In this document: positions 1-60,417 of the stretch, piece after piece
Numbering within the stretch: the stretch's first letter is position 1
How the letters are laid out: the number at the start of each line of letters is the position of its first letter
Assembly (NCBI GenBank): GCA_024691985.1
Contig: JAILNC010000085.1
Coordinates: 1-60,417 of the forward strand
DNA from: Oscillospiraceae bacterium
Lineage (GTDB): Bacteria; Bacillota; Clostridia; Oscillospirales; Oscillospiraceae
Direction: 5' to 3'
Length of the DNA stretch: 60,417 nucleotides
Notes under the pieces: model-generated
What the model was told of the DNA's origin: nothing
Databases searched by the model: none
The model's input: the letters and a program-made list of their open reading frames with translations, nothing else
Made by a program: the position numbers and the translations under genes

Positions 1-933
1 GATGTCGAGCACGGTCTCGTCCTTGAGGATCATGGAGATCTCGATGCGGCGGTTCTGGGCCCGGCCGGCGTCGATGTCGTTCGAGGCGACGGGGCGGGTC
101 TCGCCGTAGCCGGCCGCGCAGAAGTACTGCGCGTAGCGCGCGAGCTTCTCATTCTTGCCGGTCAGCAGGTAGCTGAGCACGGAGTTGGCGCGGTCGGTGG
201 ACAGGACGCGGTTGTCGCTGTCGGAGCCGGTGGAGTCGGTATGGCCGGAGATGACGATGGAGTCGACGTATTTGGCGTTTTCCGAATTGGAGAGGAAGGT
301 GGAGAAGACGTCGATCAGCTCGTTGAGCACGACCTCGGACTCGGGCTTGATGTCGGACTTGCCGAGGTCGAAGAACACACCCTCGGACAGGATGATATTG
401 CCGTTGTCGCCGATGTTGACCTTGGAGGCGTCGCCCATGACGTCGACGATGCTCTCCTTGATCTTGTTGAGGATCGACAGGCGCAGCACGGCGATGGTCT
501 GCATCTGGTTGCGCATGGCGACGATCTCGTCGTTGGCCGCGGCGAGATAGGCCTTCTGGTCGCCGATCAGCTTCTCCTGCTCGCTGATGGTGTCGGTCTG
601 CTGGGCGATCTGGATGGCGTAGGCCTCGAGCTCGTCCTGCTTGCGGTTGAGGTCGCTGGTCAGGCCCTCGAGCTCCTTGACGGCCTTGTCGTACTCGTTC
701 TGGGCCGCGACAACCTGGGCCTGGGTCTCGAGGACCTGAGCCTGGGTATCGCTGAGCAGCTCCTGGGTGTTCTGCAGATTGTTGCCGGTGATGAGGTTCT
801 GGATGTAGCTGAGCAGCATCAGGAAAAAGAGGATCAGCGCCACCGCGCTCATCATGTCGGCATAGGAGGGCCAGAAGCCCTGCTCTCCGCCCTCGGTCAC
901 GGCGGTGGGCGAATAGCTGCGGACGCGCTTCAT
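1..933 (-). CDS. MotB/OmpA-like motor protein (partial, C-terminus off left edge)
   Basis: I translated this from the reverse strand; 311 codons are visible and the stop lies outside the window. The N-terminus has the MotB-type hallmark: a short cytoplasmic stretch, then SYADMM with Asp at about residue 26 leading into one membrane segment (about 27-45). A long Gln/Glu/Asp-rich coiled-coil region follows to about residue 155, then an OmpA/MotB peptidoglycan-binding domain with FFDLGKSDIKP and ISGHTDSTG. In MotB-type stators this Asp carries the proton or sodium ion and the OmpA domain anchors to peptidoglycan. The start codon shares one base with the stop of the MotA-like gene (TGATG), so the two are translationally coupled. 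No flagellar gene is visible. It could belong to a non-flagellar 5:2 motor; the partner genes would lie to the left, out of view. Confidence 0.85.
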   Translation of the reverse strand, partial: MKRVRSYSPTAVTEGGEQGFWPSYADMMSAVALILFFLMLLSYIQNLITGNNLQNTQELLSDTQAQVLETQAQVVAAQNEYDKAVKELEGLTSDLNRKQDELEAYAIQIAQQTDTISEQEKLIGDQKAYLAAANDEIVAMRNQMQTIAVLRLSILNKIKESIVDVMGDASKVNIGDNGNIILSEGVFFDLGKSDIKPESEVVLNELIDVFSTFLSNSENAKYVDSIVISGHTDSTGSDSDNRVLSTDRANSVLSYLLTGKNEKLARYAQYFCAAGYGETRPVASNDIDAGRAQNRRIEISMILKDETVLDI

Positions 934-1844
934 CAGCGACCGCTCCTTTCAAGGCTGCGGGAGACGTCCCGCAGGCCGACCGTGAGGTCGCGGACCGTGA
1001 CGTCGAGGCGCTCGACGGTGCCGCGCAGGTTGTAGTTGAACTCGGAGAAGTCGCGCACGCCCTCGTTGAAGTTGTCCACGGTCTTGTTCATGGCGGCGAT
1101 GGGCGCGCGGCTGGAGGCAATGGCGGCTTTGAGCTCGTCGGTCGCGCTGCGCAGGGTGCGGTCCATGTTCTCGCTCGTGCGGTCGAGGGCCAGCACCATC
1201 TGGTGCACGAGATCGGCGTCGTCCTTCGGGGCCTCGGTGGGCAGGGTGGGGGCGACCTCATGGTCGAGCCAGAGCTCCAGGCTGGTCTCGAGCTTTTCGC
1301 GCGCGGCCTGCACGCTGAAGATGGAGCGCAGCAGCGTCAGCACGATGGCGCAGGCGACGCCCACCAGCGAGGTGTAGAAGGCCACGCCCATGCCGCTCAG
1401 GGCGGACATGAGGCCGCCGCCCACGCTGTCGAGGACGCTGAGCCACTCGGAGTTGTTGGTGAAGCCGAGCATCTCGGTCAGGGAGCTGACGGACAGGCTC
1501 AGGCCGAGGAAGGTGCCGAAGAGGCCGAGCGTGACGAAAAGCGACACGGCGTTGTTGAGAAAGCGCTCGCACAGGAGGCTCCCCGACAGCTTGACGCTGA
1601 CGCCGTTTGCGATGATGGCGGGCGTGTTGACGTCCTTGCCGTTGCGCTTGTAGGCCTCGGCATAGTCGTTGACGACGTAGCGCAGGAAGCCGTTGTCCCG
1701 CTTGAGCCCGCCGTTTACCAGCGAGGTGAGGCGGTTGTAGCGCGCGTAGGTGATGAACAGCAGCAGCACGGCCAGCACGAACAGCGACAGGATGACGACG
1801 ATGACCATCAGGCCGACGGGCGGAATGGAACTGAGATTGCTCAT
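933..1844 (-). CDS. MotA/TolQ/ExbB-family proton channel protein with cytoplasmic tail
   Basis: 303 residues. An N-terminal hydrophobic segment (about 10-32) is followed by a cytoplasmic stretch and then two further membrane segments (about 97-125 and 145-175). The latter contain TLGLFGTFLGLSLSV and GGGLMSALSGMGVAFYTSLVG, typical of MotA/TolQ channels. The last roughly 95 residues form a polar, heptad-like tail with repeated Leu/Val spacing. The family forms the pentameric ion channel around a MotB/TolR/ExbD dimer. It is the first gene of a two-gene operon read leftward, with a clear sigma-A promoter just upstream. Canonical flagellar MotA has four membrane helices and usually no such tail, so this is closer to TolQ-like or ZorA-like non-flagellar motors. 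Function unknown. Confidence 0.85.
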   Translation of the reverse strand: MSNLSSIPPVGLMVIVVILSLFVLAVLLLFITYARYNRLTSLVNGGLKRDNGFLRYVVNDYAEAYKRNGKDVNTPAIIANGVSVKLSGSLLCERFLNNAVSLFVTLGLFGTFLGLSLSVSSLTEMLGFTNNSEWLSVLDSVGGGLMSALSGMGVAFYTSLVGVACAIVLTLLRSIFSVQAAREKLETSLELWLDHEVAPTLPTEAPKDDADLVHQMVLALDRTSENMDRTLRSATDELKAAIASSRAPIAAMNKTVDNFNEGVRDFSEFNYNLRGTVERLDVTVRDLTVGLRDVSRSLERSGR

Positions 1845-1881
1845 GGCTTATCCCTCCGATACTCTTTGTATTTCTGTGTGG

Positions 1882-1910
1882 ATTTTATAATATTTACGAT
1901 TTGGTGTCAA
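1882..1910 (-). promoter_or_regulatory. sigma-A promoter of the MotA/MotB-like pair
   Basis: On the minus strand TTGACA (1910-1905) and TAAAAT (1887-1882) are separated by 17 bp, about 40 bp before the MotA-like start. The pepF stop codon at 1917 lies directly upstream, so the motor pair has its own promoter. Confidence 0.75.
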
Positions 1911-1916
1911 TAATTC

Positions 1917-3722
1917 TTAAGAAATGCTAAGGTTTTCCAGCTCCTCCACCAGCTCGCCGAAGAGCTTGAGCGCGGCGTTGACCGGCTCGGGCGTGCTCAT
2001 GTCGACGCCGGCGAGCTTCAGAAGCGAGATGGGGTCCATCGAGCAGCCGCCGGAGAGGAAGCGCTTGTAGTCCTCCACCGCCGGGGCGCCCAGCGTGAGG
2101 ATGCGCTCGGCGATGGCGGCCGCCGCGGAAAAACCGGTCGCATATTGATAGACGTAATAATTGTAGAAAAAGTGCGGGATCCTCGCCCATTCGAGAGAAA
2201 TTTTTTCGTCGCTGACCATGTCGGGGCCGAAGTAGCGCTTGTTGAGCGCGTAATACTTCTCACACAGCGCGTCGGCGGTGAGGGCCTCGCCCGCCTCGGC
2301 CATGCGGCCCATCTCCCGCTCGAACTCCGCGAACATGGTCTGGCGGTAGACCGTGGCCCGGAACTGGTCGAGGAAGTGGTTGAGCAGATAGGCCCGCTGC
2401 TTTTTATCCTCCGTTTTGTTCAGCAGATGCCGCATCAGCAGGATCTCGTTGCAGGTGGAGGCGACCTCCGCCACGAAGATGACATAGTCCGAGGTGCAGA
2501 CGGGCTGGTTCGCGCAGGAGTAGTGGCTGTGCAGGGCGTGGCCCATCTCGTGGGCGATCGTGAACAGGGAGTCGAGCGTGTCCTTGTGGTTGAGCAGCAC
2601 ATAGGGGTGCGGGCGTGCCGAGCCGGAGGAATAGGCGCCGGAGCGCTTGCCGCGGTTCTCGTACACGTCGATCCAGCGCTCGTCAAAGCCGCGGCGCAGC
2701 AGGGCGACGTAGTCCTCGCCCAGGACCGAGAGGGCCTCGAGCACGGTCTTTTTCGCCTCGTCGTAGGGGATCTTTGCCGCCGCGTCGGGCACGACCGGGG
2801 TCAAAACGTCGTACATGTGCAGCTCCTCCACGCCCAGCAGGCGCTTGCGCAGGGCAACATAGCGGTACATCTTGTCGAGGTTTTGGTGCACGGCCTCGAT
2901 GAGATTGTCGTATACGGCGACGGGCACCTCGTTTTCGTCCAGCGCCGCCTCGATCGTAGAGGAGTAGCGCCGCGCTCCGGCATAGAAGCGCAGGGTCTTG
3001 AACTGGGCGTCGAGCGTCGCGGCCACGGTGTTTTTGAGCGCGCCGTATCCGCTGTAAATATTGTCGAAGGTGCTCCTGCGCAGCGCGCGGTCCTGGCTCT
3101 CCATCAGCATGCCGTAGGTCCCGGCGGTGAGGGTGTGTGGCCTGCCTTCGCCGTCGACCGCGTCGTCAAAGCGCAGGTCGGCGTTTCGCAGGGCGGAGCC
3201 GATCGACTCCGGCCCCTCGGCGAGCTCGCCCATCGCGGCCAGAAGTTTCTCCTCCGGCGCGGAGAGGATGTGCGCGCGCTTGCGGCGGATGCGCTCGATG
3301 GGGCGGCGCCAGGTCTCGAGCGCGGGGCACTCGGCAAAAAAGCGCGCGAGCGTATCGTCGTCGATGGCGAGGATCTCGGGCGTGGCGAAGGCGGAGGCGC
3401 CCGCCGCGGCGACGACGCAGGCGGTCGCCTTGCTGCGCATGTCACGGTAAAAGCTGTCCGCCGTGTCCTGATCGCTCTTGCAGCCGGCAAAGCCCGTGAG
3501 CTTTTCGAGGCGCACGCCCAGCGCGTCGCAGAGCTTGAACCAGTCGAGCAGCCTGCCCGGCCGCTCGCCGAGCGTGCCCGCGTAGGCCGCGAGTTCGCCG
3601 GGGCAGTCCTTCAGCGCCCGGAGCTCCTGCGCCCAGGCCTTGTCGTCGGGGAAGAGAGCGCGCAGATCCCAGGTGAATTCCTCGGGGATCTCGCTGCGCT
3701 CGGGGATTTTCGTAACGTCCAT
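1917..3722 (-). CDS. pepF: oligoendopeptidase F (M3 family metallopeptidase)
   Basis: 601 residues from the ATG at 3722, which is preceded by TACGGAGG at good spacing; an upstream in-frame ATG at 3767 has no ribosome site. The N-terminal region (MDVTKIPERSEIPEEFTWDL) is typical of PepF. The M3 zinc site AHEMGHALHSHY (HEXXH) is near residue 389, followed by a Glu-rich helix (FVAEVASTCNE) that supplies the third zinc ligand. The enzyme is a cytoplasmic zinc peptidase that cleaves short peptides and contributes to peptide recycling. Length matches the family (about 600 residues). It stands alone, downstream of a 240-bp gap. Confidence 0.95.
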   Translation of the reverse strand: MDVTKIPERSEIPEEFTWDLRALFPDDKAWAQELRALKDCPGELAAYAGTLGERPGRLLDWFKLCDALGVRLEKLTGFAGCKSDQDTADSFYRDMRSKATACVVAAAGASAFATPEILAIDDDTLARFFAECPALETWRRPIERIRRKRAHILSAPEEKLLAAMGELAEGPESIGSALRNADLRFDDAVDGEGRPHTLTAGTYGMLMESQDRALRRSTFDNIYSGYGALKNTVAATLDAQFKTLRFYAGARRYSSTIEAALDENEVPVAVYDNLIEAVHQNLDKMYRYVALRKRLLGVEELHMYDVLTPVVPDAAAKIPYDEAKKTVLEALSVLGEDYVALLRRGFDERWIDVYENRGKRSGAYSSGSARPHPYVLLNHKDTLDSLFTIAHEMGHALHSHYSCANQPVCTSDYVIFVAEVASTCNEILLMRHLLNKTEDKKQRAYLLNHFLDQFRATVYRQTMFAEFEREMGRMAEAGEALTADALCEKYYALNKRYFGPDMVSDEKISLEWARIPHFFYNYYVYQYATGFSAAAAIAERILTLGAPAVEDYKRFLSGGCSMDPISLLKLAGVDMSTPEPVNAALKLFGELVEELENLSIS

Positions 3723-3778
3723 AAAAACCTCCGTATCGCAATTAAGATAGGTACGAGTATACCACAAGCCCGCATATA

Positions 3779-3807
3779 TTACTATGGGAGCTTTGCTCCC
3801 ATAGTAA
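3779..3807. terminator. perfect hairpin in the pepF / LysM-GH18 divergent gap
   Basis: ACTATGGGAGC and GCTCCCATAGT form a perfect 11-bp stem around a TTT loop. It lies upstream of both divergent genes, so it terminates neither, and its role is unknown. A second hairpin follows at about 3821-3850 (CAAAACC...GGTTTTG). Confidence 0.5.
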
Positions 3808-3861
3808 ATTTTTCAATGCGCCAAAACCTCGCCGCTCGTGCGGCAAGCGGTTTTGATGCGC

Positions 3862-3926
3862 AAAAATCCCCATGCGGCGCGAGCTTTCTCTCATCTCGGC
3901 GCTGCGATTGCCGCATGGGGATTTTT
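3862..3926. repeat. 17-bp perfect inverted repeat
   Basis: The 17 bases at 3862-3878 (AAAAATCCCCATGCGGC) are exactly reverse-complemented at 3910-3926, with a 31-base loop. The right arm ends in a T-run, so it could act as a terminator for rightward transcription, although no upstream rightward gene exists here. It sits only about 40 bp before the LysM-GH18 start and may be a small mobile palindrome or a leader structure. Confidence 0.6.
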
Positions 3927-3966
3927 TATGAATTCCTTATTAACAGTTTTCATAAAGGAGGACAAT

Positions 3967-5100
3967 ATGCAGATCGTGGAAGTCAAGGCGGGCGATACGC
4001 TCTGGGCGCTCTCCCGCCGCTGCCAGACGACCGTGGAGGCCCTGGCCTTCGACAATCAGATCGCGGACCCCGCGCGCCTGACGCCGGGGCAGACGCTCAT
4101 CGTGCCGGGCGGCAGCGGCTGCGCCCGCCGCAGCGCGGAGGTCAACGCCTACGCCTACCCGAACATCGCCCCCGCCGTGCTCGAGGAAGTGCTGCCGTAT
4201 CTGACGGCCCTGTGCCCCTTCTCCTGGCGCTTCACCGCCGGGGGAGAGCTGATCCCCCTCGCGGACGAGAGCCTGATCGTCTCGGCCTACGCCGCTGACG
4301 CCGCCCCGATGCTGACGCTCACGAACATAGGCGAGGGCGGAGGCTTCTCCTCCGAGCTCGGCCACGCGCTGCTGACGGACAAAGCCGTGCAGGACAACGT
4401 GCTCGAGGGCGTCGTCGCCGCCGTCCGGGAGCGCGATCTCTACGGCCTGAACCTCAATTTCGAGTATCTGCAGCCCTTTGACCGCGACGCCTACAGCGCC
4501 TTTGTCGCGCGCTGTGCCGAGCGCCTGCATCCGCTGGGCTGCCCGGTCTCCACCGCCATCGCCCCGAAGGAGAGCGCCGCGCAGGAGGGTTTTCTCTACG
4601 CGGCCCACGACTACGAGGCCCACGGCAAGTACGCCGACCGGGTCATCCTGATGACCTACGAGTGGGGCTACACCTTCGGCGCGCCGCAGGCGATCTCCCC
4701 GGTCGACCGCATCCGCCGCGTGCTGGACTACGCCGTGACGGTCATCCCGCGCCGGAAGCTCCTGCTCGGCCTTTCCAACTACGCCTACGACTGGACCCTG
4801 CCGTGGAAGCAGGGGACGGCGGCGCGCATCCTCTCGGACGCCGCGGCGGTGGAGCTGGCCGTCTCCCGCGGCGCGGTCATCCGTTTCGACGAGACGGCCG
4901 CCGCGCCCTGGTTTTCCTATACCGACGCCGAGGGCAAGGCGCACGTCGTCTGGTTCGAGGACGCGCGCAGCGTGCTCGCGAGACTGCGCCTCGTGGAGGA
5001 TTACGGTCTGGCGGGCGTCAGCATCTGGACGGCCAACCAGCGCAACCGCCCGCTGTTCAAGCTCCTCGAAAGCCTCTATAGCGTGGAGAAGCTGTTCTGA
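3967..5100 (+). CDS. LysM and GH18 domain protein (SleL/YaaH-type cortex-lytic glycosidase)
   Basis: 377 residues from the ATG at 3967 behind AAAGGAGG. Residues 1-45 are one LysM domain (VKAGDTLWALSRR ... LTPGQTLIVPGG). The remainder is a glycoside hydrolase 18 barrel of the spore-cortex YaaH/SleL group. The catalytic stretch LNLNFEYL is near residue 161, with Glu as acid/base and Asn where many GH18 enzymes have Asp. MTYEWGYTFGAPQAISPVDRI near residue 222 is typical of YaaH proteins. There is no signal peptide, which fits spore coat/cortex enzymes made in the mother cell. The usual role is hydrolysis of N-acetylglucosamine bonds in cortex fragments during germination. It has one LysM where many homologues have two. 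Confidence 0.88.
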   Translation: MQIVEVKAGDTLWALSRRCQTTVEALAFDNQIADPARLTPGQTLIVPGGSGCARRSAEVNAYAYPNIAPAVLEEVLPYLTALCPFSWRFTAGGELIPLADESLIVSAYAADAAPMLTLTNIGEGGGFSSELGHALLTDKAVQDNVLEGVVAAVRERDLYGLNLNFEYLQPFDRDAYSAFVARCAERLHPLGCPVSTAIAPKESAAQEGFLYAAHDYEAHGKYADRVILMTYEWGYTFGAPQAISPVDRIRRVLDYAVTVIPRRKLLLGLSNYAYDWTLPWKQGTAARILSDAAAVELAVSRGAVIRFDETAAAPWFSYTDAEGKAHVVWFEDARSVLARLRLVEDYGLAGVSIWTANQRNRPLFKLLESLYSVEKLF

Positions 5101-5204
5101 GAGTGTGGAGAGTGGAGATATGGTGTCCGCGAAGCGGACGATTACAATTGCGCCGCAGGCGCTCCACAATTCCACTCTCCACTCTCATAACTCCACTCTA
5201 TTCT
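5101..5204 (+). repeat. family A palindromic repeat, copy A1
   Basis: It begins at the base after the stop codon of the LysM-GH18 gene. Structure: outer GAGTGTGGAGAGTGGAG, hairpin GTCCGCGAAGCGGAC, spacer GATTACAATT, hairpin GCGCCGCAGGCGC, then CTCCACTCTCCACTCTC. The outer arms are complementary, so the whole unit can fold into a cruciform. Related copies are at about 11585, 13190 and 23507. Confidence 0.85.
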
Positions 5205-5215
5205 TATAATACCTC

Positions 5216-5244
5216 TTGCCAGTTTCAAGGGAAAAGCTTATAAT
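5216..5244 (+). promoter_or_regulatory. sigma-A promoter of the AAA+ ATPase gene
   Basis: TTGCCA (5216-5221), a 17-bp spacer, and a perfect TATAAT (5239-5244), 37 bp before the start codon. It lies just outside repeat A1. Confidence 0.75.
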
Positions 5245-5280
5245 AGCAGGCACGAAAGAAGATAGAAGGAGATGCCTGCC

Positions 5281-6720
5281 ATGCCCAGCACCTGGACGCG
5301 CACCCCGGACGAAGTCCACAAGACTTATATCGCCAATACCGACGTCTTTTACCGCAGCGGCGGTACGGGTCTCGCCAAGGAGCTCGACGAGTTCATGACC
5401 CGCTGCGCCCTGAATCTGTGGAGCAAGGGGGGCGGCATCACGCAGCGCCATGTGGATATGGCCAACGCCCTCTACTCGCGCGGCCAGCCCAAGCCGACGT
5501 GGATGCTCTGGTCGCTGACGGCCGCGATCTGCGAGAGCGACGTCTTCCTCCCGCCCGTGTTCTTCTGGAACCTGGCCGAGACCGACGCCAAGCGCGGCAG
5601 GGAGACTTCGCGCACCTTCATCCGCATGCTCACGAACATCCTGCTCTATCTGGCCGCGGTGGACGACGACGTGACCTATGAGGAGGCTGCCTTCATCACC
5701 GAGTGCACGGACAAGCTCACCGCCATCTGCGACACCACCGGCGTGCGCAAGAGCAAGGAGCCGCTCAACCCCCTGGACTTCGTCACCAGCAGCGAGCCGA
5801 GCTTCACCGAGAAGCACAAGGCCCAGACCCAGACCTCCGGCGGCGGGAATCCCGCCGAGGCCAAGACGGAAGAGAAGGTCGAAAAGCCCGATTTCGATGA
5901 GCTCATGGGCCAGCTCGAGTCCCTGGTGGGACTCGAGGAGGTCAAGCGCGACATCAAGAACCTCGTCAATCTGATGAAGGTCCGCAAGCTGCGCGAGGCC
6001 AACAATCTGCCCGTCCCGCCCATGAGCCTGCACATGGTCTTCATGGGCAACCCCGGCACCGGCAAGACCACGGTCGCGCGCATCGTCTCCGGTCTCTACG
6101 CCGCCATCGGCGTGCTGGAAAAGGGCCAGCTCGTGGAGGTGGACCGCTCCGGCCTCGTGGCGGGCTACGTGGGCCAGACCGCGCTCAAGACGCAGGAGGC
6201 CATCAAGAAGGCCCTCGGCGGCGTCCTGTTCATCGACGAGGCCTACTCCCTCTCCTCCGGCGGGGAGAACGACTTCGGCCGCGAGGCCATCGAGACCATC
6301 CTCAAGGCCATGGAGGACCACCGCAAAGAGCTGATCGTCATCGTCGCGGGCTACACCGGACCGATGGAGAAGTTCCTCAGCTCGAACCCCGGCCTGGAGT
6401 CCCGCTTCAACAAGTATTTCTTCTTCCCCGATTACAACGGCGAGCAGCTCATGGAGATCTTCCGCAGCCAGTGCAAAAAGAACGGCTACGTCCTCACCGA
6501 GGAGACCGAAAAGGCGGCGGTCGCGATGTTCACGGAGCTGTACGAGAACCGCAGCGACAACTTCGGCAACGGGCGCGACGTGCGCAACTGCTTCGAGGAC
6601 ATGGTCGTGCGCCAGTCCAACCGCGTGGCGCAGATGGAAAGCCCCACCCGGGACGACCTCATGGCGGTTCTGCCGGAGGATCTCGAGGATCCGGAAGAAG
6701 AGGAAAACGAAGAGGAATAA
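5281..6720 (+). CDS. TerB-like / AAA+ ATPase (CbbX/SpoVK type)
   Basis: 479 residues. ATG at 5281 is preferred over ATG at 5272 because AAGGAG abuts the latter and is 9 bp from the former. Residues about 110-160 (ILLYLAAVDDDVTYEEAAF) resemble a TerB helical domain. A Pro/Gly/Lys-rich linker follows, then a CbbX/SpoVK-type AAA+ module: LVGLEEVKRDIKNLV near 218, Walker A GNPGTGKTT near 258, pore-loop region GYVGQTALKT near 297, Walker B GGVLFIDEAYSL near 318. Relatives remodel protein complexes (CbbX on Rubisco, SpoVK in sporulation, EccA in type VII secretion), but the target here is unknown. The gene is monocistronic, with its own promoter and terminator. The acidic tail (EDPEEEENEEE) is notable. 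Confidence 0.85.
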   Translation: MPSTWTRTPDEVHKTYIANTDVFYRSGGTGLAKELDEFMTRCALNLWSKGGGITQRHVDMANALYSRGQPKPTWMLWSLTAAICESDVFLPPVFFWNLAETDAKRGRETSRTFIRMLTNILLYLAAVDDDVTYEEAAFITECTDKLTAICDTTGVRKSKEPLNPLDFVTSSEPSFTEKHKAQTQTSGGGNPAEAKTEEKVEKPDFDELMGQLESLVGLEEVKRDIKNLVNLMKVRKLREANNLPVPPMSLHMVFMGNPGTGKTTVARIVSGLYAAIGVLEKGQLVEVDRSGLVAGYVGQTALKTQEAIKKALGGVLFIDEAYSLSSGGENDFGREAIETILKAMEDHRKELIVIVAGYTGPMEKFLSSNPGLESRFNKYFFFPDYNGEQLMEIFRSQCKKNGYVLTEETEKAAVAMFTELYENRSDNFGNGRDVRNCFEDMVVRQSNRVAQMESPTRDDLMAVLPEDLEDPEEEENEEE

Positions 6721-6721
6721 A

Positions 6722-6893
6722 CACCCCCAAGCGAAAGGCTTGTGTCATCCCGAGCGCAGCCGAGGGATCTTACAGGTCGGAAATCCGGGTTGTTAAAGAT
6801 CTTTCGACTCCGCAGACAAGCCTGGAATGTCACGCGCTGCCCGCGCGTCAGAATGCTCCGCTCAAGACGACAAGTCTTGGGATTCTCTGCACA
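6722..6893 (+). repeat. family B palindromic repeat, copy B1
   Basis: Contains TGTCATCCCGAGCGCAGCC near 6743, a variable middle, then CTCAAGACGACA and an end CTCTGCACA. It begins directly after the AAA+ gene stop and ends directly before a terminator hairpin. Other copies are at 8936, 17863 and 27955. This copy is the most diverged in its right half. Confidence 0.75.
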
Positions 6894-6895
6894 TT

Positions 6896-6928
6896 AAAAA
6901 ACGGCGGCATACATGCCGCCGTTTTTTT
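6896..6928 (+). terminator. Rho-independent terminator of the AAA+ gene
   Basis: A run of A, then CGGCGGCAT/ATGCCGCCG with a tiny loop, followed by seven T. It should work in both directions. It is separated from its gene by repeat B1. Confidence 0.85.
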
Positions 6929-6949
6929 GCGTCTTTTTTCAAAACCCTG

Positions 6950-7003
6950 TTGACAAATCTGTATTACTGTGTTATTGTACTAATCGCTTAATACAATAAC
7001 ACA
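6950..7003 (+). promoter_or_regulatory. promoter and GntR/YtrA operator of the ABC operon
   Basis: TTGACA (6950-6955), 17 bp, TATTGT (6973-6978). Overlapping the -10 box is a perfect 12-bp inverted repeat, TGTGTTATTGTA (6968-6979) and TACAATAACACA (6992-7003), with a 12-bp spacer. The geometry and position are those of an autoregulatory operator for the YtrA-type repressor encoded next; binding would block the -10 region and the transcription start. Confidence 0.8.
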
Positions 7004-7018
7004 AAGGAGGTGCCACGG

Positions 7019-7390
7019 TTGACGTGGGTCTTTGAAAACGACCAGCCCATCTACACGCAGCTGGTGGATCAGATCAAATTCGCCATCGTCTCGGGCGAGC
7101 TTCCGCCGGGCGCGCGCATGCCCGCCGTGCGCGAGCTGTCTCTGGAGGCGGGGGTCAACCCCAACACGATGCAGCGCGCGCTGCAGCAGCTCGAGCGGGA
7201 GGCGCTGGTCTACGCCCAGCGCAGCGCGGGGCGCTTCGTCACCGAGGACACGGCGGTCATAAACCGCGTGCGGGAGGGTCTGGCGGCCGAAAAGGTCCGC
7301 CGCTTCCGCGAGGCGATGGCGGCCCTCGGCTGTACGGAGGAAGAAATGAAAACGCTGCTGTTCGGCAGCGGGGAGGAAAGCCATGGATAA
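7019..7390 (+). CDS. GntR-family regulator, YtrA subfamily
   Basis: 123 residues, starting at TTG 7019, which lies 8 bp after AAAGGAGG; a GTG at 7010 overlaps the ribosome site. Residues 1-75 are a GntR winged helix-turn-helix (IYTQLVDQIKFAIVSGELPPG ... PAVRELSLEAGVNPNTMQRAL). A short helical tail follows in place of a large ligand domain, the definition of the YtrA subgroup. These dimers repress adjacent ABC transporter genes, often of the cell-envelope or peptide-antibiotic response. The last 8 bp overlap the ATPase gene. Confidence 0.9.
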   Translation: MTWVFENDQPIYTQLVDQIKFAIVSGELPPGARMPAVRELSLEAGVNPNTMQRALQQLEREALVYAQRSAGRFVTEDTAVINRVREGLAAEKVRRFREAMAALGCTEEEMKTLLFGSGEESHG

Positions 7391-8081
7391 TGTTCTGGAA
7401 TGCAGGGACCTGTCGAAGCGCTTCGGCGCCGTACAGGCGCTCGAGGGCGTGACGCTGCACGTCGCCCCGGGCCGCGTCGTGGGCCTGCTCGGCCCGAACG
7501 GCAGCGGCAAAACCACGCTCATCAAGCTGGCCAACGGCCTGCTGACGCCCAGCGCGGGCGAGATCCGCATCTGCGGCGCCCTGCCCGGCAAGGAGACCAA
7601 GGCCGTCGTCAGCTATCTGCCCGACCGCCCCACCCTGCCCGAGTGGATGAGCGCCGAGCAGCTCATGGACTTCTTCGCGGATTTCTACGCCGACTTTGAC
7701 CGGGAGCGCGCCGGGGACATGCTCGCGCGGCTCGGCCTGCATCCGAAGATGCGCTACGGCCAGATGTCCAAGGGCACGCGCGAGAAGATCCAGCTCATCC
7801 TGGTCATGAGCCGCCGGGCCCGGCTCTATCTGCTCGACGAGCCGATCGGCGGCGTCGACCCCGCCACGCGGGACTATATCCTCGATACCATCATCCGCAA
7901 CTACGACGAGAACGCGAGCGTTGTGATCTCCACCCACCTGATCTCCGAGGTGGAGAACGTGCTGGACGACGTGATCTTCCTGCGCGAAGGCCGGGTCACG
8001 ATGCAGGCCAGCGTCGACGACATCCGCGCCCAGTACGGCAAGAGCGTCGACGCGCTCTTCAGGGAGGTGTTCAAATGCTAG
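7383..8081 (+). CDS. ABC transporter ATP-binding protein (YtrB-like)
   Basis: 232 residues. Walker A GPNGSGKTT near residue 40, Walker B LYLLDEPIGGVDP near 150, and a degenerate signature MSKGTREK in place of LSGGQ, common in the YtrB/CcmA-like group next to YtrA regulators. The C-terminal His switch lies in STHLISEVE. It energises the membrane protein encoded next. It overlaps the regulator upstream and the permease downstream, so the three are one transcript. The substrate is unknown. Confidence 0.9.
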   Translation: MDNVLECRDLSKRFGAVQALEGVTLHVAPGRVVGLLGPNGSGKTTLIKLANGLLTPSAGEIRICGALPGKETKAVVSYLPDRPTLPEWMSAEQLMDFFADFYADFDRERAGDMLARLGLHPKMRYGQMSKGTREKIQLILVMSRRARLYLLDEPIGGVDPATRDYILDTIIRNYDENASVVISTHLISEVENVLDDVIFLREGRVTMQASVDDIRAQYGKSVDALFREVFKC

Positions 8082-8899
8082 GCAAACTCTTGAAGCACGA
8101 ATTTTACGCCACCGGGCGCATCATGCTGCCCCTGCTGGCGGCGGAGCTGGTGCTGTCCGTCTTCGCGGGCTTTTCGGTCCGCGGGCTCTCCAACGCGCAG
8201 AACATGGGGCTTCTCAGCGTGATGTACGTCACGACGCTGACGGTGTTCTTCCTCGGCCTCTTCGCCGTGTGGATCGTGGCTCTGGTGCTGATGATCCAGC
8301 GCTTTTACAGAAATCTCCTGCGCGATGAGGGCTATCTCTCCATGACCCTGCCCGTCTCCGTGGACGAGCATATCCTCACGAAGCTGATCGTCCCCTTCGT
8401 GTGGTTCGCCGCCCTCGCGCTGCTGAGCGTGATCGCGCTGACGGTGGTGATGTCCATCGGCTCGAAGATCGGCATGGCGGACTTCCACACCTTCTTCGAG
8501 GGCTGGCCCGTCGAGTTCGGCGCGGTCGGCGGCGGACAGATCCTGCTGTTCTGCCTCGAGCTGCTGCTCGTCTGCTTCCTGTCGAGCTGCGCGTCCTGCC
8601 TGCGCTGCTATGCGGCCATGTCCATCGGCTGCAGCGCCGCCGAGCACAAGCTGCTGTTCAGCTTCCTGACCTTCATCGGCATCGGCATCGTCGTCAGCAC
8701 GCTGCGCAGCCAGTTCTTCTTCGCCGTCCTGCCGAATCTGGAGCTGAGCTCCTTCACCGCCATGGCGGACAGCGCCCGCGGTGCGCTGCTGCTGATGCAC
8801 GGCGCGATGTGGAGCGTCATCCTCGGTCTCGCCTTCTACTGCGCGCTGCTCTACTTCGCGACGCGCTGGTTCTTGAAGAACAAACTGAATCTCGCGTAA
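8075..8899 (+). CDS. ABC transporter permease of the YtrA-regulated operon
   Basis: 274 residues, with about six hydrophobic segments (near 15-38, 45-70, 105-128, 147-175, 195-220 and 240-265). The start overlaps the ATPase stop by 7 bp. No conserved catalytic motif is visible and it is identified by topology and position. Such three-gene operons generally export or sense membrane-active compounds, which is inference here. Confidence 0.8.
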   Translation: MLGKLLKHEFYATGRIMLPLLAAELVLSVFAGFSVRGLSNAQNMGLLSVMYVTTLTVFFLGLFAVWIVALVLMIQRFYRNLLRDEGYLSMTLPVSVDEHILTKLIVPFVWFAALALLSVIALTVVMSIGSKIGMADFHTFFEGWPVEFGAVGGGQILLFCLELLLVCFLSSCASCLRCYAAMSIGCSAAEHKLLFSFLTFIGIGIVVSTLRSQFFFAVLPNLELSSFTAMADSARGALLLMHGAMWSVILGLAFYCALLYFATRWFLKNKLNLA

Positions 8900-8905
8900 A
8901 AAACG

Positions 8906-8933
8906 ATGAGCCCCGCCTTTCGGCGGGGCTCAT
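8906..8933. terminator. terminator hairpin after the ABC operon
   Basis: ATGAGCCCCGCC and GGCGGGGCTCAT form a perfect 12-bp stem with a four-base loop. The T-tract is poor on the plus strand, but the hairpin sits 7 bp after the permease stop. Confidence 0.7.
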
Positions 8934-8935
8934 AC

Positions 8936-9064
8936 TACAGACGAAGTACCTGTCCGGTGTCATCTCGACCGAGCGAAGCGAGCGGAGAGATCTCAGGAGT
9001 TCAGATCTTTCGACTCCGGCTTCGCCTCCGCTCAAGATGACACGTTCTGGGGATTGTTTACACA
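8936..9064 (-). repeat. family B palindromic repeat, copy B2
   Basis: Runs from TACAGACGAAGTACC to GGGGATTGTTTACA. The inner arms are GTGTCATCTCGACCGAGCG and CTCAAGATGACAC. It fills the space between a terminator hairpin and the rqcP stop codon, and its end (TGTAAACAATCCCC on the minus strand) contains the rqcP TAA stop. Confidence 0.75.
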
Positions 9065-9300
9065 AGCTCCTTATACATGGCCGGAGCGTCGGCCTTGGAG
9101 ACGTTTTCGGCCACCTGCGTGACCTCGACCCTGAGCGTCCGCTGGCCGAAGGCGATCTCCAGCACGTCCCCGACCTTGACCTGATAGCTCGCCTTGGCCT
9201 GCCGGCCGTTGACGAGGATGCGGTCCGCGTCGCAGGCCTCGTTGGCCACGCTGCGGCGCTTGATGAGCCGCGAGACCTTTAAGTATTTATCCAGCCGCAT
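9058..9300 (-). CDS. rqcP: RqcP (S4-domain RNA-binding protein, ribosome quality control)
   Basis: 80 residues. MRLDKYLKVSRLIKRRSVANE and ILVNGRQAKASYQVKVGD form an S4 RNA-binding fold that matches Bacillus YabO/RqcP closely in length and sequence. RqcP works with RqcH on obstructed 50S subunits to add C-terminal Ala tails to stalled nascent chains. It lies 98 bp downstream of hup, on the same strand, in the spore/division neighbourhood where yabO is usually found. The last codon and stop abut repeat B2, so the 3' end may have been reset by the repeat. Confidence 0.9.
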   Translation of the reverse strand: MRLDKYLKVSRLIKRRSVANEACDADRILVNGRQAKASYQVKVGDVLEIAFGQRTLRVEVTQVAENVSKADAPAMYKELV

Positions 9301-9398
9301 GGCTGCCGCCTCCCGATTGAATAGTATGCGTCAACGCGCATTTGAAAGCCCGCCCTTCCCTGAAGAAGAGCGGGCGGAATTGCATGTGTAAGGTTGGA

Positions 9399-9674
9399 TT
9401 ACTTCGCGACGACGTCCTTGAGGGCCTTGCCGGCCTTGAAAGCGGGGACGCGGCTCGCCGGGATCTGGATCTCTTCCTTGGTTCTGGGGTTGCGGCCAAC
9501 GCGGGCGTCACGCTTCTTGGTCTCGAAGGAGCCGAAGCCGACGAGCTGGACCTTGCCGCCGGCGGAGAGCTCAGCGGTGATGGCCTCGAGGGCGGCGTTG
9601 ACGGCCTTCTCGCTGTCTTTCTTGGAGAGACCGGCCTTTTCTGCGACGGCGGCGACTAATTCTGCCTTATTCAT
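9399..9674 (-). CDS. hup: HU family DNA-binding protein
   Basis: 91 residues, the usual length. [20 protein letters not shown] at the N-terminus, and the beta-arm region [16 protein letters not shown] with the intercalating Pro, are unmistakable. A dimeric nucleoid protein that bends DNA. It has an AGGAGG ribosome site 8 bp before ATG and a strong leader promoter about 120 bp upstream. Confidence 0.97.
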
Positions 9675-9794
9675 TACACAATCCTCCTAAAAATATATGG
9701 GTTTTTGCTGCCTGCTTCTGAGTTTTCCCAGATTCGGGCGCTTTACTCATATACAAGCAATACGAGCTCATCGACAAACTCAGCGGGCACAATG

Positions 9795-9823
9795 AATTTA
9801 CCATATTTCCGTATATAACGCAA
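9795..9823 (-). promoter_or_regulatory. probable sigma-A promoter of hup
   Basis: On the minus strand TTGCGT (9823-9818), 17 bp, TAAATT (9800-9795), giving a leader of about 115 nt. An AT-rich stretch surrounds it. Confidence 0.55.
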
Positions 9824-9861
9824 GTCCTTATTTGCAATATTTTAAGGAAAACTGCCGGTTT

Positions 9862-11520
9862 TCAGCGCATATGGAGAATTTTGGCAAGCTTCAGGCCGCC
9901 GGGGATGAGACGCAGGTCGTCCTTGGTAAAGGAGCGGGTCAGGACTGCAGCGATGAGATAGACGATCACGGCGACGAGGATGGCGGCGCCCATATCCAGG
10001 ATCGCCGCGAAACGGCCGACCGGCGGCAGATAACGGGCGGCAAAGTAGTAGACCCACCAGGCCGCCGCGCCCATCAGCGCGCTCGAGAGCACGGGGCCGC
10101 CGAAGATGCGCAGCAGGCGCGGGCGGTGGTCCAGCGTGCGGCAGATGAACACCAGATCCATCAGCGCCATGACGCAGTAGCTGACCAGCGTGCCGACCGG
10201 CGCGCCGTAGATGTTGATGGAGCGCTGGGCGACCAGGAACCAGTTGATGACGATCTTGACGAGCCCGCCGGTGATAAGTGTGACCATGGTCAGCTTCTCC
10301 TTCCCGGAGGCCTGGAGAATGGCGTTTTCCAGCAGCACGATGCACACGAAGAAGGAGGCGATGCCCATGATGCGCAGCAGCCCGGGCCCGGCGGCGTGGC
10401 TGCCGGGATAGAGGATGTGCATGATGGGCTCGGACAGCACGGCCAGCCCCACGCCCATGGGGACGGAGATAAAGGCCGAGATGCGCATCGAATTCTCCGA
10501 GACCACGCCCGCGGTGTGCCTGTCGCCCATGGCGAGGGCCCCGGAGATGGCCGGGACGATGGAGATTGTCAGCGGGGTGATGAAGGCCGCGGGGAGATTG
10601 AAGAGGGTCTGGGCCTTGCCGTAGACGCCGTAGAGCACCTTGGCCTGCTTGTAGCTGAAATGGGCGGCGCTCTGCAGGCGGTTCATGCACAGCTTGGAGT
10701 CCACGCTGTTCAAAAGCGCCATGATGCACGCGCCGAAGGCGATGGGGATGCCGATGGCGAAGAGGTTCTTGACGATGGTCCACGAGGAGTCGGCGAGCCA
10801 GTCGTCGTACGGTGTGTCGTTGGGGTCGTGGACGCCCGCGGTGTAGGGGCCGGAGAGCGTCGAATAGTGGCGGCGCTTGTAGACGATCATGTAGCCGAGG
10901 GAGACCGCGCCGCCCACGGAAACGCCGAAGATCGCGCCCGCGGAGGCCAGGGGCAGGGCCATACGGCTGCCGCGGTAGGCGCGCAGCACGAGCACGGAGA
11001 TGACGAGACCCGCGATGACCTTGAAGAAGACCTCCAGCACCTCGTCGACCGTGGTGGGGATCATGTTCCCGTTGCCCTGGCAGTAGCCGCGGTAGGCCGA
11101 GACGATGCACACCAGCAGGATGGCCGGGGCCATGGCCCGGATGCTGGGGCCCGCGTCGGGGTTCTCGAGATAGGTCGCCGCGAGCCAGTTGGGGAAGAAG
11201 TACAGGATCGAGGCGAACACGAGACCCAGCAGGGAGAAGGTGATCAGCGCGACGCGGAAGGTCTTCTCCTCCTGCTTGACGCGGCCGTTGGCGTCGGCCT
11301 CGGCCACCAGCCGCGACAGGGCGACCGGCAGGCCCGCGGTGGCGAGGGTGAAGAAGATGTAATAGATGTTGTAGGCGCTGATGAACATGGAGTAACCCTC
11401 GTCCCCGAGGATGTTGCCCAGGGGGATCTTGTAGAAGAAGCCGAGGATCTTCATGATGATGACGCCCACGGTCAGGATGGCCGCGCCGTACATATAGTTT
11501 TGTCCTTTGGTTTTTGCCAT
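9862..11520 (-). CDS. SpoVB/MurJ-type polysaccharide flippase
   Basis: 552 residues from the ATG at 11520, which has GGAGG 5 bp upstream (the ATG at 11532 overlaps that site). It is a MOP-superfamily membrane protein with about 14 hydrophobic segments. The N-terminal GAAILTVGVIIMKILGFFYK and the ATAGLPVALSRLVAEADANG region are typical of SpoVB-type flippases. These move lipid-linked peptidoglycan or polysaccharide precursors across the membrane; SpoVB is needed for spore cortex. The nearby hup and rqcP match the conserved spoVB-yabO neighbourhood of spore formers, although mazG is missing. It could equally be a general polysaccharide exporter. Confidence 0.88.
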   Translation of the reverse strand: MAKTKGQNYMYGAAILTVGVIIMKILGFFYKIPLGNILGDEGYSMFISAYNIYYIFFTLATAGLPVALSRLVAEADANGRVKQEEKTFRVALITFSLLGLVFASILYFFPNWLAATYLENPDAGPSIRAMAPAILLVCIVSAYRGYCQGNGNMIPTTVDEVLEVFFKVIAGLVISVLVLRAYRGSRMALPLASAGAIFGVSVGGAVSLGYMIVYKRRHYSTLSGPYTAGVHDPNDTPYDDWLADSSWTIVKNLFAIGIPIAFGACIMALLNSVDSKLCMNRLQSAAHFSYKQAKVLYGVYGKAQTLFNLPAAFITPLTISIVPAISGALAMGDRHTAGVVSENSMRISAFISVPMGVGLAVLSEPIMHILYPGSHAAGPGLLRIMGIASFFVCIVLLENAILQASGKEKLTMVTLITGGLVKIVINWFLVAQRSINIYGAPVGTLVSYCVMALMDLVFICRTLDHRPRLLRIFGGPVLSSALMGAAAWWVYYFAARYLPPVGRFAAILDMGAAILVAVIVYLIAAVLTRSFTKDDLRLIPGGLKLAKILHMR

Positions 11521-11584
11521 GGAAACCTCCAAAGGTGGTTCAGGATACTAGCATACTATACACGCAGACACAGGGAAATGCAAG

Positions 11585-11698
11585 GAGAGTGTGGAGAGCG
11601 GAGAGTGGAGTTGTGGAGCGCCTGCGGCGCGATGATAATCGTCCGCTTCGCGGACACAATATCTCCTCTTTCCTCTCTCAACACTCCACGCTTTCCAT
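11585..11698 (-). repeat. family A palindromic repeat, copy A2
   Basis: On the minus strand it begins around the stop of the FAD oxidoreductase gene (GTGGAGTGTTGA), followed by GTGTCCGCGAAGCGGAC, GATTATCATC, GCGCCGCAGGCGC and CTCCACTCTCC. It has the same orientation relative to the upstream gene as copies A1, A3 and A4. Confidence 0.85.
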
Positions 11699-13054
11699 GA
11701 CGCAGCGCGCGGCGAAGACGCCGCTGGCCGAGGCGTGGGACAGCGAGTGCGTCACGCCCGAGCAGTCGCCGATGACGAAGAGGCCGGGGCAGCAGGTCTC
11801 GAGCCGATCGTCGATCTCGACCTCCATGTTGTAGAACTTGACCTCCACCCCGTAGAGCAGCGTGTCGTCGTTGGCGGTGCCGGGGGCGATCTTGTCCAGG
11901 GCGTAGATCATCTCGATGATGCCGTCGAGGATGCGCTTGGGGATGACCAGGCTCAGATCGCCCGGCGTGGCAGACAGCGTCGGGGTGACAAAGCTCTCGG
12001 CCACGCGCTGCGCGGTGCTGCGGCGGCCGCGCACCAGATCGCCGAAGCGCTGCACGATGACGCCGCCGCCGAGCATGTTCGACAGGCGGGCGATGCTCTC
12101 GCCGTAGCCGTTGGAGTCCTTGAAAGGCAGGGAGAAGTGCTTGGACACCAGCAGGGCGAAGTTCGTGTTCGCCGTGTGCTTCGCGGGGTCCTCGTAGCTG
12201 TGGCCGTTGACGGTGACGATGCCGTTGGTGTTCTCGTTGACCACGACGCCGTGGGGGTTCATGCAGAAGGTGCGCACCAGATCCTCATAGGTCTTGGTGC
12301 GGTAGACGATCTTGCTCTCGTAGAGCTGATCGGTCAGATGGGCGAAGACCTCGGCCGGCAGCTCCACGCGCAGGCCGATGTCGACGCGGTTGGAGCGGGT
12401 CGGGATCTGCAGCGAGTCGCAGACCGACTCCATCCACTTGCTGCCGCTGCGCCCGACGGAGATGATGCAGGCGCGGCAGCTCAGGCTCCCGCCCTCGAAG
12501 GAGACGCGGTAGCCGCCCTCAAGCCTCTCGATGGCGGTGACGGCGGTCTCGAAGCGGAAGTCCACCCTGTCTTTGAGCTCGGCGTAGAGGTTTTCGAGCA
12601 CGACGTAGTTCTTGTCCGTGCCGAGATGGCGCACCTGCGCGTCGAGCAGGTGCAGGCCGTTGGTCAGGCACATGCGCTTGATCTCGGAGTCGGCGGTGCT
12701 GTAGAGCTTCGTGCCCGCCCCGCCGTGGGTGAGGTTGATGCCGTCCACATAGCGCATCAGATCGAGCGCCTGCTGCTTGCCGATATGCTCGTAGAGCGTG
12801 CCGCCGAACTGGTTGGTGATGTTGTACTTGCCGTCGGAGAAGGCGCCCGCGCCGCCGAAGCCGCTCATGATCGAGCAGGTTTTGCAGCCCACGCAGGACT
12901 TGATCTTTTTGCCGTCGATGGGGCAGCGCCGCTGACTGAGCGGTTTGCCGAGCTCCAGCACGGCGACCTTCAGCGGCTTTTCGGCATGGGCGAACTCGTA
13001 GGCGGCGAAGATGCCGCCGGGCCCCGCGCCGACGATGATCACGTCGTAATCCAT
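11678..13054 (-). CDS. FAD-dependent oxidoreductase (COG2509-type)
   Basis: 458 residues from MDYDVIIVGAGPGG (ATG at 13054; the upstream in-frame ATG has no ribosome site). The N-terminal dinucleotide-binding GxGxxG motif binds FAD and the C-terminal LFVIGDCSGVTHSLSHA is the second FAD-contact motif. A Cys-rich stretch near residue 40-60 (RRCPIDG ... SCVGCKTCSIMSG) is characteristic of this uncharacterised dehydrogenase group. Substrate unknown. The final residues (ESVEC) and stop fall within repeat A2, so the C-terminus may have been altered by the repeat. Confidence 0.8.
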   Translation of the reverse strand: MDYDVIIVGAGPGGIFAAYEFAHAEKPLKVAVLELGKPLSQRRCPIDGKKIKSCVGCKTCSIMSGFGGAGAFSDGKYNITNQFGGTLYEHIGKQQALDLMRYVDGINLTHGGAGTKLYSTADSEIKRMCLTNGLHLLDAQVRHLGTDKNYVVLENLYAELKDRVDFRFETAVTAIERLEGGYRVSFEGGSLSCRACIISVGRSGSKWMESVCDSLQIPTRSNRVDIGLRVELPAEVFAHLTDQLYESKIVYRTKTYEDLVRTFCMNPHGVVVNENTNGIVTVNGHSYEDPAKHTANTNFALLVSKHFSLPFKDSNGYGESIARLSNMLGGGVIVQRFGDLVRGRRSTAQRVAESFVTPTLSATPGDLSLVIPKRILDGIIEMIYALDKIAPGTANDDTLLYGVEVKFYNMEVEIDDRLETCCPGLFVIGDCSGVTHSLSHASASGVFAARCVMESVEC

Positions 13055-13189
13055 GGTATCCTGTCCTTTCCGTACCAAAAAAAGAAACCCCAAGTTCCCG
13101 GAATCAGGGGAATTTGAGGCAAAAATCCCTGAACATCAGACGCAGAGTATAGCACGACATACGCCCGGCTGTCAAGGCGGGCAAAGAGA

Positions 13190-13310
13190 GCGTGGAGTTT
13201 AAGAGTGTAGGGTTGAGAGTGGAGAGTGGAGTTATGGAGCGCCTTCGGCGCGATGATAATCGTCCGCTTCGCGGACACAATATCTCCACTCTTCACTCTC
13301 CACACTGCTG
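13190..13310 (-). repeat. family A palindromic repeat, copy A3
   Basis: Begins 3 bp after the stop codon of the zinc-ribbon/TPR gene (minus strand): CAGTGTGGAGAGTGAAGAG, GTGTCCGCGAAGCGGAC, GATTATCATC, GCGCCGAAGGCGC, then CTCCACTCTCCACTCTC. A partial second right arm (TACACTCTTAAACTCCACG) extends it to about 120 bp. Confidence 0.85.
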
Positions 13311-15041
13311 TCAGCTCTCCGCCTCGGGCAGATACAGCAGGCCGTAGGTATAGCTCGTGGTCACGGCGCTTGTGGCGTCGCCGGGCACGATGAAGACCTT
13401 GCGCTTGAGGCGGCCCTGCTCGTCATATTCAAAGCTCGTGCGGTCGAGCATGTTCCCGGCCTCGTCATAGCGCTCCTGCTTGACAAGGCGGCCGTCCTGA
13501 TACTCGCTGCGGATCGTCGTCTTCGTGCCGTCCTCGGCGTTGATCTCGGAGGGATTGCCGTAGGCGTCATAGGCGACGGAGCTGAGATAATCCCCCGTGT
13601 CGGGGTCGTTGGCGACGCACCAGTTCAGCGAGCCGTCGTCCTTGAAGCCGTACTCGTAGACATAGGCCGTGTGGCCGCCCTGGCCGAGATAGCTGCCGTA
13701 GGCGTCGTAGCGCTTTTCGACCTGGTTCTCGGTGACGCTGCAGCTGCCGTCCTCGCCCCAGGCGTAGGTGAAGACCCTGTCCTCCTTCTCATAGGCGGAG
13801 TACAGCTCGGTCTTCGAGACGAGAACGCCCTTCGCGTCATAGGCGTAGACCGTGGTCAGCGGTCCCCCGGCGTCCTCCCGCTGGCTCTCCTCCTCGGAGA
13901 GCAGGCGCTCGAAGAAATGGGCGGCGCGCTGGGCGGAATCCTTATAGCCGCCGAGCGCGGCAAAAAGCTCCCGCGCCTGCTCGACAGCGCCCTCGTCGAG
14001 CAGCTCCAGCGCCTTGCGGTAGCCGCACTCGGTGACGAGCTCCGCGCTGTCGCGATAGTCCCCGAGAGACTGGTAGAGCTCGGCCGCGTCCTCATAGCGC
14101 CCGTTTTCCAGGAGCTTTCCGGCGCGCACATAGGAGTTGAGCTCCGAATCCGCGGCGCGGGCTGCGGACGCGCGCTCTGCGGCGTCCTGATAATTGCCGA
14201 GTCTGTCGAAGGCGGCGGCCGCCTCCGCATAGTCCCCGGATTCATAGAGCGCGGCGGCCCGGTCATAGGCCGCGGCGCGCTTCTGCGCATAGTGATACGT
14301 CCCGGCGGCCGCCCCGGCGATGAGCAGGACGGGGATCATGAACAGCGCCAGACGGCGGAGCCTGTAGCCCCGGCTGTTCTTTTTCCGATCCTCCTCGGCC
14401 TGACGCAGGGCCTCCTCCTCGAGACGCGCGGTCTTCTTCGTGCGAAGCAGGTCCACGTCCAGCAGGCGCTGCGCCTCCTCGAGCGTCAGCGCGCAGCGGT
14501 GGCAGGGCTCCCCGCTGTGGTTGAGCTCCCCGCAGGTGCACATCCACAGATCCGCGACGGTCTGCGGCACAAAGCGGCTTTTCTCGCTGGTCTCCAGCCG
14601 GTACTGACGGATGAGCTCCGCGTCGAAAAGCTGGGCGTTGAGATCCGCCTGCTCCGGCAGGGGGAGCCATACGGCGTCCGTGCCGGTATAGCTGCCGCCG
14701 TCGGAGAAGAAGACCGCCAGCACCTGCACCGAAAAGGAGCGCACGGAGCGCACGGGCAGCGGGATGGCCTCCTTGGCGCCGAAGCTCTCATCCCGTTTGA
14801 CCCGCAGGTCGAGATACTGATGCTCCTCCCGGCAGACCTCGGCCTTGGCCATGTCATAGCCCACGACCTGGAGCTTCACGGCGCTGATCGTGACGTCCGA
14901 GAGGCTGCGCAGCTTCAGCTGGGCCAGGACCGAGCCGGTCTGGCTGTCCTTGAGCAGGGCGCCGGCCGCGATCACCAGCGGCGCGCCGGGCGTATAGAGA
15001 TCCTGCGGCAGAGAAAATAGTCTGGTATACCGTTCCGCCAT
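13311..15041 (-). CDS. zinc-ribbon / TPR-like / YD-repeat membrane protein, function unknown
   Basis: 576 residues with an unusual modular layout. Residues 1-160 are a beta-rich domain of unknown type. A four-Cys zinc ribbon (CTCGELNHSGEPCHRC) lies near 167-182. A charged helix follows, then one membrane helix near 230-248 (LALFMIPVLLIAGAAAGTYHY). Next is a Tyr/Ala-rich helical repeat array (about 255-375; ALYESGDYAEAAAAFDRLGNYQDA and similar) that resembles TPR/Sel1 units. Last are at least four YD-type repeats (YDAKGVLVSKTE, YDAYGNPSEI, YDEAGNMLDRT, YDEQGRLKRK). The zinc ribbon is probably cytoplasmic and the repeats external. It has its own promoter and is divergent from spoIIP. A cell-surface or envelope role is inference. 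Confidence 0.75.
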   Translation of the reverse strand: MAERYTRLFSLPQDLYTPGAPLVIAAGALLKDSQTGSVLAQLKLRSLSDVTISAVKLQVVGYDMAKAEVCREEHQYLDLRVKRDESFGAKEAIPLPVRSVRSFSVQVLAVFFSDGGSYTGTDAVWLPLPEQADLNAQLFDAELIRQYRLETSEKSRFVPQTVADLWMCTCGELNHSGEPCHRCALTLEEAQRLLDVDLLRTKKTARLEEEALRQAEEDRKKNSRGYRLRRLALFMIPVLLIAGAAAGTYHYAQKRAAAYDRAAALYESGDYAEAAAAFDRLGNYQDAAERASAARAADSELNSYVRAGKLLENGRYEDAAELYQSLGDYRDSAELVTECGYRKALELLDEGAVEQARELFAALGGYKDSAQRAAHFFERLLSEEESQREDAGGPLTTVYAYDAKGVLVSKTELYSAYEKEDRVFTYAWGEDGSCSVTENQVEKRYDAYGSYLGQGGHTAYVYEYGFKDDGSLNWCVANDPDTGDYLSSVAYDAYGNPSEINAEDGTKTTIRSEYQDGRLVKQERYDEAGNMLDRTSFEYDEQGRLKRKVFIVPGDATSAVTTSYTYGLLYLPEAES

Positions 15042-15087
15042 CGTCTGTCCCCTCTTTCAAACGCAACAGGGTTACATAACATAACTC

Positions 15088-15116
15088 AGTATAACATCCT
15101 TCCCGGATTATTTCAA
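15088..15116 (-). promoter_or_regulatory. sigma-A promoter of the zinc-ribbon/TPR gene
   Basis: TTGAAA (15116-15111), 17 bp, TATACT (15093-15088) on the minus strand, about 47 bp before the start. Confidence 0.7.
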
Positions 15117-15165
15117 GTTGCTTTTTTCTTCTTCAGGCCGCTTTTTCCCGGTTTTTTGTCACATG

Positions 15166-15206
15166 CGGCGGGTATAGGCGCGGCGCGGCGCGCATAGGAT
15201 GGAGGA
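15166..15206 (+). promoter_or_regulatory. possible sigma-E-like promoter of spoIIP
   Basis: GGGTATA followed about 16 bp later by GCATAGGAT resembles the sporulation sigma-E pattern (CATACAAT-like -10), and no sigma-A promoter is seen on this strand. spoIIP is mother-cell expressed in Bacillus. The spacing is slightly long, so this is tentative. Confidence 0.3.
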
Positions 15207-15233
15207 GAGCGGACAAGAGAGGGGGGGAGGTCC

Positions 15234-16298
15234 TTGCGCGCCATTGGCAAAGCCTTTGTCAGTCTGCTGACCTCGCTGGGGCTGTGCCTGTACTCGCTCG
15301 GCGGGGTCGGGGGCGAGCTGCGCCGGACGATGATCGAGCGCCCGGCCGGCGAGCGCATGCGCAACGTGCGCATACAGAGCCGCGAGAGAGCGGGCGCAGC
15401 GAGCCCCGCGCCGTCTCCCGCGGCGCTTTCGGCCGCGCAGGCGGAGCTTCACCCGGCGGCCGTCTTTCCGGACATGGACGTGCTCGAGAGCGCGGGCTCG
15501 GCTCTGGGCGGCGCGCAGGAAGAGGAGGTGCTCGAGACCACCATCGAGGGCGGCATGCGCATCCGCAACGAGACCGCCTACTGGGTGGACGCGGCGCAGA
15601 TCCTCTCGGACGGGCCCGGGCTCACGCTGCCCGCCGACGGGCCCCAGATCCTCATCATCCACACGCATGCCAGCGAGGCCTACACCCAGGCGGGGCTGGA
15701 TCGCTATTCCCCCAGCGACACCGCCCGCACCGAGGACACCCAGTTCAACGTCGTGCGCATCGGCGACGAGCTGACGGACATCCTCTCCGCCGCAGGACTC
15801 GGGGTCATCCACGACCGCGGGATCTACGACTATCCGAGCTATACCGGCTCCTACGCACGCTCGGGACAGGCGGTGGAGCAGATGCTCGAAAGCTGCCCGA
15901 CGATCCGCATCGTGCTGGACATCCACCGCGACGCCCTCGGCAGCGAGGGCGTGGTCTACAAGACCATGGCCGAGGAGGAGGGGAGCGTGGCCAGCCAGGT
16001 GATGCTGCTCGTCGGCACCGACGAGAGCGGCCTGCCGCACCCCGGCTGGCGCGGGAATCTCGCCCTGGCAATGTATCTGCAGAACGCCGTCAACAGCAGC
16101 TATCCGACGCTGATGCGCCCCGTCGCCCTCGTGCCGCAGCGCTACAACCAGCAGCTCGCGCCCGGCTCGCTGCTCATCGAGGTGGGCAGCAGCGGCAACA
16201 CCCTGCGCGAGGCGCTGGCGGCCATCCGGCTCTTCGGCAGCGCGGCGGCCCCGGCTCTGGCCGCGCTGGTGGAGGAGGAGAGCAGGGAGGAGGCATAG
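15234..16298 (+). CDS. spoIIP: stage II sporulation protein P (SpoIIP)
   Basis: 354 residues, starting at TTG 15234 after a GGGGGGAGG ribosome site. An N-terminal membrane anchor (about 5-25) is followed by a variable region and then the SpoIIP domain. Visible are ILIIHTHASEAYTQ (zinc ligand and Glu) near 140, TEDTQFNVVRIGDEL, and DIHRDALG near 228. SpoIIP is the amidase/endopeptidase that, with SpoIID and SpoIIM, degrades septal peptidoglycan to drive forespore engulfment. Its presence shows that the host forms endospores. No gpr lies beside it, unlike in many Clostridia. A bidirectional terminator follows. Confidence 0.95.
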   Translation: MRAIGKAFVSLLTSLGLCLYSLGGVGGELRRTMIERPAGERMRNVRIQSRERAGAASPAPSPAALSAAQAELHPAAVFPDMDVLESAGSALGGAQEEEVLETTIEGGMRIRNETAYWVDAAQILSDGPGLTLPADGPQILIIHTHASEAYTQAGLDRYSPSDTARTEDTQFNVVRIGDELTDILSAAGLGVIHDRGIYDYPSYTGSYARSGQAVEQMLESCPTIRIVLDIHRDALGSEGVVYKTMAEEEGSVASQVMLLVGTDESGLPHPGWRGNLALAMYLQNAVNSSYPTLMRPVALVPQRYNQQLAPGSLLIEVGSSGNTLREALAAIRLFGSAAAPALAALVEEESREEA

Positions 16299-16310
16299 GG
16301 CGGGACGCCC

Positions 16311-16369
16311 AAAAATGCAGACGGGGCACGATCGGAAGACCGTGCCCTGCCTGCGTATCTGCGGTTTTT
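16311..16369. terminator. bidirectional terminator between spoIIP and the MATE gene
   Basis: Nested stems: AAAAATGCAGA with TCTGCGGTTTTT outside, and GGGCACG/CGTGCCC inside. It serves two convergent genes and its right edge touches the MATE stop codon. Confidence 0.8.
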
Positions 16370-17742
16370 CAATTTACGAGATCCCGTACCCAGTCGCCGC
16401 GCTTGACGAAGTACCAGCCGAGGAGGCACTTGACGCTCTCCGCAACGGCGACGGCGGCGAACATCGGCAGGATCGGCACGGCCGTGAAGCGCGAGAGCAC
16501 AAAGGCCAGCGGGATCACGATCAGCCACTGCCAGCCGCTGTCGAACGCGAAGGTGAGCGTAGCGCGGCCCCCGGCGCGCATCGTGAAGTAGCAGGCGTTG
16601 GCAAAGCCGTGGAAGGGCATGGTCGCGGCCGTCACCAGCAGAAGCCGGCCGGCGAGGCGGTGCACGCTCTCCGTGGTGTTGTAGACGCGCGGGACATAGG
16701 GCGCGATCAGGGCCATCACGGCGCCCACCAGCGTGCACAGCGCGACCGCGAAGGCGATGAGCTTGCGGTCCTCGTCCACGGCGCGCTCCAGCTCGCCCGC
16801 GCCGAGCAGCTGCCCGACGATGATGCCGATGGCGTTGCCCATGGCGATGAAGCTGGTGAAGAAGAGATTGGACACGGTGGTCGAGATGCTCAGCGCCGAG
16901 ACCACCTCCAGCCCGCGCACGGAATAGCACTGGTTGAGGAAGGTCTGGCCGCTGGACCACAGCAGCTCGTTGAGCAGCAGGGGCAGACCCGTCACGGCGA
17001 CGGCGCGCGCGAGGGAGGCGGGGATGCGCCAGCTCGTCCAGGCTCTGGCCAGGAAATGCCCGCGGGAGGAGCGGTGCGCGAAGAACACGACGATGCCGCA
17101 CTCGGTAAAGCGGGCGATGACCGTGGCGATGGCCGCGCCCTCCACCCCGAGGGCGGGCATGCCGAGCTTGCCGAAGATCAGGATATAGTTGAGCGTCAGG
17201 TTCACCAGGACGGCCGCCATGCCCGCCTTCATCGGCAGCAGGGTCTCCCCTGTCTCGCGCAGGGTGGTGGCGTAGACCATCTGCAGAGCGAAGGGCGGCA
17301 TCTGGATTAGCATGATGCGCAGGTAGTCCGCCGCGTGGCGGCGGGTGGCCTCGAGATCCAGCGCCTCGCCTCCCGGATGGATGAACTGGGCGATGAGCTT
17401 ATCCCCGGCGAAGACGAAGATCGCCGCGAAGACCAGCACCGTGCCCAGCGCGATAAAGAGCTTGGCGCGGACAGACTCGGCCACGCCCTGCTCGTCGCCC
17501 GCTCCGTAGTACTGGGCGGTGAAGATGCCCGCCCCGGCGAGGCCGCCGAAGATGCAGAGGTTGAACACGAACAGCAGCTGCGTGATGATGGCCACGCCGC
17601 TCATGGGCTCGGTGCCCACCTGGCCGACCATGATGTTGTCGAGGAGGTTGACGAAGTTGGTGATCACGGTCTGGATCAGAATCGGCAGCATGACGGCAAA
17701 AAGCCGCCGGTAGAAATGCCGGCTCCCGATGTATCTGTGCAT
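16369..17742 (-). CDS. MATE family efflux transporter
   Basis: 457 residues. ATG at 17742 lies 8 bp after AAAGGAGG, while the ATG at 17748 is only 2 bp away. About 12 membrane segments in two related halves; QTVITNFVNLLDNIMVGQVG at the N-terminus and GGLAGAGIFTAQYYGAGD are typical MATE sequence. It is a Na+ or H+ antiporter for cationic compounds; the substrate cannot be predicted. No co-transcribed gene. Confidence 0.92.
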   Translation of the reverse strand: MHRYIGSRHFYRRLFAVMLPILIQTVITNFVNLLDNIMVGQVGTEPMSGVAIITQLLFVFNLCIFGGLAGAGIFTAQYYGAGDEQGVAESVRAKLFIALGTVLVFAAIFVFAGDKLIAQFIHPGGEALDLEATRRHAADYLRIMLIQMPPFALQMVYATTLRETGETLLPMKAGMAAVLVNLTLNYILIFGKLGMPALGVEGAAIATVIARFTECGIVVFFAHRSSRGHFLARAWTSWRIPASLARAVAVTGLPLLLNELLWSSGQTFLNQCYSVRGLEVVSALSISTTVSNLFFTSFIAMGNAIGIIVGQLLGAGELERAVDEDRKLIAFAVALCTLVGAVMALIAPYVPRVYNTTESVHRLAGRLLLVTAATMPFHGFANACYFTMRAGGRATLTFAFDSGWQWLIVIPLAFVLSRFTAVPILPMFAAVAVAESVKCLLGWYFVKRGDWVRDLVN

Positions 17743-17832
17743 CGTCATCTCCTCCTTTCCGATTCGTCAAACGCTGTGCAAGTATACCTCGCCCGGCGGG
17801 CAAAAGCAAGAAGGGATTTTCAGAAAAGCGTT

Positions 17833-17858
17833 AAAAAAGCAGCCTTTCGGCTGCTTTT
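17833..17858 (-). terminator. left terminator hairpin flanking repeat B3
   Basis: AAAAAGCAGCC TTTC GGCTGCTTTT. Read on the minus strand it ends in a run of T. It is a near-copy of the hairpin at 18008-18036. Confidence 0.75.
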
Positions 17859-17862
17859 GAGT

Positions 17863-18006
17863 CTGTAGACATAGTCCAACAATCCGAAGGTTTGTGTCAT
17901 CCCGAGCGCAGTCGAGGGATCTTACAGGTCGGATATCCGGACTTTTAAGATCTTTCGACTCCGCTTCGCTTCGCTCAAGATGACAGGTCTTGGGTTCGTC
18001 TGCACA
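17863..18006 (-). repeat. family B palindromic repeat, copy B3
   Basis: Outer ends TGTAGACATAGTCCAA and TTGGGTTCGTCTGCACA are imperfect inverted repeats; inner arms are TGTCATCCCGAGCGCAG and CTCAAGATGACA. About 144 bp, inserted between two copies of the same terminator hairpin. Together with the hairpins it fills the 305-bp gap between blaI and the MATE gene. Confidence 0.85.
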
Positions 18007-18007
18007 T

Positions 18008-18036
18008 GAAAAAGCAGCCTTTCGACTGCTTTTTTC
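18008..18036 (-). terminator. right terminator hairpin flanking repeat B3
   Basis: GAAAAAGCAGCC TTTC GACTGCTTTTTTC, one mismatch in the stem relative to the left copy. It lies 12 bp after the BlaI-type gene stop. Confidence 0.75.
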
Positions 18037-18047
18037 ATCCTCCGGAC

Positions 18048-18425
18048 TCATTCCGACAGGGCGTGCTGCTTTTTCTTCAGCTTGGCTGCAAAAAGCTCCA
18101 GCAGGGCGAGGTCGACGCTCGTGCTCCGGAGCATCGCGTCGAACAGCATATCCAGACGCGCGGGCGGGACCGCGAACACGCTGGCGGCGTAGTAGTCCTC
18201 CCCCGTGATCTGCGGCTCGTACAGCCGCCCGTAGGACTTCCCGCTGCGGGTAAAGCCCCCTTCGGCGATCGCGCCCTTGGCCAGCAGGCGGTTGAGCAGA
18301 ATATGGATGGAGTTGTCCTTCCACTTCTTGTCCACCGACAGCTCCAGGATCTCTCCCCTTGTCAGGGGACGGCCTGCGTCCCACAGGACGTTCATGATCT
18401 CCAGTTCACTCTTGGTCAGTTCCAC
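18048..18425 (-). CDS. BlaI/MecI/CopY-family repressor
   Basis: 125 residues. I place the start at GTG 18425, 7 bp after GGGAGG, giving MELTKSELEIMNVLWDAGRPL; an upstream in-frame TTG overlaps the ribosome site. A winged helix occupies residues 1-70 (LTRGEILELSVDKKWKDNSIHILLNRL) and a dimerisation tail follows. BlaI-type repressors control beta-lactamase, penicillin-binding or metal-export genes and are normally inactivated by a BlaR1 protease; none is visible here. Two terminator hairpins separate it from the MATE gene, so that gene is not an operon partner. Confidence 0.88.
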   Translation of the reverse strand: MELTKSELEIMNVLWDAGRPLTRGEILELSVDKKWKDNSIHILLNRLLAKGAIAEGGFTRSGKSYGRLYEPQITGEDYYAASVFAVPPARLDMLFDAMLRSTSVDLALLELFAAKLKKKQHALSE

Positions 18426-18509
18426 GCCGCATCCTCCCAACCGTGGTTAACGGGCCTCTCCGCCTCGCGGCAGGAAAGATCGTGCTTTCTTCTTTCCTTC
18501 TCTAACATC

Positions 18510-18538
18510 ATATTATAGCACGATCAACGATTAGTCAA
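18510..18538 (-). promoter_or_regulatory. sigma-A promoter of the BlaI-type gene
   Basis: TTGACT (18538-18533), 17 bp, TAATAT (18515-18510) on the minus strand; an overlapping TATAAT would give a 15-bp spacer. Confidence 0.6.
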
Positions 18539-18581
18539 GTATAAAAAGTGCCAAAATTATTTCAAAAATCTGTAAATATGC

Positions 18582-19013
18582 TTAAATTAGCCCCTGAATG
18601 TCCCCGAAAACTTCAAAATTTTCATGCTTCAACAGCTCGGCGGTCACGCCGTCGCCGGGAATGAGCGTGCCGGAGAAGCGCCCGTCGTAGATCGTCCCGC
18701 TGCCGCAGGAGGGGCTGTTCGTCTTGAGCAGGGCCCGGCGGCAGCCGTGCTCGCGCGCGATGCGCAGCGCGGCCTCCGCGCCCCTTCGGAAGGCCTCGGT
18801 CACGTCCGCGCCCCCGCGGGTGACGACGCGGCCGTCCCGCCTCTCGCTGGGAACGCGCGGGGTCGGCAGGCCGCCGAGCTGCTCGGGGCAGACGGGGACG
18901 AGCTCGAAGCGGGCGCGCAGGGCCGCGAGCGTTTCGGGCGGCAGGGCGTTGTTCCCGCCGTCGTATTTGCAGTCGACGCCCAGCAGGCAGGCGCTGATCA
19001 AAAGCTTCTCCAT
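18582..19013 (-). CDS. DUF523 protein (TudS-type thiouracil desulfurase family)
   Basis: 143 residues from the ATG at 19013, which directly follows the rhomboid stop. ISACLLGVDCKYDGG carries two Cys and LLKTNSPSCGSG a third, the three invariant Cys of DUF523. The family includes TudS, a [4Fe-4S] enzyme that removes sulfur from 2-thiouracil. Visible features match the stand-alone short form. It is the third gene of a tightly packed operon after a macrodomain protein and a rhomboid. Its true substrate here is unproven. Confidence 0.88.
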   Translation of the reverse strand: MEKLLISACLLGVDCKYDGGNNALPPETLAALRARFELVPVCPEQLGGLPTPRVPSERRDGRVVTRGGADVTEAFRRGAEAALRIAREHGCRRALLKTNSPSCGSGTIYDGRFSGTLIPGDGVTAELLKHENFEVFGDIQGLI

Positions 19014-19015
19014 CC

Positions 19016-19582
19016 TTACCTCCGCAGACCCATGCCGAGGAAGGCACCGCAGACACCGCCGAGGATATGCGTCAGCTGCGAGACGTTGTCCGAAAGCGTG
19101 ATGCCGTCGACGATCTCTCCGCCGAGGTACAGGGCCAGCACCAGCACCAGCGTCAGCGGGATGCAGCCCTCGCGCATGCCGGAGAGCGAGGACATGACGA
19201 TCATCATGAACACGATGCCCGAGGCGCCCATGAGCGCCGTGCCCGGGAAGAAGAGCCAGTGCACCAGCCCCGAGACCAGCGCCGTCACGACGATGGCCCA
19301 GAGCAGGGGCCTGCTGCCGTACTTCTCTTCGAGCGGCGGGCCGACCACGAGGATGAGCATCATGTTGTGCAGCAGATGGGCATAGTCCGCGTGGCCGAGC
19401 ACATGCAGCACGAAGCGCGGGTAGGTGAGCAGATCGCGCAGGGACGAGCGGTAGACGCAGAACAGCGCCGTGGTGCTCCTCCCGCCGGTCCAGCGGTGCA
19501 GCCAGAGGACGAGCAGGCTCAACAGCGCGAAGCTGAGCACCACCGGGGAGTTGTACTGCAGACGGATGCTCCCGCGCCTCAT
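19016..19582 (-). CDS. rhomboid family intramembrane serine protease
   Basis: 188 residues with about six membrane segments. The catalytic Ser is in [10 protein letters not shown] near residue 120 and the catalytic His in QLTHILGG near 170; [18 protein letters not shown] matches the family's HxxxxHxxxN motif. The short form lacks any extra domain. The start codon overlaps the macrodomain stop (ATGA). Rhomboids cleave membrane-anchored proteins within the bilayer; the target is unknown. Confidence 0.92.
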
Positions 19583-20091
19583 GTGAGCTCCTCCAGCGCC
19601 TCGTCATAGTACGCCTTGGTGCGCGCGTCGAAGCAGACCATGCGCACGCGCTTGATCTCCGGGTGCTCCGCGAGAAAGTCCGCGATCGTTGCGATCGCGA
19701 TGCGGGACGCCTTCTCCAGCGGGAAGTGATAGACCCCGGTGGAGATGGAGGGGAAGTCCACGGTCTCGCAGCCGTGCTCGGCGGCGAGCGTCAGACAGCT
19801 GCGGTAGCAGGAGGCGAGCAGCGCCTCCTCTCCCCTGTCGCCGCTGTGCCAGACGGGGCCGGGGGTGTGGATGACATAGCGGGCGGGCAGGCAGTAGCCC
19901 TTCGTGAGCTTCGCCTCCCCGGTGCGGCATCCGTGGAGCGTGCGGCACTCGGCCAGCAGCTCCGGCCCCGCGGCCCGGTGGATGGCGCCGTCCACCCCGC
20001 CGCCGCCGAGCAGGCTGGTGTTCGCGGCGTTGACGATGGCGTCGACCGCCTGTTTGGTGATGTCGCCCTGGATGATCTCGATGCGTGACAT
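19579..20091 (-). CDS. macrodomain protein (MacroD/YmdB-type ADP-ribose hydrolase)
   Basis: 170 residues, a single macrodomain. [21 protein letters not shown] and [16 protein letters not shown] form the ADP-ribose pocket, and [14 protein letters not shown] near 133 is the phosphate-binding loop. MacroD-type enzymes hydrolyse O-acetyl-ADP-ribose and reverse mono-ADP-ribosylation. It is the first gene of the macrodomain-rhomboid-DUF523 operon. Confidence 0.95.
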
Positions 20092-20112
20092 GGAATCCTC
20101 TCCTTCTGCAGA

Positions 20113-20140
20113 AGAACGGATTGCAGCGGCAATCCGTTCT
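20113..20140. terminator. hairpin between the Clp ATPase and the macrodomain gene
   Basis: AGAACGGATTGC AGCG GCAATCCGTTCT, a perfect 12-bp stem. The T-run is on the plus side (TTCTTTTTAT), but it lies right after the minus-strand Clp gene stop. Confidence 0.6.
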
Positions 20141-20146
20141 TTCTTT

Positions 20147-22480
20147 TTATTCGGTAATCTCGATTTTGACCGCGCCGTCCGGGGCGGAGAGCGCGATATG
20201 TCTCACGGCCTGCCCGCGGCGCTGCACGATCTCGGCGGCGAGCGGGTCCTCGATCTGCTTCTGGATGGTGCGGCGCAGGTTGCGCGCGCCGTAGGTGACG
20301 GAGTACGCCTGGGCGACCAGATAGTCCAGCAGGCTGTCGTCCCAGGTGAGCACGGCGTTCTTCTCCTCCAGCAGCTCCCGCACCTCGGAGAGCATGAGGC
20401 CCGCGATGGCGCGGAAGTTCTTCTCCGTGAGCTGGTTGAAGCAGACGATCTCGTCCACGCGGTTGATGAACTCCGGCCGCAGGAAGTCGTTGAGGGCCTT
20501 CATGGCGCGCTCGCGCGTCATGTCGCTGAGAGTGCCGCCGAAGCCGACCGAGCCGGTCTTGCTGTTCGAGCCGGCGTTCGTGGTCATGACGAGGATGGTG
20601 TTCTCAAAGTTGACCGTGCGGCCCTGCGCGTCGGTGATGCGCCCGTCGTCGAGGATCTGCAGGAGGATGTTCATCACGTCCGGGTGCGCCTTCTCGATCT
20701 CGTCGAAGAGCACCACGCTGTAGGGCTTGCGGCGGATCTTCTCGGTGAGCTGTCCGGCCTCGTCGTAGCCGACGTAGCCGGGGGGCGAGCCGATGATGCG
20801 CGAGACGGCGAACTTCTCCATGAACTCCGACATGTCGAGGCGGATCAGGCTCTCGGGCGTGTCGAAGAGGTCCTCGGCCAGGCGCTTGACGAGCTCGGTC
20901 TTGCCGACGCCGGTGGGGCCGACGAAGATGAAGCTGACGGGCTTGCGCTTGACCTTGAGACCGACGCGGCTGCGGCGGATGGCGGCGCACACGGCGTCCA
21001 CGGCCTCGTCCTGGCCGACGATGTGGGCCTTGAGGCGCGCATCCAGCCCGGCCAGGCGCTCGAACTCGTCCTCGCGGATAGAGGAGGCAGGGATCTTGGT
21101 CCACAGCTCGATGACGCGGGCGAGATTGTCCATGCTCAGCGAGGGCCGCGGCTTCATGTCCAGCTCGCGCAGCTCGGCCTCGCGCTGCATCTCGCGGCTT
21201 CTGAGCTGGGCGATGCGGGCGTAGCGCTGGTCGAGCAGCTCGTCGGTCAGCGTCTGGCCCTTGGGGGCGTCGGCGCTCATGAGGGCCTCGCGCTCGAAGC
21301 GGATGTTCTCGAGATCGCGCTGGACCTCCGCGCGGCGGTTGATGTCCGGGTTTTTGAGATTGACGTCCGAGCAGGCCTCGTCGATCAGGTCGATGGCCTT
21401 GTCGGGCAGATAGCGGTCGGTGATGTAGCGCTCGCTGAGCAGCACGGCCTGGCGGCACATCTCGTCCGTGATGGCCACGCCGTGGAAGTCCTCGTAATAT
21501 TTGGCGATGCCGCGGATGATCCGGATGCTGTCTGCGATCGAGGGCTCCGCCACCGTGACGGGCTGGAAGCGGCGCTCGAGCGCGGAGTCCTTCTCGATGT
21601 GCTTGCGGTACTCGGTGAAGGTGGTCGCGCCGATGACCTGGATCTCCCCGCGCGAGAGGGCGGGCTTGAGGATGTTGGCGGCGTTCATGCTGCCCTCGGC
21701 GTCGCCCGCGCCGACGATGGTGTGCACCTCGTCGATCACGAGGATAACGTTGCCCTGGCGGCGGATCTCCTCGATCAGGCCTTTCATGCGGCTCTCAAAC
21801 TGGCCGCGAAACTGCGTCCCTGCGACAAGGGCCGTCAGATCGAGCAGGTAGACCTCCTTCTCGCGCAGCTTCACCGGGACCTTCCCGTCCGCGATGCGCT
21901 GGGCCAGCCCCTCGGCGATGGCGGTCTTGCCGACGCCGGGCTCGCCGATCAGGCAGGGGTTGTTCTTCTGGCGGCGGTTGAGGATCTGGACGACGCGCTC
22001 AAGCTCCTCCTCGCGGCCGATCATGGCGTCGAGCTTTCCTTCGCGGGCGCGCGCCGTCAGGTCGATGCAGTAGGTGTCGAGGAACTTGCGCTTGCCGTTT
22101 TTCGGCGCGCTTTCGTTCTTGCGGCCCTCGGCGGCGCCCTGCTGCGGCTCCGTCTTGCCGGTGCCGCCCGGCCCGCCGAACAGGCGCGACAGGAAGGGGA
22201 AGGTCGCGGTCTTGCCGTCGTCGTCCGTGCCGGAGTCGTCCTCGTCCACGGGGGTCAGCTCCTCCGCGCCGCTCAGGACGTTCATCATCTCGCCGGTCAG
22301 ACCGTCGAGATCCTCGTCCGTCAGACCCATCTTTTCGATCACGTCGTCCACGGGCTTGATGTGCAGCTCACGGGCGCACTTGAGGCACAGGCCCTCGTTT
22401 TTGGCCTGGCCGTTTTCTATTCTGGTTATGAAGACCACCGCGACGTTCTTGCCGCAGCGGGAGCAGAGTGCAGGCTGCAT
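20147..22480 (-). CDS. Clp ATPase (ClpC-like) with N-terminal zinc ribbon
   Basis: 777 residues from the ATG at 22480 with GGAGG 7 bp upstream; an in-frame extension further upstream is only translated repeat sequence. Residues 1-40 hold CSRCG ... CLKCA, a four-Cys zinc ribbon like that of McsA, in place of the usual double Clp-N domain. AAA module 1 has Walker [10 protein letters not shown] near 180, and a shortened coiled middle domain follows. AAA module 2 has Walker [10 protein letters not shown] near 525 and a VGFG loop near 645, the place where ClpC/ClpA/ClpX bind ClpP. So it probably feeds substrates to ClpP. Adaptor choice must differ from ClpC, since the MecA/McsB-binding N domain is missing. 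Confidence 0.9.
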
Positions 22481-22510
22481 GGGTTCCCTCCGAGAAAAAG
22501 TCCGTTTAAC

Positions 22511-22676
22511 GTCATTGCGAACCAGTGACCGACGTCTGCATTTTTGCCAAGGCAAAAAGCGGTGTGGCAATCCGCTTTCCTTTTGGCGCGCGGAGCCTCG
22601 GAATACGCCTGTTCCAAGGCTGGCCGCCGGGGGATGCGGATTCCCACGCCAGTGTGCGCACCGGCTCGGAATGACA
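22511..22676 (-). repeat. family C palindromic repeat, copy C1
   Basis: Starts GTCATTGCGAACCAGT and ends CGGCTCGGAATGAC; internal GTGTGGCAATCCG and ATGCGGATTCCCACGCC are complementary. About 166 bp. It fills the gap between the cvpA-like gene and the Clp ATPase. The other copy is at 57826. Confidence 0.8.
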
Positions 22677-22703
22677 TGCAAGCATTATGTCTGTGCAACC
22701 GTC

Positions 22704-23417
22704 TTACAGATTGGCAGTCAAAGAGTCAAAAATCAGGAAGAAGCGGCCGAGCGTGGTGTGGGACATGGTCTCCTTGCCGATGAGCACGCCGAGATAGCTC
22801 AGAAGCCAGCACAGCAGCACACAGTAGAGAAAGCCCTTGGCAAAGCCCAGGATCGCGCCGCCGATCTCGTCCACGCTCTCGAGATTCGGCAGGCGGAATG
22901 ACAGATTGCCGATGCTGGCCAGCGCGACCATCATGATCAGGATCAGCAGGAAGCCGATCACCATGGCGCCCACGTGCGTGATGGTATCGCACACGACGGA
23001 GACCACCGCGTCGGTCATGTTGCTGCCGGTCTCCTCGGCCAGGGCGACCGCACGGCCCGCCAGCTCCTCGGCCCGCTTCTCGTGCAGGCCCAGATCGGCC
23101 AGGCACTCGTAGGCGTAGTCGTAGCGCAGGGAGCTGTCCTGCTTGAGGATGTCCTCGAGCGAGTAGTCGCTGTTGCCGTAGCCCATGCGCTCCAGGATCG
23201 CGTTGCGGTTCTTGCTGGAATCGACGTAGCCGTCGATGAAGGGCTCGATGGCGGGGACGACCTCATGCGCGTAGGCGGCCGAGAGGATGCTCGCCCCCAG
23301 CAGGGAGATGATGATGGCGAGGATGCCCGCCACACCGCCGACCACCCCGCGCTTGTAGCCGTTCCAGGTGCACATGGCCAGTATGATTATGAGGATAATG
23401 TCAACAACTGCTTTCAT
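22704..23417 (-). CDS. CvpA family membrane protein
   Basis: 237 residues. Four hydrophobic segments (about 5-25, 28-50, 148-175, 190-215) flank a soluble insertion of about 90 residues. The N-terminal VVDIILIIILAMCTWNGYKRG and ESVDEIGGAILGFAKGFLY near 185 match the CvpA/colicin V production family. These proteins are linked to envelope homeostasis, mechanism unclear. Family A repeat A4 separates it from truA upstream. Confidence 0.85.
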   Translation of the reverse strand: MKAVVDIILIIILAMCTWNGYKRGVVGGVAGILAIIISLLGASILSAAYAHEVVPAIEPFIDGYVDSSKNRNAILERMGYGNSDYSLEDILKQDSSLRYDYAYECLADLGLHEKRAEELAGRAVALAEETGSNMTDAVVSVVCDTITHVGAMVIGFLLILIMMVALASIGNLSFRLPNLESVDEIGGAILGFAKGFLYCVLLCWLLSYLGVLIGKETMSHTTLGRFFLIFDSLTANL

Positions 23418-23506
23418 ATGTATCCGTCATCCTTTGCAGCGTCGTGATACAGAGTCCACTATAGCATAAGATTGTGAACAAATAAACCGAACAAGTGTTG
23501 AGAGCT

Positions 23507-23627
23507 TTGCTCAGTGTGGAGAGTGGAGTGTGGAGAGTGAAGTTATGGAGCGCCTTCGGCGCAATTATAATCGTCCGCTTCGCGGACACAATATCTCCAC
23601 TCTTCACTCTTCACTCTCCACACTGTT
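23507..23627 (-). repeat. family A palindromic repeat, copy A4
   Basis: On the minus strand AGTGTGGAGAGTGAAGAGTGA both starts the repeat and encodes the last six residues and stop of TruA. Then come GTGTCCGCGAAGCGGAC, GATTATAATT, GCGCCGAAGGCGC, CTCCATAAC and a doubled right arm of TCTCCACACT units. Confidence 0.88.
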
Positions 23628-24383
23628 CATCATTTCCCCGACGGCGCCGTCGTACCAGACCCGGTTGAGGTAGAGGCCCTGCGGGGGCATGGTCGGGCCG
23701 GTCAGACGGCGGTCGCCCTTTTCGAGCAGGGCCGGGATCTGATCGGGCTCGAGCTTGCCGTAGGAGGCGTAGACCAGGGTGCCGACGATGGCCCTGCACA
23801 TGTTGTACAGAAAACCGTCGGCGCAGACCGAGACCGTGAGGAGCGGCCCCTCCTTCTCGACGCGGCACCAGTGCACCGTGCGTACGGTGGTCTTCGTCTC
23901 GGTCCCGACCGAACGCACCGCGCGGAAATCGTGCGTGCCCTCAAAGGCCGCGGCGGCCTGCCGCATGCGATCGAGATCGAGGCTCTGCGGATAGAAGCAG
24001 GCCCGCTTTTCGAGAAAGGGGTCGCGGACCGTACTGTTCCATATTTTATAGACATATTCTTTTTTTATGCACGAGCCGATGGCGTTGAAGCTCTCCTCCG
24101 CCTCGACGGCGTCGAGCACGGCGACGTCCGCGGGCAGACGGGAATTGAGCGCCAGCGGCAGCCGCTCCAAAGGTATGCGCGTCTCGCTGCGGAAATTCGC
24201 GCAGTAGCGCAGGGCGTGCACGCCCGCGTCGGTCCGGCCGCAGCCGACGACGCGCAGACGCTCGCCGCAGGTCTTGTAAATGGCCTGCTCGAGAGTCTCG
24301 GCCACGGTGATCTCGTTTTTCTGCACCTGCCAGCCGTGGTAGCGGCTGCCGTCGTAGCGCAGGCAGAGGGCGATGTTTTTCAT
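23604..24383 (-). CDS. truA: tRNA pseudouridine synthase A
   Basis: 259 residues. CGRTDAGVHAL near residue 50 carries the catalytic Asp. LCLRYDGSRYHGWQVQ at the N-terminus and ADGFLYNMCRAIVGTL near 188 are TruA signatures. It converts U38-40 of the tRNA anticodon arm to pseudouridine. It is last in the ecfA1-ecfA2-ecfT-truA operon, a conserved Firmicutes order, and overlaps ecfT by 4 bp (ATGA). The final residues SVESEE are encoded by repeat A4 and are not part of the family fold. Confidence 0.96.
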   Translation of the reverse strand: MKNIALCLRYDGSRYHGWQVQKNEITVAETLEQAIYKTCGERLRVVGCGRTDAGVHALRYCANFRSETRIPLERLPLALNSRLPADVAVLDAVEAEESFNAIGSCIKKEYVYKIWNSTVRDPFLEKRACFYPQSLDLDRMRQAAAAFEGTHDFRAVRSVGTETKTTVRTVHWCRVEKEGPLLTVSVCADGFLYNMCRAIVGTLVYASYGKLEPDQIPALLEKGDRRLTGPTMPPQGLYLNRVWYDGAVGEMMNSVESEE

Positions 24384-25177
24384 AGGCCGAGCCTCTTGAG
24401 CGCGATCATCGCGGCGAGGAAGGCCGCGCCGAGGAAGAGCGCGATATGATCGGCGCGCCCCATGCGAAGCTGCTTCATGCGCGTCCTGCCCTCGCCGCCG
24501 TGGTAGCAGCGGCTCTCCATCGCGACGGCGAGCTCGTCGGCGCGGCGGAAGGCGGACACGAACAGCGGCACCAGGATCGGCAGCAGGGCTTTCGCCCGCT
24601 GCACGAGGCCGCCGGTCTCGAAGTCCGCGCCGCGGGCCTTCTGGGCGGACATGATCTTGTCCGTCTCCTCGATGAGGGTGGGGATGAAGCGCAAGGCCAT
24701 GCTCATCATCATGGTCATCTCGTGCACCGGTACATGCAGGCGGCGCAGCGGGTTAAGCAGCATCTCCAGCCCGTCGGTCAGGGCGATGGGGCTGGTGGTG
24801 TAGGTCAGCAGGAAGGTGCCCGAGATCAGCAGCACGATGCGCAGCACCATCTGGCAGGCGCGGGAGATGCCCTCCCAGGTGATGATCCAGCCGGGCAGCA
24901 CGGGCGTGCCGGAGGTGTAGAAGATATTGAGCATCGCCGTGAGCACGATGATGAAGAGCATGGGCTTGACGCCCTTGAACATCGTTTTCGGCGGGATGCG
25001 CGAGGCGGCGACGCACCCGGCCGTGACCAGCGTCACAAGGCCGAAGCCGAGCCAGCTCTGCGCCTGGAAGAGGGCCACGATGTATACGATGACCAGCACG
25101 AGCTTCGTGCGCGCGTCGAGGCGGTGCACGACGCTGTCGCCGGGGAAGTATTGGCCGAGCGTGATGTCCTTCAGCAT
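24380..25177 (-). CDS. ecfT: energy-coupling factor transporter transmembrane protein EcfT
   Basis: 265 residues with several membrane segments in the N-terminal half. The two coupling-helix motifs are visible as AQKARGADF near 175 and the related AMESRCYHGGEGRT near 218. It joins the two ATPases to exchangeable vitamin-binding S components encoded elsewhere. Overlaps truA and ecfA2. Confidence 0.95.
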   Translation of the reverse strand: MLKDITLGQYFPGDSVVHRLDARTKLVLVIVYIVALFQAQSWLGFGLVTLVTAGCVAASRIPPKTMFKGVKPMLFIIVLTAMLNIFYTSGTPVLPGWIITWEGISRACQMVLRIVLLISGTFLLTYTTSPIALTDGLEMLLNPLRRLHVPVHEMTMMMSMALRFIPTLIEETDKIMSAQKARGADFETGGLVQRAKALLPILVPLFVSAFRRADELAVAMESRCYHGGEGRTRMKQLRMGRADHIALFLGAAFLAAMIALKRLGL

Positions 25178-26031
25178 GGCCGTCCCTCCCGCAGCGCGAG
25201 CAGCGAGGCGAGCAGCCGCTCATGGGTGAACACGTCCTCCGGCACCGGCACGCCCTTTTTCCGCAGGGCCAGCGCAAGTTCCGAGGCTCGCGGCACGTTC
25301 AGGCCGATCTCCAGCAGACGCCCGGCATGGGAAAAGACCTCGGCGGGGCTGCCGTCCATCACGACGCGGCCGTGGTCGAAGACGACGACCCGCCCGGCAA
25401 GGCGCGCCACGTCGTCCATGTTGTGGCTGACCAGCAGCACGGTCGAGCCGGTCTCCTCCCGGTAGCGGCAGATGTTCTCCTGCAGCTGCGCGCAGCCCGC
25501 GGGATCGAGGCCCGCCGTCGGCTCGTCGAGGATGAGGACCTCCGGCCGCATGGCGATGACGCCCGCGATGGCGATGCGGCGCTTCTGGCCGCCGGACAGC
25601 TCCAGCGGCGAGTGCTCGAACAGGCCCTCGTCCACGCCGACGAAACGCGCGGCCTCGCGCACGCGCTCGTCGATCTCGCCCTCCGGCAGCTTCATGTTGC
25701 GCGGGCCGAAGGCGATGTCGCGGTAGACGGTCTCCTCAAAAAGCTGGTACTCCGGGTACTGGAAGACCAGCCCGACGCGCCGCTTGACGTCGCGCCGCGA
25801 GTATTTGTCGCGGTTGATATCCTCGCCGTCGAGCAGCACGCGCCCGGCGCTCGGCGTCAAAAGCGCGTTGAGATGCTGGATGAAGGTCGACTTGCCCGAG
25901 CCGGTGTGTCCGATCACGGCGACGAGCTCTCCCTGCCCGATGGTGAGCGATACGTCCTCGATCGCTGTTTTTTCAAAGGGCGTGCCCGCGCTGTAGACGT
26001 AGGTCAGGCCCTCGGCTTTTATTTCCGCCAT
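25171..26031 (-). CDS. ecfA2: ECF transporter ATPase EcfA2
   Basis: 286 residues. Walker A GHTGSGKST near 38, Q-loop VFQYPEYQLFEETV near 90, signature LSGGQKRR near 143, Walker B VLILDEPTAGLDP. The YPEYQLFE Q-loop is the EcfA2 type. It pairs with EcfA1 to power group II ECF vitamin/metal uptake. Start is 4 bp after the ecfA1 stop. Confidence 0.95.
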   Translation of the reverse strand: MAEIKAEGLTYVYSAGTPFEKTAIEDVSLTIGQGELVAVIGHTGSGKSTFIQHLNALLTPSAGRVLLDGEDINRDKYSRRDVKRRVGLVFQYPEYQLFEETVYRDIAFGPRNMKLPEGEIDERVREAARFVGVDEGLFEHSPLELSGGQKRRIAIAGVIAMRPEVLILDEPTAGLDPAGCAQLQENICRYREETGSTVLLVSHNMDDVARLAGRVVVFDHGRVVMDGSPAEVFSHAGRLLEIGLNVPRASELALALRKKGVPVPEDVFTHERLLASLLALREGRPC

Positions 26032-26035
26032 GCCT

Positions 26036-26881
<846 letters not shown>

Positions 26882-26902
26882 GATGTCCTCGAATCTATCA
26901 TT

Positions 26903-26978
26903 GTAGGGGCCGACGCCCCCGGCGGCCCGGACGATTTGCGCAGGCTTTGCGGGCGGGCGATTCGTGAATCGCCCCTAC
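26903..26978. repeat. family D palindromic repeat
   Basis: 76 bp bounded by perfect 8-bp inverted ends GTAGGGGC and GCCCCTAC, with internal GGGCGGGCGATTCGTGAATC. Single copy in this window. It lies between the methyltransferase stop and ecfA1. Confidence 0.6.
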
Positions 26979-26986
26979 GCCTTGCA

Positions 26987-27847
26987 TTACCTTTCCCACC
27001 TGCAAGAGGCCCCGCACGGCAGAGCCAGGCCGCTTTCGGTGACGGGAAGGCCGAGCTCCCGGGCCTCGCTGCGGCCGCCGAACTTCTTCGTGAAGACGCT
27101 CTCGGTCACGTAGCGCAGCGTTGAGGCGGACAGGCCCGTGGTGTAGGCGTTGATGAGCACGAAGAGCGGCTCGTCCGAGAGCACGCCCGCGCAGAGCGAC
27201 ACGAAGGGCCAGAGATTCGTCTCGAGCTTCCAGACCTCGCCCCCGGGGCCGCGGCCGTAGGAGGGCGGATCCATGATGATCGCGTCGTAGCGGCGGCCGC
27301 GCCGGATCTCGCGCTCGACGAATTTGGCGCAGTCGTCCACGATCCAGCGCACCGGGGCATCCGCGACGCCGGAGGCGGCGGCGTTCTCCTTGCCCCAGGC
27401 GACCATGCCCTTCGCGGCGTCCACGTGGCAGACCGAGGCCCCGGCCTTGAGGCAGGCGCAGGTGGCCGCGCCCGTGTAGCCGAAGAGGTTCAGGACGCTC
27501 ACGTCCCGACCGGCGCCGCGGATCTTCTCCATGGCCCAGTCCCAGTTGACGGCCTGCTCGGGAAAGAGGCCGGTGTGCTTGAAGTTCATGGGGCGCACGT
27601 TGAACGTGAGCTCCCTGTAGCGCACGCGCCAGGCCTCGGGCAGATCGCCGCGGTCCCAGCTGCCGCCCCCGGTCTCGCTGCGGCGGTAGCGGGCGTTGCG
27701 GTCGTTCCAGTGCGCATTGCGGCGCGGCGTGTCCCAGATCGCCTGCGGGTCCGGGCGCACGAGGATATACTTCCCCCAGCGCTCGAGCTTCTCGCCCTTC
27801 GAGCAGTCGATCAGTTCAAAATCCTGCCATTGATCCGCAATCCACAT
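26987..27847 (-). CDS. class I SAM-dependent methyltransferase (RlmI/RlmK-like)
   Basis: 286 residues from the ATG at 27847, 7 bp after GGAG; the in-frame TTG at 27859 overlaps the site. The SAM-binding motif is VLNLFGYTGAATCACLKAG near 137, and the target-base motif is IIMDPPSYGRGPGG near 207 (DPPSY-type, as in rRNA or RNA m5C and related enzymes). It lacks an N-terminal PUA domain, which full RlmI has. Likely an RNA methyltransferase, but the substrate is not assignable. Confidence 0.82.
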   Translation of the reverse strand: MWIADQWQDFELIDCSKGEKLERWGKYILVRPDPQAIWDTPRRNAHWNDRNARYRRSETGGGSWDRGDLPEAWRVRYRELTFNVRPMNFKHTGLFPEQAVNWDWAMEKIRGAGRDVSVLNLFGYTGAATCACLKAGASVCHVDAAKGMVAWGKENAAASGVADAPVRWIVDDCAKFVEREIRRGRRYDAIIMDPPSYGRGPGGEVWKLETNLWPFVSLCAGVLSDEPLFVLINAYTTGLSASTLRYVTESVFTKKFGGRSEARELGLPVTESGLALPCGASCRWER

Positions 27848-27923
27848 AGCCGTCTCCAATTTATAATAAGCCTATTATAACTTTGGTATTGTAGCATGGA
27901 ATCGGGCACAGGTCAAGACAGCG

Positions 27924-27949
27924 AAAGGCCGCGGCTTGCGCCGCGGCCT
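27924..27949 (-). terminator. left terminator-like hairpin flanking repeat B4
   Basis: AAAGGCCGCGGC TTGC GCCGCGGCCT. Same stem and loop as the hairpin at 28102-28127. Confidence 0.75.
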
Positions 27950-27954
27950 GAGAT

Positions 27955-28098
27955 TGTCGACGAAGTCCAACAAGCCGAAGGCTTGTGTCATCCCGAGCGC
28001 AGCCGAGGGATCTAACAGGTCGGAAATCTGGTCTGTTTAAGATCTTTCGACTCCGCTTCGCTTCGCTCAAGATGACATATTTGGGGCTTGTCTGCATA
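27955..28098 (-). repeat. family B palindromic repeat, copy B4
   Basis: Ends TGTCGACGAAGTCCAA and TTGGGGCTTGTCTGCAT are imperfect inverted repeats; inner TGTCATCCCGAGCGCAGCC and CTCAAGATGACA match copy B3. Flanked on both sides by the same GC-rich hairpin. With the hairpins it fills the 296-bp gap between the binding lipoprotein and the methyltransferase. Confidence 0.85.
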
Positions 28099-28101
28099 TT
28101 G

Positions 28102-28127
28102 AAGGCCGCGGCTTGCGCCGCGGCCTT
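28102..28127 (-). terminator. right terminator-like hairpin flanking repeat B4
   Basis: AAGGCCGCGGC TTGC GCCGCGGCCTT, 16 bp after the binding-protein stop on the minus strand. Confidence 0.75.
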
Positions 28128-28143
28128 ATATTTCGATGACGCC

Positions 28144-28950
28144 CTAGTGGCAGTTGAAGTAGTCCACCGCGGTGGAGTCGGTGAGCACCACGTCGCACTT
28201 GCCGGCGTAGAGATACTCGAAGCACTCCATCGTGCCCCCGGCCAGTCTCGTGATCTGCCCGAGGCGCTTGACGAGCTTGCCGTCGGTCTCGAGCGCAAGG
28301 CGGGCCTCCGGCGTGGAGGGCATGCACAGCTTGCGCCCGTTGAGGCGCATCTTGTTCCACACGGCCGAGCCGTTGCGCGTCGCGACCACGATGTCGTTGT
28401 GGATATAGGGGCCGTAGACCGTGTACTGCCCGGAGGCGGCCTCCTTCGGGTCGAGGGCGATGCCGCCCCAGGCCACGTCGATATTGCCGGAGGACAGCTC
28501 GATATACACGTTCTCCTTCTCAATGGGCTGGAGCTTCAGCGTCCAGCCGAGCTTCTCGCACACGGCCATCGCCAGCTCCACGTCCAGCCCCCAGTACTCC
28601 CCGTTGGACAGATACGCGAAGGGGAAGGAGTTGATGTCCAGCCCGATGATCAGATCCTGCGGCTCGGGCGGCTGGAGCTTTTCCAGCGCGTCGGCCTGCT
28701 TGGCGTAGCGCAGGGCGCTCGAGCCGAGCCACTTGTTCGACAGGGCGTCGACCTTCCCCTCCGCGGCCAGCACGCTCAGCGCGGCGGTGACGTAGAAGTA
28801 CAGCGGGTCGTTGTTTCGGAAGGCCAGCGAGTAGTCCTGCTCGACGAGCACCTCCACGGTGTTGACGCCGTAGCGGAAGCGGCTTTTTCCGCAGCCGCAC
28901 AGCGTCAGCGTCAGGCACAGGGCCAAAAGCAGGCTGAGCGCTCTTTTCAT
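28144..28950 (-). CDS. amino-acid-type ABC solute-binding lipoprotein
   Basis: 268 residues from the ATG at 28950; ATG codons 24-27 bp upstream are possible. A signal peptide ends in a lipobox LCGC near residue 20. The remainder is a family 3 periplasmic-binding fold: GLDINSFPFAYLSNGEYWGLDVELA near 103 and GNIDVAWGGIALDPKEA near 147. No permease or ATPase is adjacent, so it is an orphan binding protein. Its first module (about 22-95) looks like a partial second lobe placed before the first, similar to the N-terminal half-module of the fused transporter at 36.6-38.9 kb. It follows the beta-lactamase-fold gene by 7 bp and is probably co-transcribed with it. Confidence 0.8.
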   Translation of the reverse strand: MKRALSLLLALCLTLTLCGCGKSRFRYGVNTVEVLVEQDYSLAFRNNDPLYFYVTAALSVLAAEGKVDALSNKWLGSSALRYAKQADALEKLQPPEPQDLIIGLDINSFPFAYLSNGEYWGLDVELAMAVCEKLGWTLKLQPIEKENVYIELSSGNIDVAWGGIALDPKEAASGQYTVYGPYIHNDIVVATRNGSAVWNKMRLNGRKLCMPSTPEARLALETDGKLVKRLGQITRLAGGTMECFEYLYAGKCDVVLTDSTAVDYFNCH

Positions 28951-28957
28951 GCGGGGT

Positions 28958-30220
28958 TTATTCAAAATCATCATCGTTCTGCCGTCTGCGGCGCTCCCGC
29001 GCCTGCTCCTGCCGCAGCTCCTCCTCGAAGCGGCGGCGGTATTCCTCATAGCGTCTGCGCTTTTTGCGCTTCTCGGCCGCCGCGTAGAGCGCGACCACCA
29101 CGCCGACCAGCACGATGGCGCCGAGGCCCATGAACAGCGCAAGGCGTCTGAGATCCAGCTTCCGCTCGGTCCGCGGCGCGGTCGTCTCCGTCGGCGCGGC
29201 CGACGGCGTCCCGGCGGACTGCGCGGTCCCGCCCGGCTGCCCGGGCTGTTCGGCCTGCTGCTCCTCCTGCTGCTGCGCGGCCTCCTTCTCGGCCTGCTTC
29301 TTCTGATACTCCTCCACCCTCTGGTCCACCTTCAGGGCGTACTCCGTCATCATCACAGCCGCGTCCCCGATCACCTTCTCATAGCTCGTCGCGTTGAGCG
29401 TCATGACCGTGAGGATGATGGGGTTTGGCGTGTAGATGACGCCCGCGGTGCCGTTCCATTTGCGGTAGCTGTTGTCCTCATAGCTGCCGTACTTCTGCGC
29501 GATCTCGTAGTCCGCCATCTTCGGGTCGAGGCCGAAGTAGTGGCCGGGATTGGCGGCCTTCATGCAGGGGATAATGTTGGGGAAACGTTCCTCCCCGCCG
29601 AAGTACAACGTCGTGAGCACCTCGGTCAGATAGCGCGGGGAGAAGTAGCAGTACTGCATATAGTCCGAACTGTAGGAGCCGTCCGGGATATCGGCGTAGG
29701 CCTTGGCGTCGGCGCGCCAGACCTCGTCCCCGCCCAGATAGGTGCGGATGCGGTGCGCCCAGTCGTTGTTGGAGTAGGTGAGGATGTACTCCTCGATCTG
29801 CGACACCTTCATGCCGTAGAGCTCGTCCTCCTGGTCCAGGATCCCGTTGCTGACCTGCTCGGACAGGAGCATCATCAGCGGGATCTTGTACATGCTCCCG
29901 GGGTAGTACCAGGTGTCGGGATTGTAGTACCAGGCGTCGCCGGTGGCGGTGTAGACGAAGCCGATGGAGAAATTCTCCTTCTTGAGCTTGTGCTCGGTGA
30001 TGAAGTCCTCCACCATCCGCTCGAGCTCCTCGTCGTCGAAGAGGCCGCCGTTGCGCATGGCGCGGACCTCGTCTTCGTATTCCGGCGTGATCTCGATCCC
30101 GCCCTCCACCTTGGCCATGTCCGCCTCGTCCGCCCAGGCGAGCGGCGCGGCGGAGACGAGCAGCGAAACGCCCAGCAGCAGGCAGAGCAGCGTTCTGACA
30201 GTTCCCGATGTCTTTTTCAT
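28958..30220 (-). CDS. membrane-anchored serine hydrolase, class A beta-lactamase fold
   Basis: 420 residues. Signal peptide (1-30), then a beta-lactamase/transpeptidase-like domain with SxxK as PGSMYKIP near 109, a second motif YSNND (SxN-like) near 149, and a KTG-equivalent WNGTAG near 262. A Gln/Glu/Pro linker (about 310-360) leads to a membrane helix near 370-390 and a strongly basic cytoplasmic tail (RRRYEEYRRRFEEEL). The architecture suggests an external serine hydrolase tethered at its C-terminus. Enzymatic activity on beta-lactams is not established by sequence alone. Confidence 0.78.
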   Translation of the reverse strand: MKKTSGTVRTLLCLLLGVSLLVSAAPLAWADEADMAKVEGGIEITPEYEDEVRAMRNGGLFDDEELERMVEDFITEHKLKKENFSIGFVYTATGDAWYYNPDTWYYPGSMYKIPLMMLLSEQVSNGILDQEDELYGMKVSQIEEYILTYSNNDWAHRIRTYLGGDEVWRADAKAYADIPDGSYSSDYMQYCYFSPRYLTEVLTTLYFGGEERFPNIIPCMKAANPGHYFGLDPKMADYEIAQKYGSYEDNSYRKWNGTAGVIYTPNPIILTVMTLNATSYEKVIGDAAVMMTEYALKVDQRVEEYQKKQAEKEAAQQQEEQQAEQPGQPGGTAQSAGTPSAAPTETTAPRTERKLDLRRLALFMGLGAIVLVGVVVALYAAAEKRKKRRRYEEYRRRFEEELRQEQARERRRRQNDDDFE

Positions 30221-30345
30221 TCCGTTCCCCTTCCGCCCCGGTTTCGGGACGGCCTTTTCTCGCTGTGATTTTATTTAGTATAGCACAGTCCGCGCGGATT
30301 TTGTATAGGGAATGTAAAAAAAGCGTGACTTGCGTCGACGCCTCT

Positions 30346-30374
30346 TTGCATTTTCCACTTCGGCGGTGTATAAT
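30346..30374 (+). promoter_or_regulatory. sigma-A promoter of the amidohydrolase gene
   Basis: TTGCAT (30346-30351), 17 bp, TATAAT (30369-30374), 44 bp before the start codon. Confidence 0.75.
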
Positions 30375-30417
30375 AAGATCAACTCAAAACAAATCGCGGT
30401 CCTGGGAGGGATTCACC

Positions 30418-31707
30418 ATGAAAAACAGCAAGCTCGCCTTCATAAACGGCGTCATCCTCAGCGGCGAGGAGGGGATGGAGCCGCTGCGCGGCCATATCCT
30501 CTTCACGAACGGCGACCGGATCGAAGCCATCCGGCCCGACGGCGCGGACACCGCGGGCTATCAGGTCATCGACCTCGCGGGCGCGGCGCTCATGCCGGGC
30601 CTGATCAACCTGCACGTCCATATCCCCGCCACCGGCAAGCCGAAGAAAAAGCAGACCGACGCGAAGAAGCTCGTGAAGCTTTTGACCTCGAACGCCCTCA
30701 TGCGGAAGATCTGCTACGGCATGTGCGGCAAATACGTCCGGCCCCAGCTGCTCAGCGGCGTGACCACGATCCGCGCCGTCGGCGGCGTGCAGGACATGGA
30801 CTCGCGCCTGCGCGACGAGATCGCCGCCGGAAAGCGCGTGGGGCCGCGCATCCTCGCGGCGAACATGGCCGTCTCCGTGCCCGGCGGACACATGGCGGGC
30901 TCGCTCGCCTACGAGGCGCATTCGGCTCAGGAGGCCGCCGCCTTCGTGCGGAAGATCGCGGAGGACAGGCCCGACCTCATCAAGCTCATGATCACCGGCG
31001 GCGTGCTCGACGCGACGAAGCGGGGCGAGCCGGGCGAGCTCAAGATGCCCCCCGACTATGTCAGGGCCGCCTGCGACGAGGCGCACCGTCTGGGTCTGAA
31101 GGTCGCCGCCCACGTGGAGAGCCCCGAGGGCGTGAAGGTCGCCCTCGAAAACGGCGTCGACACGATCGAGCACGGCGCGAAGCCCGACGCAGAGATGATC
31201 GCGCTGTTCAAGGAGCGCGGCGCGGCCCTCGTCGCCACCATCTCCCCCGCCCTGCCCTTCGCCCTCTTCGACCGCAGCCTCATCGGCGCGACCGAGGTGC
31301 AGCAGTACAACGGCAACATCGTCTTCGAGGGCATCATCGACTGCGCGAAGGCCTGTCTGGAGGCGGGCGTGCCCGTCGGTCTCGGCACCGACACCGGCTG
31401 CCCCTACATCACCCACTACGACATGTGGCGCGAGGTCAACTACTTTCAGAAGTACTGCGGCGTCTCGAACGCCTTCGCCCTGTACACGGCGACGCTCGGC
31501 AACGCGAAGATCGTCGGGCTCGATAAGGAGCTCGGCTCCCTCGCCCCGGGCAAGTGCGCCGACCTCATCGTTACGGTCCGCGATCCGCTCGAGGATCTGA
31601 CGGCCCTGCGGGACGTGAGCATGGTCGTCTCCCGCGGCGAGATCGTCGATATCTCCGGCCTGAAGAAGTACCCCGACTGCGAGAAGGAGCTCGACAAGTA
31701 CCTGTGA
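30418..31707 (+). CDS. amidohydrolase family protein (imidazolonepropionase/prolidase-like)
   Basis: 429 residues. Metal ligands: HVHIP near 67 (HxH), the Lys-containing PDLIKLMITGG near 188, HVES near 225, GVDTIEHG near 244, and GTDTG with the Asp near 329. A small beta domain formed by both ends (N-terminal NGVILSG; C-terminal LAPGKCADLIVTVRDPLED) completes the fold. The family hydrolyses C-N bonds in cyclic amides or dipeptides; the substrate is not assigned. It has its own promoter and terminator. Confidence 0.88.
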   Translation: MKNSKLAFINGVILSGEEGMEPLRGHILFTNGDRIEAIRPDGADTAGYQVIDLAGAALMPGLINLHVHIPATGKPKKKQTDAKKLVKLLTSNALMRKICYGMCGKYVRPQLLSGVTTIRAVGGVQDMDSRLRDEIAAGKRVGPRILAANMAVSVPGGHMAGSLAYEAHSAQEAAAFVRKIAEDRPDLIKLMITGGVLDATKRGEPGELKMPPDYVRAACDEAHRLGLKVAAHVESPEGVKVALENGVDTIEHGAKPDAEMIALFKERGAALVATISPALPFALFDRSLIGATEVQQYNGNIVFEGIIDCAKACLEAGVPVGLGTDTGCPYITHYDMWREVNYFQKYCGVSNAFALYTATLGNAKIVGLDKELGSLAPGKCADLIVTVRDPLEDLTALRDVSMVVSRGEIVDISGLKKYPDCEKELDKYL

Positions 31708-31711
31708 GCGC

Positions 31712-31743
31712 AAAAATCCCGCTGCGTGTGCGGCGGGATTTTT
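31712..31743 (+). terminator. Rho-independent terminator of the amidohydrolase gene
   Basis: AAAAATCCCGC and GCGGGATTTTT around a 10-base loop, directly after the stop. Confidence 0.9.
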
Positions 31744-31805
31744 CTGTTGCCTCCGGGCTGTCGGATGGTGTAAAATAAAGAAAAAGAATGACGGAGGGAA
31801 AAGCC

Positions 31806-33410
31806 ATGAAGATGACATTTCTCGGCGCCGCCCATGAGGTCACGGGGAGCTGCACCTATCTCGAGGTCGGCGACAAAAAGGGCCTTGTGGACTACGGCAT
31901 GGAGCAGGGGAAGGACCTGTTTGAAAACGAGCCCATCCCCGTCCCGCCTTCCGAGCTCGACTTCGTGCTGCTGACGCACGCGCACATCGACCACGCGGGC
32001 CTGCTGCCGCTGCTGTTCAAGCAGGGCTTCCGCGGCTCGGTATATACGAGCTCCGCCACGGTGCAGCTGTGCGACATCATGCTGCGCGACTCGGCCAATA
32101 TCCAGATCCAGGAGGCCGAGTGGCAGAACCGCCGCGCCAAGCGCTCCGGCGGGGACCCGGTCGAGCCGCTGTACGGTCTCGAGGACGTGGACGGCATCAT
32201 GGCGCGCATGATCCCCTGCCCCTACGACAAGATCGTGCAGGTCAACGACTGCGTGTCCATCCGCCTGACCGACGTCGGGCATCTGCTCGGCTCCGCCGCC
32301 ATCGAGATCTGGCTGCATGAGGACGGGCAGGAGCGCAAGATCTGCTTCTCGGGCGACATCGGCAACCGCGATCAGCCCATCCTGCGCGACCCGATGTTCG
32401 TCTCCGACGCGCAGTACCTGGTGATCGAATCCACCTACGGCGACAGGCTGCACAGCGAGACGCGCGTGGACTACGTCACGGAGCTTGCGCGGCGCATCCA
32501 GGAGACCCTGGACAGGGGCGGCAACGTGATCATCCCCTCCTTTGCCGTGGGCCGCACCCAGGAGATGCTCTACTTCCTGCGCGAGATCAAGGAGCGCGAG
32601 CTTGTCAAGGGACACGGGGCCTTCCCGGTCTATGTGGACAGCCCCCTGGCCGTCGAGGCCACCGGCATCTTCCTGCAGTGCGATACCTCCTTCCTGGACG
32701 AGGAGGCCCAGGAGCTCATGCGCGCCGGCGTCAACCCCATCTGGTTCGAGGGGCTGGAGCTCTCGGTCTCCAAGAACGACTCGCAGGCCATCAACGAAAA
32801 CCCCACCCCCAAGGTCATCCTCTCGGCCAGCGGCATGTGCGACGCGGGCCGTGTGCGCCACCATCTCAAGCACAACCTGTGGCGCCCGGAATCCAGCGTG
32901 CTCTTCGTGGGCTATCAGGCGGAGGGGACGCTCGGCCGCCTGCTGATCGACGGGGTCAAATCGGTCAAGCTCTTCGACGAGCTCATCGAGGTCAACGCCT
33001 CCATCGACGTGCTGCCCGGCGTCAGCGGCCACGCCGACAAGCAGGGGCTGCTCGACTGGCTGCAGGGCTTCGAGCGCAAGCCGGAGCTGGTCTTCGTCAA
33101 CCACGGCGACCCCGAGGTCGCCGACAGCTTCGCCGCCTGTTTGGAGCAGGAGTACGGCTACCGTGCTTACGCCCCCTACAGCGGCACCTGCTTCGACCTG
33201 CTGCGCGGCGAGTTCGACGTCGAGACCGAGGGCCGGGCCATCGAGCGCCGCGCCGCCGCCTCCACAAAGGCCGCGCGCCTCTACGGCGAGCTCGTCGCCG
33301 CGGGCGAGCGCCTGCTGAAGCTCTGCCGCGCGGCGGAGGGACGGCCCAACAAGGACCTCAGCCGCTGGGCGAAGGAGATCCTGAAGCTTGCGGACATCCT
33401 CGAAAAGTAA
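31806..33410 (+). CDS. MBL-fold / beta-CASP RNA metallohydrolase
   Basis: 534 residues from the ATG at 31806 (GGAGGG upstream). The zinc motif THAHIDHAG covers residues 57-65, followed by beta-CASP features: GDIGNRDQP near 183, IESTYGDR near 204, SASGMCDAGR near 344, and a terminal RMMBL-type VSGHADKQGLLDW near 402. It is a cytoplasmic enzyme of the YSH1/CPSF73-like type; bacterial members are thought to act as ribonucleases. It has an extended helical C-terminus beyond the usual length. Confidence 0.92.
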   Translation: MKMTFLGAAHEVTGSCTYLEVGDKKGLVDYGMEQGKDLFENEPIPVPPSELDFVLLTHAHIDHAGLLPLLFKQGFRGSVYTSSATVQLCDIMLRDSANIQIQEAEWQNRRAKRSGGDPVEPLYGLEDVDGIMARMIPCPYDKIVQVNDCVSIRLTDVGHLLGSAAIEIWLHEDGQERKICFSGDIGNRDQPILRDPMFVSDAQYLVIESTYGDRLHSETRVDYVTELARRIQETLDRGGNVIIPSFAVGRTQEMLYFLREIKERELVKGHGAFPVYVDSPLAVEATGIFLQCDTSFLDEEAQELMRAGVNPIWFEGLELSVSKNDSQAINENPTPKVILSASGMCDAGRVRHHLKHNLWRPESSVLFVGYQAEGTLGRLLIDGVKSVKLFDELIEVNASIDVLPGVSGHADKQGLLDWLQGFERKPELVFVNHGDPEVADSFAACLEQEYGYRAYAPYSGTCFDLLRGEFDVETEGRAIERRAAASTKAARLYGELVAAGERLLKLCRAAEGRPNKDLSRWAKEILKLADILEK

Positions 33411-33451
33411 TACTGTCTGAGAGGAAAAAAGAGGATTCCCGTCGTTTTTCG

Positions 33452-33480
33452 TTGACATAATACTCATGCTGTGTTACATT
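33452..33480 (+). promoter_or_regulatory. sigma-A promoter of the pseudokinase-lectin gene
   Basis: TTGACA (33452-33457), 17 bp, TACATT (33475-33480), 34 bp before the start. Confidence 0.7.
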
Positions 33481-33514
33481 GATAAATAGCTATCAGTACT
33501 CTTGGAGGCGCAGC

Positions 33515-35122
33515 ATGGTAAACCCGGTGTTTGAGCCCGAGAAAGCGTTGGGCGCAAAGCTTACACAGATGGACAGACAGGAGCTGTGCTCCTTCGTGTC
33601 GGCGCTGTGCCGCGCGGTCGTGAACGAGGTCGGCTCCCGCGGACGCCGCGGCGGGATCTATCCCGAGAATATCAGCACCGCCGCGGACGGCAGCATTGCC
33701 CTCGGCCCCGCGGGCAAGTCCCCCTGGGAGGGGCAGGAGCTCGACTTTGTGGCGCCGGAGCTGTACTGGAACGGCCAGCTCTCCGCCGCGTCGGACGTCT
33801 ACTCCGTCGGCATGCTGATGTACTACGCGCTCAGCGGCGGCAAGCTCCCGCTCGAGGACGAGGGCGAGGACGCCCAGCAGCGCCGCATGGCCGGCGGCAA
33901 TCCGCGCGCCCCCCAAAACGCCGGGAAGCGGCTCGGCGCGATCATCGAAAAATCCATCCGCTTCAAGGCCTCCGAGCGCTACCAGACGCTCGAGGAGCTG
34001 CGCGCCGTGGTCGACAGCTGCGTCAGGGATCTGTATCTCGGCGGCGTGTCGAGCGCCGAGGCCATCTTCAAAAAGGCCGCCGGCGAGCTGAGCGACGTGG
34101 AGCGGATGATGGTCGGCATCATCGACTGCGACGAAGACGAGGCCATCGCCTCGGCCGACGAGTTCCCCCTCGAGCCGCCCGAGGACGGCGTCAAGGTATA
34201 CAATCCCGCCCAGAAGGGCGGGCAGAAAGAGATCATCTCCGCCGCGCAGGCGCAGATGCTCTCCCAGAAGCTGCGGGGGGACTCCCCTCCCGCCGCTCCG
34301 AAGCGCAAGGCGGACGACGTGCTCACGCCCGTCACGCTCGAGCGCAGCAGCCCCGCGGTCCAGTACAAGCTGAAAACCGACCGAGAAAGGAAGATTGCTG
34401 AAGAGGTGAAAAAGCGCAGAAGAAGACCGCTCGCCGTCATACTGGTCCTGTGTGCGGTGCTGGTCATGGTGGCGATCATTATGAACGCCATGCTGAAGGA
34501 CTTTGAACAGGCGCGCTCCCAGACCGACAATCAGCTCGAGCCCGCCGGCGTCGACCCCTATTCCGCCACGATGGCCCCCACCGCGGACGATAACGGCTAT
34601 CCCATCTCGCAGGAGGACTTCGGCGCGCCGATGTCCGGGCCGAGCGTGACGATGGAGCCCGTCGAGATCCCCGAGATCGAGACGCCGAAGGAGCACGAGT
34701 ACAAGATCTTCAAGGACGACGTGAGCTGGACCGACGCCCAGAAGAAGTGCGAAGGCATGGGCGGCCATCTGGTCGTCATCGAGAACGCGGCGGAGCTGGA
34801 GCAGGTCATCGCGATGGCCGAGGCCGAAGGGATCAGCCGCGTCTGGATCGGCTGCCACCGCGGCGGCGACAGCTACGACGATCCCGAAAACCGTCCCTAC
34901 CTCTGGGAGGGCAAGGATCCGAGCTTCGAGGGCTACTTCCGCTGGGCCAAGGGCGAGCCGACCTATGTCGACAACGACGACACCGGCCGCCATGATGAGG
35001 ATTATATCATGCTGTGGGATCACAACGGCTGGGCCTACAACGACAACCGCGACGATCCCTGCCACGACTATCCCGAGTTCTATTCCGGCACGATGGGCTA
35101 CGTCTGTGAGTTCAACGACTGA
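33515..35122 (+). CDS. membrane pseudokinase with external C-type lectin domain
   Basis: 535 residues. Residues about 20-175 resemble only the C-lobe of a protein kinase: YPENIST near 49 (HRDxxxxN loop without His and Asp), no DFG, APELYW at 80, SDVYSVGMLMYYALSGG near 93 and a final RFKASERYQTLEEL. The glycine loop, ATP Lys and catalytic Asp are missing, so it should be inactive. A linker and basic stretch precede one membrane helix near 305-328. A Pro/Glu-rich stalk leads to a C-type lectin-like domain (about 395-535; WTDAQKKCEGMGGHLVVIENAAE ... WIGCHRGG ... GYVCEF). It is predicted to sense an external ligand and signal through a kinase-like scaffold. I know of no named system with this layout. 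Confidence 0.78.
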   Translation: MVNPVFEPEKALGAKLTQMDRQELCSFVSALCRAVVNEVGSRGRRGGIYPENISTAADGSIALGPAGKSPWEGQELDFVAPELYWNGQLSAASDVYSVGMLMYYALSGGKLPLEDEGEDAQQRRMAGGNPRAPQNAGKRLGAIIEKSIRFKASERYQTLEELRAVVDSCVRDLYLGGVSSAEAIFKKAAGELSDVERMMVGIIDCDEDEAIASADEFPLEPPEDGVKVYNPAQKGGQKEIISAAQAQMLSQKLRGDSPPAAPKRKADDVLTPVTLERSSPAVQYKLKTDRERKIAEEVKKRRRRPLAVILVLCAVLVMVAIIMNAMLKDFEQARSQTDNQLEPAGVDPYSATMAPTADDNGYPISQEDFGAPMSGPSVTMEPVEIPEIETPKEHEYKIFKDDVSWTDAQKKCEGMGGHLVVIENAAELEQVIAMAEAEGISRVWIGCHRGGDSYDDPENRPYLWEGKDPSFEGYFRWAKGEPTYVDNDDTGRHDEDYIMLWDHNGWAYNDNRDDPCHDYPEFYSGTMGYVCEFND

Positions 35123-35133
35123 CGCCGGGACAT

Positions 35134-35180
35134 AAAAGAAACTGCCTCAAAATGCGATGCATTTTGAGGCAGTTTCTTTT
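35134..35180. terminator. long perfect bidirectional terminator
   Basis: A 22-bp perfect stem (AAAAGAAACTGCCTC ... GAGGCAGTTTCTTTT) with a three-base loop. It serves the pseudokinase gene on the plus strand and the GG-leader gene on the minus strand. Confidence 0.92.
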
Positions 35181-35188
35181 GCTTTTTT

Positions 35189-35455
35189 TCAGAGCTCGAC
35201 GGCGCCGGTGTTCACAGAGCCGGTGACGCCGCATCTGCAGGCCGTCAAGGGCTTGCCGCATTTGGGGCAGCGCCTGACGCCGCCCTGCAGCGTGGTGGCC
35301 TGAAGGCCCGCGCCCGGGATCACGGTCTGCTCCAGCGTCACGCCGGTCGCCCCGCTGCCGGAGCCGCCGATCAGATAGTTCAGCGAGAAGCCGCCGATCA
35401 CCTGTCCCATTTCGTCGTCCGACAGGGCGATCTTATCCTGTTCCTTAAATGCCAT
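35189..35455 (-). CDS. small protein with double-glycine leader and Cys-rich tail
   Basis: 88 residues, with GGAGG 8 bp before ATG. The N-terminus LSDDEMGQVIGG (about 11-22) matches the double-glycine leader pattern of peptides exported by C39-peptidase ABC transporters. After the GG come a Gly/Ser/Thr-rich stretch and a zinc-ribbon-like CPKCGKPLTACRC near 63-75. It might be a secreted RiPP or bacteriocin-like precursor, or a small zinc protein with a leader-like start. No C39 transporter or modifying enzyme is adjacent. It is 52 bp downstream of the ATPase-HATPase gene, on the same strand. Confidence 0.6.
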   Translation of the reverse strand: MAFKEQDKIALSDDEMGQVIGGFSLNYLIGGSGSGATGVTLEQTVIPGAGLQATTLQGGVRRCPKCGKPLTACRCGVTGSVNTGAVEL

Positions 35456-35507
35456 CTTATGTTCCTCCGTTCAAAAGAAAGTTTATCATGTTGCCGTTCT
35501 TCACGCG

Positions 35508-36608
35508 TTATCCGCCTTCGGCCCTGATATGCAGGCGCAGCTGATTGGGCAGGGTATGCGCGTCGTCCCAGCTGTATTCCATTTCCGACTCCGTGCTCGT
35601 CAGCACCGCCAGCGCAAGCTCGTCGCCGCCCTGCGTCACATCCAGCTTCGGCCCGTTGTAGCGCACGGTCATCCACACGCTCTCCGCCTCCTCGGCGGAT
35701 TCGACGGTGATCTCCGCCTTCGGGTCGGTAAGTCTCGGCAGCAGCAGAACCTGGGTCAGCTCCTCAAAGGCCAGACGTACGCGCTGCGCCGTCTTGTACG
35801 GGATCTGGCTGCGGCTGCAGTATTGCTCGATCCGGCCGGCCATGGCGAGGAAGTCGAAGTCCCTGCCGCCGACGTCCAGCTCCAGCACCTTGAGCTTCCG
35901 CACGAAGCGGCGGGTCTTCTCCTTCTGCGGATCGTCGAAGATCTGCTCCGGCGTCCCTTCCTCGTAGATGCCGCCCTCGTCCATGTAGAAGACGCGGCTG
36001 CAGATCGCGCGGGCGAAGTTCATCTCGTGCGTGACGATCAGCATGGTCTTGCCGCTCTTCGCCAGGTCCCGGATGACGGCCTGCACCTCGCCCACCATGG
36101 TGGGGTCGAGGGCGCTGGTCGGCTCGTCCAGCAGGAGGATGTCCGGATCCATCGCCAGCGCCCGGGCGATGGCGACGCGCTGCTTCTGGCCGCCGGAGAG
36201 CTCGTCCGGGTAGTGCAGGGCCTTTTCGGCGAGGCCCACCGTGCGCAGCAGGCGCATGCCCTCGTCATAGGCCTCCTGCTTCGACCTGCCCAGCAGGTCC
36301 ATCGGGCCCAGCATGATGTTCTCGATCGCCGTCATGTGGCCGAAGAGGTTGAAGGACTGGAAGACCATGCCCATCCTCCGGCGCACCCGGCCGAGATCGC
36401 ATTCCGGGTCGGTGATCTCCTCATCGTCGATCCAGATGTGCCCCGCCGTCGGCTTTTCCAGCAGGTTCAGACAGCGCAGGAACGTGCTCTTGCCCGTTCC
36501 GGACGGGCCGATCACGGAGATCACGTCGCCGTCGTTGATGACGGCGTTCACGTCCCTGAGGGGCGTCGCCTCGGGGTAGGCCTTCTGCAAATGCTCGATC
36601 CTAAGCAT
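35508..36608 (-). CDS. GlnQ-type ABC ATPase fused to a HATPase-like domain
   Basis: 366 residues. Residues 1-240 are a polar-amino-acid ABC ATPase: Walker A GPSGTGKST, Q-loop VFQSFNLFGHMTAIEN, LSGGQKQR, ILLLDEPTSALDP. Residues about 262-366 (RIEQYCSRSQIPYKTAQRV, RLAFEELTQVLLLPRL) resemble the start of a GHKL/RsbW-type ATPase domain, although the N-box Asn is absent. GlnQ proteins normally end near 245 residues. The extra domain might bind nucleotide or regulate uptake. It overlaps the fused binding-permease gene by 8 bp. Confidence 0.82.
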   Translation of the reverse strand: MLRIEHLQKAYPEATPLRDVNAVINDGDVISVIGPSGTGKSTFLRCLNLLEKPTAGHIWIDDEEITDPECDLGRVRRRMGMVFQSFNLFGHMTAIENIMLGPMDLLGRSKQEAYDEGMRLLRTVGLAEKALHYPDELSGGQKQRVAIARALAMDPDILLLDEPTSALDPTMVGEVQAVIRDLAKSGKTMLIVTHEMNFARAICSRVFYMDEGGIYEEGTPEQIFDDPQKEKTRRFVRKLKVLELDVGGRDFDFLAMAGRIEQYCSRSQIPYKTAQRVRLAFEELTQVLLLPRLTDPKAEITVESAEEAESVWMTVRYNGPKLDVTQGGDELALAVLTSTESEMEYSWDDAHTLPNQLRLHIRAEGG

Positions 36609-38853
36609 CGGTCCTGACCCCCTTCAGAATGGTCTCGGGGCTGCGGCGCTTCGGATCGCAGCGCCGCTCGATCAGGCGGATCAGCACGCCGATCGCGCCC
36701 TCCAGCAGGAAGTAGATGACCGTCACCGCGATCAGCGGGAAGAAGGCCTCGTAGGTGCGGCTGCGCACGATGTCGCCCATCTTGGTCAGATCCTGCACGG
36801 CGATGTAGCCGACGATGGCCGTCGCCTTGAGCAGGGCCACGACCTCGCCCTTGAAGGCGGGCAGGATGTGGGGGACGGCCTGCGGCAGGATGATGCGGAA
36901 GAAGGTGCGCCGGTCGGAGAAGCCCAGGGCGGAGGCGGCCTCGTACTGCCCCCTGTCGACGGCGCCGACGCCGAGCTTCAGAAGGCCGAACACCGCCGCG
37001 CCGAAGGTGAGGCTCAGGCCGATCACGGCCACCGTGACGCCGCTGACGGACAGGCTGCCGAAGACGATGTAATACAGGATCATCAGCAGCACCACCGCGG
37101 GCATGCCCTGTACCAGCCAGGTGCAGAAGCGGGTGACCGCGTTGGCGACGGGGCTGCCGCTGCGGCAGAGCATGAAGGCGGCGAAGCCCAGCAGCGTCCC
37201 GAACAGCAGGGACAGGGCCGTGATCAGCAGCGTGTTCCCGACGCCCTGTACGAACAGCCGCCAGCGGTTCTCGCGCAGGAAGGTCTTTTCAAGACTGGAC
37301 ATGACGCCGCCCGCGCGTCCCGTCTTCGCCGCGTCCCGGGTCCTGAGCACCGCCATCAGGGTATTGCAGGGGTAAAAGGCTTCGGAGAAGTTGACGCTCT
37401 CCATGCGCTCCTCCGTGATGGAGAAGCAGGAAGCGGCGAAGTCCGCCTTGCCGCTCTGGACGGCGGGCAGGATGCCGTCGAAGGTCATGGGGACCAGCTC
37501 GAGGCCGTAGCCGCTGGCCAGGCAGAAGCGGGCCGCCATGTCGATCTCCAGGCCCACGATCTCCCCGTCCCGGTAGTACTCCATCGGCGCATAGGTGGGA
37601 TCGGTCGCCAGCCTGAGCACACCCCTCGGCGCGGAGGCATTGTCGAGCACGGGCATGGTCTTTTCGTCCTCGGGACGGTCCAGCCACTTGGTGATCAGTT
37701 CTTCCAGCTCTCCGCTCTCTCTGGCGGAGCGCAGCCACGCGTCCAGCTCCGCCTTGAGCGCCTCGCCCCTTTCGCCCTTGGGCAGCGCGATGGCGGTGTC
37801 GAAGCTGTCCAGCGGCTCGTCCAGAATCTCCACCGAGGGGTGCTCCGCCGCCACAAGCCGCAGCACGGGCTCGTCGCCGGGGAAGCCGTCGATCTTGCCG
37901 CCCTCCAGCGCGGCGGCCAGATCCGTATAGGTACCGAAATATTCAAACTGCACGTCGGGAAGCCGCGCCAGCACGATCTCGTCGAAGATGGTCCCGATCT
38001 GCACCCCGATGCGCCCGCCGTTGAGCGCGTCCATCGCGCTCGATCTCCGCGGCGCCTCGCCGCGTACCATGACGCCCAGCTTCTCTTCAAAGAGCACGTC
38101 GGAGAAGAGGAAGCTCTCGCGCCGCTCCGGGGTGGCGTGCAGGTTCGCCATGAGCACGTCCGCGTCGCCGCTGACGGCTGCAGCGAAGATGCTGCTGTAG
38201 TCGTAGACCCGGAAGCTCAGGTCCGCGCCCAGCCAGCGGGCGAAGCGGTAGGCCAGTTCGATATCGTAGCCGCAGAGGCGGTTGTCCTTGTAAAAGGTGT
38301 AGGGCGGCGAAATGCCGGAGGTGCCCACGGTCAGGTGCAGCGCCGGCTTTTCCGGCAGCTCGATCACAGGCATCTTCTCGTCCCCCTCGACCACCCAGCG
38401 CCGGAACATGTCGTCCAGCGTGCCGTCCGCGCGGGCCCCCGCGAGGAAGCGGTTGACCTGCTTTTCCAGATCCGGGATCTCGGATACGGGCGAAATGCCC
38501 AGGGCGATCTCCACCGTCTCGCCCAGGGTCTCGTCCAGCAGGTGCACGCCGCGCTGCCCGTTCTCGATGGACAGCTCCATCTGCCGCAGGTCGTAGATGA
38601 AGGCGTCGATCTTGCCGTGCGCCACGGCCTCGTAGCCCATGAACTTGTCGTCGAAGAAGGCCAGCCTGGCCTCGGGGAGCTCGGCGCGGACGGCGCGCTC
38701 GCCCGCGCTGCCGGGACTGATGCCGACCGTGACGTCACGGCTGTTGAGCTCCGCGACGGAGCGGATACCGTCCTCCGCGTATGCCGCGGGAAGGGCCAGC
38801 AGCGGCGCCGCCAGCAGGAGCAGCACGAGAAGGACCGCGATTTTCGATCTCAC
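36601..38853 (-). CDS. amino-acid ABC transporter, multiple binding modules fused to permease
   Basis: 750 residues. Signal/anchor segment 1-26. Residues about 30-158 match only the second half of a family 3 binding protein (YEAVAHGKIDAFIYDLRQ, GTLDDMFRRWV). Residues 168-390 are a full binding module (GTSGISPPYTFYKDNRLCGYDIELA). Residues 405-515 match only the first half (ATDPTYAPMEYYRDGEIVGLEIDMA ... SITEERMESVNFSEAFYP). From about 540 follows a HisM/GlnP permease with the EAA loop YEAASALGFSDRRTFFRIILPQA near 655. It is predicted to import a polar amino acid or related compound with the ATPase encoded next. Confidence 0.85.
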   Translation of the reverse strand: MRSKIAVLLVLLLLAAPLLALPAAYAEDGIRSVAELNSRDVTVGISPGSAGERAVRAELPEARLAFFDDKFMGYEAVAHGKIDAFIYDLRQMELSIENGQRGVHLLDETLGETVEIALGISPVSEIPDLEKQVNRFLAGARADGTLDDMFRRWVVEGDEKMPVIELPEKPALHLTVGTSGISPPYTFYKDNRLCGYDIELAYRFARWLGADLSFRVYDYSSIFAAAVSGDADVLMANLHATPERRESFLFSDVLFEEKLGVMVRGEAPRRSSAMDALNGGRIGVQIGTIFDEIVLARLPDVQFEYFGTYTDLAAALEGGKIDGFPGDEPVLRLVAAEHPSVEILDEPLDSFDTAIALPKGERGEALKAELDAWLRSARESGELEELITKWLDRPEDEKTMPVLDNASAPRGVLRLATDPTYAPMEYYRDGEIVGLEIDMAARFCLASGYGLELVPMTFDGILPAVQSGKADFAASCFSITEERMESVNFSEAFYPCNTLMAVLRTRDAAKTGRAGGVMSSLEKTFLRENRWRLFVQGVGNTLLITALSLLFGTLLGFAAFMLCRSGSPVANAVTRFCTWLVQGMPAVVLLMILYYIVFGSLSVSGVTVAVIGLSLTFGAAVFGLLKLGVGAVDRGQYEAASALGFSDRRTFFRIILPQAVPHILPAFKGEVVALLKATAIVGYIAVQDLTKMGDIVRSRTYEAFFPLIAVTVIYFLLEGAIGVLIRLIERRCDPKRRSPETILKGVRTDA

Positions 38854-38900
38854 GAGCGCGCCCCCCTTCCCGGCGTTTTGTCACCGTTATGATACCACAA

Positions 38901-38946
38901 ATCCCGGATGAAAAAAAGCCGGGTTTGGCTCTTTTTCATCCGGGAT
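38901..38946. terminator. bidirectional hairpin between the ABC and TRAP operons
   Basis: ATCCCGGATGAAAAA and TTTTTCATCCGGGAT form a perfect 15-bp stem. It terminates the leftward TAXI-TRAP operon, since it is upstream of the ABC gene. Confidence 0.8.
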
Positions 38947-38976
38947 CATGGGAAATGTTGTTCGCTTTCGCCTGCA

Positions 38977-41007
38977 TCAGGCCGCGGCGGCTTTTTTCGC
39001 GCGCAGGATCTGGAAGGCGACGACGCCGCCCACGAGCAGCAGGCCTGCCAGGTCGGTGGCGACGCCCGGGTAGATCAGCAGCAGACCGCCGACCGCGGAG
39101 GCGATGCGCAGCGGCGCGGACAGCGTGCCGCGGTAGAAGCCCTCGAGCGCCATGGACAGGCCGAACATGCCGGCAAGCGAGGTGACGATGATGGACACGA
39201 CCTCGACCACGGTGGTGTCGACAAAGACCATGGCGGGATTGAGCGCGAGCATGTAGGGGATGATGAAGGCGGCGATGGCGAGCTTCGTCGCGTTCACGCC
39301 GGTCTTCATGGGGCTGGCGTGCGCGATGGCCGAGCCCGCGTAAGCCGCGAGCGCGACCGGCGGGGTGATGTCCGCCACGATGCCGAAGTAGAACACGAAC
39401 ATGTGCGCCGCGATGCTCGGGATACCCATGCGGATCAGCACGGGGGCGCAGGTCGTGGCCATGATGACGTAGTTGGCGGTGGTCGGCACGCCCATGCCGA
39501 GGATGATGCAGGTCAGCATCGTCAGAAACAGCGCCACGATCTTGTACCCGCCCGAGGCCCCGATGATCAGGGAGATCAGGGACGAGCCGATGCCGGTGGT
39601 GGTGATGACGCAGGCGATGACGCCCGCCACCGCGCAGGCCACGCCCACGGTGAGCGTGCTCTTGGCGCCGTTTTCCAGCGCGTCGATGAAGCGGGAGAAG
39701 TCGATGCGGTAGCCCACGTCCTCGTGGAAGACGATGCGGATGATGCGGGTCTCCCTGTGGACCATGCTGACGGCCACGGCGAGGGCGGTGGCGGCGATGG
39801 CCGCGAAGGCCATGGTGCGGGTCATCAGGAAGTAGACCAGCGCAACCAGCGGCAGGAGCAGGAAGCCGTTGCGCAGGAAAAGCGGCCAGAACAGCGGCAG
39901 CTTCTCGCGCGGGATGCCGGTGAGGTTGTTCTTTCTCGCCTCGAGATGCACCATGATGAAGATGCCCGCGAAGTACTGCACCGCCGGCAGGATCGCGCGC
40001 AGGGCGATATAGCCGTAGCTCACGGTCACGTTCGGCATGGTGACGTATTCCACCATCAGGAAGGCAGCCGCGCCCATGATGGGGGGCATGATCTGGCCGC
40101 CGGTGGAGGCCGCGGCCTCGACGGCGCCCGCGAACTCCGGCTTGTAGCCGGTCTTCTTCATCATCGGGATCGTCACGGAGCCGGTGGTCACGGTGTTGCC
40201 GACCGAGGAGCCGGACACCATGCCGCACAGGGCCGAGGAGATGACCGCGACCTTGGCCGGGCCGCCCGAGGACGCGCCCGCGATGGAATTGGCAAGCTCG
40301 ATGAAGAACTGGGTGATGCCCGTCTTTTCCAGAAACGCGCCGAAGATGACGAAGAGCACGATGAAGTTCAGGCAGGCGCGGATGGGCGTGCCGATGATGC
40401 CGTCCGCCGTGTAGAAGAGGTTGTACACGTTCATCTGCAGGGACTTCTGCGTCATGGCGTACACGATGAAAACCGAGGCCACGATCACGATGGGCAGACC
40501 CACCGCGCGGCGGCAGGCCTCCAGCGTGACGAGGATGCCGATCACGCCCAGCACGACCTCAAGCTTCGTCAGCATGATGCCGCGGTTGATGATCGCGCGG
40601 TAGTTGATCACAAAATAGAGATAGGCCGCGACCCCCAGCGCCATCAGCACGATGTCGTACCAGGGGATGAAGTTGACCTTCTTCGGCTGACGGCGGCTGA
40701 CGGGGAAGTTCAGGAAGACAAGCAGCACGATCATCCCGACGAAGGATGCGCGCTCCATGCGGATCTCGCCCGGATAGAAGAGCAGGAAGACGGAATAGAG
40801 GGAAAACAGCACAAAGAGCAGGCGCACGATGCGGCGCGTTTTCCCCTTGTAGACACGGACGTTCGCCTCGCGGTCATACTTTTCCAGCACGGCGGTCGTA
40901 TTCGCTTCGATCTCCTCGGGCGTTTCGCCGAAGTCGTCCTTCGCGATCAGCTCCTCGTCGTGAAGCTCCTGCTTGGTTTTTTTGTAGTCTTTTTCAAATT
41001 CAGGCAT
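38977..41007 (-). CDS. TRAP transporter fused permease (TAXI type)
   Basis: 676 residues with many membrane segments. A cytoplasmic N-terminal stretch (1-55) is followed by four helices equivalent to the small DctQ subunit and then the large DctM-like part. GMVSGSSVGNTVTTGSVTIPMM near 270 and GMGVPTTANYVIMATTCAP near 500 are the hallmarks of DctM inverted repeats. It takes up substrates delivered by the TAXI binding protein using an ion gradient. Gene order binding protein, DUF1850, permease is the usual TAXI-TRAP arrangement. Confidence 0.94.
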   Translation of the reverse strand: MPEFEKDYKKTKQELHDEELIAKDDFGETPEEIEANTTAVLEKYDREANVRVYKGKTRRIVRLLFVLFSLYSVFLLFYPGEIRMERASFVGMIVLLVFLNFPVSRRQPKKVNFIPWYDIVLMALGVAAYLYFVINYRAIINRGIMLTKLEVVLGVIGILVTLEACRRAVGLPIVIVASVFIVYAMTQKSLQMNVYNLFYTADGIIGTPIRACLNFIVLFVIFGAFLEKTGITQFFIELANSIAGASSGGPAKVAVISSALCGMVSGSSVGNTVTTGSVTIPMMKKTGYKPEFAGAVEAAASTGGQIMPPIMGAAAFLMVEYVTMPNVTVSYGYIALRAILPAVQYFAGIFIMVHLEARKNNLTGIPREKLPLFWPLFLRNGFLLLPLVALVYFLMTRTMAFAAIAATALAVAVSMVHRETRIIRIVFHEDVGYRIDFSRFIDALENGAKSTLTVGVACAVAGVIACVITTTGIGSSLISLIIGASGGYKIVALFLTMLTCIILGMGVPTTANYVIMATTCAPVLIRMGIPSIAAHMFVFYFGIVADITPPVALAAYAGSAIAHASPMKTGVNATKLAIAAFIIPYMLALNPAMVFVDTTVVEVVSIIVTSLAGMFGLSMALEGFYRGTLSAPLRIASAVGGLLLIYPGVATDLAGLLLVGGVVAFQILRAKKAAAA

Positions 41008-41019
41008 GTGTGTTGCTCC

Positions 41020-41499
41020 TTACCGTATGGAAAAGTGGACTTTCGCGTTTTTGCCGCAGAGCTCGTTGAGGACGATGCGGCGGTCGCCGATTTTGAGGAT
41101 GTGGTCGTAGACCGTGCCGACGACGTAGTTGAGATCGTCCATGCGCATCTCGATGTTGGAGAGGATCATCTCCCCGTCGTCGCCGTAGCTGAGCTGCCAC
41201 GAGGGGTCCAGCTCCTCGGCCACGCCCGCGCCGAAGCTGTAGTAGACGCAGCCGGTCAGCCAGATCTCACCGCCGCGGCGCTCGTAGATCTCCGTCACGT
41301 CGCTCTTGTTGACCGAGTGGCGGAAGGTGACGGAGAAGCTCTCCCCGTCCTTGAGAGGCAGGCGGGCGTAGACATGGCCGGTGTCCTGGTTCGAGAGGAC
41401 GAGGCCGGGGCCCTGCGTATAGGGGAACACGAACAGGGCAACCGCAGCGATCACAAGGATCGCCGCGGCTGCCAGCATGATTTTATGCGTGGACTTCAA
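41020..41499 (-). CDS. DUF1850 membrane-anchored protein of the TAXI-TRAP operon
   Basis: 159 residues: one N-terminal helix (about 7-27) and an external beta-rich domain with FSVTFRHSVNKSDVTEIYE near 55 and the TGCVYYSFGAGVAEEL region, typical of DUF1850. The family is nearly always found beside TAXI-type TRAP genes; its role is unknown. It lies between the binding protein and the permease, 10-12 bp from each. Confidence 0.88.
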   Translation of the reverse strand: MKSTHKIMLAAAAILVIAAVALFVFPYTQGPGLVLSNQDTGHVYARLPLKDGESFSVTFRHSVNKSDVTEIYERRGGEIWLTGCVYYSFGAGVAEELDPSWQLSYGDDGEMILSNIEMRMDDLNYVVGTVYDHILKIGDRRIVLNELCGKNAKVHFSIR

Positions 41500-41509
41500 G
41501 GCGCTGCCC

Positions 41510-42460
41510 TTACATCAAGCCCTTTTCCTTATAGAACTTCACGGCGCCGTCGTGCCAGGGGATGGACACGCCGGAGACGGCGGTGTTCAGGTCAAGCTCG
41601 TTGCCCTTGGCATGGCCCGCGGTGATGTCGGCCTTGTAGTCGAACAGGCCCTTGACGAAGAGGTAGACCACATCGCTGGGAACCTTGTTGGAGGCGACGA
41701 TGGTGGCCATGACCGCCACGGCGGGGACGTCGTTCGCCACGGGGCTGTAGGTGCCGCCGGGGATCTTGCCGTAGTAGTAGAAGCCGTAGTCGGCCTTGAG
41801 GGCGTCGGCATGCGCGTCGTCGACGGGCAGGAGGTTGAAGTCAAAGCTGGTGGCCAGCTCCGTGATGGCGGTGGTGGGATAGCCCGCGACGACGAAGGCG
41901 GCGTCGATGGTGCCGTTCTTCAGGGAGTCGGCGGAGTCGGCAAAGCTCTGGTTGGAGACCTTGATGTCGTCAAAGCTCATGCCGTAGGCCGCAAGGATCT
42001 GCTTGGCGTTGAACTCGGTGCCGCTGCCGGCGTCGCCGACGGAGACGTTCTTGCCGCGCAGCTGGTCAATGGAGGTGATGTCCTTCTTGGCGACGATCTG
42101 CACATACTCGGGGTAGCAGGAGCACACCGCGGAGAAGCTGGTGATGGGGTCGCTGCCGGAGAAGAGATCGGTGCCGGTGTAGGCGTAGTACATGACGTCG
42201 TTCTGCACGATGGCGATGTCGGCCTGGCCGGCCTCAAGCATCTGGATGTTGGCCTTGGACGCGCCGGTGGACTCGACATTGATGTTCAGCGTGCCCTTGT
42301 ACTTCTCGTTGAGGACGTTGGCGATCACGCCGCTGAAGCCGTAGTAGGTGCCGGAGGTGCCGCCGGTGGCGTAGGTGAGCTTGGTCTCGGACTTGCCGCC
42401 GCAGGCGCACAGGGCAAACACCATGGTCAGGGCGAGCAGAAATGCAATGACTTTTTTCAT
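41510..42460 (-). CDS. TAXI-family TRAP solute-binding lipoprotein
   Basis: 316 residues from the ATG at 42460 (GGAGG 8 bp upstream). Lipoprotein signal with lipobox LCAC near residue 17. TYATGGTSGTYYGFSGVIANVLNE is the defining N-terminal motif of the TAXI family, and DIAIVQNDVMYYAYTG and GDAGSGTEFNAKQIL follow. TAXI proteins bind glutamate, 2-oxoglutarate or other anions where tested; the ligand is unknown here. First gene of the leftward operon, expression of which is probably controlled by the divergent LysR regulator. Confidence 0.93.
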   Translation of the reverse strand: MKKVIAFLLALTMVFALCACGGKSETKLTYATGGTSGTYYGFSGVIANVLNEKYKGTLNINVESTGASKANIQMLEAGQADIAIVQNDVMYYAYTGTDLFSGSDPITSFSAVCSCYPEYVQIVAKKDITSIDQLRGKNVSVGDAGSGTEFNAKQILAAYGMSFDDIKVSNQSFADSADSLKNGTIDAAFVVAGYPTTAITELATSFDFNLLPVDDAHADALKADYGFYYYGKIPGGTYSPVANDVPAVAVMATIVASNKVPSDVVYLFVKGLFDYKADITAGHAKGNELDLNTAVSGVSIPWHDGAVKFYKEKGLM

Positions 42461-42537
42461 GTTGGGTTCCTCCATCCCGAATGATTCTTCTTTATTAACG
42501 GCGAAAAATTTTTTCAGAAAAAACTTGTTTTACGCCT

Positions 42538-42558
42538 GTTGTGGTGTTATACTACAAC
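42538..42558 (-). promoter_or_regulatory. LysR-type operator overlapping the TAXI-TRAP promoter
   Basis: GTTGTGGTGTTATACTACAAC is a 21-bp imperfect palindrome with a T-N11-A core, as LysR proteins bind. The minus-strand -10 (TATAAC) lies inside it and no good -35 is present, the pattern of a promoter needing an activator. It lies about 80 bp from the operon start and 190 bp from the lysR start. The remainder of the 285-bp gap is AT-rich without further clear elements. Confidence 0.55.
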
Positions 42559-42745
42559 CAAAAGTTGATTTTGGCAAGCCCCTATTTGTATTTTTGCGAT
42601 TTTGACGGATTCTCTCTCCTTCGCTGCCCGGTTTTTATGAAAAAGCGATAAAGAAAGCCGTCCATTCGCGCATACACCATTGTATTATTCATTTTCTTCC
42701 ATCCCCGTCACAGTTCGCGCACGCATTGCCAGGAGGCCGGTAAAC

Positions 42746-43705
42746 ATGGATTTCGCACTCTTAAAAAGCTTCATCGCGGTGGCCGAGGAGAAGAGCTTCT
42801 CCTCCGCGGCCAAGAACCTTTTCATCTCCCAGCAGACGCTGTCCAAGCAGATCGCCAAGCTCGAGGAGGATCTCGGCACGACGCTGTTCATCCGCAGCCG
42901 CCCGCTCGCCCTGACGCCGGACGGCGGACATCTGCTGCCGATCGCCAAGGAGATCCTGCAGCTCAAGCAGCAGTTCGAGGAGAGCTCGAGCCGCAGTTTT
43001 TCGGGCGCGCACTACATCCATCTGGGCATCGAGCACACCATTGCCCGCGCGATATTGCCGCGGGTGCTGCCCGCCTTCCTGCGCGAGCACCCCGACACCT
43101 TCCTCAAGCTGAGCGAGGAGTCGCCCGATGTGATGCAGAAGTCCATCTCCTACGACGGGGTGGATCTGGTGATCGGCTCGCTCGGCAGCGTGCCGGAGAA
43201 GTTCGAGGCCATCCCCCTATGCAAGAAGGAGCAGCTGCTGGTGGTGCCGAAGGAGCTGATGGCCGCGCTCGCGGGCGATCGCCTGCGCGAGCTGCGGGAA
43301 CGCTTCTCCGTCAGCGCCGACCTGAGCTTTTTCGAGAAGGCCCCCTTCATTAAAATACCGCGCCAGTCCTCGGGCGGACGGGCGCTGAACAGCTATCTGA
43401 AATATTACGATATCAACCCCCGCTTCGTGTGCGAGCTGACGAACATCGAGAACGCCTTCCAGCTCGCCAACGCGGGTCTCGGCGTGTTCATTTACGCCCG
43501 TGTGTTCTGGGACATGCTCTCCCCGGAGCTGCAGCAGGACTATCTGAAGAACATCTACATCTTCCCCCTGCCCTACCTGCCCGACATCGAGGACGTCTGC
43601 GCCTATTACAACCGCGAGGTCGGCCTGCACGGCATGACGCAGGAGCTCTTCGAGGCCGTCCGCGCCTTCTTCGAGGAGTACAAACGCGGCGGCCAGATCA
43701 ATTAG
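42746..43705 (+). CDS. LysR-family transcriptional regulator
   Basis: 319 residues from the ATG at 42746 behind AGGAGG. Residues 1-60 are the LysR helix-turn-helix (FALLKSFIAVAEEKSFSSAAKNLFISQQTLSKQI), followed by a linker helix and an effector-binding domain with HLGIEHTIARAILPRVLPAFL. Divergent from the TAXI-TRAP operon, so the likely target is that operon and the ligand may be its substrate. Confidence 0.92.
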   Translation: MDFALLKSFIAVAEEKSFSSAAKNLFISQQTLSKQIAKLEEDLGTTLFIRSRPLALTPDGGHLLPIAKEILQLKQQFEESSSRSFSGAHYIHLGIEHTIARAILPRVLPAFLREHPDTFLKLSEESPDVMQKSISYDGVDLVIGSLGSVPEKFEAIPLCKKEQLLVVPKELMAALAGDRLRELRERFSVSADLSFFEKAPFIKIPRQSSGGRALNSYLKYYDINPRFVCELTNIENAFQLANAGLGVFIYARVFWDMLSPELQQDYLKNIYIFPLPYLPDIEDVCAYYNREVGLHGMTQELFEAVRAFFEEYKRGGQIN

Positions 43706-43754
43706 CGTCCCGGCGGCCGCCGTGGACGGCAGCGGATGATACGATAATAAACAG

Positions 43755-43783
43755 TAGACATCTCATCGGATCCGTGATAGAAT
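43755..43783 (+). promoter_or_regulatory. sigma-A promoter of the glutaredoxin-like gene
   Basis: TAGACA (43755-43760), 17 bp, TAGAAT (43778-43783), 48 bp before the start. Confidence 0.6.
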
Positions 43784-43831
43784 AACCGCGGTCATTGTAC
43801 CGGCCCAAAATTCTGTTTTAAGGGGAAGAAC

Positions 43832-44089
43832 ATGAAAGTCACCATGTACGGCATCCGTTCCTGCCATGACTGCGTCGACGCGGAGAAGCTGCTCAACGAA
43901 AAGCACATCCCCTTCGAGTATCTCGACTTCGCCGAGAACCCGGTCTGGCTCAAGGACTTCCTTCAGCTGCGCGACAAGAGCCCGTTCTTCGCCTTCGTAC
44001 GCGACAACGGCTATATCGGCATCCCCTATTTTGAGCTGGAGGACGGCACGAAGACCTTCGACGTCAACGAGGTCGCCGCGAAATTCTGA
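43832..44089 (+). CDS. glutaredoxin-like thiol protein
   Basis: 85 residues with a thioredoxin fold of glutaredoxin size. The active-site pair is SCHDC near residues 10-14 and the cis-Pro is in IGIPYFELEDG near 63. It likely reduces disulfides or reduces and delivers thiol/selenol groups. It neighbours the double-cubane/YedF region, but is transcribed alone. Confidence 0.85.
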   Translation: MKVTMYGIRSCHDCVDAEKLLNEKHIPFEYLDFAENPVWLKDFLQLRDKSPFFAFVRDNGYIGIPYFELEDGTKTFDVNEVAAKF

Positions 44090-44101
44090 TCGTTCCCGGA
44101 T

Positions 44102-44137
44102 GCAAAACGTCCCCGCCGTACGGCGGGGACGTTTTGC
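44102..44137. terminator. perfect bidirectional terminator
   Basis: GCAAAACGTCCCCGCCG and CGGCGGGGACGTTTTGC form a 17-bp stem. Serves the glutaredoxin-like gene and the convergent DUF3343 gene. Confidence 0.92.
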
Positions 44138-44138
44138 G

Positions 44139-44408
44139 TTAACAGTATTTGTCCCGGCGGGGTTTGATCTGTCCGGCCAGCGAACGGATGGCGAAATGCT
44201 CCGCATGATTCTCCTCGATACAGGCGCGGGCGGCGGCGATGTCCTCCTCCTCGACCAGCAGGGAGATCCCGCAGCTCAGCTCCCCCTGAATGGAGCGCGG
44301 CGTCGGCGCGATGCGGTTCGGGATGCCGTGTCTGTCCAGCAGATCGTGCAGGGCCAGCCCCTGCTCATAGTTGGCAAAGAGGATATACCAGCGTACGATA
44401 TCAGCCAT
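44139..44408 (-). CDS. DUF3343 protein (Se/S carrier-like), copy 1
   Basis: 89 residues, starting at ATG 44408. WYILFANYEQGLALHDLLDRHGI and LSCGISLLV with a conserved Cys match DUF3343, a family described as putative selenium/sulfur carriers because it accompanies YedF and SelD. The start overlaps the end of the upstream double-cubane gene by 8 bp, so the two are coupled. Confidence 0.85.
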   Translation of the reverse strand: MADIVRWYILFANYEQGLALHDLLDRHGIPNRIAPTPRSIQGELSCGISLLVEEEDIAAARACIEENHAEHFAIRSLAGQIKPRRDKYC

Positions 44409-45675
44409 TGAGCATCTCGACAAAGGCGCCGATGCGGGTGCGCAGCTGCTCGGCGTCGGTGTCGGCGTAGTCGGTCTCAAGGCTCAGCACGGGCACGCCG
44501 GCCTCCTTGAGCGCACGGGTGACGGAGTATTTCTCCGTGTCGTACAGGCAGCAGAACTTGAGGTTGCAGTCGATGACGCCGTCGACCTTGTACTCCCTGA
44601 CCAGACGCAGGATGTCGTCGATGCGGCCGGTGTTCGGGGTAAAGCAGGCGCAGTTGGTCTTCATGTAGCGCTCGGACAGGGCCATGTACATCTCGTCCAG
44701 CGTGGTCTTGCTCTCGTCGACCAGATTCTCGAAGTAGCGGGTGCCGGTGCACATCTCCTCGCAGACGACGGCGGCGCCGCTGGTCTCGATGATGTTGTGC
44801 AGCTTCCAGTTGGGAACGGCCAGCGGCGTGCCGGTGACCAGGATGCGCTTGGTGCCCGCGGGGACGACGGAGACGCCGTCTTTGATGCGCTGCTCGAGCT
44901 CGTCGGCCAGGCGGTTGCACATCTGGGCGCAGCGGACGGGATCGTCGAAGAAGGCGATCTGCGTCATCAGCAGCACGTCGCGCCCGGAGATGGGCAGGCA
45001 TTCGCTCTTGCGGCAGTCGTAGACGCGCTGCAGCGCCCTGCGCTTTTCGTTGTGGATGCGGATGGATTCGGCCAGCTTCTCGGGCGTGATGGCGTTGCCG
45101 GTGAACTCCTCGACCTTCTTCGCAAACTCGACGATCTCTTCCTTCCAGCGGAGGATATCCTTCTCGCGCTTCATCTGGGGCACGTCCATGACGTACATGG
45201 GCACGTCCTCGCCCAGGATCTCGTAGGCCTTCTTTTTGCCGTCGCAGGTGGTCTCGCCCACGTACATGTCGGCGATGCGGAAGAAGGGGCAGGTGCGGCC
45301 GAGACGGGCGCCGACGCTGGCCTTGATCAGCGGGCAGGTGCTCTTGGGCAGGACCTTCTCGCCGTCGGGGACCCAGAACTGGGAGCCGCCGCACAGGCCG
45401 GTCACGATGCCGTCAGCCGCGACGATGACCTCATCGGGAACGTAGACGCAGAAGGTGCCGAAGACCTTGCGGCCCGCCTTCTGGGCCTCGATCAGCTCGG
45501 CGGGGCGGATGCCGTGGACCTCGGAGATGACCAGATCCCAGAAATCCATGGCCTTGGGGCGGTTGCTCTGCGAGAGGAAGACGTCGCCGACGGCGGTGGG
45601 AAGCACCTGGCACAGCAGATCGTGGTTTTCAAGATCCATTCCCAGATCCTGCCACATTTTGACGTAGTCGGACAT
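44401..45675 (-). CDS. double-cubane cluster protein (2-hydroxyacyl-CoA dehydratase family), copy 1
   Basis: 424 residues. CPLIKASVGARLGRTCPFFRIAD and VGETTCDGKKKAYE near 140-150 carry Cys ligands in the HgdB/DCCP layout, and KFCCLYDTEKY near 380 holds the C-terminal pair. Double-cubane cluster proteins are low-potential reductases, or relatives of acyl-CoA dehydratases, reduced by an ATP-driven activase; the single activase in the window is at 46958. It pairs with a DUF3343 gene downstream. Promoter and structured leader lie upstream. A true hydroxyacyl-CoA dehydratase would need a second subunit, which is absent. Confidence 0.85.
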   Translation of the reverse strand: MSDYVKMWQDLGMDLENHDLLCQVLPTAVGDVFLSQSNRPKAMDFWDLVISEVHGIRPAELIEAQKAGRKVFGTFCVYVPDEVIVAADGIVTGLCGGSQFWVPDGEKVLPKSTCPLIKASVGARLGRTCPFFRIADMYVGETTCDGKKKAYEILGEDVPMYVMDVPQMKREKDILRWKEEIVEFAKKVEEFTGNAITPEKLAESIRIHNEKRRALQRVYDCRKSECLPISGRDVLLMTQIAFFDDPVRCAQMCNRLADELEQRIKDGVSVVPAGTKRILVTGTPLAVPNWKLHNIIETSGAAVVCEEMCTGTRYFENLVDESKTTLDEMYMALSERYMKTNCACFTPNTGRIDDILRLVREYKVDGVIDCNLKFCCLYDTEKYSVTRALKEAGVPVLSLETDYADTDAEQLRTRIGAFVEMLNG

Positions 45676-45718
45676 AGATTGCTCTCCTTTTATTCATTAA
45701 ATTCTTGTGTTTTTCCGC

Positions 45719-45798
45719 CGCGAAGGCAGCCACTTCGCGCCGGGAAACGCAGTCGGACGGCGGTCAGCCTCCGCCGTCAGGGGGAACAAGCCTGCCTT
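45719..45798 (-). ncRNA. structured 5' leader with alternative pairings (candidate cis-regulator)
   Basis: The leader of about 120 nt before the double-cubane gene can form an outer helix AAGGCAG (45798-45792) with CTGCCTT (45729-45723) enclosing a perfect 8-bp hairpin GACGGCGG/CCGCCGTC. An alternative 7-bp hairpin CGCGAAG/CTTCGCG (45739-45733 with 45725-45719) shares bases with the outer helix, so the two exclude each other. This resembles a switch, but I recognise no known riboswitch class. Confidence 0.35.
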
Positions 45799-45799
45799 T

Positions 45800-45828
45800 A
45801 TCTTAATCGCGGTGATCGGCCTTGTCAA
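45800..45828 (-). promoter_or_regulatory. sigma-A promoter of double-cubane gene copy 1
   Basis: TTGACA (45828-45823), 17 bp, TAAGAT (45805-45800) on the minus strand. Confidence 0.72.
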
Positions 45829-45939
45829 GTCAAACAGGCGCCCCGCCCGGACAGGCGGAGCGCCCGGCCCGTCTTCTCTGTCCGGCGTTCGGAGGACGGC
45901 GCGGCGGGGCAGGATTTGAAACGTTTCCCGCTCTCCCGG

Positions 45940-46038
45940 TTGACAGATCGCCCTTATTTGCCGTATACTGTAACCGCGATTTTGCGCGATTTGCACAATC
46001 GTTGAACTTTTGTCAACTCCGCTTTTCAAAATTATAAT
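45940..46038 (+). promoter_or_regulatory. tandem promoters of the yedF operon
   Basis: P1: TTGACA (45940-45945), 18 bp, TATACT (45964-45969). P2: TTGTCA (46010-46015), 17 bp, TATAAT (46033-46038). A palindrome GTTGAACTTTTGTCAAC (46001-46017) overlaps the P2 -35 box and may be an operator. Leader lengths are about 115 and 45 nt. The rest of the 415-bp divergent gap holds the leader and promoter of the opposite gene. Confidence 0.6.
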
Positions 46039-46090
46039 TTATTCATTTGTCACGCGCACAATATTCAAACGAAAAAAGGGAGGAAGCATC

Positions 46091-46705
46091 ATGCTTACAG
46101 TCAACGCCATGGGCGACAAGTGCCCGATCCCCGTCGTCAAAACGAAGAAGGCCATCGACGCCCTCACGGGCGACGAGACCGTGGAGGTCCTCGTGGACAA
46201 CGAGACCGCCGTCGAGAACGTTACCAAGGCCGGCAAGGCCATGGGCTACGCCGCCGAGAACGAGCAGCTCGGCGAGGGCGCGTACAGGGTCGTCATCCAT
46301 GTGGTCAAAGGCGCGGTCGCTCCCGCCCCCGCGGAGGACGCGGCCGAGGTTCCCTGCTGCTGCGGCAGGAAGAAGGTCGTCGTCTCCGTCGGCTCGAACA
46401 AGATGGGCGAGGGCAGCGAGGAGCTTGGCGGGATCCTCATCAAGTCCTTCTTCTTCGCACTCACCCAGCTCGACGAGCTGCCCGCGACGATCATTTTCTA
46501 CAACAGCGGCGTCAATCTGAGCTGTGAGGGCTCCCCGGTGCTGGAGGATCTGAAGAACCTGGCCGCGCAGGGCGTGGACATCATCAGCTGCGGCACCTGC
46601 CTGAACTACTACGGTCTCAAGGAAAAGCTCGCCGTGGGCGAGGTCTCCAACATGTACGACATCGTGGAGCGCCAGCGCGCCGCGGATCTTGTCATCAAGC
46701 CCTGA
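46091..46705 (+). CDS. yedF: selenium metabolism protein YedF
   Basis: 204 residues from the ATG at 46091 behind GGGAGG. Residues 1-75 are a TusA/SirA-like fold with the active Cys in MGDKCPIPVVKTKKAI. A CCCG stretch near 97 is followed by a DsrE-like domain (SVGSNKMGEGSEELGGILIK) with CEGSPVLEDL and SCGTCLNYYGLKEKL near 175. The two-domain, about 200-residue form is the one linked to selenium use. It probably carries S or Se as a persulfide or perselenide. First gene of a five-gene rightward operon. Confidence 0.92.
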   Translation: MLTVNAMGDKCPIPVVKTKKAIDALTGDETVEVLVDNETAVENVTKAGKAMGYAAENEQLGEGAYRVVIHVVKGAVAPAPAEDAAEVPCCCGRKKVVVSVGSNKMGEGSEELGGILIKSFFFALTQLDELPATIIFYNSGVNLSCEGSPVLEDLKNLAAQGVDIISCGTCLNYYGLKEKLAVGEVSNMYDIVERQRAADLVIKP

Positions 46706-46941
46706 TGCGCGCCAAAGCACCCGCGCTGATCATTTCCTTCGCCAACGTCACGGAGGCGCTGGCGGTGGAGCGCTTTTGTCAGGAGGCCTCCCTGCCCGGG
46801 CGCATCATCCCCGTCCCGCGCGAAGTCACGGCAGGCTGCGGGCTCGCCTGGAAGGCCGCGCCCGAGGACCGGGAGGCTCTGATCGGCGCCCTCGACGGGG
46901 CGGGTCTGACTTACGAGGGCGTCTGCATCGTCAACATTTGA
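46705..46941 (+). CDS. DUF3343 protein (Se/S carrier-like), copy 2
   Basis: 78 residues, translationally coupled to yedF (TGATG). LIISFANVTEALAVERFCQE and TAGCGLAWKA with a Cys match DUF3343. Shorter than copy 1 at 44139. Position between yedF and the activase supports a role in moving S or Se within this module. Confidence 0.85.
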   Translation: MRAKAPALIISFANVTEALAVERFCQEASLPGRIIPVPREVTAGCGLAWKAAPEDREALIGALDGAGLTYEGVCIVNI

Positions 46942-46957
46942 TTCGGAGGGATTACGC

Positions 46958-47731
46958 TTGCGCTACGCGATCGGAATCGACATCGGCTCGACCTGCGCGA
47001 AGACCGTCGTGATGGACGAGACGGGCGGGATCGTCCGCCGCATGCTGCAGCCCACGGGCTGGAGCAGCGTAGACACCGCGGAGGCCATCCGCGCCGAGCT
47101 CTTCCGCGAAGGCGTCTCCATGGAAGACTCCCGCTGTGTCGCCACGGGCTACGGGCGCGTTTCCGTCCCCTATGCGGACAGGTGCGTCACGGAGATCACC
47201 TGCCACGGCCGCGGGGCCTGCCGTATCTTCGGCACGGACGAGCTGCTGATCATCGACATCGGCGGGCAGGACACCAAGCTCATCGCCGTTGAGGACGGCA
47301 TGGTCAAGGACTTCGTGATGAACGACAAGTGCTCGGCGGGCACCGGGCGCTTTCTGGAGATCATGGCCAACACGCTCTCCCTGCGCCCCGCGGAGCTGTG
47401 CGAGCTCGCCGCCGGCGGCGGCAGCACCTCCATCAGCTCCATGTGCACGGTCTTTGCCGAGTCCGAGGTCATCAGTCTGATCGGCCGCGGCGAGAAGCGC
47501 GAGAACATCGCCTTCGCGGTGGTGGATTCCATCGTGAAAAAGGTGGTCTCCCAGGCCAGCCGCATCCAGTCCGATGCAAAGACGGTCTGCCTCACCGGCG
47601 GGCTGTGCGAGTTCGATTACCTGCTGCAGACCCTGTCGCAGCAGCTCGGCAGACGGGTGGTCTCCGGACCGGACGCCCGCTATGCCGGGGCCATCGGCGC
47701 GGCGCTGGCCGCGCGGAAGCTGCTCAGCTGA
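46958..47731 (+). CDS. ATP-dependent activase of 2-hydroxyacyl-CoA dehydratase family (YjiL-like)
   Basis: 257 residues, starting at TTG 46958 8 bp after CGGAGGG. ASKHA ATPase fold: AIGIDIGSTCAKTVV at the N-terminus, DIGGQDTKLIAVE near 103, and the cluster-binding helix region NDKCSAGTGRFLEIMA near 124, with a second Cys near SSMCTVFAES in 160. A dimer holds one [4Fe-4S] cluster between subunits and uses ATP to push one electron into its partner. Partners here are the double-cubane proteins at 47744 and probably 44401. Confidence 0.93.
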   Translation: MRYAIGIDIGSTCAKTVVMDETGGIVRRMLQPTGWSSVDTAEAIRAELFREGVSMEDSRCVATGYGRVSVPYADRCVTEITCHGRGACRIFGTDELLIIDIGGQDTKLIAVEDGMVKDFVMNDKCSAGTGRFLEIMANTLSLRPAELCELAAGGGSTSISSMCTVFAESEVISLIGRGEKRENIAFAVVDSIVKKVVSQASRIQSDAKTVCLTGGLCEFDYLLQTLSQQLGRRVVSGPDARYAGAIGAALAARKLLS

Positions 47732-47743
47732 GGAGGACAAAGC

Positions 47744-48889
47744 ATGTACGATCTTCCCGAACAATTCTCCGCCTTCGGCGAGGCCCGGCAGAAGGGCTTT
47801 CTCACCGTCAAATCCGTCAAGGAGGCGGGCGGCATGGTGGCGGGCGTCTTCTGCACCTTTACGCCGCTGGAGATCCTGGACGCGGCGGGCTTTCTGCCGG
47901 TGAGCCTCTGCGGCATGAGCGACGAGGTCATCCCCGCGGCGGAGGCCCATCTGCCGCGCAACCTCTGCCCGCTCATCAAATCCAGCTACGGCTTTGCCGT
48001 AAGCCAGAAATGCCCCTATACCTACTTCGCCGATCTCATCGTGGGCGAGACCACCTGCGACGGCAAGAAGAAGATGTACGAGCTGCTGGGAAAACTCAAA
48101 CGCACCTATATCCTGCATCTGCCCCAGGGCGAGGATCCGAACGCGCTGGAGAGCTGGACGAAGGAGCTGCGCCGCTTCATCGCTTATCTGGAGGATACCT
48201 TCTCCCTGCGCATCACGGACGAAGCCCTGCGCGAGGCCGCGCACATGCGCAACCGCGAGCGCCAAAAGCGCATGCGCCTCATGGAGCTGATGAAGCTCGA
48301 CCCGCCTCCGATGCGGGGCGAGCAGCTGGCCTCCGTGCTCGACGGCGCCGGCTTCCTCTTCGAGGCGGCGAGCCGCGAAGCAAAGCTCGACTCGCTGGCC
48401 GAAGAGGTCAGCACGCAGTACGTCGCAGGCGAACGTCCCGTCTCTGCCTCGGACAAGCGCATCCTCGTCACCGGCTGTCCGATCGGCGGCGTGCTGAAAA
48501 AGGCCGTCGGCCTGATCGAGCGCAGCGGCGGCACGGCGGTCTGCTTTGAAAACTGCAGCGGCATCAAGGCCGCCTGGCAGATGGTGGACGCGGACGCACC
48601 GGACATCGTGCGGGCCATCGCCGCGCGCTATCTGGAGATCGGCTGCGCCGTCATGACGCCGAACGCAAAGCGCTTCGCCCTGCTGGAGCGTCTGGTCGAC
48701 GAGTACAGGATCGACGGCGTCGTGGAGGTCGAGCTGCAGTTCTGTACGCCCTATCTCATCGAGGCCCATCCCGTGCGCGAGTGGGCGCGCGGGCGCGAGC
48801 TGCCCTATCTGGGGCTCGAGACCGACTACTCGCAGAGCGACGCCGGACAGCTCTCCACCCGGCTGGAGGCATTCTTAGAGAGGTTATAA
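47744..48889 (+). CDS. double-cubane cluster protein (2-hydroxyacyl-CoA dehydratase family), copy 2
   Basis: 381 residues. NLCPLIKSSYGFAVSQKCPYTYFAD and VGETTCDGKKKMYELLG near 105 and the C-terminal QFCTPYLIE near 335 give the Cys ligands. It is directly 12 bp after the activase gene, the arrangement of the yjiL-yjiM pair. Shares the same core with copy 1 (44401) but is about 40 residues shorter at the N-terminus. It is predicted to be an activase-driven low-potential reductase; the substrate is unknown. Confidence 0.88.
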   Translation: MYDLPEQFSAFGEARQKGFLTVKSVKEAGGMVAGVFCTFTPLEILDAAGFLPVSLCGMSDEVIPAAEAHLPRNLCPLIKSSYGFAVSQKCPYTYFADLIVGETTCDGKKKMYELLGKLKRTYILHLPQGEDPNALESWTKELRRFIAYLEDTFSLRITDEALREAAHMRNRERQKRMRLMELMKLDPPPMRGEQLASVLDGAGFLFEAASREAKLDSLAEEVSTQYVAGERPVSASDKRILVTGCPIGGVLKKAVGLIERSGGTAVCFENCSGIKAAWQMVDADAPDIVRAIAARYLEIGCAVMTPNAKRFALLERLVDEYRIDGVVEVELQFCTPYLIEAHPVREWARGRELPYLGLETDYSQSDAGQLSTRLEAFLERL

Positions 48890-48892
48890 GCC

Positions 48893-50035
48893 ATGATCTA
48901 TCTGGACAACGCCGCCACCACGATGAAAAAGCCCCCGCAGGTAGCCCAGGCCGTCGTGCGCGCCATGAACAGCATGGGCAACGCCTCGCGCGGGGCGCAC
49001 AGGGAGGCGCTGACGGCCTCCCGCGTCGTATATGACACGCGCGTCAAGCTCGCGCAGCTCTTTAACTGCAGGCGGCCCGACCATGTGGTCTTCACCTGCA
49101 ATTCCACCGAGGCGCTGAACATCGCGATCGCGGGGGCCCTGGACCCCGGCGATCATGTGGTGACCACCGTTCTGGAGCACAACAGCGTCCTGCGCCCGCT
49201 CTACCGCCACGAGGCGGAGCGCGGCGGCGCGCTCGGCTTTGTCCGCTGCGACGCGCTCGGCAGGCCGATCTACGAGGATTTCGAAGCCCTCATCACGCCG
49301 CGCACCCGCGCCATCGTCTGCACCCATGCCTCGAACCTCACCGGCAACATCGTGGATCTCAGGCGTGTAAGCCGGATCGCAAAGGCCCACGGCCTGCTGC
49401 TGATCGTCGACGCCTCCCAGACCGCGGGCGCCGTCCCCATCGACATGGAGGAGCTGGGCGTCGACGTGCTCTGCTTTACCGGGCACAAGGGTCTGATGGG
49501 TCCGCAGGGCACGGGCGGTCTCTGCATCCGCGAGGGCGTGGAGCTGCGTCCGTGGAAGGTGGGCGGCTCGGGCGTACAGTCCTACAGCCGCACCCAGCCG
49601 GCGGAATACCCGACGCGCCTCGAGGCCGGGACGCTGAACTCCCACGGCATCGCCGGGCTCTCCGCCGCGCTGGACTATATCCGCGAGACCGGGCTCGACC
49701 GCATCGCCGCCGGGGAGTCCTCGCTGATGCGCAGGCTGTACGAGGGCGTGCGGGACATCCCCGGCGTCACGGTCTACGGCGACTTCACAGCCGCGGAGCG
49801 CACAGCCATCGTCGCGCTGAATCTCGACGGATACGACTCCGCCGCCGTCGCGGACGAGCTCTCCGAGCGCTATGACATCGCGGTGCGTCCGGGCGCGCAC
49901 TGCGCGCCGCTGCTGCACAAGGCGCTGGGGACGGATCTGCTCGGCGGCGCGGTGCGCTTCAGCATCTCCTGCTTCAACACCGAGGAGGAGATCGACGCCG
50001 CCGTCCGCGCCGTCCGCGAGCTCGCGGAAGAATAG
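48893..50035 (+). CDS. cysteine desulfurase-like class V aminotransferase
   Basis: 380 residues, PLP-dependent. IYLDNAATTMKKP at the N-terminus, LEHNSVLRPLYR near 98, the Schiff-base Lys in CFTGHKGLMGPQGTGG near 204, and the mobile-loop Cys in RPGAHCAPLLHK near 340. It belongs to the clade found beside YedF and SelD rather than IscS/SufS. Likely supplies S or Se from cysteine or selenocysteine to YedF/DUF3343. Start is 3 bp after the previous stop; last gene of the operon. selD itself is not in the window. Confidence 0.9.
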   Translation: MIYLDNAATTMKKPPQVAQAVVRAMNSMGNASRGAHREALTASRVVYDTRVKLAQLFNCRRPDHVVFTCNSTEALNIAIAGALDPGDHVVTTVLEHNSVLRPLYRHEAERGGALGFVRCDALGRPIYEDFEALITPRTRAIVCTHASNLTGNIVDLRRVSRIAKAHGLLLIVDASQTAGAVPIDMEELGVDVLCFTGHKGLMGPQGTGGLCIREGVELRPWKVGGSGVQSYSRTQPAEYPTRLEAGTLNSHGIAGLSAALDYIRETGLDRIAAGESSLMRRLYEGVRDIPGVTVYGDFTAAERTAIVALNLDGYDSAAVADELSERYDIAVRPGAHCAPLLHKALGTDLLGGAVRFSISCFNTEEEIDAAVRAVRELAEE

Positions 50036-50049
50036 CTTCGCCCGGGCTG

Positions 50050-50100
50050 AAAAAAGCAAGGCGGAACACGCAAATTTTGCGTGTTCCGCCTTGCTTTTTT
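50050..50100. terminator. long perfect bidirectional terminator
   Basis: AAAAAAGCAAGGCGGAACACG and its exact complement around a short AT loop, followed by T-runs. Serves the yedF operon and the convergent GTPase genes. Confidence 0.93.
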
Positions 50101-50106
50101 ATTTTT

Positions 50107-51081
50107 TTAATAGAAGGTCGCGACGGGCTGCTCGGGGGGATCGCAGGGCTCGTGGGAGATGTAGGTCAGCACGGGGCCCTTGCGCCCGTAGGCCGGGGAG
50201 AAGCGGAAATTGATCTTCGCGGTGAGCTTCATCCAGCCTTCGTCCGTGACGGAGTCGGCCTTGTCCCACTTGCAGACCAGGGCTGCGAACTGGATATCCT
50301 CCACGCAGCAGGTCATGACGTGGCGGCCGATGACGAAGGTGTTGACCGGCAGGCGCCTGCGCACGAGGCTCTTGCCCTTGAAGCGCACGGTCTTGCCCTC
50401 GTACTTCTTCGGCTCCTCGCTCATGTCGCGGTACCACTCGGCGTAATCGTCGTCGCCGATCTCCACGATGGGGGCGTTTAGGTCGAAGGGCAGGGGATCC
50501 TGGATGTCGTCGTAGACCACCTTGCCGCTCGGCTCCTCATAGGCGATGTCCGCCCGGCGGGAGACCGCGCGCACCAGCTTGTGATACGGCATCTTGTCCT
50601 GCCTGAGATCAAAGCGGTTGAAGACCACGAGCTCGCAGCTCTTGAGCTTGTCGTAGACGAGGCTGCGCATGTTGTTGTTATAGGTCAGGATCGTGCGGGA
50701 GTCCGCGAACATGAACTCCTGATACACCATCCAGCCGTCGGGCATGGCGGCGTAGAGGACGTCGAGCAGCCACATGCCGTTGTACTCGATCACGACGCGC
50801 TCCGCCCTCGTCTCCCGCGCCCAGCGGGCGAGGTTTTCCTGCGTCAGCTCGCTCTGGTCCTCCAAAACGCGGATCTGGACGCTTTTATCGGCAAACTGGT
50901 CGGGCTCGTACTCCTCGACGCCCTCCTCGCAGACCAGCAGCAGGGTGCGCTCCCCGTTGCAGAAGCGCTTGTCCTCCAGCGTCTCCTGGATGAATTTCGT
51001 CTTGCCGCCCTCGAGAAAGCCCGTGAAGAGATACACGGGCATGGTCCGGGGCTCGGCGGCGCGTCTGTCAGCCAAGGTCAA
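50107..51081 (-). CDS. COG0523/CobW-like GTPase fused to a YcgQ-like domain
   Basis: 324 residues from TTG 51081 (AAGGAG 4 bp upstream); TTG 51075 or ATG 51042 (MPVYLFTGFL) are alternatives. The Walker A is GFLEGGKT, with Glu-Gly in place of the usual Gly-Ala/Cys. The CxCC metal motif of CobW proteins is absent; VVIEYNGMWLL occupies the switch region. Residues about 225-320 (YEGKTVRFKGKSLVRRRLP, FVIGRHVMTCCVEDIQFAALVCKW) resemble the DUF1980/YcgQ C-terminal domain, normally a separate membrane protein linked to zinc. It overlaps the upstream GTPase gene by 14 bp. Confidence 0.78.
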   Translation of the reverse strand: MTLADRRAAEPRTMPVYLFTGFLEGGKTKFIQETLEDKRFCNGERTLLLVCEEGVEEYEPDQFADKSVQIRVLEDQSELTQENLARWARETRAERVVIEYNGMWLLDVLYAAMPDGWMVYQEFMFADSRTILTYNNNMRSLVYDKLKSCELVVFNRFDLRQDKMPYHKLVRAVSRRADIAYEEPSGKVVYDDIQDPLPFDLNAPIVEIGDDDYAEWYRDMSEEPKKYEGKTVRFKGKSLVRRRLPVNTFVIGRHVMTCCVEDIQFAALVCKWDKADSVTDEGWMKLTAKINFRFSPAYGRKGPVLTYISHEPCDPPEQPVATFY

Positions 51082-52294
51082 ACAGCTCCTTCAGGGCGGC
51101 CTCGTTCAGCTTCGAGCCGATGACGCAGAAGCGGCCTGTGACCGCCGCGGCGCCGCGGCGCAGGTCGATCTCGCCGGGGACGAAGTCGAAATAGAGCCAG
51201 CCGCCGTCGCTCGCGTCGAGGATGCCCTTGGCGCGCAGCACGGTCCCGTACTTCTCCGCGTCGTCGAGCTTCGCGAGGATGGCGCGCAGCTTCTCCTCGG
51301 AGAACTTCTTCGGCGTCTCCATGCCCCAGCTCTGGAAGATCTCGTCGGCGTGGTGGTGGTGATGATGGTGATGCTCATGCTCGTCGTCATCGTCGTCATC
51401 GTGGTGGTGGTGATGGCACTCGCATTCGGGATCGTCGCACTCGTCCTCGTCATGGTGATGATGGTGGTGATGGTGGTGCTCGTGCTCGTCGTCGTCATCG
51501 TCATCATCGTGGTGGTGATGGCACTCGCATTCGGGATCGTCGCATTCGTCCCCGTCGTGGTGGTGGTGATGGTGGTGCTCGTGCTCGTCGTCGTCATCGT
51601 CGTGGTGGTGATGATGGCACTCGCACTCCGGATCGTCGCACTCGTCCTCGTCGTGGTGATGGTGGTGGTGATGCTCGTGCTCGAGCTCGCGCAGCTGGGC
51701 CTTGAGGCCGTTCTCGTCCATGGCGGCGAGGATCTGCGCGCCGCTGAGCTGCTCCCAGGGCGTGGTGATCAGCGCGGCCTCGCCATTGAGGGCCTTGAGA
51801 AGCTCCGTCGCCTCGGCGACCTTCTCGGGCTTGACCGAGTCGGTGCGGCTGAGCACCAGCAGGTCCGCGCTCGCGACCTGGTCGTTGAAGAACTCGCCGA
51901 AGTTGCGCATGTACATCTTGGCCTTGCCGGCGTCCACGACCGTGACCTTCGCGCCGATGTGCGCGTCCTCGACGCGCTCGACCGCGGCGGCGACGTCCGA
52001 GAGCTTGCCGACGCCCGAGGGCTCGATGAGGATGCGGTCGGGGGCGAAGTCGCCGATGACCTGTCGGAGCGCCTTCGTGAAGTCGCCCACCAGGGTGCAG
52101 CAGATGCAGCCGGAGTTCATCTCCGTGATCTGCACGCCCGCGTCCTGCAGGAAGCCGCCGTCGATGGCGATCTCGCCGAACTCGTTCTCGATGAGGACGA
52201 GCTTTTCGTTCTGGTAGCCCTCCGCGATCAGCTTGCGGATGAGCGTGGTTTTCCCGGCGCCGAGGAAGCCGGAGAAGATGTCTATTCTTGTCAT
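51068..52294 (-). CDS. COG0523 GTPase with giant His/Asp/Cys metal-binding tract
   Basis: 408 residues. Walker A GFLGAGKTT at 9-17, the CxCC metal site SGCICCTL at 62-67, and LSRTDSVKP as the guanine-specificity region near 149. Residues about 205-318 are three and a half tandem units built from runs of His, then DEDECDDPECEC, then runs of His and Asp. The C-terminal CobW domain (about 325-408) follows. The family delivers zinc, cobalt or iron to client enzymes. So large a tract suggests metal storage as well. It is the first gene of a two-gene operon. TTGACA near 52355 with a TATTTA box 16 bp on is a possible promoter. Confidence 0.92.
   Translation of the reverse strand: MTRIDIFSGFLGAGKTTLIRKLIAEGYQNEKLVLIENEFGEIAIDGGFLQDAGVQITEMNSGCICCTLVGDFTKALRQVIGDFAPDRILIEPSGVGKLSDVAAAVERVEDAHIGAKVTVVDAGKAKMYMRNFGEFFNDQVASADLLVLSRTDSVKPEKVAEATELLKALNGEAALITTPWEQLSGAQILAAMDENGLKAQLRELEHEHHHHHHHDEDECDDPECECHHHHHDDDDDEHEHHHHHHHDGDECDDPECECHHHHDDDDDDDEHEHHHHHHHHHDEDECDDPECECHHHHHDDDDDDEHEHHHHHHHHADEIFQSWGMETPKKFSEEKLRAILAKLDDAEKYGTVLRAKGILDASDGGWLYFDFVPGEIDLRRGAAAVTGRFCVIGSKLNEAALKELFDLG
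51341..51682 (-). repeat. in-gene tandem repeat encoding the metal-binding tract
   Basis: About 96-bp units (three and a partial) rich in GTG/ATG/ATC codon complements, encoding His runs, DECDDPECEC and Asp runs. The unit lengths vary in the His and Asp runs, as expected for slippage-prone sequence. Confidence 0.9.
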
Positions 52295-52415
52295 GGTGTT
52301 TGAAACTTCCTTCCATGTGTTTTATCTAAATAGGTATTATATCACCCTTGTCAATGCCTCCGCCGGGGCGAAAGTGGTAAAAAGCAAAAAGCTTTACCGA
52401 ATATTCATAAACGCA

Positions 52416-52441
52416 GAGGAAGCGCCCGAAGGCGCTTCCTC
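52416..52441. terminator. hairpin in the 448-bp gap upstream of the GTPase pair
   Basis: GAGGAAGCGCC CGAA GGCGCTTCCTC, a perfect 11-bp stem with a stable tetraloop. Confidence 0.6.
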
Positions 52442-52742
52442 ATATTTTCAATTCGTTTTTCGCGGGGGCGTGTACCTCGCGAAAAACACTTCTCAGCTCT
52501 CAAGTGTGCGAGCGTCGTCAAACGAAGCTCGCGTCGTTCCGTTTCCGTCTTGCGACGAAAACTGCACATCTGCTCCCTCCGTTTTCCTCTTAACTGCAAA
52601 GCGGACGCTTTGCAGTTAAAAGGAGGCGCAGCGGAATAAGTGAGCTTTCGTCATGCCTGACGGAAGCGAAAGATATGGAGCTTGTGCCGACGTAGTGCGC
52701 GCAGAGAGCTGCAAACTCATCGAAATGCTTGCATTTCGATGA
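52442..52742. other. intergenic region with hairpins, no convincing gene
   Basis: Contains a perfect hairpin ACTGCAAAGC GGAC GCTTTGCAGT (52594-52617) and another, CATCGAAATG CTTG CATTTCGATG (52718-52741), that abuts the stop of the dehydrogenase gene and can terminate it. A short minus-strand frame starting near 52569 (MCSFRRKTETERREL) has GGAGGG upstream, and a 29-codon plus-strand frame starts at 52653 (MPDGSERYGACADVV). Neither resembles a family I know; both could be translated repeat sequence. Confidence 0.4.
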
Positions 52743-54188
52743 TTAAAGCCCCGCGTCCATGCTGTCGGCGCGGTCGATGATCTTCTGCACGAAGTCCTCG
52801 TTCCAGACGCCGGTGTAAAACAGCAGGTCGATGACGGAGAAGCGGTTTCGCATCAGGTGGCAGTTGTTCATGGCCCAGGTGGCGGTCTTCGCGTCCACCG
52901 GGAAGTTCAGCACGCTGTAGCGGCAGGGGGCGTTGGCCTTGTGCATGCAGTCGGCGATGTACTCCGGCTTCTTGACCCAGGGGGCCACGGTGGCCTTGAA
53001 CTCGTCGAAGTTGTCGAGGAAGGCCTTGAACTTCTCCTTGTTCGCGTGCCACTTCGCCAGCTTCTTCTGATAGTCCGACCAGCACTCGTTGGCGGCGGCG
53101 TGGGTGTCGTCCAGCCAGTCGAAGGCGGCTTTGACCTTCGGCTCCATCTCCTCGGCCGTGGGGTAGCACTTATCGAGGTCGACGGCCTTCGGGTCGAATT
53201 CGTTGAGAAGGTAATCCCAGATGATGCAGGAGTTGATGCCCGAGACCGCGACCTGCGTGCCGTGGTAGCAGATGCCGGTGTGCCGCACCTTGGAGGCCAT
53301 GTCGATCAGATGGCTCATGACGTGCTCGGAGCCGGAGGCGGGCGAGCTCTCGTCCGCAAGGCCCATGGACAGGCCCGACAGCGTCAGCACGTTCGCCAGA
53401 TCGCCGATGACCTTGGGATCGCCCGCGGCGAGCTTGGAGGAATTTTCAAGCAGCTCCTCGCACTGGGTGCGGATCATGTCGGACGGGGCGGTGTGGAAGT
53501 TCTTGCCCATGCCGAGGACGTTCCCCAGATACCAGTCCACCGGGGCGGTCCAGGTGGCGATCAGATCGCCGTAGCCGGATACGTTCATCTCCGGCGGGGC
53601 CGCGCCCACGATGTCGAGGTCGATGATCAGGATGGCCGGGTAGCGGGAGTGTACGGTGCGCTTGACGCCGCTAAAGAGCATGACGGAGGAGTTGTCGGAG
53701 AAGGCGTTGACCGACAGGGCCGTCTGCACGATCACGAGCGGCAGCGGATTTTCGTGGTTGGCGGTGTAGGTGGCGTACTTGCACAAATCGCAGATCGTGC
53801 CGCCGCCGATGCCGACCACGCAGTCGACGCCCGGGAAGTGCTCCTGGATGCGTGCGGCGTTCTCGGGCGTGCAGTGGACGATGCCGTCCGGCTCGGTGAC
53901 GACGAACCACTCGACCTCGTACTCCTGCTCGAGCAGGGCCTTGATGCGCTCCTTGATCTTCCGGCCCTCGGTATCGACGATGGCGACCGGGCCGCTGACC
54001 ATCAGGACCTTTTTGCCCGGTGTCAGCGCTTTGACGGCGTCGCAGATCTTCTCCACAGCCTTGTGGCCGATGTTGATCTCCTTCATGCCGATGTCGCACA
54101 GAAGCTCCGCGTGCGGCTGCTCCTGCATGATCTCGTGCAGCTCGTCCAGCTTCGTCGCGTCGGCGCGGATGAGTCTTTCATCTATCAT
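52743..54188 (-). CDS. sn-glycerol-1-phosphate dehydrogenase-like enzyme, copy 2
   Basis: 481 residues. Iron/zinc alcohol-dehydrogenase fold of the AraM/EgsA group: VVGIGGGTICDLCKYATY near 125 binds the cofactor, and metal ligands lie in SASGYGDLI-type Asp, GSEHVMSHL near 288 and CYHGTQVAV near 305. It has a C-terminal extension of about 70 residues compared with the neighbour copy. Family members reduce dihydroxyacetone phosphate to sn-glycerol-1-phosphate. In this context (two copies with a TRAP transporter and DeoR regulator) they may act on another phosphorylated polyol. Last gene of the leftward operon. Confidence 0.8.
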   Translation of the reverse strand: MIDERLIRADATKLDELHEIMQEQPHAELLCDIGMKEINIGHKAVEKICDAVKALTPGKKVLMVSGPVAIVDTEGRKIKERIKALLEQEYEVEWFVVTEPDGIVHCTPENAARIQEHFPGVDCVVGIGGGTICDLCKYATYTANHENPLPLVIVQTALSVNAFSDNSSVMLFSGVKRTVHSRYPAILIIDLDIVGAAPPEMNVSGYGDLIATWTAPVDWYLGNVLGMGKNFHTAPSDMIRTQCEELLENSSKLAAGDPKVIGDLANVLTLSGLSMGLADESSPASGSEHVMSHLIDMASKVRHTGICYHGTQVAVSGINSCIIWDYLLNEFDPKAVDLDKCYPTAEEMEPKVKAAFDWLDDTHAAANECWSDYQKKLAKWHANKEKFKAFLDNFDEFKATVAPWVKKPEYIADCMHKANAPCRYSVLNFPVDAKTATWAMNNCHLMRNRFSVIDLLFYTGVWNEDFVQKIIDRADSMDAGL

Positions 54189-54204
54189 GGTGATCCTCTC
54201 CTTA

Positions 54205-55446
54205 TTACGAAAAGTCCAATACCCGCTTCATGCGGATGAGCGTGAGGCGGTTGCGGATGGCGGCGGAGATGTCCAGCATCTCGTCCGCGAGGGCGGGGTC
54301 GATGCCGATGTGCTCGGGCAGGTACTTGCATCCGCAGTCGGAGTAGAGCTTCTCCATCTCCTCCACGGAGGGCAGGGCGTCGAGCATGGCCTTGATCTCC
54401 GGCCAGTGGTCGACGATATTCTGAGGATCGAAGGTGCCGAGCACGTCGTTCGCGTTCTCCTTCATGATGCCCGGGGTGAGGCGGGGGCCGAACTTCTCGA
54501 GCACCCATTCCTCGGTCAGCGGCTCGAAGGGCTTCGCCTTCGGCGTGAGCTTTGCGAGGCGGTGGTACTCCTTGATGCAGGCGAAGGTGCCGACGCCCAC
54601 GCACTCGCCGTGGATGCCCTCGGCGTTCTCAAAGCGCGGGGGATGCATCTCCACAAGGTGGGCCATCAGATGCTCGGCGCCCGAGGCCGCGCGGGAGTGG
54701 TTGAGAAGCTGCATGGTCAGGCCGCTCTCCATCTGGGCCATGGTCATGGCCTCGTGGTCGGCAACGCCCGTGGCGGCATATTTGTCCGCCGCCTCGCGCA
54801 TGAGCTTGAGCGCATGCTCGGCCAGGTCCGCCACCATGGGGCAGAAGTACTCGCCGTCCACGAGCGTGGACATGCGCCAGTCGGCCAGGGAGATGTACTT
54901 GGCCAGGATGTCGTTGATGCCGCTGGCGATCAGGCGCTTCGGCGCGCCCTTGATGATGTCGAGGTCGGCCACCACCAGCACCGGCGCGCACATCGGCGTG
55001 GACTTCTTCTGCCCGTTCAAGATCGCCGAGCAGATGTTCGCGGTGAAACCGTCGGACGAAGCCAGGGTCGGGATCGCCACGAAGGGGATACCGAGCTTGT
55101 AGGCCGGATAGCGGCCGAAGTCCATGATGGTCCCGGCGCCCACGGCCACGAGGATCTCGGGGCGATCGAGGTCCTCCATCATTTTTTCGATCTGCACGTC
55201 CTCGGCGCGCAGGCCGTTCGGGTCGAGGATGATGTTCTGGTCGGCCCGGACGTGCTGGCCCTCGGTCAGCTTCCAGGTGATCTGGTCGTAGATGACCGTG
55301 CGGCGGAGCTTGTCCAGGCCGAGCTCCTCCATGTACTCCTCAAAGTGGGCGAGGGCCTTCTCGGCCACGACGACCTTGCGGGTCTCCAGCGTGTGTACCC
55401 GGCCGCAGACGCACGGGCCGGTGTACTGCTCGCAGTTCATGATCAT
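54205..55446 (-). CDS. sn-glycerol-1-phosphate dehydrogenase-like enzyme, copy 1
   Basis: 413 residues from the ATG at 55446, 8 bp after AAGGAG. VAVGAGTIMDFGRYPAYKLG near 128 is the cofactor loop; ASGINDILAKY, GAEHLMAHLVEMHPP and IHGECVGVG near 283 give the Asp-His-His metal site. An N-terminal Cys-containing CVCGRVHTLETR is typical of the bacterial AraM-type enzymes. 16 bp upstream of copy 2 in the same operon; the two may form a heteromer or act in sequence. No PcrB-type prenyl transferase is nearby, which argues against ether-lipid synthesis. Confidence 0.85.
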   Translation of the reverse strand: MIMNCEQYTGPCVCGRVHTLETRKVVVAEKALAHFEEYMEELGLDKLRRTVIYDQITWKLTEGQHVRADQNIILDPNGLRAEDVQIEKMMEDLDRPEILVAVGAGTIMDFGRYPAYKLGIPFVAIPTLASSDGFTANICSAILNGQKKSTPMCAPVLVVADLDIIKGAPKRLIASGINDILAKYISLADWRMSTLVDGEYFCPMVADLAEHALKLMREAADKYAATGVADHEAMTMAQMESGLTMQLLNHSRAASGAEHLMAHLVEMHPPRFENAEGIHGECVGVGTFACIKEYHRLAKLTPKAKPFEPLTEEWVLEKFGPRLTPGIMKENANDVLGTFDPQNIVDHWPEIKAMLDALPSVEEMEKLYSDCGCKYLPEHIGIDPALADEMLDISAAIRNRLTLIRMKRVLDFS

Positions 55447-55462
55447 AAGCGTTTCTCCTTTT

Positions 55463-55957
55463 CTATACGGTGTCGAGACGGCCGTAGCCGTCAAAGGCGA
55501 AGAGGGCTTTTTTGTCCGCGTCGCCGCGGATGGCGACGATCTCGGCGATGTAGAGCACATGGTCCGAGACCTCCCTGGCGTCGACCAGGCGGCACTCGAA
55601 GACCACGCGGCTGTCGCGGACGACCTGCGGCGCGATCTTCTCCGCGTCCGCGAGGGCGATGCCGAATTCGGCGGCCTTGTCCGCCGTGCGGCCCGAGCAG
55701 GTCCCGCAGCGCAGGGCGGCCTCCTTGAGTGTCTCGTCCACGATACTCAGGGCAAATTCGCCGCTTTTGCGGATCAGCTCGCCGCTCAGGCCCTTCTTGC
55801 TCAGGCAGGCGCCGAGCATGGGCGGGCGGTTGGACAGGTAGCTCCACCACGAGACGGCCATGAGGTTCGTCCCGCCGTCGTCGCGCAGCGTACTCAAAAG
55901 CGCGAAGGGGCAGGGGGCGGTCAGGCGCTGGGCCTGGCCGATGGTGAGGTCGGTCAA
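55463..55957 (-). CDS. flavin reductase-like FMN-binding protein
   Basis: 164 residues, starting at TTG 55957, 8 bp after GGGAG. Split-barrel flavin reductase fold: CPFALLSTLRDDGGTNLMAVSWWSYLS near the N-terminus, GELIRKSGEFALSI near 57, and VFECRLVDAREVSDHVLYIAEI near 120. It binds FMN and may reduce it with NAD(P)H. Two Cys (RCGTC) near 84-87 are unusual. 16 bp before the dehydrogenase gene in the same operon. Confidence 0.87.
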   Translation of the reverse strand: MTDLTIGQAQRLTAPCPFALLSTLRDDGGTNLMAVSWWSYLSNRPPMLGACLSKKGLSGELIRKSGEFALSIVDETLKEAALRCGTCSGRTADKAAEFGIALADAEKIAPQVVRDSRVVFECRLVDAREVSDHVLYIAEIVAIRGDADKKALFAFDGYGRLDTV

Positions 55958-56023
55958 GGTATTACTCCCTTCTTTGCTAAAATCCGGGGGAGGACAGTAT
56001 CCTCCCCCGGTCGGCAGCGTCGA

Positions 56024-56698
56024 TTATTTCCCGGCCATGTAGTAGGCCACGGCGATCAGGTTGTCGCGGAAGGAGCCCGTCGGGACGAACTTCTTCTCAA
56101 ACAGGGCCGAGCCCATCGTGAAGGTCCAGGGGCCGATGTCGAACATGGTGTCGATGCGCTTAAAGCTGTTGATCGAGCCGGCGATGCAGATCTTCGCCGG
56201 GACGGCCGCGCAGAAGTCGTAGGCCAGCTTCTCGCCGTCGACCACATGGCGGTAGGCCAGGATGTCGAAGCCCTTGATGCCCTTGGCCATGAGCTCCTTC
56301 GCGTTGTCGATGATTTCCTCGTTCGTGCCCTCGAGGATGCTGGGGCTGCCGGAGACCTTGCCGACGAAGGGCAGGTACTCCATGCCGTTGTCCGCCAGGA
56401 GCTTCGCCACGGAGTCATAGTAGAGCGTGCCCATCAGGTAGTCGAAGCCGCAGTCGATCGCAGTCTGCGCGCCGTCCAGGCAGCTCGCCTCGTCGTAGGT
56501 GACGACCTCGAGGAAGGTGGTCTTGCCCGCGGCCTTCATAGCCTGCACCAGGGCCTTCATCTGCGGCTTGGGCAGACCGACGTTTTTGAAGCCCCAGAGC
56601 TTGACCTGCTCGAGGTCCTTGCAGGCCTCGAACACCTCGGCGGCGTTGGGGACGGTCACGTCGTGATGGGTCAGCATGATGATGATATCGGGTCTCAT
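56024..56698 (-). CDS. TIM-barrel-like protein of unknown function
   Basis: 224 residues. The strand-like spacing (DIIIMLTH, VKLWGFKNVG, TTFLEVVTYDE, FDYLMGTLYYDSV, YLPFVGKVSG, KGFDILAYRH, KICIAGSI, WTFTMGSALFEKKF) suggests a beta/alpha barrel of the HisA/NanE kind with a phosphate-binding end (IAGSIN, MGSALF). No catalytic signature I can name. It is the first gene of the operon with the flavin reductase and the two dehydrogenase-like enzymes, behind a strong AAGGAGG. A phosphosugar isomerase, epimerase or lyase role is inference. Confidence 0.6.
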   Translation of the reverse strand: MRPDIIIMLTHHDVTVPNAAEVFEACKDLEQVKLWGFKNVGLPKPQMKALVQAMKAAGKTTFLEVVTYDEASCLDGAQTAIDCGFDYLMGTLYYDSVAKLLADNGMEYLPFVGKVSGSPSILEGTNEEIIDNAKELMAKGIKGFDILAYRHVVDGEKLAYDFCAAVPAKICIAGSINSFKRIDTMFDIGPWTFTMGSALFEKKFVPTGSFRDNLIAVAYYMAGK

Positions 56699-56753
56699 TT
56701 TTGTTCCTCCTTATATTGAATGTGAATACTTATCCGATTTTGCTGATCCTATC

Positions 56754-56760
56754 TTATCAT
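56754..56760 (-). promoter_or_regulatory. ATGATAA motif upstream of the dehydrogenase operon
   Basis: TTATCAT on the plus strand (ATGATAA on the minus strand), 56 bp before the TIM-barrel gene. The same motif occurs three times in the TRAP promoter region near 58146-58226. Candidate operator for the DeoR-family regulator between them. The surrounding 336-bp gap shows no other gene. Confidence 0.4.
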
Positions 56761-56975
56761 CTGCGCATCCCGGCGGCAAGTGCGCCCCGCCCGGAGAAAA
56801 GCGCCGGAACGGTCATCTTCCCGCCAGCTTTGCCGACATAGGAAAAACGGCGTGTAAATTGCGCGTTTCGCGCAAGGCTTTTCATGCACCTTGTACAAAA
56901 GCACCGAGATTTTTTCTAACACTGCGCCGAATTTGGTGAGATTCCCGAAAAAAGCGGGGCGGATGCGATTTCCCG

Positions 56976-57003
56976 TTGTGCGCGGTGCGCGTTTGGGTAT
57001 AAA
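56976..57003 (+). promoter_or_regulatory. possible sigma-A promoter of the DeoR-family gene
   Basis: TTGTGC (56976-56981), 16 bp, TATAAA (56998-57003), 31 bp before the GTG start. Confidence 0.5.
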
Positions 57004-57034
57004 ATACTGTCAGCTCATGCAAGGAGGGATCGGC

Positions 57035-57790
57035 GTGAAGGCAACGCGACGGGAACAGGAGATCATCGCCCTGCTGGAAAGCCGCGGGGAGCTCTCGGTC
57101 AAGGATCTGAGCGGCATCCTCGACGTGTCGCTCTCGACGCTGCGCAAGCAGCTCGCCGTCATGCAGGAAAACGGGCTCGTCATCCGCACCTACGGCGGGG
57201 TCATGTCCGTCAACCGCGTGCCGGACGAGACCTTTGAGAGCAAGCTGCACAAGAACATCGCGGAGAAGCGCCGCATCGCCGAGAAGGCCCGCTCGCTCGT
57301 CCCCGCCGGGGCGACGCTCGCCCTGGGCAGCGGCACCACGGTCTTCGGGCTTGCCAACCTCCTGGACGATCTGCACCGCGGCACCGTGTACACCAACTCC
57401 ATGCAGGCCGCGGATTACCTCTCCCGCGCCGCGGGGCTCGAGGTGCACATCTCCGGCGGCATCATCCGCGCGGCGACGGGCACCATCATCGGCAACGAGG
57501 CCGCCGAATACTTCAAGGCGCTCAAGCAGGTGGACTACGCCTTCATCGGCTGCGACGCCATCGACATGCGGGGCGAGGTGTTCAGCGACAATCTCGCCGT
57601 GGCCGCCGCCGAGAAGACCATCCTGCTGAGTGCGAAGCACAAGTACATCCTCTGCGATTCCTCCAAGATCGGCAAGACCGCCGTGGCCCATATCACGGGC
57701 CTGTCCGTCTGCGACGGCCTCATCACCTGCCGCACGGGCAACGACCTCGCCGAGAGCTTCGAGTATCTGTCCAAGGTCATCTACGCGTAG
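57035..57790 (+). CDS. DeoR/GlpR-family transcriptional regulator
   Basis: 251 residues from GTG 57035, 8 bp after AAGGAGGG; the ATG at 57017 lies before the ribosome site. N-terminal DeoR helix-turn-helix (REQEIIALLESRGELSVKDLSGIL) followed by the sugar-phosphate-binding domain: VPAGATLALGSGTTVFGLANLL near 90, IGNEAAEYFKAL, and a terminal CDSSKIGKTAVA near 208. DeoR regulators usually sense phosphorylated sugars or polyols. It sits between the divergent dehydrogenase operon and the TRAP transporter, so it probably controls both. Confidence 0.92.
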   Translation: MKATRREQEIIALLESRGELSVKDLSGILDVSLSTLRKQLAVMQENGLVIRTYGGVMSVNRVPDETFESKLHKNIAEKRRIAEKARSLVPAGATLALGSGTTVFGLANLLDDLHRGTVYTNSMQAADYLSRAAGLEVHISGGIIRAATGTIIGNEAAEYFKALKQVDYAFIGCDAIDMRGEVFSDNLAVAAAEKTILLSAKHKYILCDSSKIGKTAVAHITGLSVCDGLITCRTGNDLAESFEYLSKVIYA

Positions 57791-57825
57791 GGTGCGGCGG
57801 GTTGTACCCGGCGTCCCTCCTGCTT

Positions 57826-57942
57826 GTCATTGCGAGGAGCGAAGTGACGCGGCAATCCGCATCTCCCGGCGGTCAGCCCGGTTTTCTGCTTTATAAGGGG
57901 AAACGGATTGCCACACCAGTCTGCGGACTGGTTCGCAATGAC
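57826..57942 (+). repeat. family C palindromic repeat, copy C2
   Basis: 117 bp with perfect 10-bp inverted ends GTCATTGCGA and TCGCAATGAC, and internal CGGCAATCCG/CGGATTGCC. It lies 35 bp after the DeoR-family stop and before its terminator. Confidence 0.85.
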
Positions 57943-57996
57943 ATGCTGAAAGTTAGGCTGCCACAGAAAAACGTGCCGTATCTCCACACTGTATCC

Positions 57997-58020
57997 GAGC
58001 CGCGTTTGCGGCTCTTTTTT
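57997..58020 (+). terminator. Rho-independent terminator of the DeoR-family gene
   Basis: GAGCCGC GTTT GCGGCTC followed by six T. Confidence 0.9.
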
Positions 58021-58145
58021 GTCGCTTTTTCAGCGCCCGGATTTGTGACAAAACTGTCAATTCGGTAACCTGAACAAGATTTCCACGGCCGGTTTATTCA
58101 TTTCATACAGGCAGTCGCTCAAAAACGGGCCAAAAATCCCGTTTC

Positions 58146-58229
58146 AATGATAATGATTCCTTCCTTATCATTTTGCCGGATCGTTTATCCTTAGTCATTA
58201 TTGACAATTAGTATTGAAAATGATAACAT
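58146..58229 (+). promoter_or_regulatory. promoter and ATGATAA operators of the TRAP operon
   Basis: TTGACA (58201-58206), 17 bp, TAACAT (58224-58229). A perfect 8-bp inverted repeat, AATGATAA (58146-58153) and TTATCATT (58165-58172), lies upstream, and a third AATGATAA (58219-58226) covers the -10 box. Such spacing fits a dimeric repressor that may loop. The motif recurs in front of the divergent dehydrogenase operon. The leader to the binding-protein gene is about 90 nt. Confidence 0.65.
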
Positions 58230-58323
58230 TCTCTTAGCATGTTTGACGTGCTCCGGCGTGTTTTTCCGCCGCGGCACGCGAATGAAAGCATCGGAAATCA
58301 TAAAATTTCAAGGAGGACAAAAC

Positions 58324-59433
58324 ATGAAAAAACTCGTTGCACTGCTCCTGGCGCTGACCATGGTCTTCGCGCTGGCCGCCTGCGGCGGCAGCTCCGCCGC
58401 CCCTGCTGCGGCTCCCGCTGCGGCCCCCGCCGCCGACAAGCCCGCGGAAGCCGCTCCCGCCGCCCCCGCTGCGGACGACACCGTCTACACCCTGAACTTC
58501 TATCACATCTTTGCGGCAGAGGAAGCCGGCGGCCATGAGTCCCTGTGGATCAACAAGGCTGTGGCCGAGGTCGAAGAGAAGTCCGGCGGCCGTCTGAAGA
58601 TCAACGTCGAACCCGGCGGAACCATGGGCTCCGAGGAAGAGCTGATCCCGCAGGTCTTCTCCGGCGACCTTGACATGAGCCTCTCCGGCCCCTCCGTCTG
58701 GGGTACCGTCGGCGGTATTGACGCGATCGGCTGGTCCGAGCTTCCCTACGTTGTCGACAACTATCCCCAGATGAACGCCCTGGGCGAGGTCCTGCCCGAC
58801 CTGACCAACAAGCAGCTCGAGGAGGCCGGCATCGGCCTGTACTGTCTGGGCGCCATGAGCCAGGGCATCCGCTGCCTCTGCACGATCGAGAGCAAGCCCG
58901 TCCACAGCGTTGACGACTGCAAGGGCCTGAAGATCCGCGTCCCGCAGTCCGACGTCTACGTGGCGACCGTTGAAGGCTGGGGCTGCTCCGGCCAGACCAT
59001 GAGCTCCTCTCAGGTCATCACCGGCCTGACCAACGGCACCATCGACGGCCTCGAATCCGACCCCGCCTCCATCCTCGCCCGCGGCCAGCAGGAGGCCTTC
59101 CACTGGTATATCGAGACCTACCACATCGCCTCCCTGAACCTGCTGATGATCAACAAGGCCAACCTTGAGGCTCTGCCCGCCGACCTGCAGGAGATCCTGA
59201 TCTCCGTGTTTAAGGAGAAGTGCGTGGAGCAGTGCTATGACCGCGAGATCGTCAACAACAACCTGCTCGACGACATCAAGGCCGCCGGTGTCGAAGTCGT
59301 CTCTCTGGAGGATGACGTGTTCGCCGGCTTCAAAGAAGCCGATACCCCGTTCCGTGACAAGAAGATCGCCGAGTGGGGCGACGAGGCCATCTTCGAAGAG
59401 GCCCTCGCGTATGTCGCGGCCAACACGAAATAA
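58324..59433 (+). CDS. dctP: TRAP transporter solute-binding lipoprotein DctP
   Basis: 369 residues. Lipoprotein signal with lipobox LAAC near 17-20 and an Ala/Pro-rich linker to about residue 50. DctP fold: GGRLKINVEPGGTMGSEEELIPQV near 90 and LKIRVPQSDVY near 203, with the Arg that usually contacts a carboxylate ligand. So the substrate is probably a small organic or sugar acid. First gene of the dctPQM operon. Confidence 0.93.
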   Translation: MKKLVALLLALTMVFALAACGGSSAAPAAAPAAAPAADKPAEAAPAAPAADDTVYTLNFYHIFAAEEAGGHESLWINKAVAEVEEKSGGRLKINVEPGGTMGSEEELIPQVFSGDLDMSLSGPSVWGTVGGIDAIGWSELPYVVDNYPQMNALGEVLPDLTNKQLEEAGIGLYCLGAMSQGIRCLCTIESKPVHSVDDCKGLKIRVPQSDVYVATVEGWGCSGQTMSSSQVITGLTNGTIDGLESDPASILARGQQEAFHWYIETYHIASLNLLMINKANLEALPADLQEILISVFKEKCVEQCYDREIVNNNLLDDIKAAGVEVVSLEDDVFAGFKEADTPFRDKKIAEWGDEAIFEEALAYVAANTK

Positions 59434-59470
59434 TATTTCGGGAGAGTTTTGAACCATTAAATCTTACAGC

Positions 59471-59509
59471 CCCGGAGAGCCCAGTCCGGGCTCTCCGGGA
59501 CCGTTTTTT
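59471..59509 (+). terminator. attenuating terminator between dctP and dctQ
   Basis: CCCGGAGAGCCC and GGGCTCTCCGGG form a 12-bp stem with a five-base loop, followed by CC and six T. Partial read-through would give more binding protein than permease, as is common for binding-protein-dependent systems. Confidence 0.85.
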
Positions 59510-59568
59510 CCTGGCGGTGCAGCCGCCGTCCGACACTCCCCTACACTATTCAGAAGAGAGAATCGCCT

Positions 59569-60114
59569 ATGAAAAAATTCATACAGGTCTACTGCAAGAT
59601 CGACGATCTGGTCGCGACGATCATCAAGTGGTTCTGCGCGATCCTGCTGTTCACCATGATCTGCGTGTGCTTCGTCAATGTCGTAGGCCGCTATGTCTTC
59701 CATAATTCTTTCCGTGCGGCGGAGGAGATCGTCATTCTCTGCGCCGTCTGGGTCACCTGTGTCGGCGCCTCGCTGACCGCCCGCGCAGACGACCATGTGA
59801 CGCTGGATCTGCTCCAGGAGCTCATTAAAAGTCACAAGATACGCGCCGTCCTTTACGCCATCACGCGCTTCCTGGCCTGCTTCTTCCTCATCGCGCTGCT
59901 CCCGGCCGCCTTCAAGATGGTCCGGATCTATGCGCCGATGAAGCTGTCCGGCACGGGCTGGCACCAGTGGGTGCTGTACGACTCCTATATCGTCGGCTCC
60001 ATCGCGATGGTGCTGGGCTATCTGCGCATCACGCCGGGCAAGGTCATAGCCCTGTGGAACGGGACCGAGGAAAAATCGGAATATGAAAAGATCAACGAAG
60101 GGGAGGAGAAATAA
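59569..60114 (+). CDS. dctQ: TRAP transporter small permease DctQ
   Basis: 181 residues with four hydrophobic segments (about 17-40, 50-70, 90-118, 130-152). NVVGRYVFHNSFRAAEEIVILCAVWVTCVGASL near 38 is the DctQ signature. Its stop is 0 bp from the dctM start. The acidic C-terminal tail is cytoplasmic. Confidence 0.93.
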   Translation: MKKFIQVYCKIDDLVATIIKWFCAILLFTMICVCFVNVVGRYVFHNSFRAAEEIVILCAVWVTCVGASLTARADDHVTLDLLQELIKSHKIRAVLYAITRFLACFFLIALLPAAFKMVRIYAPMKLSGTGWHQWVLYDSYIVGSIAMVLGYLRITPGKVIALWNGTEEKSEYEKINEGEEK

Positions 60115-60417
60115 ATGTTAATCATCGCCTGTATTTCTCTCCTCGCGCTGATGCTGCTGGGCGTTCCCATCACCTTCTCCCTGTTGGGCGCGGGCTTCCT
60201 GGCCGTGGCCCTCGGCAATGGCGGTATCCAGATGTATATGAACTGCCGCGGTTTCATCAGCGGCGTCAACTCCTTCACCCTGATGGCCATCCCCTTCTTC
60301 ATGATCTCGGGCGCCATCATGAACCAGGGCGGCCTCTCGAAGCGCATCATCCAGTTCTGCTCCTCCCTGTTCTCCTGGCTGCGCGGCGGCGTCGGCATCG
60401 TGTGTGTAGCCGCCAAC
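60115..60417 (+). CDS. dctM: TRAP transporter large permease DctM (partial, off right edge)
   Basis: 101 codons visible from the ATG at 60115 behind GGGAGGAG. LLALMLLGVPITFSLLGAGFLAVAL and SFTLMAIPFFMISGAIMNQGGLSKRI are the start of the DctM inverted repeat. The gene continues beyond the window. Confidence 0.95.
   Translation, partial: MLIIACISLLALMLLGVPITFSLLGAGFLAVALGNGGIQMYMNCRGFISGVNSFTLMAIPFFMISGAIMNQGGLSKRIIQFCSSLFSWLRGGVGIVCVAAN

Follow-up and report, generated by a model that had tools for sequence, protein, structure and literature searches.

The window, by which we mean the entire 60,417-nucleotide stretch of Oscillospiraceae DNA analysed here, carries on its forward strand a coding sequence at 33515..35122, which begins with an ATG at 33515 and ends with a stop codon at 35120-35122 in the ORF translation, as the initial annotation had placed it. 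The product of 535 amino acids comprises, from the amino terminus, a half-kinase, a linker, a membrane helix, a stalk and a C-type lectin domain, all features lying on the same strand. The half-kinase, a single-lobe pseudokinase consisting of the C-lobe only, occupies 33530..34030 (residues 6-172; profile comparison, AlphaFold2 and Foldseek) and is followed by a conserved juxtamembrane motif, AExIFxK...ELSDxERMMxxII, at 34052..34126 (residues 180-204). A charged linker, recognizable from the sequence, leads from the half-kinase to the basic run KKRRRR (residues 299-304) and a single membrane helix (about residues 306-327), which together span 34409..34495 (residues 299-327). Beyond these lie a stalk at 34496..34681 (residues 328-389), likewise delimited by sequence and variable in alignment, and the C-type lectin domain at 34682..35119 (residues 390-535), identified by Pfam, profile and fold. 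The succession of one membrane helix, stalk and lectin domain is that originally proposed.

Basic residues beside a membrane helix mark its cytoplasmic side (the positive-inside rule), and the position of KKRRRR ahead of the helix therefore places the half-kinase inside the cell and the lectin domain outside. In a rough hydropathy scan, 62 of 72 family members had exactly one membrane segment. The search for the linker motif LTEEKNPEL covered the analysed loci.

Genomic context

The gene is preceded by a candidate promoter at 33452..33480 on the forward strand, TTGACA-17-TACATT, with a TG-containing extended -10 element and 10 of 12 consensus positions. Four promoter-like sites were counted over the two strands of 33300-35600 against 0.4 in shuffled sequence, and a similar -35/-10 pair was found in all 22 orthologous spacers. 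Across the window and these 22 spacers, the -35 element reads TTGAC(A/G) in 21 of 23 and TTTACG in two, the spacing is 17-18, and the pair lies 42-112 bp ahead of the chosen start codon. The best promoter scores over the 23 spacers were 8-10 of 12, with a mean of 9.35 compared to 6.86 after base shuffling, while for individual spacers between 1 and 92 of 500 shuffles matched the observed score. The orthologous counterparts and the favourable shuffle control uphold the earlier proposal that the gene has its own promoter. Downstream, a terminator-like 20-bp stem with a T tail is found at 35134..35180 on the forward strand (three nested matches at one site); shuffled sequences gave a mean of 1.7 such sites in the region.

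The upstream neighbour is a gene for a beta-CASP metallo-hydrolase (nuclease) at 31788-33410 on the same strand, its stop codon separated from the ATG by 104 bp. This arrangement is seen in 23 of the 28 genus genomes with a C-lobe and in none of eight kinase-less genomes, one of which offered just 235 bp of upstream sequence for this count. Among the 72 loci of the family sample, 13, belonging to three genera, have the nuclease as their immediate upstream neighbour, and two, of a fourth genus, have it about 1.2 kb away. It is located elsewhere in the genome G025 and in six of the eight kinase-less genomes, where the genes that follow it encode, as judged by eye, a ribosomal-protein methyltransferase or pyruvate:ferredoxin oxidoreductase; no nuclease match was obtained at E 1e-100 in two of the five C-lobe-bearing genomes that lack the adjacency. 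A functional operon with the nuclease was rejected because the adjacency is lineage-specific and the receptor gene has a promoter of its own in between.

No kinase, FHA or PP2C gene accompanies the locus on the window's contig, the genome being 79% complete. The rest of the genome holds 12 other places with kinase matches, five with FHA and three with PP2C, every one on another contig, in agreement with the first reading that no active kinase is linked. One of the 12 kinase places, on contig C53, is a PASTA kinase when inspected by eye, with a PP2C match adjoining. A check for the template and variable repeats of a diversity-generating retroelement (DGR) revealed no direct repeats longer than 21 nt in 32900-35600.

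A kinase C-lobe without an ATP lobe

Pfam recognizes the intracellular half as PK_Tyr_Ser-Thr (E 2.9e-6, residues 76-157, above the cut-off) and, below the cut-off, as Pkinase (E 6.6e-4). It includes an alphaE helix, an APE motif at residues 80-82, DVYSVG at 94-99 with the alphaF Asp at position 94, and Arg155, so that the APE and DVYSxG motifs reported initially are both present. The place of the HRD motif reads R45-G46-G47, a degenerate catalytic loop, and the DFG stretch reads L63-G64-P65-A66-G67, where HMMER leaves the Asp-Phe of PknB without a partner; the HRD Asp and DFG are hence missing, as had been stated. When a C-lobe profile built from 29 relatives was compared with solved structures, the best match was residues 112-279 of PknB (E 1.2e-13; structure 3f61, of the M. 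tuberculosis protein), with StkP similar, and the region matched in both opens at alphaE and runs through the remainder of the C-lobe. Similarity to solved kinases thus starts within the C-lobe, and just 104 bp of spacer lie upstream, which confirms the absence of an N-lobe that was noted at the outset; given the promoter within this spacer, no N-lobe has been overlooked there.

Structure prediction, which had been suggested as a check, bore out the kinase fold. The AlphaFold2 model of the intracellular half (pLDDT 84.3, pTM 0.78) is mainly helical and lacks the N-lobe sheet, and a Foldseek search of the PDB returned kinases only among its best 50 rows (best E 4.8e-8). The features of an active Hanks-type kinase are wanting, in that profile, model and the 104-bp spacer all lack an N-lobe with Gly-rich loop and VAIK Lys, while those of a kinase-like C-lobe, namely the APE motif, the Arg partner of its Glu, the alphaF Asp and the helical fold, are present. 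Residue counts were made over 94 distinct C-lobes, obtained from 101 aligned rows by merging identical ones. Asp occupies the catalytic position in none of them (Gly in 74, Asn in 7, Ala in 7 and other residues in 6), whereas P81 and E82 of the APE motif, the alphaF residue D94 and R155, the usual partner of the APE Glu, are each retained in 94 of 94; G46 is kept in 93, G64 in 92 and N52 in 88. The alignment of DFG is uncertain; at residue 65 of the window protein, where the DFG Asp might be placed, six of the 94 have Asp, and three of 72 sequences contain, within the stretch searched, a D-(F/L/Y/I)-(G/S) string in the form DYS or DLS. Since the Pro and Glu of the APE motif, Asp94 and Arg155 are invariant and the catalytic Asp is gone, the structural core of the C-lobe has been retained and the active site has not. 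The designation of pseudokinase consequently stands as regards the kinase-type fold and the dead active site, but the domain is a single lobe and not a whole pseudokinase domain.

Within the genus-level set, dN/dS for the C-lobe was 0.076-0.248 in all eight pairs, some of which share sequences; for the lectin domain it was 0.026-0.19 in six pairs, and 0.56 and 0.74 in the comparisons of the window protein with L073 and L069. The C-lobe value was below that of the lectin in five of the eight pairs, and the lectin value was lower in the other three. These ratios indicate that the C-lobe is under purifying selection within the genus, and they rule out a pseudogene. A missed N-lobe, a frameshift or an assembly error was also rejected, given the promoter-bearing spacer and the recurrence of the same cut-down domain in 94 distinct sequences.

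The lectin domain and its predicted calcium site

Pfam identifies Lectin_C at residues 403-481 (E 6.3e-7, above the cut-off). The AlphaFold2 model of the extracellular half has a pLDDT of 93.3 and a pTM of 0.88, and its best Foldseek match is CRD4 of the mannose receptor (E 1.2e-7), with CEL-I, dectin-2, ASGR1, DCIR and CD23 among further matches and C-type lectin domains only in the best 50 rows. A profile of 28 relatives, run against the PDB, matched CD205, the mannose receptor, CD23 and selectins. The lectin fold thus also emerged from structure prediction, with canonical C-type lectins as neighbours. An FGE-sulfatase ectodomain was discarded, being absent from the Pfam matches at E up to 1 and from the best 50 fold matches.

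The predicted Ca2+-site residues are E481-P482-T483, E495 and N509-D510, corresponding to Ca2+ site 2 of C-type lectins (E-P-N/S, E and N-D). Equivalents of E481, E495, N509 and D510 are all kept in 76 of 84 distinct lectin domains from the C-lobe group, five of the eight exceptions belonging to one genus with SH3-type ectodomains. All four ligands were matched in 13 of 28 further lectin domains from elsewhere in the order, several of them truncated, and in six of nine domains of the kinase-less group (eight kinase-less proteins and one lipoprotein-like protein), where the site Asn is replaced by Trp in three of the nine. Ser or Thr fills the third place of the EPN motif in 81 of the 84 and Asn in none, while Asn occupies it in 15 of the 28 other domains of the order.

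C412 and C531 form the canonical (C1-C4) disulfide pair, of which the window protein has both members; among the 84 domains, 55 have both cysteines, 21 neither and 8 a single one (Fisher p 1.9e-12, with kinship ignored). The definition of the C-type lectin includes a second disulfide, C2-C3. It is absent here, since the alignment shows a Tyr (EDY) where C2 would be expected and lacks a conserved C3. With the second disulfide missing and EPS or EPT in place of EPN, sugar specificity cannot be read from the domain and a protein ligand is possible. The Ser or Thr of the family resembles the EPS of DCIR, a receptor described as sugar-binding (PMC11624271). Conservation of the Ca2+-site residues makes glycan sensing plausible.

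Distribution and variation of the family

Of 36 further genus genomes, 35 gave a match at E <1e-10, as against none of 23 genomes taken from the order's other families. The half-kinase is present in 28 of the 36 matching genus genomes when the window is included (27 of 35 without it), and the remaining eight encode a shorter lectin protein without it, in open frames of 318-428 aa; in these, the half-kinase is evidently dispensable. The juxtamembrane motif lies close to the start in seven of the eight kinase-less cases (E 1e-6 to 6e-3), in G031 within a separate frame, and none was found in G014; a search of eight genomes found it in no other protein at E <0.1. One genome encodes, next to the family gene, a further lectin protein whose signal sequence is lipoprotein-like (L058:2215-3033). 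Kinase-less proteins branch at two or more points within the kinase-bearing set of the lectin tree, though support there is weak.

A scan of the family matched 95 of 400 genomes at 1e-30, and 15 of 394 genomes matched at the same threshold in an order-wide scan, four of these 15 having the C-lobe-only form, the window's genome included. The analysed set comprises 72 C-lobe-only ORFs besides the window (best row better than 1e-43), contributed by 69 loci from the family scan and three from the order-wide scan; 22 family genomes with matches worse than 1e-43 were left out, one of these matches being a short fragment and the others starting no earlier than profile position 14. Altogether the 72 ORFs are spread over 20 of the 106 genera sampled. 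Sixty-six are complete and 65 of these have a lectin domain at E <1e-5; in the sole exception, a stretch of the ectodomain is unread. As the search profile was made from proteins with a lectin, it may under-represent relatives whose ectodomains are of another kind. In ten of the 72, the C-lobe is preceded by 64-123 residues, none of them N-lobe-like by eye; eight of these extensions are acidic and rich in Glu, Pro and Ala, and those of L221 and L274 look like sequence 5' of a later Met start. The search for homologues thus found the architecture in dozens of genomes and 20 genera, which makes the layout more than a product of chance. The closest relatives come from metagenome-assembled genomes labelled Oscillospiraceae, Ruminococcaceae, Clostridia or Eubacteriales, several from the gut of goat, sheep or roe deer.

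Two other readings were dismissed. A phage or plasmid gene was rejected, as viral contigs yielded no confirmed relative, and phages and plasmids gave a single incomplete match apiece, on the lectin side; so was a defence-system protein, as most PADLOC matches, along with NCBIfam kinase-model matches far under the cut-off, cover the generic kinase C-lobe stretch.

Relatives with other layouts were found as well. L173 and L175, which belong to a different family within the order, resemble the window protein in combining a kinase, one membrane helix and a C-type lectin, but their kinases are full-length and active-looking, with HRDVKPAN (helix judged by eye; Pkinase 4e-31 and 1.5e-33, Lectin_C 1e-13 and 2e-13), and both domains sit on other branches of the trees, the C-lobe tree grouping them with other kinases. 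The fusion in L173 and L175 is therefore probably independent, and descent of the half-kinase receptors from them is unsupported by the trees. L111 encodes a neighbouring pair of degenerate kinases, both full-length; a lectin is attached to one of them, and the other has a weak SH3 match below the cut-off. L097 and L099 are C-lobe-only proteins with bacterial SH3 repeats (Pfam), as is L267 by eye, and a weak lectin match is present in some of these and absent from others. In the midpoint-rooted C-lobe tree, support for the C-lobe-only clade is 0.68, rising to 0.968 with the L111 pair included, and L107, a C-lobe-only protein with several membrane helices, falls outside it. Taken together, the trees suggest that fusion of kinase and lectin occurred more than once.

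Discussion

The window protein belongs to a conserved and widespread family of half-kinase lectin receptors that is broader than first described, and for its function we offer a hypothesis. The PASTA-type kinases PknB, PrkC and StkP share its layout of kinase, helix and ectodomain, and PknB and StkP are among the best profile matches, but they possess both lobes and the catalytic residues, and their ectodomain consists of PASTA repeats. The animal C-type lectin receptors (mannose receptor, CD23, DCIR and ASGR1) share the fold and the Ca2+-site residues of its outer half; the window protein differs in being bacterial, in lacking the second disulfide and in having a half-kinase attached. Of the 42 kinase families named in a published survey, seven consist entirely or for the most part of pseudokinases (ActPs1-3, GLW, CP1, DYD and DLHK; PMC12599244). 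The window protein is set apart from the descriptions of these seven by its lack of an N-lobe; the survey's family sections contain no C-lobe-only or lectin-bearing family, and the words 'lectin' and 'C-lobe' appear nowhere in its text. Where the pseudokinases described in that survey have an N-lobe ATP motif that is intact or degraded, a lone C-lobe is here joined to a lectin across 20 genera (PMC12599244).

The closest parallel is M. tuberculosis MviN (ActPs3), in which a pseudokinase and a carbohydrate-binding domain are coupled to the control of wall synthesis (PMC12599244). Like the window protein, MviN is membrane-bound with a dead kinase inside and a carbohydrate-binding domain, and it acts by recruitment; unlike it, MviN has an N-lobe with dimer contacts and is essential for peptidoglycan synthesis, and its carbohydrate-binding domain is not termed a C-type lectin there (PMC12599244). 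EssB/YukC is likewise a membrane pseudokinase of Firmicutes that serves as a scaffold, but it belongs to type VII secretion and has a degraded glycine-rich loop, hence an N-lobe, and its account in the same text mentions no lectin (PMC12599244). Variable proteins of cyanobacterial DGRs share Hanks-type kinase motifs (I-IX) and a C-type-lectin-like (CLec) fold with the window protein but are diversified by a retroelement and described as kinases, the text not using the word 'pseudokinase' (PMC7517822). Among the papers listed, judged by titles and the opening parts of abstracts in a search with few subscription journals and no bioRxiv, none describes a C-lobe-only pseudokinase receptor or a C-type lectin joined to a pseudokinase in bacteria. 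The earlier view that the design is undescribed fits this search as regards the half-kinase with a lectin, but the pairing of kinase and lectin as such is not unique, as L173 and L175 demonstrate.

On balance, and by a modest degree of confidence, we favour a surface receptor that probably senses glycans with the aid of Ca2+, signals without catalysis and uses its half-kinase as a docking platform, both the sensing and the docking roles being inferred. The stalked C-type lectin would bind a ligand outside the cell, most likely a glycan held through bound Ca2+, to judge from the Ca2+-site residues. Inside, a Hanks-type Ser/Thr kinase is represented by its helical C-lobe alone, which would not be expected to phosphorylate, since sequence and model alike lack the ATP lobe, catalytic Asp and DFG; together with the juxtamembrane motif, it would most likely dock another cytoplasmic protein, perhaps an active kinase or its substrates. 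Ligand binding might then cluster or reposition the receptor and so change the docked cargo. Loss of catalysis with invariant fold residues is the pattern that would be expected of a scaffold. As the gene has its own promoter, its partner is probably encoded elsewhere, and the active kinases of the genome, at the 12 other places and including the PASTA-like one on C53, could be partners. More tentatively, and as a possibility that we would not yet expect to hold, the C-lobe may be a signalling module in its own right, by which a family of Ca2+-dependent lectin receptors in gut bacteria would relay the recognition of glycans through the membrane, docking and steering active kinases in trans.

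Three other explanations were weighed against this. The protein might be an adhesin or substrate-capture lectin that does no more than tether the cell to fibre, to mucin or to another cell, its half-kinase being a passive intracellular anchor or a leftover. The kinase-less forms of eight in 36 matching genus genomes, the lipoprotein-like lectin protein at L058:2215-3033 and the three of eight pairs in which the lectin has the lower dN/dS would suit such a role, but a leftover would hardly show residues invariant over 94 C-lobes or a dN/dS of 0.08-0.25 in all eight pairs, below that of the lectin in five, nor does it account for the persistence of the juxtamembrane motif in seven of eight kinase-less cases; we consider this explanation rather doubtful. 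We are similarly sceptical of a cell-wall sensor, in which, by analogy with MviN, the lectin would read the cell's own wall polymers and feed the housekeeping PASTA-kinase pathway. Such a sensor would fit the bacterial SH3 repeats of the C-lobe-only relatives L097, L099 and L267, the PASTA-like kinase with adjoining PP2C match in the same genome, and the tie of pseudokinase and carbohydrate-binding domain to wall synthesis reported for MviN (PMC12599244); yet no wall-gene linkage appeared among those window proteins that were scanned, and the MviN pseudokinase has an N-lobe and sits within a larger membrane protein required for peptidoglycan synthesis.

A partnership with the upstream beta-CASP nuclease (31788-33410), for instance in the control of RNA turnover, would explain the same-strand adjacency in 23 of 28 C-lobe-bearing genus genomes and at 13 of 72 family loci in three genera, with two more at about 1.2 kb. 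We regard it as very improbable: a promoter lies in the spacer, 16 of 20 genera show no upstream match (in mostly ~1.5-2 kb examined, less at contig ends), the nuclease occurs without the receptor in G025 and elsewhere in the genome in six of eight kinase-less cases, and two of the five non-adjacent C-lobe genomes have no nuclease at E 1e-100. As to the sensor receptor with a docking half-kinase, the points that count against it are the kinase-less forms, the Trp at the site Asn in three of nine domains, the missing second disulfide together with EPS or EPT in place of EPN, the modest clade support of 0.68 and the position of L107 outside that clade.

The kinase-less relatives, those bearing SH3 repeats and the apparently independent fusion of an active kinase to a lectin constitute a natural comparison series, and the role of a kinase C-lobe without its ATP lobe becomes directly testable. 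A receptor of this kind would give Clostridia of the gut and rumen a sensor built from the very domain that animals use on microbial glycans.

Divergence of the lectin domain

In the half-kinase receptor (a C-lobe-only pseudokinase with one membrane helix and a lectin ectodomain), comparisons of the window protein with its relatives at loci L069 and L073 show the C-type lectin domain diverging far faster than the half-kinase: dN/dS was 0.56–0.74 for the lectin domain (34682–35119), as against 0.19–0.25 for the half-kinase. In the lectin alignment of relatives, an extra loop within this domain was found only in the window and L068.

Genes flanking the receptor

Directly upstream lies a beta-CASP protein (31788–33410, + strand). 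Its best NCBIfam models fall short of their cut-offs: type VII CRISPR Cas14 scores 399.7 bits where 800 are required, and aCPSF1 296.3 where 580.2 are required. An 88-aa ORF on the opposite strand (35189–35455, −) has a leader-like start containing GG and a CxxC...CxC motif, and matched nothing in an NCBIfam search.

Domain combinations among relatives

Bacterial SH3-type ectodomains are carried by C-lobe-only pseudokinase receptors at L097–L099 and L267–L272, as identified by Pfam (L097, L099), by eye (L098, L267) or through being congeneric with L267 (L268–L272); some of these add a weak lectin match, mostly without the Ca2+-site residues. At L107 (7794–9179, +) the C-lobe-only kinase remnant is followed by several membrane helices, not one.

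The lectin ectodomain also occurs without the half-kinase. In one genome, the gene just downstream of the receptor gene encodes another lectin protein, whose signal sequence resembles that of a lipoprotein; it is present in what are apparently two records of the same locus (L058, 2215–3033, −; L079, 9953–10771, +). By eye and profile, L192 (1369–2430, −) joins a different cytoplasmic head, which begins in a zinc-ribbon-like manner, through one membrane helix to the same C-type lectin ectodomain.

Full-length kinase domains occur in further combinations. Two neighbouring degenerate kinases without HRD at L111 (1545–3740 and 3798–5714, both +) bear a C-type lectin on one and a weak SH3-type match on the other. 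The 750-aa ORF of L199 (−), in which by-eye reading shows HGN replacing HRD and a PASTA-like ectodomain, possibly encodes a PASTA pseudokinase. Active-looking transmembrane Ser/Thr kinases with C-type lectin ectodomains are present at L173 (1429–2883, −) and L175 (436–1872, +), from another family of the same order, and this kinase–lectin fusion was apparently an independent event.
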